A DNA stretch of 34,245 bases from Acidobacteriota bacterium (GTDB lineage Bacteria > Acidobacteriota > Terriglobia > Acidiferrales > 2-02-FULL-67-57): the NCBI GenBank assembly GCA_016210855.1, contig JACQTJ010000127.1, positions 1 through 34,245 on the forward strand, in the 5' to 3' direction. A program made the translations under genes and the position numbers. Positions within the stretch are counted from its first letter, which is position 1, and the number at the start of each line of letters is the position of its first letter. The notes under the pieces are model-generated. The model ran no database searches. It saw nothing but the letters and a program-made list of their open reading frames with translations, and was not told where the DNA came from. Below, one piece after another: positions 1 to 34,245 of the stretch.

Positions 1-269
1 GCACCGGAGTTCGCGTGGATACCGCCGCCCACGCGGAGGCTGTCATCCCGCCCTACTACGACTCCTTGATCGCCAAGCTCATCACCCACGGCCGCGACCG
101 CAAGGAGGCCGTGGCCCGCATGGCCCGGGCCCTGGAGATGATGGTCATCGAAGGCATCCACACGTCCATCCCTGTCCACCGCCAGATTCTGGCCGACCCC
201 GACTTCCTCGCCGGCCGCTACGACACCCACTTCGCCGAGCGCTTTTTGCGCAACCACATCACGGTGTAG
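1..269 (+). CDS. accC: Acetyl-CoA carboxylase biotin carboxylase subunit, C-terminal fragment (5' truncated by window)
   Basis: Frame open from the window edge; [34 protein letters not shown]...[14 protein letters not shown] is the typical AccC C-terminus. Confidence 0.93.
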
Positions 270-338
270 ACTGCCCACGTGGTAGCGGTATACTTTCATT
301 TCGGGTTCCGGTATCAGCCGCCAGTAAAGTAGTGTATT

Positions 339-1265
339 TTGATGCACACCATGAAGAGGGCATCATTCGTTTCCGACTACGACAAGTTCGTCGCCTTCTG
401 TACTTCGGAGTTCAACCGTAATCCAGCGGATGAAGCGTTGCGCTATTTCGACAACCGCTTTTACAATCGGAGAGTTGACAACCAGACGGGGCATTTGCGG
501 CAGGCGTTCTATGCAGCCAAAGAGTTTTTTTCACGCTTCCCACAGGCTAGGAGAGTACGGGCAGAGGTTGTGGTTCAAGGCAGACTTCAAACAGACCGGT
601 GGGGCCATTTGAACCAGTGGATACGCTTCGTTGGTAGTCATAGACAGATTCGCCTACCTGAGGGTGGCGACATGGAAACAGTTCATAAGATCCTACCTGT
701 CAGCCTGGGCGGAATTGTTGAAGGCGGTGGCGGGGCTGGGCCTTCTTTCAAAGTGGTAATACCTCTTGTCGCTAGATACGTTGCGCGAGCAGGAGACAGC
801 CAGCGCACCTTGACGCCGGTAGGGGCTGACATCTGGGAAGAAGACGAGAGAGGGGAAACGGAGCGGCCCACTCGTCGTACGCGTTTCATGACCTCTCGGG
901 TCATCCGCGATTCTCAGAAGTCGCTGGATTTGAAAGCACTGTATGGACACCGCTGTCAAGTTTGTCAGCGGCGCATTGAGGTACGGCGAGGTGATTTCTA
1001 CTCTGAAGCGCACCATCTGCAACCCCTAGGGGGACGACATTCCGGGCCAGACATCAAACCAAACATGCTGGTCGTGTGCCCGTGGCATCATGCTGAATTC
1101 GACTACTTCCTTTTCTTCATTGGCCCTCGTCGAAACCTCACGCATAGGCTCCGGAGGGTTACGCCAACGGAAACCAAACTGACACTGCAAGGTGGGCACA
1201 GGCTCGGAGACGATTTCATTGAGTACAACAACACCTATTTCAGAAAGCTTGCGGCTGAAAAATGA
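339..1265 (+). CDS. HNH endonuclease, putative restriction enzyme
   Basis: C-terminal HNH pattern YGHRCQVCQRRIEVRRGDFYSEAHHLQPLGG...NMLVVCPWHHAEFDY; stop overlaps the methyltransferase start (ATGA). Start could also be the ATG at 351. Confidence 0.8.
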   Translation: MMHTMKRASFVSDYDKFVAFCTSEFNRNPADEALRYFDNRFYNRRVDNQTGHLRQAFYAAKEFFSRFPQARRVRAEVVVQGRLQTDRWGHLNQWIRFVGSHRQIRLPEGGDMETVHKILPVSLGGIVEGGGGAGPSFKVVIPLVARYVARAGDSQRTLTPVGADIWEEDERGETERPTRRTRFMTSRVIRDSQKSLDLKALYGHRCQVCQRRIEVRRGDFYSEAHHLQPLGGRHSGPDIKPNMLVVCPWHHAEFDYFLFFIGPRRNLTHRLRRVTPTETKLTLQGGHRLGDDFIEYNNTYFRKLAAEK

Positions 1266-2623
1266 GCAATCGACGCAATCAAGCAACTCCGCTTGTCGCC
1301 GGGACCGGAACCATCGTCCACGGCGATTGCACTGAGTTGTTGGCTCAGAAGTCCTTCCCGCTGGTGGACCTTGTTCACACCTCCCCCCCATACAATATCG
1401 ATAAACCTTACCAGGACTACACAGACAAGTTGCACCTTAGCGACTATTTGAAGTTTGTTTCGCGAGTTGCACGCCTTCTTAGCGAGAAAATGCGAAGCGG
1501 TGCGTCACTCTTTTGGCAAACGGGATATACACAGGCATCGCCAAACTCAGACGAGATCAACCCAATTGACGTGCTTACTTTTCCATTGTTCAAGGAGCAC
1601 GGGCTCTATCTCAAGGATCGAATCATCTGGCGCTACTACGGGGGAATGAGCTTCAAGTCGAAGTTCAAGAATCAGCATGAGACCATCCTGTGGTACGTCA
1701 AGGGCGACCCGGAGAATCCGACCGTCCAGCCATACTTTAACATTGACGCTGTGCGTGAGACTTCGCGAGAGCATGACCCCCGTAACAACTTGCTGGGGCG
1801 CAACCCCGGCAACGTTTGGCAGGTTGACCGTGTTGCGTATGGCAGCATTGAGCAGACGTCTCATATTGCGGTTTTCCCGGAAGAGGTAACAGAAAGAATA
1901 ATTCGCGCTTGTTCAAGGCCGGGTGACACGGTTCTTGACCCATTCTTGGGTAGCGGCACCGTCGCCAAAGTGGCCAAGAGCTTAGGGCGAAGCTATCTGG
2001 GTATCGAGCTTTCGCGCGGTTACTACGAAGAGTCAGTCAGACGATTGGGATACCAGCAGCTTGGCGAGCTTGACACCGTTCTTTCCTGGTTGCTCAAGAA
2101 CTTCCTTCTGGGAAGCAGGCGTCGAGCGTCGAGAGAAGATTGTCGTTTTTATTTCAGACAGCTACTGAGGGCAAGACCCACGAACATCGAAGCGCGCCTC
2201 TCCGAATGGTGTCGTGCCTTCACCGGCGTTGATGATGTTCCCAAGAAGGAGAAACCTAAGCTCTGGGCCATGGGCGATGAGTTTCTTAAGAGCATTTCCT
2301 CACCGCGGACTGGCCACCTGGGCTTGCTGAGTAACATCGCTGCTGCCTACCTGAATAACTACAAACTAGCAAAGTGGTTCAACGGTCTCAGGATCGGGCT
2401 TATCGCACATGGTCTTCAGCAAGAGATCGAACCTGTTCTCAAGAGTGATCGCAAGATGGAAAGTGTGCTGGACCGCATAGTTGAAGGAGAGCCTTCGTCT
2501 TACGAATCCAAGCACAAAGGAAACGTAGTGCTGTTGAAGCAAGGGGAGCGGCGCGTCAAGGCGGGGGTAGCGCGTCGAAGAATAAAGGAAGCTCCGTCTG
2601 CAACAGAACCTGTTCTATTCTAG
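1262..2623 (+). CDS. Site-specific DNA methyltransferase (beta-type motif order, SPPY-type catalytic motif) with about 180-aa C-terminal extension
   Basis: Motif IV VDLVHTSPPYNID precedes motif I DTVLDPFLGSGTVAKVAKSLGRSYLGIEL. Confidence 0.88.
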   Translation: MSNRRNQATPLVAGTGTIVHGDCTELLAQKSFPLVDLVHTSPPYNIDKPYQDYTDKLHLSDYLKFVSRVARLLSEKMRSGASLFWQTGYTQASPNSDEINPIDVLTFPLFKEHGLYLKDRIIWRYYGGMSFKSKFKNQHETILWYVKGDPENPTVQPYFNIDAVRETSREHDPRNNLLGRNPGNVWQVDRVAYGSIEQTSHIAVFPEEVTERIIRACSRPGDTVLDPFLGSGTVAKVAKSLGRSYLGIELSRGYYEESVRRLGYQQLGELDTVLSWLLKNFLLGSRRRASREDCRFYFRQLLRARPTNIEARLSEWCRAFTGVDDVPKKEKPKLWAMGDEFLKSISSPRTGHLGLLSNIAAAYLNNYKLAKWFNGLRIGLIAHGLQQEIEPVLKSDRKMESVLDRIVEGEPSSYESKHKGNVVLLKQGERRVKAGVARRRIKEAPSATEPVLF

Positions 2624-2703
2624 TAGCGAAACCTGTTCCTCAACGTCGTCCAAAAGAACCACACCAAGCCCGTTGTACTAGCTGAATAATCCGGACGCAG
2701 ATT

Positions 2704-2729
2704 TCTCGCCCCGATGAATTGGGGCTCGG
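2704..2729. repeat. REP-like imperfect palindrome (CTCGCCCCGATGAATTGGGGCTCGG)
   Basis: Imperfect hairpin in the methyltransferase-thiE intergenic space; resembles the palindrome near 23703-23728 in reverse orientation. Confidence 0.4.
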
Positions 2730-2779
2730 AATGACAGGAGGGGCAACTTCCAGTATGCTCGTCGGCTTGGGTTTCGAAA

Positions 2780-3505
2780 ATGCCGCTTGTGCTGCCGCGC
2801 TTCTATGCCATAATCGACCGCTCTCCCGAGGCGTCGGGACGGCCTGAACTCTCCTTGGACGAGATTGTTCGCGCCCTCACGGGGGCGGGGGTTCGACTGA
2901 TTCAGGTCCGCGCCAAACAGGCCCCGCCACGGGCGGGGCAGGCCACCAGCCCCGCCGTCGGCGGGGCCAGCCAGGCGTTGCTCTCTGACACCCGGCGGAT
3001 CCTCTCTCTGGCTCCCTCCGGCTCTCTCGTGATCGTGAACGACCGTGCCGACGTCGCCTGCTTGGCCGGGGCCGCGGGCGTGCACCTCGGCCAGGACGAC
3101 CTCCCGGTAGCCGCCGCTCGCCAGCTGCTCGGTCCGGACCGCCTCATCGGCTGGTCCACCCACAACCAGGAGCAGGTGAAGGCGGGGGATGCGTTGCCGA
3201 TAGACTACCTGGCCTTCGGGCCGGTGTTTCCCACCGCCACCAAGCCGAACGCCGCCCCCGTGGTGGGGCTGGCGGCCCTGCGGGCGGCGCGGGCGCTCAC
3301 CAAGAAGCCGCTGGTCGCCATCGGCGGCATCACTCCGGCGAACGCGGCCCAGGCCCTCGAAGCTGGAGCGGATTCGGTGGCGGTGATCAGCGGCTGGCTT
3401 GTCCCGACGAAGGAGGGGCTGGCCCCGCCAACGGCGGGCCTGGCCGCCGGGGAGCTGGCCGCGCGCCTGGAGGAATTCCGCCGGGCGCTAGGACGGCTGG
3501 ACTAG
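2780..3505 (+). CDS. thiE: Thiamine phosphate synthase
   Basis: GVRLIQVRAKQ, IVNDRADVACLAGAAGVHLGQDDLP, IGWSTHNQEQ, DYLAFGPVFPTATK, PLVAIGGITPANAAQALEAGADSVAVISG. Confidence 0.92.
   Translation: MPLVLPRFYAIIDRSPEASGRPELSLDEIVRALTGAGVRLIQVRAKQAPPRAGQATSPAVGGASQALLSDTRRILSLAPSGSLVIVNDRADVACLAGAAGVHLGQDDLPVAAARQLLGPDRLIGWSTHNQEQVKAGDALPIDYLAFGPVFPTATKPNAAPVVGLAALRAARALTKKPLVAIGGITPANAAQALEAGADSVAVISGWLVPTKEGLAPPTAGLAAGELAARLEEFRRALGRLD
2921..2972. repeat. Tandem GC-rich palindromes inside thiE (GCCCCGCC-acg-GGCGGGGC and GCCCCGCC-gtc-GGCGGGGC)
   Basis: Two perfect 8-bp stems with 3-nt loops at 2921-2939 and 2949-2967; 2945-2972 matches 33635-33662 at 27/28. Confidence 0.85.
3417..3444 (-). repeat. 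Inverted copy of the 28-bp palindromic element near the thiE 3' end
   Basis: GGCTGGCCCCGCCAACGGCGGGCCTGGC is 25/28 identical to the reverse complement of 2945-2972. Confidence 0.75.
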
Positions 3506-3520
3506 CATCCAAGAGAGGCA

Positions 3521-5047
3521 ATGGCTGAAGCCGCCATAACCCGAACGGTGGAGACGGCCAAGGTAGAGCTGGTCAAGGGCCTGGGCCTGCTCGACTCCAC
3601 CATGATCGTGATCGGCTCGATGATCGGCTCGGGGATTTTCATCGTCTCGGCTGACATCGCCCGCCAGGTGAACAGCCCCGGGCTGCTCCTGGGGGTGTGG
3701 GCGGTGACCGGCCTGATGACGCTGATCGGCGCCCTGAGCTACGGTGAGCTGGCCGCCGCCATGCCCAAGGCCGGCGGCCAATACGTCTACCTGCGAGAGT
3801 CGCTCGGCGCGCTCTGGGGCTTCCTCTACGGCTGGGCCATGCTGCTCGTCATCCAGACCGCCACCATCGCTGCCGTGGCCATCGCCTTTGCGAAATTCAC
3901 CGGCGTGCTGTTCCCCTGGTTTTCCTCTTCGACCTGGATCTGGAAGTTGGGGACGCTTGGGCCCTTCAAGCTGTGGTTCGGAGAGCTCGGGCCCTACAAC
4001 GTCGGGTTGAACACCCAGAATCTGCTCGCCATTCTTTCCGTTGTCTTCCTCACCTGGGTGAACACCCGCGGGCTGCGCACCGGTGCGGTGGTGCAAAATA
4101 TCTTCACCTTCGCGAAGACGGCTGCCCTGGTGGCGCTGATTGGGCTCGGCTTCCTGTTCGCCACCCAGGCAGCCCGCCACGCCAATTTCGCTGATTTCTG
4201 GGGCCAGGTCGGTCTGTCGGCCCTGCATCCCTATGCGGTGGGCAGCGAGACCCTGTGGATCAGTACGCTGACTCTCGTCGGGGTGGCCATGGTCGGGTCG
4301 CTGTTTGCTTCCGACGCCTGGAACAACGTCACCTTCACGGCCGGCGAGGTGAAGAACCCCAGCCGCAACCTGCCTCTCTCGCTGGCGCTGGGCGCGGGAG
4401 TCGTGACCCTGATCTACCTGCTGGCGAACGTCTCCTACCTGAACGTGCTGCCGCTGGGCGGCGAACGGACGGCCGGAGCCGTGCTCGGTCGAGGCATCCA
4501 GTTCGCCACCGAAGACCGGGTAGGCACAGCGGTGGCGGAAGTGATCTTCGGCCCTACGGGTGCGATTCTTATGGCGATTGCCATCATGATCTCGACCTTC
4601 GGATGCAACAACGGGCTGATTCTCGCTGGGGCCCGGATCTATTACGCCATGGCCCGCGATGGCCTGTTCTTCCAGCGCGTGGGCATCGTAAACCGCCACC
4701 ATGTTCCGGGAGCGGCCCTCTTTGTTCAGTGCCTCTGGGCCTCGGCCTTGTGTCTGTCGGGGACTTATAGCCAGTTGCTTGACTTCCTCATCTTTACCGT
4801 GGTGGTCTTCTACATTCTGACCCTGCTCGGGTTGTTTGTGCTCCGGGTCCGCCAGCCGGATCTGCCCCGTCCCTACCGGGCCTTTGGGTATCCGATCTTG
4901 CCGGCGCTCTACATCCTGCTGGCCGTCTTCATCGAAGTGCAACTGCTGCGCTACAAGCCGCAGTACACCTGGCCCGGGCTGATTATCGTGGCCCTGGGGA
5001 TCCCGGTCTATTTTCTCTGGAGGCGCACGTCGCGGGCTGTCAGCTAG
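3521..5047 (+). CDS. APC-family amino acid permease
   Basis: GLLDSTMIVIGSMIGSGIFIVSADIAR, YGELAAAMPKAGGQYVYLRESLG; multiple hydrophobic segments. Confidence 0.9.
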   Translation: MAEAAITRTVETAKVELVKGLGLLDSTMIVIGSMIGSGIFIVSADIARQVNSPGLLLGVWAVTGLMTLIGALSYGELAAAMPKAGGQYVYLRESLGALWGFLYGWAMLLVIQTATIAAVAIAFAKFTGVLFPWFSSSTWIWKLGTLGPFKLWFGELGPYNVGLNTQNLLAILSVVFLTWVNTRGLRTGAVVQNIFTFAKTAALVALIGLGFLFATQAARHANFADFWGQVGLSALHPYAVGSETLWISTLTLVGVAMVGSLFASDAWNNVTFTAGEVKNPSRNLPLSLALGAGVVTLIYLLANVSYLNVLPLGGERTAGAVLGRGIQFATEDRVGTAVAEVIFGPTGAILMAIAIMISTFGCNNGLILAGARIYYAMARDGLFFQRVGIVNRHHVPGAALFVQCLWASALCLSGTYSQLLDFLIFTVVVFYILTLLGLFVLRVRQPDLPRPYRAFGYPILPALYILLAVFIEVQLLRYKPQYTWPGLIIVALGIPVYFLWRRTSRAVS

Positions 5048-5074
5048 GCCCCACACCACACGCGCGGAGGGACA

Positions 5075-6535
5075 ATGGCGAGTCGCCTGCTCATCACCAA
5101 GCCCCTGAGCCTACTGCAACAGGAAGCCGCCGACACCGAGCACGGCCTGAAACGAGCCCTGCGCGCCATTGACCTGGTGATGCTGGGCGTGGGCGCCATC
5201 ATCGGCGCCGGCATCTTCGTGCTCACCGGGAACGCCGCCGCCTCCCACGCCGGCCCCGCCATCGTGCTCTCCATGGTGCTGGCCGGAGTGGGCTGCACCT
5301 TCGCCGGCCTCTGCTACGCGGAGATGGCCTCGATGATTCCCATCGCCGGCAGCGCCTACACCTACTCCTACGCCACCCTGGGGGAGTTCTTCGCCTGGGT
5401 CATCGGCTGGGACTTGATCCTGGAGTACGCCCTGGGGGCGGCTACGGTGTCGGTGGGCTGGTCGGGTCTGGTGGTGAGCTTCCTCCACGATATTGGCATC
5501 GCCATCCCGGCGCGTTTGACCGCCGGGCCCTTCCAGATGGTGAGCCTGCCGGATGGCAGTCAGGTTGCCGGGTTCGTCAATCTTCCCGCCCTGCTGATTG
5601 TTCTGTTTGTCACCTTCCTCCTGGTGGTGGGCATCCGGGAGTCCGCCAACGTCAATAACTTCATCGTGTTTGTGAAGGTCGGGGTGGTGGTGGCGTTCAT
5701 CCTGGCCGGCATCGGCTACATCAACCGCGACAACTGGACCCCGTTCATTCCTCCGAACACCGGCACCTTCGGGGCGTTCGGCTGGAGCGGCATCCTGGCC
5801 GGCGCGGGCGTGATTTTCTTTGCCTACATCGGCTTTGATGCCGTCTCCACCGCCGCCCAGGAGGCCCGCAACCCCCAGCGGGACTTGCCCATTGGCATCC
5901 TGGGCAGCCTGGTGGTGTGCACCATCCTGTACATCCTCTTCGCCGCGGTGCTCACGGGCGTCGTGCCCTACTCGAAGCTCAACACCGCGGCCCCCGTGGC
6001 CGTGGGCGTCGACGCCATGAAGCTGGCCTGGCTGGGCACGGCCATGAAGCTCGGCGCCATCGCCGGCTTGACCTCCGTCATGCTGGTCATGCTGCTCGGC
6101 CAGCCCCGCATCTTCTGGACCATGGCCGGCGACGGCCTGCTGCCGAGCTGGTTCACCCGAGTCCACCCCCGCTTCCGCACCCCCTACATCACCACCATTC
6201 TCACCGGCGTCGCCGTGGCTGTCACCGGCGCCCTGTTCCCCATCGGAGTGCTGGGCAACCTCGTCAGTATCGGCACCCTGTTCGCCTTTGTGCTGGTCTG
6301 TGGCGGGGTGATCTGGATGCGGCGCCGCCAGCCCACCGTGCCTCGGCCCTTCAGGACTCCCTGGGTCCCCGTGGTTCCGATCCTGGGAATGGTCATTTGC
6401 TTTGCCATGATGCTGGGCCTGGGCCGGGAGACCTGGGAGCGGTTGATCATCTGGCTGATCATCGGCTTGGTCATCTACTTCACCTACGGCATCCGCCACA
6501 GCCGCATCGCCCGCCTGCGCGCCAGCGGCGATTGA
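5075..6535 (+). CDS. APC-family amino acid permease (cationic amino acid transporter-like)
   Basis: LKRALRAIDLVMLGVGAIIGAGIFVLTG, CYAEMASMIPIAGSAYTYSYATLGE, FFAYIGFDAVSTAAQEARNPQRDLPIGILGSL. Confidence 0.92.
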   Translation: MASRLLITKPLSLLQQEAADTEHGLKRALRAIDLVMLGVGAIIGAGIFVLTGNAAASHAGPAIVLSMVLAGVGCTFAGLCYAEMASMIPIAGSAYTYSYATLGEFFAWVIGWDLILEYALGAATVSVGWSGLVVSFLHDIGIAIPARLTAGPFQMVSLPDGSQVAGFVNLPALLIVLFVTFLLVVGIRESANVNNFIVFVKVGVVVAFILAGIGYINRDNWTPFIPPNTGTFGAFGWSGILAGAGVIFFAYIGFDAVSTAAQEARNPQRDLPIGILGSLVVCTILYILFAAVLTGVVPYSKLNTAAPVAVGVDAMKLAWLGTAMKLGAIAGLTSVMLVMLLGQPRIFWTMAGDGLLPSWFTRVHPRFRTPYITTILTGVAVAVTGALFPIGVLGNLVSIGTLFAFVLVCGGVIWMRRRQPTVPRPFRTPWVPVVPILGMVICFAMMLGLGRETWERLIIWLIIGLVIYFTYGIRHSRIARLRASGD

Positions 6536-6597
6536 CACCCGCCCGCGTTTCTGCCACTTTTCTTTCTCGACTCGCATAGAGCCGAAGCGGAGAATCC

Positions 6598-8589
6598 ATG
6601 TCTTTTCCGTCGGCAGGGAAGAGGCGTCCACGCTTCAGCGTCGCCTGGGGTGCCGGAATCTCACTGGTCGCCTTTGTGGGCGCCTGGCTGGTCGGGGCCA
6701 CCGGCCCGCAACTGGTGTTCGGGCTGCTGGTGGTCGTCCTGGGGTTCATCCTGGGGGTGCGGGTTCTGGCCCGCTGGCGGACCCGCTTGCTCTGGCGGCT
6801 GCGCAACCGGCTGCTCGTAGCCTACGTCCTCATCGGCTTCATCCCCGTGGTTCTCCTGCTTCTCATCGGGCTGATTGCTGCCTGGACGGTCTATGGGAAA
6901 GTGGCGGTCTATCAGGTGACAGGTCGGCTGGAGCGTCTCCAGGCAGAACTCCAGGACGGGGCCTCGGACTTGGCCTCGGCGCTTGAGGTGGCGGCAACCC
7001 TCGAGGGGCGGCTGCGCCCCGAGGTGGCTCGCCGCATCCTGGACGTTCACACCGCCGCGGCCAGCCAAAGCCAACCCCCAAGACAGATGCGCCTGCTCGG
7101 CGGTCCCCTGCCGCTGCCCGGCAACCTGCCCGCCTGGCTGCGCAACCAGCACTTCTCCGGCGTGCTTATAGGCGGCCAGGAGGCGGAGCTGGTGGTCACT
7201 CGCCCCGTGCGCGTGGCCGGCGACACGCTGACCGCGGCCTTGGTGGTGCCCCTCGACGACGCTGTCCTCGCCTATCTCGGCCGCGACCTCGGCCGGGTCT
7301 CTCTGCTGCTCATGAGGGAAGAGCCCGCCTCGGGGTCCTCCCGGGAGCGGGACATCCCCGTGGGGGGCAAGAGTTACACCATCTTGCGACTCATCGAGGA
7401 CAAGCGCCCCCTCCCCCCTCCGCTCGGATGGTGGGACTCGACCATCAGCTTCTTGGCTTCTCATCCCACCTCCCTGAGAGACACCGGACGGCCGGGCCCG
7501 CCTCTTGTTCTTCAGGTCGAATCCCGCGTGGCCACCGTCCACTTGCAGCTCACCCGCCGCCTGGGAGAGTTCTCCGGCATCCCCTTTACCTTCTTGACCG
7601 TCTTTGCGGTGCTCTTCCTGATCTTGCAGATGGCGGCCTTGTGGATCGGGACCAAGCTCACCCGCAGCATCACCGCGGCGGTCGGCGACCTCTATGATGC
7701 CACCCAGCGCCTGCAACGGGGCGATTTCTCCGCCCGCATTCCTCACCGGCGCGACGACCAGCTCGGAGCCCTGAGCGATTCCTTCAACCAAATGGCGGCT
7801 TCCCTGGAGGGCTTGCTTGAAGAATCCCGAGAGCGCCAGCGGCTGGAGCAGGAGCTGGAAATTGCTCGCCAGGTGCAGGAGCAGCTCTTCCCGCGCGAGA
7901 GCCCGCGGCTCAACACCCTGCAGCTGGTGGGGCGCTGCCGGGCCGCCCGCGTGGTCAGCGGGGACTACTACGACTACGGCCTGGCCGAGCCCGGAAAGCT
8001 CATCTTCACCATCGGCGACATCTGCGGCAAAGGAATCTCTGCGGCCCTGCTGATGGCCACCATCCAATCCGTCATCCGCACCCAGGTCTATGCCGGCCGC
8101 CTGGAGGGGCGCCTCACCCAACTGAGCATGGCTGAGCTGGTGGGCCGGGTGAACCGCCAGCTCTGCGCCACCACCAGCCCGGAGAAATACTCCAGCCTGT
8201 TCCTGGCTCACTACGACGACACCAGCCGGCAACTCACCTACACGAACGCCGGCCACCTGCCCCCCATCCTGATCCGGGGAGGGCACAGTGAGCAGCTGAC
8301 CGCGGGGGGACCGGTGGTGGGACTATTCCCCAACCTGACCTACGAGCAGGCCACGGTCGAGCTCCGGCCGGGCGACTGGCTGGTCGCCTTCACGGACGGG
8401 CTGACCGAAGTCGAGAATTCCTACGAGGAAGAGTACGGCATCGAGCGGGTGGTGGCGTTCCTGGAGCGCAGTGCGAACCACGCCAGTCCGGACCAGTTGG
8501 TCGAAGCCCTCCTGGCGGAGCTCGACCAGTGGGCCCCCGGGGTGGAGCCGGCCGACGACTGCACGGTGGTGGCGGCTCGGGCCTGTTGA
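6598..8589 (+). CDS. Membrane HAMP-domain SpoIIE/RsbU-type PP2C serine phosphatase
   Basis: N-terminal TM helices, HAMP-like LTRSITAAVGDLYDATQRLQRGDFSARIPHRRDDQLGALSDSFNQMA, then GDYYDYG, GDICGKGISAALLMA, YTNAGHLPP, FTDGLTE. Confidence 0.92.
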   Translation: MSFPSAGKRRPRFSVAWGAGISLVAFVGAWLVGATGPQLVFGLLVVVLGFILGVRVLARWRTRLLWRLRNRLLVAYVLIGFIPVVLLLLIGLIAAWTVYGKVAVYQVTGRLERLQAELQDGASDLASALEVAATLEGRLRPEVARRILDVHTAAASQSQPPRQMRLLGGPLPLPGNLPAWLRNQHFSGVLIGGQEAELVVTRPVRVAGDTLTAALVVPLDDAVLAYLGRDLGRVSLLLMREEPASGSSRERDIPVGGKSYTILRLIEDKRPLPPPLGWWDSTISFLASHPTSLRDTGRPGPPLVLQVESRVATVHLQLTRRLGEFSGIPFTFLTVFAVLFLILQMAALWIGTKLTRSITAAVGDLYDATQRLQRGDFSARIPHRRDDQLGALSDSFNQMAASLEGLLEESRERQRLEQELEIARQVQEQLFPRESPRLNTLQLVGRCRAARVVSGDYYDYGLAEPGKLIFTIGDICGKGISAALLMATIQSVIRTQVYAGRLEGRLTQLSMAELVGRVNRQLCATTSPEKYSSLFLAHYDDTSRQLTYTNAGHLPPILIRGGHSEQLTAGGPVVGLFPNLTYEQATVELRPGDWLVAFTDGLTEVENSYEEEYGIERVVAFLERSANHASPDQLVEALLAELDQWAPGVEPADDCTVVAARAC

Positions 8590-8693
8590 GCCCGGCCGGG
8601 GTCGGAGAGAAATCGGTCTTTGGTGTATACTGCAACCGCGGGCCTCAATCGTTTGACCGCAGAAGCCTACAGGCAAATACGGGAGCCTCGGCC

Positions 8694-9437
8694 TTGCCCC
8701 TGGCCAATCGCGTAGCTCTCATCACTGGCGCCGCCCGCGGCTTGGGCAAGGGGATTGCCCTCTCGCTCGCGGCCGAGGGGATGCGCATCGCCCTCTGCTA
8801 CCGCGCCAATCGCGCTGCGGCCCAGCAGACCGCCCATCAAATCCAGGCCCGAGCGGCAGAGACCCTGGTTCTGCAGGCGGATGTCACGGTCCCCGGACAG
8901 GTGCAGAAGTTGGTGGCGGGCACGCTCAAGCACTTTGGCCGCCTGGACGTGTTGATCAACAACGTCGGCGAGTTCGGCTGGGGTCCGGTGAGCGAGTCCG
9001 CGGTGGGCGAGTGGGAGCGCATCATCCACTCCAACCTGTTCAGCGTCTTCTACATGAGCAAGGAGGTTCTGCCGGTGATGCGGCGGCAGCGCTGGGGGCG
9101 GATCGTGAACCTGGGGGCGGTGGGCGACGAGCGGGCCTTCGGGCAGGCCAAAATCTCCGCCTACGCGGCCGCCAAAGCCGCCATGGTGGCCTTCACCCGG
9201 TCGCTGGCCATCGAGGAAGCCCGCTACGGGATTACCGTGAATGTGGTGAACCCCGCCAACGTGGATGACCAGGAGCTGACCCGGGAGGAAGCCGACCGCA
9301 TCCGCGACGCCCGTTTCCCCGTGGGGCGCCCGCCCACCGCCGAGGACGTGGCCGCCGCCATCAAGTTCTTCATTTCGGAGGACGCTGGCTACACCACTGG
9401 GCAGGTGCTGACCGTGAGCGGGGGCTGGATGCTGTGA
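8694..9437 (+). CDS. SDR-family oxidoreductase (FabG-like); start uncertain (TTG 8694 preferred over ATG 8529)
   Basis: VALITGAARGLGKGIAL, NNVGEFG, catalytic YAAAK, terminal TVSGGWML. ATG 8529 would overlap the phosphatase gene. Confidence 0.87.
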   Translation: MPLANRVALITGAARGLGKGIALSLAAEGMRIALCYRANRAAAQQTAHQIQARAAETLVLQADVTVPGQVQKLVAGTLKHFGRLDVLINNVGEFGWGPVSESAVGEWERIIHSNLFSVFYMSKEVLPVMRRQRWGRIVNLGAVGDERAFGQAKISAYAAAKAAMVAFTRSLAIEEARYGITVNVVNPANVDDQELTREEADRIRDARFPVGRPPTAEDVAAAIKFFISEDAGYTTGQVLTVSGGWML

Positions 9438-9470
9438 AGCCCTGGCCCGCCTAGCGGCTTCGGATACCCG

Positions 9471-11081
9471 ATGAAGATCCTCACCGCCGAGGAGATGCGG
9501 CGCCTCGACCGGCTCACCACAGAGCGGGCCGGCATCTCCAGCCGACAATTGATGGAGAATGCCGGCCGGCAGGCGGCCGAGTTTCTCCTGGCCCATTTTT
9601 CTTCCCCGCGGCGCATCAGCATCCTCTGCGGCAAAGGGAACAACGGCGGGGATGCCCTGGTGGCGGCCCGCTACTTGCTCGAGCGCGGCCACAAGCCCCG
9701 CGTGGGGCTGCTGGCGGGGCCCGGCGACTTAAAAGGCGACGCCCAGGCGAACTACGCCGCCTTCCTCCAGGTCGGCGGCGCGGTGGAGGCCTTGCCAACT
9801 CCGGCCGACTGGGAAAGGCAGGCAGCCGCCGTTCTCGACTGCGACCTTCTGGTGGACGGCCTGCTGGGGACGGGATTGTCGGGACCGGTGGAGGGCTACC
9901 TCCGCCGGGTCATTCATGACATCAACGCCCCCGGCCGGCGCTTCCGGGTGCTGGCGGTGGACATCCCCTCGGGGCTTCCTTCCGACGGCGGCGAGCCGGC
10001 GAGCGAATCAGTCCAAGCCGATGCCACCGTAACCTTCACCGCTCCCAAGCGCGGGCAGGTCTTTCCCCCCACTTGCACTCGGGTCGGCACCCTAGCAGTC
10101 GCTCCGATCGGTACGCCCGAGGAGCTCTATGCCAGCGACCCCAGTTTGTTCCTGAACCTCATCGTGGCCCGGCAGTGGTCGCGCCTGCCCCTCACCCGGG
10201 AGCGCGACGCCCACAAGGGCGCGTTCGGCCACGTGCTGCTTGTCGCCGGTTCGCGGGGAAAGACCGGGGCGGCGGCCCTGGGGGGCAAAGCGGCTCTGCG
10301 GATGGGCGCCGGCCTGGTCACGGTGACCACCCCCGCCGGGGGATTGCCCACCGTGGCTTCGATGGTGCCCGAGATCATGACCGAGCCGCTGGCCGAGACC
10401 GACAGCGGCTCCATTTCCGCCCGCGCCCTCGACTACGGCCGCTTCGCCAAGATTGTCGAAGGCAAGACGGTACTGGCACTCGGCCCCGGCCTGACCACGC
10501 ATCCCGAGACCGGGCAATTCGTGCGGGCCGTGCTCGAGCAGTTTGACCTGCCCCTGGTGCTTGACGCCGACGCCTTGAACGCCTTGGTGGGTCAGCTCGA
10601 GTTGCTGCGCCGCCGGCGGGCGCGGCTCGCGGTGATTACCCCCCATCCGGGCGAGATGGCCCGCCTGCTCGGCACCTCGAGCGCTGAAGTCCAGCGCCAG
10701 CGCCTCGAGGTGGCGCAAAGATTTGCCCGCGAGTACGGACTTTTTGTTATTCTCAAGGGCTACCGCACACTGGTGGCCACCCCGGAAGGGCAAGTGTACG
10801 TCAGCCCCACCGGCAACCCCGGCATGGCCACCGCGGGGGCCGGCGACGTGCTGACCGGGATGGTGGCAGCCGCGCTCGGTCAGTGGGGAGAGCAAACCCC
10901 CGGTGACGCCCTCTGCCTGGCGGTGTATTTGCAGGGCCTGGCGGGCGACCTGGCAGCCGCGGCCCAGGACGAACAGGCGCTGATTGCCTCAGACATCATT
11001 GAGGCGCTGCCCCGGGCCTGGCTGGCCCTGCGGGAAAAGATCGAGCGTGACGACCCTGGAAGTTACTACGTCGTCCCCTGA
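9471..11081 (+). CDS. nnr: Bifunctional NAD(P)H-hydrate epimerase / ADP-dependent dehydratase
   Basis: N-terminal YjeF motif MRRLDRLTTERAGISSRQLMENAGR...GKGNNGGDALVAARYL; C-terminal kinase-like GHVLLVAGSRGKTGAAALGGKAALRMGAGLVTV, NPGMATAGAGDVLTGMVAA. Confidence 0.93.
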   Translation: MKILTAEEMRRLDRLTTERAGISSRQLMENAGRQAAEFLLAHFSSPRRISILCGKGNNGGDALVAARYLLERGHKPRVGLLAGPGDLKGDAQANYAAFLQVGGAVEALPTPADWERQAAAVLDCDLLVDGLLGTGLSGPVEGYLRRVIHDINAPGRRFRVLAVDIPSGLPSDGGEPASESVQADATVTFTAPKRGQVFPPTCTRVGTLAVAPIGTPEELYASDPSLFLNLIVARQWSRLPLTRERDAHKGAFGHVLLVAGSRGKTGAAALGGKAALRMGAGLVTVTTPAGGLPTVASMVPEIMTEPLAETDSGSISARALDYGRFAKIVEGKTVLALGPGLTTHPETGQFVRAVLEQFDLPLVLDADALNALVGQLELLRRRRARLAVITPHPGEMARLLGTSSAEVQRQRLEVAQRFAREYGLFVILKGYRTLVATPEGQVYVSPTGNPGMATAGAGDVLTGMVAAALGQWGEQTPGDALCLAVYLQGLAGDLAAAAQDEQALIASDIIEALPRAWLALREKIERDDPGSYYVVP

Positions 11082-11475
11082 GGAGACGCAGGCCTTCGGT
11101 CGGCGCTTGGCCGACCAGCTGAAACCCCCGGCCCTGGTGCTGCTCTATGGGGAGCTAGGGGCGGGGAAGACCACGCTGATCAAAGGCATCGTCAGCGGCC
11201 TGGGGCTGGCGCCGGCGGAAGAGGTTACCAGCCCGTCCTTCGTTTTTGTACACGTGTTCGGCGACCGGTTGCGCCTTTATCATGTGGACCTCTATCGGAT
11301 CGAGGAGCCCGCGGAGCTGGAAACCCTGGGGCTGGACGAACTCCTGGCCGAGCAGGCGATTGTCCTGGTGGAGTGGGCGGAGCGGCTGAGCTGGTCCACT
11401 CCGGCGCTGGCCCTGCGGGTGCATTTGGAGGCTCTCTCCGATGAGGAGCGGCGGATTCGCGTGGAGGGCGGATGA
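11047..11475 (+). CDS. tsaE: tRNA t6A biosynthesis ATPase TsaE
   Basis: GELGAGKTTLIKGI, EVTSPSFVFVHVF, YHVDLYRIE, LVEWAERL; GTG 11047 start overlaps nnr. Confidence 0.92.
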   Translation: MTTLEVTTSSPEETQAFGRRLADQLKPPALVLLYGELGAGKTTLIKGIVSGLGLAPAEEVTSPSFVFVHVFGDRLRLYHVDLYRIEEPAELETLGLDELLAEQAIVLVEWAERLSWSTPALALRVHLEALSDEERRIRVEGG

Positions 11476-11476
11476 G

Positions 11477-12106
11477 ATGAGCAACCCCGGCTATCGGGGA
11501 AAGCTGGCAGTGGGTGTCCTGCTGATGCTGGCCGCGACGGCCTGCGGGGCCCCGCGGACGAGCTTCTACACCCTCCAGCTCGCATCTCCCGTTCAGTCCG
11601 CCTCGGCTTCCAGGGGGCAGCTCGGCGTCGAAGCCCCCCGGGCGTCCCACCTGCTCCGCCAGGACCGCATCGTCTACTTTACCCAGCAGAACCAGCTCAA
11701 CTTCTATCAATACCACCGCTGGGCGGAACCGCCGGTCTTCATGGTGCAGTCGCTGCTCATCCGCCAGCTCCAGGGCGCGAGGCTCTTCGATCACGTCATG
11801 CCCTACCGCGCCCAGAAGGGCCTGGACTACCTGCTGCGGGGTCGGCTGCTGGCCCTCGAAGAAGTGGACGGGTCCGCCGCCGGGATCACCGCCCGCTTCG
11901 GGCTGGAGCTCGAGCTGGTGCGGCAGAAAGATGCCGAGGTGGTCTGGACCGGGAGGGCCAGCCGGGAGCGGCCGGTGAGCGAGAAGACGATGGAGGCAGT
12001 GGTCGAGGCGATGAGCGGCTGCGTCGAGGAGAGCCTCGAAGAGTTGACGCGCTCGATGGGCGCCGCGCTCTCCGAGCTCGAAGCCGTCGAGGGAGCCAGC
12101 CGGTGA
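11477..12106 (+). CDS. ABC-type transport auxiliary lipoprotein-like protein
   Basis: Lipobox-like LAVGVLLMLAATACGAP followed by FYTLQLASP; domain organisation like the PqiC/ABC_trans_aux family. Confidence 0.7.
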   Translation: MSNPGYRGKLAVGVLLMLAATACGAPRTSFYTLQLASPVQSASASRGQLGVEAPRASHLLRQDRIVYFTQQNQLNFYQYHRWAEPPVFMVQSLLIRQLQGARLFDHVMPYRAQKGLDYLLRGRLLALEEVDGSAAGITARFGLELELVRQKDAEVVWTGRASRERPVSEKTMEAVVEAMSGCVEESLEELTRSMGAALSELEAVEGASR

Positions 12107-12915
12107 GCGGAGCTCCGGCCAACCTCTGGGCGCTAATTCTCGGGGCCTCGAGCGGTTTTGGCGAAGCCACGGCCGCGGAGCTCGCCCGGGTGGGGATGAA
12201 CATCTTCGGCGTTCACCTCGACCGGAAAGCCACCCAGCCCCACGTCGAAGAGGTGATGGGACGAATCCGCGCCCACGGCCGCGAGGCGGTGTTCTTCAAC
12301 GCCAACGCCGCCGATGCCGAGAAGCGCAAAGAGATCCTCGACCTGGTGGAAGCCAAGCTGAAGGAGTCCTCCCCGCCCGGCCTGGTGCGGGTGCTGTTTC
12401 ATTCGCTGGCCTTCGGCACCCTCAAGCCCTATGTTTCGAGCCCCACCGCCGAAGGCGTCACCCAGCAGCAAATGGAGATGACGGTAGACGTGATGGGGCA
12501 CAGCCTGGTGTACTGGGCGCAGGACCTGGTCGCGCGCGGGCTGCTGCGCGAGGGCGGCCGCATCTTCGCCATGACCAGTTCCGGCGGCAGCCGGGTGATT
12601 CCCGCCTATGGGCCTGTCTCTGCCGCCAAAGCAGTGCTCGAGTCGCACATCCGCCAGCTGGCCATGGAGCTGGCTCCCAAAGGAATCACCGCCAACGCCA
12701 TCCGCGCTGGGGTCACCGACACCCCGGCCCTGCGCAAGATCCCGGGAAACGAGCTGCTCCTTGAGGGCGCCCGCCGCAAGAACCCCCACCGGCGGCTGAC
12801 CACCCCGGCCGACGTGGCTGCGGCCGTGGGCGTTCTCGTCCACCCGAATACCTACTGGATGACCGGGAACGTGATCGGGGTAGACGGCGGCGAGGATATC
12901 GTCGAAGTCAGTTGA
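12103..12915 (+). CDS. Enoyl-ACP reductase-like SDR (FabL/FabI type)
   Basis: Y-x6-K signature YGPVSAAK; TDTPALRKIPGNELLLEGARRKNPHRRLTTPADVA is FabL-like; GTGA overlap with the preceding gene. Confidence 0.78.
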   Translation: MSGAPANLWALILGASSGFGEATAAELARVGMNIFGVHLDRKATQPHVEEVMGRIRAHGREAVFFNANAADAEKRKEILDLVEAKLKESSPPGLVRVLFHSLAFGTLKPYVSSPTAEGVTQQQMEMTVDVMGHSLVYWAQDLVARGLLREGGRIFAMTSSGGSRVIPAYGPVSAAKAVLESHIRQLAMELAPKGITANAIRAGVTDTPALRKIPGNELLLEGARRKNPHRRLTTPADVAAAVGVLVHPNTYWMTGNVIGVDGGEDIVEVS

Positions 12916-13138
12916 CCAGGGCCCGCAGCACCCGGTAGCCCTGCACCAGCAGGGGAACGAGAAAAAGCGCCAGCAGGATCAGCGCCGCCAGTCGGAACAG
13001 CCGCCGGGCGACGCCGGCTTCGACCAGCGGCGGGCGCAGGCCGCTGGCCGCCTCATGCCAGAGGCAGAAGGCTTGCCCGTCCTCCGCCTCTTCGGGGCAG
13101 CGGCGGCCGTCGGCGTCCAGGTGAAAGCACTGCGGCAT
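12908..13138 (-). CDS. Small membrane protein with N-terminal Cys/His zinc-like motif
   Basis: CFHLDADGRRCPEEAEDGQAFCLWH followed by one TM helix; convergent overlap with the 12103 gene. Confidence 0.6.
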   Translation of the reverse strand: MPQCFHLDADGRRCPEEAEDGQAFCLWHEAASGLRPPLVEAGVARRLFRLAALILLALFLVPLLVQGYRVLRALVN

Positions 13139-13219
13139 CGGAGTCCGTCTCCGCGGCTCGCCTCTACGCTAGCACGGAGCGGGCTGCTCACGCCACGGGT
13201 GCCCGACGGGCGCGGCTTC

Positions 13220-13249
13220 TTGTGAAGGGCAAGAGAACTTTGCTATAGT
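13220..13249 (+). promoter_or_regulatory. Putative sigma70-type promoter (TTGTGA-N18-TATAGT)
   Basis: Box spacing read directly; about 30 nt upstream of the ATG at 13281. Confidence 0.5.
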
Positions 13250-13280
13250 TTTTCTACTTTTGGGGTTGATCCGAGAGGGC

Positions 13281-15716
13281 ATGGCTACCTCCGAACAATC
13301 GGCTTCCGCGATCGGCAGCGCCCTCCAGGCCTACGCGCCGGCGCTGGCTTTTACCCGCTTGGTGGTGGGGGTGGACAACATCCGCCACGACGTTTTCCTG
13401 AGTCCGCGGTGGCGGGAGCAGGCCAGCCAGTTCCTCTTCGAGAATGTCCTCCATCAGGCCCAGCCTCACCTGCGCGAGATCTATCCGAGCGATCCCCGCA
13501 GCCGCAGCGCTGCCACGGGCGAGTTCAAGCGGCGACTGGGCAAGGTGCTCCAGGAGGCTCTCACCCGGGCCAAGGAGCACACCAACATTGAAATCGACCT
13601 ACTGGCGCGCCTGGGGCTCTACAAATGGCTGCTCGGGGAAACGCAGCGCCAGTTCTCGGAAATCAGCGTGGCCGGCAAGGAGCGCATCGAGAAGAAAGGC
13701 AGCCTGCATTTTCAGAGCAGCATGGCCAGCTTTGTGCTGCATTCGCGAATCTCCGAGTACCACTCGAACCGGCGCCACATCCTGCGGGGCGTGGGGGAAA
13801 CCCTGTTTCAGATCTTCGAAGAGCTCGAAGACAACAACCTCCGCCCGGCCCGCTCGGCCCTGTTCGGCTCGGAGTTCGCCGACTTCTACCAGGTGGTTCG
13901 CAACCGGCTGATCTTCCTCGAGAATCCCAACGACGCCGTCGTCCACCTGGAGCACTACGTGATGCTCGGCCACTTTGGCAACGATGTGGACCTCGAGGAG
14001 CGCGTCCGCGACGTCCTGGCCCAGCTCCTGCGCGAGCAGGGGCTGGCCCTGCCCGAAGGGGACGAGTTGGCCCGGCTCGAGCAGCGGCTGGAGAAGACCG
14101 CCGACCAGCTCCAGGAGGTGAACCACCGTCTGCGCGAGTTGGAGCTTGAGCTCGAAGAGATAGCGCGACCCGAATCAGCCGGTCGCCGCACCATCCGCTG
14201 GTTGAGCGGCCGCTCGGGAGCCGACACCGGTATCGATCGGGTTGGCCTGGAGCGGAATCTGAAAGCCCTCGAAGCGCAGCGGGAACAGCTGGCCCGCGAG
14301 GTGGAAGAGCTGGAGCAGAAGGTGGCTTTCCTGCGGCAGACCCACGAGACGCGGCTGAGCGAGGTGATGAGCAATCCCGCCAACGCCGAGCGGCTCTTCG
14401 GCGGCCTCTCCGCGCAGGGCACGCCCGAGCTCCGCACCGAGGCCCAGGAGGCGCTTTTGCGGCAGCTGCACATGCGGCTGGAGCGGGCCGGCATGCTGCC
14501 CTACGTCTTGGCCAGCTACCACCTGAAGTCGATCTACAAGGATTTTTGCCCGCCCTTGAACCCCCAACAGCTCAAGCGCGCGGTGGTGGACCGCCAGGGC
14601 TGGCAGGAGTTCGAGACCTTGCTCGACCAGTTCCCGGCCCGCAACTTCCCGGTCGAGAAGCTGGAGGAGATGGCCCGGCGCCTGCGCCGCCTCAGCCGCG
14701 CCGACACCGAAACCATCCTGGTGCGATTCGTCCGCGACCTGATGCGCCTGGGGCGCGACTTCCTCCACTTGCACTTGTTGCAGAGCCTGATGGAAAAAAT
14801 CCACCTGGTGGAGGACGAAAAGACCCGTCACGTCTCCCAGCTGAACCGCACCTTGTATGAATTCGTGCTGTCGGAAGAGCGGGAGGCAGGCGAAGAACAC
14901 GTGCGCGCCCACGTGGTGGTGAAGGCCGACGTGCGTGACTCGTCCCGCATCACCGAAGAGCTGCTCCGCCGTGGCCTCAACCCTGCCACCCACTTCAGTT
15001 TCAACTTCTACGAGCCCGTGCATAAGCTGGCGGCCCGCTACTCCGCTTCGAAGATCTTCATCGAGGGCGACGCCCTCATCCTGGGCATCTACGAGACCGA
15101 GTCCAATCGTGCCTCCCAGCGCCCGGTGGCCAAGGCTTGCCTGCTGGCCAAGGAGATTGTCAACGTCTGCCAGGCCTACAACGAGCGGGCCCGGGCGAAC
15201 GACCTGCCGGTGCTGGAGCTGGGCCTGGGGATTGCCTTCCAGGACTCGCCGCCCCACTACTGGGCCGACGGCGAGGCCCGCATCATGATCTCCGCCGCAC
15301 TGAATGAGTCCGATCGGCTGGCGAGCTGCACCCGCATGGCCCGCAAGCTTGTGGGCGAAAACAGCTCTCAGTTCTTCGTCTTCTTGCTGCAAGGGGAGCC
15401 GGCGCCGGACGAAGAGGAAGAGTTCCTGCTGCGGTACAACATCATGGGGGTGTCGCTGAACGAGCCCGGCTTCCAAAAGCTTCAGCAGGAGATTTCACTG
15501 AGCCGCACCGAGCTGAGCGTGGACTCCCTGGGAGGGAAGGAGAAGGTGACGCTGCATCACGGCACGGTGCCCATCGGCAACAGCTTCGAAAAGCTCATCG
15601 TTCGCGAGGCTCGCATCCCCCGCTTCCGGCTCCCCGAGCGGCAAGTGGCTGACTGGACCTCCCGCACTTACTACGAAGTCTGCGTTCACCCCAAGCTCTA
15701 CGAGCGCTTCCCCTGA
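13281..15716 (+). CDS. Large coiled-coil protein with class III nucleotide cyclase-like C-terminal domain
   Basis: Coiled-coil LEQRLEKTADQLQEVNHRLRELELELEEI and LEAQREQLAREVEELEQKV; C-terminal VKADVRDSSRITEEL, FIEGDALILGIYE, LGLGIAF, SAALNESDRLAS. Confidence 0.72.
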   Translation: MATSEQSASAIGSALQAYAPALAFTRLVVGVDNIRHDVFLSPRWREQASQFLFENVLHQAQPHLREIYPSDPRSRSAATGEFKRRLGKVLQEALTRAKEHTNIEIDLLARLGLYKWLLGETQRQFSEISVAGKERIEKKGSLHFQSSMASFVLHSRISEYHSNRRHILRGVGETLFQIFEELEDNNLRPARSALFGSEFADFYQVVRNRLIFLENPNDAVVHLEHYVMLGHFGNDVDLEERVRDVLAQLLREQGLALPEGDELARLEQRLEKTADQLQEVNHRLRELELELEEIARPESAGRRTIRWLSGRSGADTGIDRVGLERNLKALEAQREQLAREVEELEQKVAFLRQTHETRLSEVMSNPANAERLFGGLSAQGTPELRTEAQEALLRQLHMRLERAGMLPYVLASYHLKSIYKDFCPPLNPQQLKRAVVDRQGWQEFETLLDQFPARNFPVEKLEEMARRLRRLSRADTETILVRFVRDLMRLGRDFLHLHLLQSLMEKIHLVEDEKTRHVSQLNRTLYEFVLSEEREAGEEHVRAHVVVKADVRDSSRITEELLRRGLNPATHFSFNFYEPVHKLAARYSASKIFIEGDALILGIYETESNRASQRPVAKACLLAKEIVNVCQAYNERARANDLPVLELGLGIAFQDSPPHYWADGEARIMISAALNESDRLASCTRMARKLVGENSSQFFVFLLQGEPAPDEEEEFLLRYNIMGVSLNEPGFQKLQQEISLSRTELSVDSLGGKEKVTLHHGTVPIGNSFEKLIVREARIPRFRLPERQVADWTSRTYYEVCVHPKLYERFP

Positions 15717-15759
15717 GCCTCCGCCTAGATGTCTCTTGGGCTATAATCGCTTTTCCGGC

Positions 15760-15859
15760 GGAGGGGTGCAGGGTCCGGTGATTCTCCCGGCCTTCAAAGC
15801 CGGTGGTCCTTCGGCTGCTGCCGGGGGACGATGGGTTCGACTCCCATACCCTTCCGCCA
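15760..15859 (+). tRNA. selC: tRNA-Sec (anticodon TCA at 15794-15796)
   Basis: 8-bp acceptor GGAGGGGT/ACCCTTCC, anticodon arm CCGGC-CTTCAAA-GCCGG, 10-bp variable-arm stem 15806-15829, 5-bp T stem ATGGG-TTCGACT-CCCAT, G73 plus encoded CCA. Confidence 0.95.
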
Positions 15860-15863
15860 CCTG

Positions 15864-16040
15864 ATGGCGCGTCGAGGGAAAGGAAAGAAGAAAGCTGCTG
15901 GTTACGACCCCGCTACCCAGGCGCGGCGGCTGGCCCGCGCCGTACTGGGCACCCCGCCCCCCCAGCGCGTTCTCCCTCCCAAGAAAAAGAAGCAGCCCAA
16001 GCACAAGCAGCGCGAGCTGGAGCGCGAGTGGGGCGCCTGA
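15864..16040 (+). CDS. Small basic protein, unknown function
   Basis: 58-aa MARRGKGKKKAAGYDPATQARRLARAVLG...KKKKQPKHKQRELEREWGA beginning 4 nt after the tRNA-Sec CCA. Confidence 0.5.
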   Translation: MARRGKGKKKAAGYDPATQARRLARAVLGTPPPQRVLPPKKKKQPKHKQRELEREWGA

Positions 16041-16059
16041 AGGGATGGCCGGGCGGGAG

Positions 16060-16076
16060 AGTCCCCGACGGGGACT
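16060..16076. terminator. Hairpin between convergent genes (AGTCCCC-gac-GGGGACT), possible shared terminator without clear U-tract
   Basis: Perfect 7-bp stem, 3-nt loop, between the 3' ends of the 15864 (+) and 16090 (-) genes. Confidence 0.35.
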
Positions 16077-16089
16077 AGTTCTTCGACCC

Positions 16090-16626
16090 TCAACCCGGCT
16101 TGTAGTGGGGGACGTTGTCCGCTGGCTGGAAGACGGGGATGCGCTGGCCGGTAAGCTTGCCGAACTCAGCGGCCACGGCTTCGATGTCCTTGCGGTCAAA
16201 GCCGATGCTTGAGACCTGGATTCTCCCGTCCGGCCTGACCAGGAAGAGCGTGGGGACGTTGGTCAGGCCGTAATGGTTTGAGACCGGGTAGCCCTCTTCA
16301 TCGATGAGCAGCGGGAAGCTACAGCCCCACTCCCGGGCAAAGTCACGCGTGTCGCGGGCATCATCCTGGGAGATGCCCCAGAGGCGCACGCTGTTCTTGC
16401 TCTTGACCCCTTGGTGGAGCCGCTCCAGGAACGGAAAGGTGAATTGGCACACCGGGCAGCTCACTTTGAAGAACGCCAGCAGCACCGGCCCCTGCTTCAG
16501 GGCCTCGGCCAAGGTGTGGCTTTTCCCTTCCCCGTCCTTCAGGGAAAAGGTAGGCGCCAGCGTGCCGGCGGCCAGAGCTTCCATCCTGGGTCCTCCCAGC
16601 AATCTTGAGATGAATTGAAAAGCCAT
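16090..16626 (-). CDS. Redoxin / thioredoxin-like (TlpA/AhpC superfamily) protein
   Basis: APTFSLKDGEGKSHTL, VLLAFFKVSCPVCQFTFPFLERL, VPTLFLVRPDGRI. Upstream codons of the ORF overlap the next gene. Confidence 0.85.
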   Translation of the reverse strand: MAFQFISRLLGGPRMEALAAGTLAPTFSLKDGEGKSHTLAEALKQGPVLLAFFKVSCPVCQFTFPFLERLHQGVKSKNSVRLWGISQDDARDTRDFAREWGCSFPLLIDEEGYPVSNHYGLTNVPTLFLVRPDGRIQVSSIGFDRKDIEAVAAEFGKLTGQRIPVFQPADNVPHYKPG

Positions 16627-16666
16627 CGGGATTCCCATTCTACCACGGGCTGAATCCCCGCCCCCT

Positions 16667-18025
16667 CTAGCGGCGGCGGCCGAGCTTCTTGAGCGCCTCC
16701 CAGGCGGCCACCAGCAGCGGGTCATAAACCGGCCCGTAGGGCGGGGCATAGCCGAGGTCCAGGTGCACGAACTCGGCGACGGTCATGCGGGCCGTCAGAG
16801 CTGTGGCCAGCACGTCCACCCGCCGGGCGGCGCCCTCTTCGCCGGCCAGTTGACCCCCGAGCAGCTGGCCGCTCGCCCGGTCCACGACCAGCTTGGCGCG
16901 CAGGGGTTTGCCCGCTAGGTACTTGGCTTGGGAGAAGCTATCCACGGCTACGCCGAGGGGTGAAAAGCCGGCGGCGCGCGCGGAGGCTTCGCTCAACCCG
17001 GTCTTGCCCACCTCGAGTTCGAACACTTTGGTTACGAGTGTCCCCACCAGGCCGGGGAAAGTGGCGTTGCCCCCGGCGGCGTTCTCTCCGGCCACCCGGC
17101 CCTGCTTATTGGCCGTCGTCCCCAGCGGCACGTAGGCGGGACCACCCGTCACCAAGTGCCAACTCTCCGTGCAATCGCCAGCGGCGTAGATGCTGGGAAG
17201 GTTTGTCTGCTGGCGGTTGTCGGTGCGGATGGCGCCGCTCGAGCCGAGCTCCACGCCCGCCCGGGCCCCCAGCTCTGCCCGCGGCACGAGCCCCGCCGCC
17301 AGCACCACCACGTCGGCCGTAAGGGCGCGCTCGTTGGTGACAAGGACGCTGGCGGGGCCAGACCGCCCCGATTCAATCGAGCTGACCGTGGCATTGAATT
17401 CCGCGCGCACGCCGTGGCGGGCCAGGCGCTCGTTGACCCACTCGCCAATCTCCGGCTCGATGTCTTCGAGGAGGGAAGCGGAGCGCTCGAGCACTGTCAC
17501 TTCCAGATTCCGCCGCCGCAGGGCTTCTGCGACTTCCAGCCCGATGTAGCCGCCGCCGACCACCAGGCCCCGCTTCGGGCCTCGCTCTTCGAGGAAGTGG
17601 CGGAGCGCCAGCGCACCCGCCAGGTCGTTGCAGGTGAAGACGTGGGGGCCCTGGGCGCCGGGAATCGTTTCTGCCGGGGCGCCCCCGCTGGTGAGGATCA
17701 GCTTGTCGTACTTGAGGGCATAGGTGTCTTCGCCGGTCCGGACCGCAACCTGCTTTTGTCCGGGCAGGATCTCCGTCGCTTCGTGGCCGGTGCGGACGTC
17801 AATCCCGCGCCGGGTGCGGAAGTAGTCCGGGGTATAGACCACAAGGTCGTCCGGCCGCGGCACTAGGCCCGAGACCAAGTAGGCCAGCCCGCAGGTGCCG
17901 TACGAGACGTATTCGCCTTTCTCCAGGACAACCACTTCCAGCTGCGGGTTTAGCCGCCGGGCCCGGCTGGCCGCGCTCATCCCGGCGGCGTTCCCTCCGA
18001 TGATGACTAGGCGCTCGGCTGGCAT
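16667..18025 (-). CDS. FAD/NAD-dependent pyridine nucleotide-disulfide oxidoreductase (CoA-disulfide reductase/NADH oxidase-like)
   Basis: VIIGGNAAGMSAASRARR, YVSYGTCGLAYLVSG, LVVGGGYIGLEVAEALRRR, IYAAGDCTE, C-terminal dimerisation domain. Confidence 0.88.
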   Translation of the reverse strand: MPAERLVIIGGNAAGMSAASRARRLNPQLEVVVLEKGEYVSYGTCGLAYLVSGLVPRPDDLVVYTPDYFRTRRGIDVRTGHEATEILPGQKQVAVRTGEDTYALKYDKLILTSGGAPAETIPGAQGPHVFTCNDLAGALALRHFLEERGPKRGLVVGGGYIGLEVAEALRRRNLEVTVLERSASLLEDIEPEIGEWVNERLARHGVRAEFNATVSSIESGRSGPASVLVTNERALTADVVVLAAGLVPRAELGARAGVELGSSGAIRTDNRQQTNLPSIYAAGDCTESWHLVTGGPAYVPLGTTANKQGRVAGENAAGGNATFPGLVGTLVTKVFELEVGKTGLSEASARAAGFSPLGVAVDSFSQAKYLAGKPLRAKLVVDRASGQLLGGQLAGEEGAARRVDVLATALTARMTVAEFVHLDLGYAPPYGPVYDPLLVAAWEALKKLGRRR

Positions 18026-18105
18026 AGACCCCGCTGGGCAAAGAGACTGGGGAAAGGCCCACTCATCTTACGCGAGGCGAGAGAGGCGTCAATCAAAAAC
18101 CCGGG

Positions 18106-19365
18106 CTAGTGGACGCGGCGGGATTTGCGGTTCAGGTAATCGAGCAGCAGGTATTGGCCCAGGGTGTGCGGGGTGGTGAAGTAGGCCTTGCCGCGGGCGA
18201 TCTGGCAGACCTGATGGACGAAGTGCACCAGGCTGTAGTCGTCGGCCAGCATGAAGGTGTTGATGAGGATGCCCGAGCGGCGGCAGCGGGCTACTTCCTG
18301 GAGGGTCTCGCTCACCACCAGCGGGTCGAGCCCGAAGGCGTTCTTGTAGATGCGGCCGTCCTCCAGGGTCAGCGCCGAGGGCTTACCGTCGGTGATCATG
18401 ATGATTTGCCGCATGTCCTTGCTCTCGGTGCTCAACAGGCGTCGGGCCAGCCGCAGGCCTTCGCGGGTGTTGGTGTAGTAGGGCCCTACCTGCACGCGGG
18501 CCAGCTCGCCCAGGGGGAGGTGCTCGGCCGAGTCGTGGAAGAGCACAAGCCGAAGCGAGTCGCCAGGGTACTGGGTGCGGATCAGGTGTGACAGGGCCAG
18601 GGCTACTTTCTTGGCCGGGGTGAAGCGGTCCTCGCCGTAGAGAATCATGCTGTGGCTGCAATCGAGCAGCAGCACAGTGGCGCAGGAGCTCTGGTACTCG
18701 GACTGGTGCACTTGCAGGTCCGCGTAGTCGAGGTCGAGCGGAGGCGCCAGGCTGGTGTGGCCCTCGGCCAGGCGGCGCTTGATGCTGCTTGAAAGCGTGG
18801 CGGTGATGTCCAGGTTCAAGTGGTCGCCGAACTCGTAGGTCTTCGGGGCCCCGACCACCTCGACGCCGGTCGAGAGCTCCTTGGTGTCGTGGCGGCCGAA
18901 ACTCGACTTGCCGAGCGAGCCGAGCAGGTCCTTGAGCTGCTTGTAGCCGAGGAAATCGAGGGCTTTGTCGGTGAGTTCGAAGCGGGCGCGCACCTGGCTC
19001 CAATCTTCCGTGCGTCCGGAGCGGGGCTGGGGCGGAGGAGGCTGGTCCACGCGGATGTAGCCCTCCTCGGCCATGCGCTCGATGAGGTTCTGCAAGAGCT
19101 GATTGAGCAGCTCGTCGGCCTGCTCGGGGTGCTCCTCCATCTGCCGCCGGAGCTCCGGGGGGAGCATCTCCTTAGCCTCGAGCGCTTCCACGATGGCCTG
19201 GCGGAGCTGCTCCAGGGTGCGCTCGAAGTCCACCTCGTAGAAGCCGTAGGCTTGGGCCTGGAAGCCGCTCTGTAAGAGGTAGTCGGCGAGCTGCGAGAGC
19301 AGCTCGTCCATGTCAATCCCGTCGGCTTCGGTCCCGGTGTAGCGGGAGTAGCGGGTGAAGCGCAT
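18106..19365 (-). CDS. VWA-domain protein
   Basis: MIDAS-like [29 protein letters not shown]; downstream of the MoxR-type ATPase on the same strand. Confidence 0.85.
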
Positions 19366-19374
19366 CCGGCGGCC

Positions 19375-20853
19375 TCACTGGTAGGGGCGCCGGGAGCGCG
19401 GTGGGGTCTCCCGGGCCGAGGGCTCCGGGCGAGGCCGCTCCTCGGCATAGAAGCCGCGTTCTTCGCTGCGGCTGATGCGGCGGTGGGCGTGCAGCCCTTC
19501 GAGCACAAACTCGCAGGCGGGGACAAGGTCTGCCGGGTCGGCCGTCGCCTTGAGGCCCAGGGCAGCCGTGCTCTCCACCAAGCCCTGAATCTTGCGGAAC
19601 TGCTCGAGCAGTTCGCTTGCCGGCGCCTCGGCCGGCACCTTCAAGGTCCCGCCCAGCTCGAACCACTGCACCACCTGGTCGAGGTTGGCCTTCTGGAAGT
19701 ACTGCTGGAAGACGGTGCCGACGGCGCGGCGGATGAGTTCCCGGGCCACCTGGTCGGCCCCGTGCACTTCGCCTTCGTACTCGAGCTCGAATTTGCCGGT
19801 GAGCGAGGTCATGGCCGCGTAGACATCGCCGACCCGAGGCACCACTTTTTTCTCGCCCGCCTGGCGGGCCCGGCGCTCGGCGTTCGAGACCACGTTTTCC
19901 AAGCAGGTGATGGGCATGCGCTGGCTGACCCCGGAGCGCTTGTCAATTTTCTTGTCCTGGCGGGCTTGGAAGGCGATTTCTTCCACGATTTCGGCCACGA
20001 AGGGCGGCACGGTTACGGTTCCTGCGCCGTCGCGGCTCAGCCAGGCTTCCTGCCGGGTGATGGTCATCCCTTCTTCGCGGGCGACGGGGTAGTGGGTGCG
20101 GATTTCCGACCCGATGCGGTCCTTGAGGGGACTGATGATTTTTCCGCGGGCCGTGTAGTCTTCGGGGTTGGCGGTGAAGACCAGGCAGAGATCGAGCGGC
20201 AGCCGCACCGGGTAGCCCTTCACCTGGATGTCGCCCTCCTGCATGATGTTGAACAAGCCCACCTGTATCTTGGGGGCGAGGTCAGGCAGCTCGTTCAGGG
20301 CGAAGATGCCGCGGTGGGCGCGCGGGAGTAGGCCGTAGTGGATGGTGAGCTCGTCGGAAAGGGCCAGGCCGCCCCGGGCGGCCTTGATGGGGTCGATGTC
20401 GCCGAGGATGTCGGCAACGGTGACGTCGGGCGTGGCGAGCTTCTCGACCAAGCGGCGCTCCCGAGCCAGAAAGGCGATCGGGGTCGAATCGCCCTTCTCC
20501 CCCACCAGCAGCCGGCAGGCGCGGCACAGCGGCCCGAACGGGTTGTCGTTGATCTCGCAGCCGGCCATGACCGGGATTTCCCGGTCCAGGAAGTTCACTA
20601 GCGCCCGCAGGATGCGGCTCTTGGCCTGCCCGCGCAGGCCGAGCAGAATGAAGTTGTGCCGGGAGAGGATGGCGTTGACGATCTGGGGGATGACGCTGTC
20701 GTCGTAGCCCACGATGCCGGGGAAGAGCGGCTCGCCGCCATCAAGCTTGGCCAGCACGTTCTCCCGCATCTCGTCTTTCACGCTGCGGCGAGCCCGCTTC
20801 TCGACCTCCGGCCCGTCGGCGCGCAGTTCACCCAGGGTTCGCGGCTTGGTCAT
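19375..20853 (-). CDS. MoxR-like / Mg-chelatase-type AAA+ ATPase
   Basis: HNFILLGLRGQAKSRILRALV, GIFALNELPDLAPKIQVGLFNIMQEGDIQVKGYPVRLPLDLCLVFTANPEDYTARGKIISPLKDRIGSEIRTHYP. Confidence 0.88.
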   Translation of the reverse strand: MTKPRTLGELRADGPEVEKRARRSVKDEMRENVLAKLDGGEPLFPGIVGYDDSVIPQIVNAILSRHNFILLGLRGQAKSRILRALVNFLDREIPVMAGCEINDNPFGPLCRACRLLVGEKGDSTPIAFLARERRLVEKLATPDVTVADILGDIDPIKAARGGLALSDELTIHYGLLPRAHRGIFALNELPDLAPKIQVGLFNIMQEGDIQVKGYPVRLPLDLCLVFTANPEDYTARGKIISPLKDRIGSEIRTHYPVAREEGMTITRQEAWLSRDGAGTVTVPPFVAEIVEEIAFQARQDKKIDKRSGVSQRMPITCLENVVSNAERRARQAGEKKVVPRVGDVYAAMTSLTGKFELEYEGEVHGADQVARELIRRAVGTVFQQYFQKANLDQVVQWFELGGTLKVPAEAPASELLEQFRKIQGLVESTAALGLKATADPADLVPACEFVLEGLHAHRRISRSEERGFYAEERPRPEPSARETPPRSRRPYQ

Positions 20854-20954
20854 TGTCTTCCTTTCATTGGAGTGCTCCCGACGCCCGCCCCATTATAGTC
20901 GAACTCAGCCTCCGCCTTCTGCTCCTCTTTGGATGCGTCGGCTGGGCAAGGCGA

Positions 20955-20986
20955 TTGACTTGCCGTGGAGAGGACAGTAGTAAAGT
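20955..20986 (+). promoter_or_regulatory. Putative promoter (TTGACT-N17-TAGTAA, overlapping TAAAGT)
   Basis: -35/-10-like boxes upstream of the SDR starting at 21020. Confidence 0.4.
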
Positions 20987-21019
20987 AGTACGCGTCGCTT
21001 GCTCGCGCGAGGGGGCGCC

Positions 21020-21808
21020 ATGCAATTGGCCAATCAGGTGGCAATTATTACCGGGGCATCGTCGGGCATCGGGGAAGCTATCACCCGCTGCTTTGCGGCC
21101 GAAGGGGCGCGGGTGGTGCTGGCGGCGCGCTCGGAAGAGAAGCTGCGCGGGCTGGCGGCGGAGCTGGGCGCGGAACGGGCGCTCGTGGTCCCGACCGATG
21201 TCGCCGACTCGGGACAGGTGGAGCGCCTGGTGGCGCAGACGGTGGAGCGCTTCGGCGGCGTTGACGTACTGGTCAACAACGCCGGCATAGGTCTCTTGGG
21301 CCGCATGGAGGAAACCGACTGGGAACACTTCCGGCGAATGTGGGAGGTGAATTTCTTCGGCCTGGTGCGCCTGACGCGGGCGGCGCTGCCGTACCTGAAA
21401 AAGCGGAAAGGAGTGGTGGTGAACATCTCCTCCGTCGCCGGGAAACTCGCCTTGCCCTACATGAGCGGCTACTGCGCCACCAAGTCTGCCTTGAACGCCT
21501 TCTCCACCGGGCTGCGGATGGACGTGGCACAGGCGGGGGTGCGGGTGGTCGTGATCTGTCCGGGCCGGGTGCGCACCCGCTTCCACGCCAACGTCTACCG
21601 CGAGGGAGAGAATCTGCCCGGGGTTTTCCGCGCAGAGAAGCGGCGCTATACCGGCATCACTGCTGAAGAGGTGGCCCGGGCCACGCTCCGGGCGGTGCGG
21701 CGGAACCGGCGAGAGATTGTGGTGCCGTGGACGCTGCGGCTGCTGGTGGGCTTCCGCGCCCTGTTCCCGGCTTTCACTGACCGTATGCTGGTCCGCCTGT
21801 TCCGCTAA
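21020..21808 (+). CDS. SDR-family oxidoreductase
   Basis: VAIITGASSGIGEAITRCF, NNAGIGL, SSVAGKLALPYMSGYCATKSALNAFS. Confidence 0.9.
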   Translation: MQLANQVAIITGASSGIGEAITRCFAAEGARVVLAARSEEKLRGLAAELGAERALVVPTDVADSGQVERLVAQTVERFGGVDVLVNNAGIGLLGRMEETDWEHFRRMWEVNFFGLVRLTRAALPYLKKRKGVVVNISSVAGKLALPYMSGYCATKSALNAFSTGLRMDVAQAGVRVVVICPGRVRTRFHANVYREGENLPGVFRAEKRRYTGITAEEVARATLRAVRRNRREIVVPWTLRLLVGFRALFPAFTDRMLVRLFR

Positions 21809-21837
21809 GGGTGGGGGAGGCAGCCGGCAGGCAAGAG

Positions 21838-22155
21838 CTAGGAGGAGAGGTCGTGGAGGGCCTGCTCGAGCTCGCTCTTGGTGTGGAAGTCGCCGTTGCG
21901 GCTGGCGACCTCGATGCCGCGCTCGAACAGGGCGCGGGCTTCCTCGACCCGCCCCAGCTTTCCCAGCAGCACTCCGGCGTGGTAGTAGGCGGCGGTGTAA
22001 TTCGGGTTGAAGCCCAGGAGTTTCTGGAACAGGGCCAGGGCGTCGTCGTTCCGGCCCGCGGTGGCGTACTCGAGGGCCAGGCCGTAGTGGGCAAAGGAGT
22101 CGTTGGGCTGCTGGCGGACGAATGCCTCGAGCATTTCCATCCGCGATTTACTCAT
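21838..22155 (-). CDS. TPR-repeat protein
   Basis: FAHYGLALEYATAGRNDDALALFQKLLGFNPNYTAAYYHAGVLLGKLGRVEEARALFERGIEVA. Confidence 0.8.
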   Translation of the reverse strand: MSKSRMEMLEAFVRQQPNDSFAHYGLALEYATAGRNDDALALFQKLLGFNPNYTAAYYHAGVLLGKLGRVEEARALFERGIEVASRNGDFHTKSELEQALHDLSS

Positions 22156-22181
22156 GGTGAATCCCCGTTCGCGGGGCGCAA

Positions 22182-22210
22182 TTGCAAAGGCCCCCACCTG
22201 CGCTTATAGT
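22182..22210 (+). promoter_or_regulatory. Putative sigma70-type promoter (TTGCAA-N17-TATAGT)
   Basis: Spacing read directly; upstream of the CDS at 22240. Confidence 0.5.
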
Positions 22211-22239
22211 ATAGAACTCTTTTGGCCGGAGAGAAAAAG

Positions 22240-23046
22240 ATGCGAAGAATCCTGCTGGCCGGGGCTTTGCTGGTTGGCGTCGCAGCCGTGGCAGCCGCAC
22301 AATCGTCCTCGGAGGCGCGGGCCGCGGCGGTGGTGGACGAGATGATGAACGCCATGGGCGGCCAGGAGAGCTGGGAGAAGATGCGTTACCTGCGCTTCGA
22401 CTGGGTGGTGGAGCGGGACGGGAAGGAAGCGGCGCACGTCCGGCACCTCTGGGACCGCTACCAGGGCCACTACCGGCTGGAGTGGACCTCGCGGGAGGGA
22501 ACCAAGCTGGCGGCTCTCTTCAACGTGAATACCCGCTCGGGGCGCGTGCTCGTGAACGGGGAGCCCGCCCGCGATGAAGATGAGCAGAAATACCTCGACC
22601 AGGCCTACGGGCGCTTCATCAACGACAGCTACTGGCTGCTGATGCCCTGGAAGCTGAAGGACCCCGGGGTGAAGCTCGAGTATGCGGGCGAAACCCAACT
22701 CGACGGCCAGAGCTATGACCTCATCCACGTGAGCTTCGCGCAAGTGGGCCTGACCCCGGGCGACCACTACTGGGCCTACGTCAACCGCCGCACGCGCTTG
22801 ATGGAGCGCTGGGCCTACTTCCTGCAAAGCTATGAAGGCACCCCAGCGGTGGAGAAAGCCACGCCCTGGCAGTGGCAGAGCTGGGCGGACGTGGGCGGGG
22901 GCCTGCACCTGGCGCGGGAAAAGGTGCGGGTGGGAGAGAATATGCGCATCTACTTCCCGCTGCTCGAGGTGCTGCCCGGTGTGGAGCCGACGGCGTTTGA
23001 GTCTTTCGAGTCGCCGATGCCGGGGCCGCCGCCCGCAGGGGAATGA
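22240..23046 (+). CDS. Exported protein, possibly outer-membrane lipoprotein-sorting-like
   Basis: Signal peptide MRRILLAGALLVGVAAVAAAQSS; start inferred at 22240. Confidence 0.7.
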   Translation: MRRILLAGALLVGVAAVAAAQSSSEARAAAVVDEMMNAMGGQESWEKMRYLRFDWVVERDGKEAAHVRHLWDRYQGHYRLEWTSREGTKLAALFNVNTRSGRVLVNGEPARDEDEQKYLDQAYGRFINDSYWLLMPWKLKDPGVKLEYAGETQLDGQSYDLIHVSFAQVGLTPGDHYWAYVNRRTRLMERWAYFLQSYEGTPAVEKATPWQWQSWADVGGGLHLAREKVRVGENMRIYFPLLEVLPGVEPTAFESFESPMPGPPPAGE

Positions 23047-23615
23047 AGATGGCCCGGAAGACTAGGAAGGCCAGGAGGCGAGGGAGCCAACAGGGAGCGG
23101 CCGAGGCTGCGGCAGCGGTCGAGCCCTTCGCGCCCTCTTTGGGCAAGCCGGTGCGGGCCTCGCAGGTCGAGTACGTGGAGGTGGTGCTGCCGAGCCAGGC
23201 GAACCCGCTCGGGAACGTGCTGGGCGGGCACGTGATGCACCTGATTGACATCACCGCCGCCATCGCCGCTCACCGCCACAGCAACAGCTACGCGGCCACG
23301 GTGGCGGTGGACTACCTCGACTTCCGCCACCCCATCAAGATCGGGCAGTTGATTGTGCTCAAGGCCTCGGTGAACCGGGTTTTTCAGACTTCGATGGAAG
23401 TCGGCGTCAAGGTCTTCTCCGAGGATATCCTGACCGGCGAGCGCCGGCACACCAGCTCGGCCTACGTGACCTTTGTCGCCCTGGATGAAAAGGGAAACCC
23501 CAAGCCGGTCCTGCCGGTGATCTGCGAGACCCCCGAGGAGCGGCGCCGCTATGGGGAGGCCGAGAGTCGCCGGCAGCAGCGCCTCGCCCACCGGTACAAG
23601 AGGACATCAGGCTAG
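23043..23615 (+). CDS. Acyl-CoA thioesterase (hotdog fold, YciA/BFIT-like)
   Basis: ANPLGNVLGGHVMHLIDITAAIAAHRHS...VDYLDFRHPIKIGQLIVLKASVNRVFQTSMEVGVKV. Confidence 0.88.
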   Translation: MKMARKTRKARRRGSQQGAAEAAAAVEPFAPSLGKPVRASQVEYVEVVLPSQANPLGNVLGGHVMHLIDITAAIAAHRHSNSYAATVAVDYLDFRHPIKIGQLIVLKASVNRVFQTSMEVGVKVFSEDILTGERRHTSSAYVTFVALDEKGNPKPVLPVICETPEERRRYGEAESRRQQRLAHRYKRTSG

Positions 23616-23627
23616 AAAGAAGAAGGG

Positions 23628-23766
23628 GGGGACCCCGGGACTCGCCTGTCCTGAGGCCGTCCGGCCGAAGGGCTCGCCCTGAGCGGAGTCGAAGGGCTTG
23701 TCCCGAGCCCCGAACTTTCGGGCGAGGGGAACCCCGGGACCTCTGCCGTGACACGCTGACGCGTTC
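23628..23766 (-). pseudogene. tRNA-Asp 3'-part remnant interrupted in the T-loop by a REP-like sequence
   Basis: Matches the T-arm, acceptor and anticodon arm of the intact tRNA-Asp; lacks the 5' acceptor strand and D-arm. Confidence 0.75.
23645..23730. repeat. REP-like palindromic insertion inside the tRNA remnant
   Basis: GGCCGTCCGGCC and CCCGAGCCCCGAACTTTCGGGCGAGGGG palindromes separate the two tRNA-matching blocks. Confidence 0.6.
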
Positions 23767-23778
23767 CCGCAAACACCC

Positions 23779-23808
23779 TTGACACTGGACGGGGTGTGCG
23801 GCTAGCCT
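23779..23808 (+). promoter_or_regulatory. Putative promoter (TTGACA-N18-TAGCCT) for the PilZ gene
   Basis: Consensus -35 with 18-bp spacer. Confidence 0.45.
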
Positions 23809-23861
23809 ACGCGAGAGTCGCTTCTCTCGCCACGACTCGAGCTCTAGCGCGGGGACAAGGC

Positions 23862-24662
23862 TTGCCCTTCCCGACCGAAAAGAAAGACCGCCGCTCGACG
23901 CGCGTCCTCGTCAACATCCCCCTTGTCCTTTCGGGGGTGAACAGCCGCGGTGAGCGGGTCGAGGCGGCCGGAGAAACCTTGGTCGTCAACAAGCACGGCG
24001 CGAAAATCCACACGTTAGAGCCGCTTGAACGGGGTATGAAGATCCAAGTGACCATCCCCTCCCGGAAGCTATCCCGCGGGGCCCAGGTCGTGTGGGTCGA
24101 TGAGCGCGACCCGACGCAGGCGGAACTCGATTTCGGTGTGGAACTCGACACCGCGGAGAACTTTTGGGGCATCTACTTCCCGCCGGAAGACTGGCGAGAG
24201 GCGGATTCCTGGAAAGACGAAGAGGTTGCGGTGGGGGCTGCGCTCCGGCCGGCTCCGGGCCCCCTATCGCAAACCGCCCCTAGCAAAACACTCTCAGAGG
24301 AGTCACTGGGTTCCAGGATTTCTCCTGCGCTTGTTCCTGCGGCTTCTCCGAGCCAGCGCGCGCCGGTTGTGATTCCAGCCGTGGGCTCAGAGGTGTACGT
24401 GCGGGGAATGTCAGCCGTACGAATTCCCTTCCAGGAGAAGACGTACTTGCGGCTGGTCGGCGAGAATGAAGCCACGATTGATTTGCGGCCAGTCGTAGAT
24501 GTTGGAGTGATGGTGCAGGTGATCTTTCCCGCCACCAAGCTCGGGCTGAAGGCACGGACCTCCGCCGTAGGCACCAACCGGCGGGAAGGACGCTGGCGGA
24601 TGTGGATCCGCTTTCTTGATCCCTTCGAGATTGGCCCGCTGGAACCTGTACCGAGCGCGTAG
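23862..24662 (+). CDS. PilZ-domain protein (start uncertain; TTG 23862 or GTG 23796)
   Basis: DRRSTRVLVNIPLVLSG, ETLVVNKHGAKIHTLEPLERGMKIQVTI; second PilZ-like segment in the C-terminal half. Confidence 0.75.
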   Translation: MPFPTEKKDRRSTRVLVNIPLVLSGVNSRGERVEAAGETLVVNKHGAKIHTLEPLERGMKIQVTIPSRKLSRGAQVVWVDERDPTQAELDFGVELDTAENFWGIYFPPEDWREADSWKDEEVAVGAALRPAPGPLSQTAPSKTLSEESLGSRISPALVPAASPSQRAPVVIPAVGSEVYVRGMSAVRIPFQEKTYLRLVGENEATIDLRPVVDVGVMVQVIFPATKLGLKARTSAVGTNRREGRWRMWIRFLDPFEIGPLEPVPSA

Positions 24663-24785
24663 CGCCTCGCCCACCGGTACCAGAAAACCACAAGCTGAAA
24701 GGGAAGGCTGCAGCTCCGCGGGCGGGAATGGCGGGGACGACGGGACTCGAACCCGCGACCTCTGCCGTGACAGGGCAGCGTTCTA
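24661..24785. repeat. Direct-repeat copy B: thioesterase-tail homology plus 3' part of intact tRNA-Asp
   Basis: See 23578-23766. Confidence 0.8.
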
Positions 24786-24805
24786 GCCAACTGAACTACG
24801 TCCCC
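24729..24805 (-). tRNA. tRNA-Asp (anticodon GTC), encoded CCA
   Basis: GGGGACGTAGTTCAGTTGGCTAGAACGCTGCCCTGTCACGGCAGAGGTCGCGGGTTCGAGTCCCGTCGTCCCCGCCA on the minus strand; loop CTGTCAC. Confidence 0.96.
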
Positions 24806-24836
24806 GCGGCTTGCCTGGCCCCGAATAGGGGCACAG

Positions 24837-24908
24837 TGGGCGATGTCCGATTCGAACGGACGACCTTCCCGGTGTAAGCGGGATGCTCTACCCCTGAGCT
24901 AACCGCCC
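24837..24908 (-). tRNA. tRNA-Val (anticodon TAC)
   Basis: GGGCGGTTAGCTCAGGGGTAGAGCATCCCGCTTACACCGGGAAGGTCGTCCGTTCGAATCGGACATCGCCCA; no encoded CCA. Confidence 0.95.
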
Positions 24909-24969
24909 ACCCACTCATTCTAGCACGGCCCCGGCGGCCGGGGGAGACCGGTGGAGGGCTGCCAGCCGC

Positions 24970-25227
24970 TTAGGAACCGGGGACGATTTTCTTCGCTTTC
25001 AGCTGCTGGACGATGGTGGAACGCAGCTCGGCGTCGGGCATGGAGACGTAGCGGACGAAGTCGAGCCGGAGCATCACCGGCCGGTCGTCTTTTTGGGCGA
25101 CCACGCCCAGGTTCTCGCGGCTGGAGTCGAGGAAGACCTCGACGAACTTCAGCTCCGGGTCGAGCTCCGCGAACAGAGGTTCCAGGCGGCGGCGGATGCT
25201 CTGCTTGCGCTCGGGGGTGAGCTCCAT
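24970..25227 (-). CDS. Conserved-looking hypothetical protein
   Basis: MELTPERKQSIRRRLEPLFAELDPELKFVEVFLDSSRENLGVVAQKDDRPVMLRLDFVRYVSMPD; 3 nt between permease stop-side start and this gene suggests an operon. Confidence 0.6.
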   Translation of the reverse strand: MELTPERKQSIRRRLEPLFAELDPELKFVEVFLDSSRENLGVVAQKDDRPVMLRLDFVRYVSMPDAELRSTIVQQLKAKKIVPGS

Positions 25228-25229
25228 GG

Positions 25230-27059
25230 CTATTTGCGCATGTGGTGGGGGACGCTGGTGACCACGATCTTGGGCTTGAAGAGCAGGGCGGCTTTGAGGA
25301 ACAGGCTGGTCTGGTTGTGCAGCAAGTGGTGCCACCAGCGCTTGGTGATGAACTCGGGGATGACGACGGTGATGACGTCATCGTCGCGCCAGCCTTCCAG
25401 CTCATCGATGAAGGTCAGCAGGGGGCGGTGGATGGCCCGGTAGGGCGATTCCAGGATCACCAGAGGGACATCGGGGGCCCAGGCCTGCCATTTCTCGAGG
25501 AGCTCCTCGCGGTCGAGGTTGTCGACGTTCACCGTGACCGCGATGACGTCCTTCGAAATGGAGCGGGCGTACTCGATGGCCCCCAGCACCATCTTGTTCA
25601 TCCCGGCCACTGGCACCACAGCAGTGTGGCGCAGCTCCGCCGGTTTTTCGTAGTCGGCCAGCGACAGTTCGCGCGTGGCCACGAAGTAGTGGTCGCGGAT
25701 TTTGCGAAATAGGAGCATCAGCGCCGCCAGCGCCACGACCACCAGCCAGGCGCCTTGTCTGAACTTGACCACCGCCACCACCACCATCACCACCCCGGTA
25801 GCGAACGCCCCCAAAGCATTCACCGCCAGACGCCAGACGGTCCCGCCCTCGGAGGAGCGCCACCAGTGCACCACCATGCCGGCCTGGGAGAGAGTGATGG
25901 CCAGGAACACGCCCACCATGTAGAGCGGAATCAGGTTGTGCACGTCGCCCTGGAAGAACACCAGCAGACCGGTGGCCACCAAGGCCAGAAAGATCATTCC
26001 GTTGGAATAGACGAGCTTGTCGCCGAGGTTGGCCAGTTGCCGGGGCAGGAAACGGTCCTGGGCCACGAGAGAGGCAAGGCGAGGAAAGTCGGCAAAGCTG
26101 GTGTTGGCGGCCAGGATGAGGATGGCCATGGTGGCCGCCTGGATGACGTAATAGATCGGCCCGGTCCCGAAAATCGTGCGGCCTAGCTGAGAGAGCACAG
26201 TCTCTCCCTCCCGAGGGACTACGCCGTACAGGTAAGCCAGCACGCTGGTGCCCAGGAACATGGTGGCCAGCAGGGCGGCCATGCAATAGAGGGTGACGGC
26301 GGCGTTGCGCGAGACCGGGGGGCGAAAGATGCGCACTCCGTTGGCGACCGCCTCGACCCCGGTCAGAGCCACGCAGCCAGAGGCGAAGGCCCGCAGGAGC
26401 AGGAAGACGAAGGCAAAGCTCCAGGCTTCGTGGCCCGGAGGCGGTGCGGGGGGTGGCACCGCCCCCTGAAAGTAGCGCAGCAGGCCACCGCCAATGAGCA
26501 CAAAAGCGGAGACAATGAACAAGTACACGGGCCCGGCGAACACGGCGGCGGACTCCCGCACTCCACGGAGGTTGGCGAGCAGGATGGCCATCACCGCGAG
26601 GGCGCAGAGCAGGACACGGTGGCTGTACCAGTTCGGAATGGCGGACGTGATGGCGGCGACGCCGGCCGCCACGCTGACGGCTACGGTCAGGATGTAGTCA
26701 AGTAGTAAGGCCGCGGCCCCTGCCAGGGCGGCCGTTACCCCGAGGTTTTCCTTGGCGACCGTGTAGGCGCCTCCGCCGGTCGGATAGGCGTACATTGTCT
26801 GTCCGTAGGAGACCGCCACCAGGACGGTGAGCAGCACGATGGCGCCGGCAATGGGGACGGAGTAATGGAGGGGCACCAGCATGCCGGCAGCCACGCCAGC
26901 GGTGAGCGCCAGCAGGATTTCTTCTGCCGCGTAGGCCGTGGACGAGAGGTTATCGGAGGCCAACACGGCCAGGCCAGCCTTCTTCGAGAGCCGCTGTTCG
27001 TGGAGGGCGGCGGTTTCAAGGGGGCTGCCGATGAGGAACTGCTTGAGCCAGCGGAACAT
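25230..27059 (-). CDS. APC-superfamily permease with C-terminal cytoplasmic domain
   Basis: VLASDNLSSTAYAAEEILLAL, YPTGGGAYTVAKENLG, many TM helices; soluble tail with VAGMNKMVLGAIEYARSISKDVIAVTV. Confidence 0.88.
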   Translation of the reverse strand: MFRWLKQFLIGSPLETAALHEQRLSKKAGLAVLASDNLSSTAYAAEEILLALTAGVAAGMLVPLHYSVPIAGAIVLLTVLVAVSYGQTMYAYPTGGGAYTVAKENLGVTAALAGAAALLLDYILTVAVSVAAGVAAITSAIPNWYSHRVLLCALAVMAILLANLRGVRESAAVFAGPVYLFIVSAFVLIGGGLLRYFQGAVPPPAPPPGHEAWSFAFVFLLLRAFASGCVALTGVEAVANGVRIFRPPVSRNAAVTLYCMAALLATMFLGTSVLAYLYGVVPREGETVLSQLGRTIFGTGPIYYVIQAATMAILILAANTSFADFPRLASLVAQDRFLPRQLANLGDKLVYSNGMIFLALVATGLLVFFQGDVHNLIPLYMVGVFLAITLSQAGMVVHWWRSSEGGTVWRLAVNALGAFATGVVMVVVAVVKFRQGAWLVVVALAALMLLFRKIRDHYFVATRELSLADYEKPAELRHTAVVPVAGMNKMVLGAIEYARSISKDVIAVTVNVDNLDREELLEKWQAWAPDVPLVILESPYRAIHRPLLTFIDELEGWRDDDVITVVIPEFITKRWWHHLLHNQTSLFLKAALLFKPKIVVTSVPHHMRK

Positions 27060-27114
27060 GGAGCTTTACGGTCCACCTTCTAACACACCGCTCCGAAGGC
27101 TGCAAGAACGCGGC

Positions 27115-27144
27115 TTGACTCAGGCCACGGTTCCCCGCTAGAGT
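27115..27144 (+). promoter_or_regulatory. Putative promoter (TTGACT-N18-TAGAGT) for the DUF507 pair
   Basis: Upstream of 27185. Confidence 0.5.
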
Positions 27145-27184
27145 GAGTTGTTACGCTCGACTCCAAGGGGCGAGAAGGGGAGGG

Positions 27185-27463
27185 ATGAGGCTCCCGCGCG
27201 AATATGTTGACTACGTGGCCCGGGCCCTGGTGCAGCGTCTGCTCGCGGCCGGGGTGATTGAGACCGCGGCCGGGAACCTGGTCACTGAGCGCGTCCGCCA
27301 GGTGATCCTCGACGAGCTGGCCGTGGAAGACCGGATCAACGACAAGGTGCGGGAGTACATGAACCAGTACGCCGAAGAGATTCGCCGCGGCGGCATCAGC
27401 TACCAGGAGATGTTCAAGCGCATCAAGAGCGAGCTGGTGCGGCGGGAGAAGGTAATTCTCTAG
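27185..27463 (+). CDS. DUF507-family protein
   Basis: MRLPREYVDYVARALVQRLLAAGVIE...VEDRINDKVREYMNQYAEEIRRGGISYQEMFKRIKSELVRREKVIL. Confidence 0.8.
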   Translation: MRLPREYVDYVARALVQRLLAAGVIETAAGNLVTERVRQVILDELAVEDRINDKVREYMNQYAEEIRRGGISYQEMFKRIKSELVRREKVIL

Positions 27464-27742
27464 ATGCGACTGAGCCGGGAAAAAGTGGTGCAGCTCTCCC
27501 ACCTGGCGGTGGAGGCCCTGGCCGGGCTGGACGAGGTGGAGTTCATCGAAGACCGGAACACCGTGCGCCTGGAGATCGTGCGCATCTTGCAGGACCTCCT
27601 CAGAGAAGAGGAGCGCATGGAGGAGCTGGCCCGGCAGAAGATTCTCTCCCAGAAGCGGCCCATCCCGGAGGGCTCGACCGAGTGGGAGGCCCTCTACCGG
27701 AAGTACTACACCGATGAACTGAGGAAGCTCGGGATCGGCTAG
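27464..27742 (+). CDS. DUF507-family protein (paralog of the preceding gene)
   Basis: MRLSREKVVQLSHLAVEAL...RLEIVRILQDLLREEERMEELARQKILSQKRPIPEGSTEWEALYRKYYTDELRKLGIG; starts immediately after the previous stop. Confidence 0.8.
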   Translation: MRLSREKVVQLSHLAVEALAGLDEVEFIEDRNTVRLEIVRILQDLLREEERMEELARQKILSQKRPIPEGSTEWEALYRKYYTDELRKLGIG

Positions 27743-27766
27743 AGCGAGAACAATCCCAAATCGAAG

Positions 27767-27795
27767 CGGGCCCGGGTTCGCTCGGGCCCGTTTTT
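27767..27795 (+). terminator. Rho-independent terminator
   Basis: CGGGCCCG-GGTTCGCT-CGGGCCCG followed by TTTTT. Confidence 0.85.
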
Positions 27796-27814
27796 CTTTG
27801 CGGGACGGGTTTGG

Positions 27815-28834
27815 TTACGGCCGGCGCTTCAGAACGGGCGGCTCGTCTTCTTTCTCTTCGCCTTTCTTCTTTTCCTGGTCGCGTTCGCGGCCGCGGAGGG
27901 TGGGCCGGTCTGAGTGCTGGTCTTCGACCTTCCGCCCGGCCATCATCACCGCCAGGCGCTGCTTGACCCGGTCGAACTCGGAGCTCGTCACCACGTACTC
28001 CTCCCGCGCCGGCAACAGCGCGGCGATCTCCTGCTGGGCCTTCGTCACCCGGTCAGCCGTGGGCGGGTGGGAGGAGAAAATCTTGGGCACCGACCCCGGC
28101 TGCTTGCGCTCCTTCTCGCGGACCTTTTCAAAGAAGGTGATGAAGGACGTGGGGTCGTAGCCCTCCTATTACATGTACTGCAGTCCCAGGAAGTCGGCTT
28201 CCCGCTCGGCGTTGCGGGAGAATCTCAGGAAGGCCAGGGGCAGGCCGAAGTTCAGCCCCTGGTAGATGCCGTAGCCGGCCCAGCCGGCGGGCCCGAAGAT
28301 GATGAGCGGGATCATGGCCCACTGGGCGATCTGGGCCTTGGTGGCGTTCTTGGTGGCGTGGCGGGCGGTGACGTGGGCAATCTCGTGCGACATCACCCCG
28401 GCCAGCTCGGCTTCCTCGTCGGCGGCCAGGATGAGGCCGGAGTTGACGAAGAAAAACCCACCCGGCAGCGCGAAAGCGTTGATTTCGCCGGAATCAATGA
28501 CCTTGACCGTGAAGGGCACGCGGGCGTCGGAGTTGCGCACCAGGTTCTGCGCCACCCGGTCCACGTACTCGTGGATGACGGGGTCGTCCACCAGGCGGGC
28601 CGACTGCTCCACCTGCTGGGCCAGCATCTTGCCCAGGGCAATCTCGCGCTCGAGCGAGTAGAGGTTCAGCCCGCCCCCCACCTTGCGCTCGCCGATCTTG
28701 CTGACGTCCTTTTTTTCGTCCTTATCGCTGGCCAGCGCCGCGGGAGGAACCACCAAGAGCAAGCTCAGGAGCCCTGCCAGCACGGCTCGCCCTGTTTTCT
28801 GCATTGCCCCTCCTTCTTGCGGGTATGGTAGCAC
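27815..28834 (-). pseudogene. M48-family zinc metalloprotease interrupted by tandem in-frame stops TAA TAG (28166-28171)
   Basis: HEIAH and NAEREADFLGLQYM precede the stops; EGYDPTSFITFFEKVREKERKQPGSVPKIFSSHPPTADRV continues in the same frame afterwards. Confidence 0.85.
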
Positions 28835-28962
28835 CCGGGGGTAGCCAAGCCAAGCCCCGTTGCCCTCACTCCAGTTGGATGAGGCCAGCAGGGAAAGAGT
28901 TTCTTTCCTTGCCGGCGGTCTTTCCTTGGGCGCCTGGCGGCCGGCAGGCCCTAGGGGCAGGC

Positions 28963-28992
28963 TTGACGCCAGCAGGCCTCCGGGACTAAAGT
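28963..28992 (+). promoter_or_regulatory. Putative promoter (TTGACG-N18-TAAAGT)
   Basis: Upstream of the small CDS at about 29027. Confidence 0.45.
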
Positions 28993-29026
28993 GCCGTGCA
29001 TCCTAGGGTCCGCGAGGGGATTGGGC

Positions 29027-29239
29027 GTGCCGCGCAGCGTCTTGCTGGGTCAAGTGTGGCAGAATAGCTCGACCGGCGAAAACTACCTGGTGACCAAGAC
29101 CTACCAGGAGGTGTTTTCCACCTACGCGGTGCTGCGCAAGGTGGGCGACGAAACCGGCGGGACAGTGCGGGTCAAGGTGCAAAAGACCGCTGAGGGGGTG
29201 GCGCTGCCCGGCTACACCTACACCCAGGAGGAGCAGTAG
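29027..29239 (+). CDS. Small hypothetical protein (start inferred; GTG 29027)
   Basis: VPRSVLLGQVWQNSSTGENYLVTKTYQEVFSTYAVLRKVGDETGGTVRVKV; GAGGGGA about 6 nt upstream. Confidence 0.55.
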   Translation: MPRSVLLGQVWQNSSTGENYLVTKTYQEVFSTYAVLRKVGDETGGTVRVKVQKTAEGVALPGYTYTQEEQ

Positions 29240-29263
29240 CCCCGCCTGCCTTCCCCCAGCCGA

Positions 29264-29908
29264 GTGGATTCCTCTCCAACCCCCGCCACCGCTCCAACCC
29301 GGCCCCGCGGCTTGTTCGGGCTTTTCCGGCGCCTCTATGACTGGACCTTGTCCTGGGCCGATACCCGCTGGGGGCCGGTGGCGCTGGCCGTTCTGGCTTT
29401 CACCGAATCGGTCATCTTCCCTGTCCCGCCCGACCCGTTGCTGATGGCCCTGGCCCTGGGGAAGCCTGAGAAGAGCTTCCGGTTCGCTCTGATTTGCACG
29501 GTCTGTTCGGTGCTGGGCGGCATCTGCGGCTACGCCGTGGGTTTTTGGCTCTGGCAGGCTGTCGGGCAGTTTTTCTTTCAGTACGTGCCCGGCTTCACCC
29601 CGGAGAACTTCGCCTACGTGCAGACGAAGTACGAGCAGAGCGCTTTCCTCGCCATCTTTGCCGCGGCCCTGACGCCCATTCCTTACAAAGTGTTCACGGT
29701 AGGGAGCGGGGTCTTCCAGGTGGGGCTTCCGGTGCTCGTGGCCGCGAGCGTCGCCGGCCGCGGGCTGCGGTTCTTCGCGGTAGCGGGCCTGCTGGGCTGG
29801 CTGGGCGCCCCGGCGAAGCACTTCATCGACCGCCACTTCAACACCCTGACGATTCTCTTCTTCGTCCTGCTCGCTCTGGGCTTCTGGGCCCTCCGCCGAT
29901 TGTTCTAA
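29264..29908 (+). CDS. YqaA/DedA-like VTT-domain membrane protein
   Basis: ESVIFPVPPDPLLMALALGKPEKSFRFALICTVCSVLGGICGYAVGF...AALTPIPYKVFTVGSG. Confidence 0.85.
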   Translation: MDSSPTPATAPTRPRGLFGLFRRLYDWTLSWADTRWGPVALAVLAFTESVIFPVPPDPLLMALALGKPEKSFRFALICTVCSVLGGICGYAVGFWLWQAVGQFFFQYVPGFTPENFAYVQTKYEQSAFLAIFAAALTPIPYKVFTVGSGVFQVGLPVLVAASVAGRGLRFFAVAGLLGWLGAPAKHFIDRHFNTLTILFFVLLALGFWALRRLF

Positions 29909-29944
29909 GCCCGACTGTGTCGTGTGCAGTGATCCACGGCGCTC

Positions 29945-29973
29945 TTGACCCGAGTGCCTTCCGGGGATAGGCT
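29945..29973 (+). promoter_or_regulatory. Putative promoter (TTGACC-N17-TAGGCT)
   Basis: Upstream of the ATG at 30029. Confidence 0.4.
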
Positions 29974-30028
29974 TCGCACCTCTAGAGGGGGCCTGGAAAG
30001 GCAACTCTACCGTCCGGGGGGAAACTCC

Positions 30029-30769
30029 ATGCGAAGCAAGGTGTTTTCTCTGGGAGTTCTTGGGTTTCTGGTCTCGTTGGGTGCGGCGACGCTGGGGGCG
30101 CAAGAGCCGCCAGCAGCGAGCTCGGCGGCTGACGCCTGCCCAAGCTTCCGCGCGGCCAGTGAAGCGTACCGCGCCCGGAAACTAGACGAGGCCCTGGCAG
30201 GCTACCAGGCCTGCCTGAAAGCCGCGCCCGACGACTCCCGGCTAAACTTCCTGGTGGGGCTGGTCTACGACAACAAAGGCGATTTCGAGAACGCCATCAA
30301 GCACTGGGGCAGGGCCGTCGAGCTCGACCCCTTCTACCAGGAGTTCCTGCGCGACCGCTTCGACAAGGGGGTCTCGGGTATTGCCCGCGGGCTCATCCAC
30401 GACCACTTCGGGCAGAAATTCTGCTATGGGTTCTTCTTCATCACCCCGGAGAAGGTCGTGTACCGGTCGCTCTGGGGCTTTCCGCGATTGGGAACGGACG
30501 ACTCCTTTGAGACGCCGATCTCGAACATTGCTCGGGTGGAGGTAGTGGGCAAGGAGCGGGGACGCGGGTTCGTCAGCAACATGCCGCAGCGGCTGGAGCT
30601 GCACTTCCGCTTCAAGAGCGACATCAAGGGCAGCGTGGACGTCTGGAGCCGGGACGAGATGAAGTTCTTCTTCGGCCAGACGCAGATCACCCAGACCGAC
30701 TTGATGACCTTCGCGGAAAAAATCATCGGCTATCTGCGCAGCAAGGATGTTCCCATCGTGGAGAAGTAG
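30029..30769 (+). CDS. Exported TPR-containing hypothetical protein
   Basis: Signal peptide MRSKVFSLGVLGFLVSLGAATLGAQ; TPR SRLNFLVGLVYDNKGDFENAIKHWGRAVELDP. Confidence 0.75.
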   Translation: MRSKVFSLGVLGFLVSLGAATLGAQEPPAASSAADACPSFRAASEAYRARKLDEALAGYQACLKAAPDDSRLNFLVGLVYDNKGDFENAIKHWGRAVELDPFYQEFLRDRFDKGVSGIARGLIHDHFGQKFCYGFFFITPEKVVYRSLWGFPRLGTDDSFETPISNIARVEVVGKERGRGFVSNMPQRLELHFRFKSDIKGSVDVWSRDEMKFFFGQTQITQTDLMTFAEKIIGYLRSKDVPIVEK

Positions 30770-30802
30770 TACGGTTCGTGTCTGCGTCTCTGACTCGCGG
30801 GG

Positions 30803-31543
30803 CTAGACGGAGCGGACGGCGAGGCGGAGGATGTCGTCCACCTGCATCACTTCGCGGGTGGCGAAAGGCTCGCCGTAGCGGACCCCGATGAGCCGGCCGT
30901 AGTAGCCGCACAGCACCGCCATCCGCTCCTCGAGGCCGGTGAGCGGGATGTGGATGCCCCGCTGGAGCCGGGGCCCGCGGAACTGCGAGCGGTAGCAGGC
31001 AATGGCGCGGACGCGTCGGGCGTACTCCTGGGTGATGTCCACCACAAAGGTCGGCCGGATGGGGCGGGCCTGGTCGAACATGGTGGAGTAAAGAATCTTG
31101 AAGGGTCGGTGCGGGTCACCCGGCAGGTCGAGCTTCTTCAGGCCAGCCAGGTAGGCGGCCTCGTAGCCGAGGCGGCTGGCGTTCGTGTGGTCGGGGTGGC
31201 GGCCTTCCCAGTAGGGAAGAATCAGCACGCGCGGCCGCAGGGCCCGCAGCCGCTCGGCCACGGCGAGCTTTGCGTCTTCGTTCACTTCCAGCCGGGCGTC
31301 GGGTAGGCCAAGGTTTTCCCGGTGGCGGACTCCCAGGACTCTGGCGGCGGCGGCGGCTTCGCGAGCGCGGGTAGTGACGTCGCCCCGCGTGCCCATTTCA
31401 CCGCGGGTCAAGTCGAGGATGCCGACGCGGTAGCCGCGGCGGACGCACTGGATGAGGGTGCCGCCGCAGGTCAGCTCGACGTCGTCGGGGTGCGCCGCAA
31501 CCGCCAGGACGTCAAGGCTGCGGGGGCGTGGGGCGCGTTTCAT
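30803..31543 (-). CDS. bshB1: LmbE/PIG-L deacetylase, probable bacillithiol biosynthesis deacetylase BshB1
   Basis: DVLAVAAHPDDVELTCGGTLI, LDLTRGEMGTRGDVTTRAREA, PYWEGRHPDHTNASRL, CYRSQF. Confidence 0.88.
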   Translation of the reverse strand: MKRAPRPRSLDVLAVAAHPDDVELTCGGTLIQCVRRGYRVGILDLTRGEMGTRGDVTTRAREAAAAARVLGVRHRENLGLPDARLEVNEDAKLAVAERLRALRPRVLILPYWEGRHPDHTNASRLGYEAAYLAGLKKLDLPGDPHRPFKILYSTMFDQARPIRPTFVVDITQEYARRVRAIACYRSQFRGPRLQRGIHIPLTGLEERMAVLCGYYGRLIGVRYGEPFATREVMQVDDILRLAVRSV

Positions 31544-31797
31544 CGGGTACGACTCCGGGCCTGGTGCCGCTCGAGCAATCGGCGGAATCCTTTCACGTCC
31601 ACGCGGTGCTTGGCCACTTTGCGGGCATCGAGAAAGAGGACCGGCACTTCTTCTCCGAAGCGGGCTTGCAGTTCGCCATTTGTATCCACATCCACCTCGC
31701 GAAGCGTCAAGCCGAATTCGCGCAGTAACGGCTGGAGCTGGGCCTTGGCCTCCTCGCAGAGGTGGCAGCCAGCGCGCGTGTAGAGCGTCAGTTCCAT
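31540..31797 (-). CDS. Glutaredoxin-family (DUF836-like) protein
   Basis: MELTLYTRAGCHLCEEAKAQL...VPVLFLD; ATGA overlap with bshB1. Confidence 0.85.
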   Translation of the reverse strand: MELTLYTRAGCHLCEEAKAQLQPLLREFGLTLREVDVDTNGELQARFGEEVPVLFLDARKVAKHRVDVKGFRRLLERHQARSRTR

Positions 31798-31948
31798 GGT
31801 TAAGTTCGGAACCAGCTTATCTTGTCGGCTCTCACCATTATCAAAGTTTCAGAGACTACGTCTATGTTTTTTCGGCCAGTTTTGTCGTATCGTATCGTGC
31901 AACAATAAAGCTTTGCTATCCTTCCGGACATGCTTGGAGGAACCCAAG

Positions 31949-32890
31949 ATGAACAAGGAATTCGGAAGTCTTGAGAGGCTTGACCTTCGGGAAGTATGGA
32001 GAAAGGAACCCAGCGAATTCACGCCTTGGTTGGCCAACAACCTGACATCCTTGGGACGAGCCTTGGGAATGGACTTGGAACTAATATCGAGGGAAGTTGC
32101 TGTAGGAGACTTCTCATTAGACTTGTTAGCTCGCGACGTCGGTCGGGATCGGTTGGTTGTCGTCGAAAACCAGTTGGACCGAACCAACCACGATCACCTG
32201 GGAAAGCTGCTCACTTACGCAGCGGGAAACAATGCCGCCGTGGTCATTTGGGTCGCCGCAGAGATTCGGGAGGAACACAGGCAAGCTCTCGATTGGCTAA
32301 ATCAGCATACCGATAGCGACATTGAATTCTACGGTGTTGTCGTCGAGCTGCTAAGAATCGACGACTCCCGACCAGCGTACAACTTCAGGGCCGTAGCTTT
32401 GCCTAACGAATGGAGAAAGACAAATATCACAGGCCGCCAGACAACGGAGAAAGGCGAAGCCTATCGAGACTTCTTTCAGCAGCTAATAGATGAATTGAGA
32501 GAACAGCACAAGTTTACTGGGGCTCGCGCAGCGCAACCGCAGAGCTGGTATGGCTTCGCGGCGGGAACATCCGGTGTTCGCTACGTGGCGGCTTTCACCC
32601 AAGCGGGCCGATTCAAGGCGGAAGTCTACGTCGACAGGGGGGATGCTGCGCAAAACAAGGCTCTGTTTGACCAACTTGCCCAAGACAAGGCTTCGATTGA
32701 ATCCCAATTTGGAGAGCCGCTGGAATGGGAACGTCTTGACCAAAAGCAGGCGTGCCGTGTTGTGATCTCCCGTCCCGGCAGGATCGACGAACCACCGGAC
32801 TCGCTGGTCGACGTCAGGAAGTGGGCGATCGAAAAACTCGTCAAGCTCAAGAAGGTCTTTGGCCCTAGATTGTCAAAGTTGGCCGAATAA
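31949..32890 (+). CDS. DUF4268-like protein with PD-(D/E)XK-like nuclease N-terminus
   Basis: FSLDLLARDVGRDRLVVVENQLDRTNHDHLGKLLTYAAG; C-terminal DUF4268-like YRDFFQQLIDELRE. ATG 31949 chosen. Confidence 0.75.
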   Translation: MNKEFGSLERLDLREVWRKEPSEFTPWLANNLTSLGRALGMDLELISREVAVGDFSLDLLARDVGRDRLVVVENQLDRTNHDHLGKLLTYAAGNNAAVVIWVAAEIREEHRQALDWLNQHTDSDIEFYGVVVELLRIDDSRPAYNFRAVALPNEWRKTNITGRQTTEKGEAYRDFFQQLIDELREQHKFTGARAAQPQSWYGFAAGTSGVRYVAAFTQAGRFKAEVYVDRGDAAQNKALFDQLAQDKASIESQFGEPLEWERLDQKQACRVVISRPGRIDEPPDSLVDVRKWAIEKLVKLKKVFGPRLSKLAE

Positions 32891-32908
32891 CCGACAGGTG
32901 GAAACAAA

Positions 32909-33673
32909 ATGGTGCAGCGCCTGCAGAACCAAGTCGTGTTGGTGACGGGCGGGGCGCGGCGGGTGGGGCGGGCGATTTCCTTAGCGCTCGCCGGCGCCGG
33001 GGCGCGGGTGGTGGTGAATTACAACACCTCGAAGGCCGAGGCCGCCGACACGGTGCGGGAAATCGAGCGGCAGGGGAGCCGGGCGGTGGCGGTCGAGGCG
33101 GACGTCAGCCAGCCGGACGAAGTGAAGAAGCTCGTGGCCGCGGCCGAAAAAGAGTTTGGGGGCGTGGATATTCTGGTGAACAATGCCGGCCTCTTCGCGC
33201 CCTTCGAGTGGGACAAGATTACCGAGGCCGACTGGGACCGGTTCATGAACGTGAATCTGAAATCGCAGTTTTTTTGCGCGCAGGCGGTGGCGGCGGGGAT
33301 GAAGCGGCGGGGTCGGGGGGCGATTGTGAATATTGCCTCGCTGGGCGGCTTGATGGTGTGGCCGAGCTACATCCCCTATGGGGTGTCGTAGGCGGGGGGG
33401 GTGATCCTGACGCGCCTGCTGGGCCGGGCGCTGGCGCCGGAGATTCGCGTCAATGGGGTGGCCCCCGGCAGTATCCAGTTCCCGGGCGAGAAGCCCGACC
33501 CGAACTACATCCGCCGGGCCCCGCTCCAGAAGACCGGCACGGCGGACGACATCGCCCGCACGGTGCTGTTCCTTTGCACGGAAGCGGAGTTCATCACCGG
33601 CCAAATTCTTGTCGTGGACGGTGGCTACTCGCTCACCAGCCCCGCCCTCGGCGGGGCCAGCCTGGGCGGCTAG
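32909..33673 (+). pseudogene. SDR-family oxidoreductase (FabG-like) with in-frame TAG (33389-33391) at the catalytic Lys of YxxxK
   Basis: VVLVTGGARRVGRAI...NNAGLF...YIPYGVS-TAG-AGGVILTRLLGRALAPEIRVNGVAPGSIQFPGEK...VVDGGYSL all in one frame. Confidence 0.88.
33635..33662 (+). repeat. 28-bp palindromic element copy at the 3' end of the SDR
   Basis: ACCAGCCCCGCCCTCGGCGGGGCCAGCC, 27/28 to 2945-2972, translated in the same frame (TSPALGGAS). Confidence 0.85.
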
Positions 33674-33691
33674 AGCGCGGACGGGAGTTCC

Positions 33692-34245
33692 ATGAATCCG
33701 GTCACTCACTTGCTGGTCGGCTGGATGGTGGCCAACAGTGCGACCCTGAACCGCCGGGAGCGGGCGGCGGTGACGCTGGCGGGCGTCGTGCCCGACATTG
33801 ACGGGTTGGGCGCGCCCCTCGAAGTCCTGACCCGCGACTGGGAGCGTCCGCTCACTTGGTTTTCGCAATACCACCACACTTTGCACAACATCACTTTTGC
33901 GGTGGCGGTGGCGGGAATTAGCTTCCTGGTGGCGACGCGCCGCTGGAAGACAGCGGCGCTGGCCTTCGTGAGCTTCCATCTGCACCTATTGGGCGACCTT
34001 GTCGGCGCCCGCGGGCCGGACGGCCACCAGTGGCCCATCCCCTATTTGTTGCCCTTTTCGCGGGCGTGGGAGTGGGCCTGGCAGGGGCAGTGGGCCTTGA
34101 ACGCCTGGCCGAACTTCGCCATTACGGGCGTTTTAGTGGTTGCGACCTTCTACCTGGCCTGGCGGCGCGGCTTCTCGCCCCTGGAGATTGTCTCCTCCAG
34201 GGCGGACGCCGCTTTTGTGGCGGTGCTGCGGGCTCGGTTCGCCGA
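33692..34245 (+). CDS. YdjM/DUF457-like membrane-bound metal-dependent hydrolase family protein, 3' truncated by window
   Basis: MNPVTHLLVGWMVANSATLNRRERAAVTLAGVVPDIDGLG...FSQYHHTLHNITFAVAV...FHLHLLGDLVGARG; open to the window end. Confidence 0.8.
   Translation, partial: MNPVTHLLVGWMVANSATLNRRERAAVTLAGVVPDIDGLGAPLEVLTRDWERPLTWFSQYHHTLHNITFAVAVAGISFLVATRRWKTAALAFVSFHLHLLGDLVGARGPDGHQWPIPYLLPFSRAWEWAWQGQWALNAWPNFAITGVLVVATFYLAWRRGFSPLEIVSSRADAAFVAVLRARFA

Follow-up and report, generated by a model that had tools for sequence, protein, structure and literature searches.

The window (the whole 34,245-nucleotide stretch analysed) carries a thiE gene for thiamine phosphate synthase on the plus strand at positions 2780–3505 (241 amino acids; Pfam PF02581, E=4.3e-51, and an alignment with 31 relatives). 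This gene contains four copies of a short palindrome, one pair at 2921–2967 and a decayed pair at 3401–3440; as palindromes, they are listed without strand. Copy 1 (GCCCCGCC-ACG-GGCGGGGC, 2921–2939) is bordered by the direct repeat AG (2919–2920 and 2940–2941) and encodes the peptide APPRAGQ, and 9 nt further on copy 2 (GCCCCGCC-GTC-GGCGGGGC, 2949–2967) is bordered by CA (2947–2948 and 2968–2969) and encodes SPAVGGA. The second pair is a tandem, in which copy 3 (GTCCCGAC-GAA-GGAGGGGC, 3401–3419, 3 mismatches, flanks TT and TG) immediately precedes copy 4 (GCCCCGCC-AAC-GGCGGGCC, 3422–3440, 1 mismatch), itself bordered by TG (3420–3421 and 3441–3442); copy 3 is probably a decayed palindrome whose first TG flank has mutated to TT. 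An earlier note on this DNA had described copies 1 and 2, correctly, as two perfect adjacent hairpins and had overlooked both the second insertion in thiE and the 2-bp direct repeats around the copies.

Copy 5 (GCCCCGCC-CTC-GGCGGGGC, 33639–33657, direct repeat CA at 33637–33638 and 33658–33659) lies in a plus-strand short-chain dehydrogenase/reductase gene (32909–33673, identified from its translation by Pfam PF00106, E=3.3e-42) and lengthens the C terminus of its product by TSPALGGASLGG. The same note had reported that a 28-mer including copy 2 recurs there, and it does, with 27 of 28 bases at 33635–33662 and in the same frame (TSPAVGGAS versus TSPALGGAS); no such match is expected by chance, as judged from 100 shuffles of the window. 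An in-frame TAG (33389–33391) stands in this gene for the catalytic lysine of the YxxxK motif, so that the dehydrogenase is either a pseudogene or contains a sequence error.

In the ThiE protein the two pairs appear as two in-frame 14-residue insertions that are absent from all 31 aligned relatives, as had been claimed for the first of them; a close homolog, that of genome G005 (69%, HMMER), and the other 30 all lack the extra loop. The second insertion is seen in the protein alignment with G005 as ISGWL[..]AA. Subtraction of two 21-bp units from each site gives RAKQATSQALL and ISGWLAAGEL, and the corresponding G005 sequences are RAKQASSGALL and ISGWLAAEDI. An AlphaFold model of the window ThiE (mean pLDDT 86, pTM 0.85) predicts the barrel outside the inserts with confidence and places residues 48–61 and 206–219 in low-confidence loops (pLDDT ~57 and <50, respectively), with the insert residues outside helices and strands save at the start of helix 60–77. 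Every invariant residue listed for the ThiE alignment is retained.

Upstream of thiE, an HNH endonuclease gene (339–1265) and an N6/N4 DNA methylase gene (1262–2623) likely form a restriction-modification module. They lie in about 2.5 kb (257–2777) that is extra relative to another allele from the window's bin (G000:C22:25256-25604, which is L072 8257–8605), where window base 256 is joined almost directly to thiE; the identities between this allele and the window are 96% and 98.6%.

Abundance and distribution

The 1.88-Mb metagenome-assembled genome to which the window belongs (G000) has eight perfect copies of GCCCCGCC-nnn-GGCGGGGC, against none of a reversed-pattern control, where a first-order Markov model predicts 0.034; genome-wide, the motif is therefore far above chance. 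Its own family contains further perfect copies in G001 (3), G002 (5), G005 (10) and G008 (1), and G003, from a second family of the same order, has 9. Among 299 sampled genomes of the class, all the others have 0 or 1 perfect copy, and enrichment within the class is thus limited to the window's own family and one sister family. A scan of 396 genomes of the phylum added just two outliers, G451, with eight copies that have a constant loop and a terminator-like appearance, and G534, whose examined copies are mostly in apparent non-coding sequence. A relaxed search with 3 mismatches gave 240 hits against 216 in the control, and because the signal is swamped by background at that level, only copies with at most 1 mismatch were used. 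When loop lengths from 0 to 30 were scanned, length 3 predominated in family f1 and in G003, the latter having in addition four copies with a 2-nt loop; the long-loop cases mostly resemble extended terminator stems. No published description of this palindrome was found in a literature search of open-licence papers.

Flanking repeats and insertion sites

DNA was taken around the matches in six genomes, giving 86 distinct sites for analysis of the flanks. An exact 2-bp direct repeat borders the palindrome at 35 of them, where 10,000 permutations gave a mean of 8.4 and a maximum of 21, and none of 20,000 permutations in a second run attained 35; at the 51 imperfect sites the flanks differ by one base (21 sites) or by both (30 sites). 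Comparison of all left and right flank offsets found excess identity only at the two pairs that form the 2-bp direct repeat (45 versus 22 expected, and 46 versus 26). The duplicated dinucleotide is variable (CA, TG, TT, CT, AG, TC and others) within a consensus of GC-YN on both sides, in which GC is preferred at the outer bases and a pyrimidine at the first position of the dinucleotide. These repeats and flank bases would be the expected remains of a staggered 2-bp cut at GC-YR-GC-like targets, and decay could account for many of the sites without a perfect repeat. The inserted DNA has terminal inverted repeats and nothing else, that is, two 8-bp arms with 3 bp between them, and each insertion adds 19 + 2 = 21 bp, or 7 codons, with no stop in any frame. 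The unit is accordingly one palindrome with its 2-bp target duplication, present twice at each thiE site, and not the two-hairpin element proposed from the window; the latter is ruled out, as most sites are single palindromes and a tRNA-Ser fragment described below has two that are separately placed.

By a codon-usage score, 23 of the 86 sites are within genes, 16 lie close to a C terminus and 6 close to an N terminus, 14 are unclear and 27 are in non-coding DNA; these counts are approximate because the training set overlapped some of the scored genes. All three reading frames are in use at the 45 coding sites (17, 16 and 12), and there is no conserved encoded peptide, the product being APPxAGx, xPAxGGA or xPRxxRG according to frame.

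Codon alignment with orthologs identified exact 7-residue insertions in PyrD, MnmA, DinB, UbiA, LipB, an M42-like peptidase and two proteins that we take from sequence alone to be LpxD and MobA, and an exact 14-residue insertion of two units in ArgG. NCBIfam supports the names PyrD, MnmA, Pol IV, LipB, UbiA-like, FabD, MutM and ArgG. The inserts are missing from close relatives, and the length difference between orthologs is exactly 21 or 42 bp; these exact insertions uphold the earlier concept of a palindrome inserted in frame into unrelated genes, where it encodes a short linker. In G002 argG-argH (L066) the tandem units lengthen ArgG by APPTAGQAPPPAGQ just 5' of argH. FtsY and Cox3 were discarded as clean insertions, since their sites fall in variable linkers, and MutM was left uncounted: an insertion at its C terminus is plausible, but this end is not constant among relatives, and the genome also encodes a paralog with a similar one.

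The UbiA insert is found in G000 only and the MnmA, DinB and LpxD inserts in G002 only, and a C-terminal copy in FabD is common to G000 and G005. The PyrD insert is common to G005, G002 and G008, with G001 PyrD precisely without it, and the peptidase insert is common to G000 and G008, with the G002 peptidase precisely without it; both are diverged between the genomes that share them and are therefore old. Both are also patchy across a five-gene tree, which is only partly resolved and built from metagenome-assembled genomes, and their absences are nested in it, which suggests exact loss, perhaps through slippage between the direct repeats.

Origin of the palindromes

We consider it probable (about 70%) that these are insertions, in a Terriglobia-like lineage of Acidobacteriota at about family level, of a minimal mobile palindrome of 19 bp that duplicates 2 bp of its target, its mobility being read from sequence comparisons. 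Each insertion would copy 2 bp of the target and so add 21 bp; the palindrome would be selfish and non-autonomous, its movement depending on staggered cuts by an enzyme supplied in trans, and would persist in genes with the frame kept and in loop locations. Because 21 bp are seven stop-free codons, an insertion within a gene would amount to a short hydrophilic or glycine-proline-rich linker, and tandem copies would form because the palindrome ends recreate the GC-nn-GC target at every junction. The differences in presence among close relatives at the same gene (UbiA, MnmA, DinB, LpxD and PyrD) are consistent with such movement. In the 729 kb around the matches there is no transposase-bearing parent element with the palindrome's ends, and a search of the same DNA for longer elements that have such ends and the same dinucleotide on either side gave three pairs, none convincing. 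Further features count against a mobile palindrome. These are the 51 sites without a perfect repeat, the patchy PyrD and peptidase inserts, and the FtsY and Cox3 sites in variable linkers. The non-matching flank combination TT..AG recurs four times, and the loop bases are far more variable across sites than the stem, a contrast that would not be expected of simple copy-and-paste from a master copy and to which the choice of sites by stem contributes in part.

A highly variable loop, as though newly made at each site, is also what would favour the best of the alternatives, in which no mobile element takes part and template switching, slippage or a similar local error of replication at GC-nn-GC sites creates the palindromes. 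The stem is short and the junctions resemble the palindrome ends, as such errors might leave them. Local templating would not, however, be expected to yield one stem of 16 identical bases across unrelated genes whose flanks agree in little more than GC-YN. The excess is also limited to two families, and we regard this origin as unlikely.

Somewhat less likely again is a REP element mobilised by a REP-associated tyrosine transposase (RAYT, Y1_Tnp). A short GC-rich hairpin in many copies is like a REP in kind and size, Y1_Tnp genes are present in all six genomes (1 to 7 each), and intragenic REPs are known from Opitutus terrae and Rickettsia conorii (PMC3733652). The palindrome nevertheless differs from REPs in having no GTAG/CGTC tag at the hairpin end, with the GC-YN consensus on both sides instead, and in that about half of its sites are coding. 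Nor is it linked to the putative enzyme: no palindrome with up to 2 mismatches is found within ~1.5 kb of any of the 28 Y1_Tnp loci, many of which are bordered instead by different hairpins of their own. To our knowledge, the variable 2-bp target duplication is also not expected of IS200/IS605-type single-strand insertion.

It is improbable that the palindrome, instead of being selfish, is selected as a functional signal such as a terminator, a protein-binding site or a hairpin that stabilises RNA. About a third of the sites are non-coding, the copy at L071:2860 has a T-run after its hairpin and a strong terminator-like fold, and the G451 copies described above look similar. This explanation fits poorly with the 45 of 86 sites that score as lying within coding sequence or close to its ends, some of them mid-enzyme, and with close relatives that differ in presence at the same gene. 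An assembly or binning artefact can be dismissed almost entirely, for although each of the six genomes is broken up over many contigs and the window's bin holds a second allele of the locus, the same structure occurs in six separate assemblies, with ortholog differences of exact unit length and with PyrD and peptidase inserts that are shared yet diverged.

With the mobile palindrome thus preferred, a bolder version of it, at rather less than even odds, is that a 19-bp sequence made of two abutting 8-bp ends is among the smallest mobile DNA known and, since its length and the 2-bp duplication sum to a multiple of three, spreads through genes as seven-codon cassettes via an undescribed recombinase. 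If mobile, the palindrome would mark how small a transposable element can be, and its frame-neutrality would let a selfish sequence invade coding DNA. Core enzymes would also gain seven-residue insertions from it, a dated natural series in which loop tolerance in proteins could be tested, and bacteria would have in it a counterpart to the GC clusters of yeast mitochondrial DNA, whose own mobilising mechanism is unsettled.

Related elements and neighbouring repeats

The palindrome may best be read as analogous to those yeast GC clusters and as functionally like the Rickettsia palindromic elements (RPEs). Mobile GC clusters such as GC42 are the nearest described case that we found: they have short direct repeats, loops that change more than stems, and a strain-dependent presence (PMC4478555), and the title of Weiller et al. 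1989, which that paper cites, refers to GC-cluster arrays in tandem. GC42 is 42 nt long and belongs to a eukaryotic organelle, whereas the palindrome here is 19 bp, lies in bacterial chromosomes and has a more variable duplicated dinucleotide. RPEs are ~150 bp long, form ten families and have a conserved encoded peptide (PMC10969869). The resemblance to RPEs drawn in the earlier note holds in part, in that both are palindromic repeats found in frame in unrelated metabolic genes, and RPEs have likewise been proposed as selfish sequences whose extra peptide is tolerated. It fails in that the palindrome is 19 bp, adds 7 residues, occurs in each of the three frames and is bordered by a 2-bp direct repeat, and membership of the RPEs is ruled out by their size (~100–150 bp) and conserved peptide. 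Bacterial MITEs are similar as short non-autonomous inverted-repeat DNA with a target-site duplication; unlike them, the palindrome has no interior save the 3 bp between its arms, and no parent insertion sequence was found in the 729 kb searched.

Some copies lie within a short repeat, TGTCATTCCGAG..GAGGAATCT, that is common between genes and has the plain form TGTCATTCTGAGCGCAGCGAAGAATCT. This repeat holds the palindrome at L110, L112, L113, L115 and L135 in G005 and at L164–L166 in G008, and other copies of it carry different hairpins at the same spot. G005 also has a second palindrome family, GCCTGCCTrCnGCAGGCAGGC, with 26 copies in 181 kb (L107, L112, L113, L126, L130, L139 and other loci); it occurs in G005 only among the stretches read and has no excess of 2-bp direct repeats. 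At L070 (6392–6820, G000:C65) a partial 5' half of tRNA-Ser(CGA) with two palindromes is followed by a 79-amino-acid GIY-YIG nuclease ORF at 6492 and then by an intact tRNA-Ser gene, and the fragment and ORF together are, by their sequence, a putative small element at a tRNA gene.
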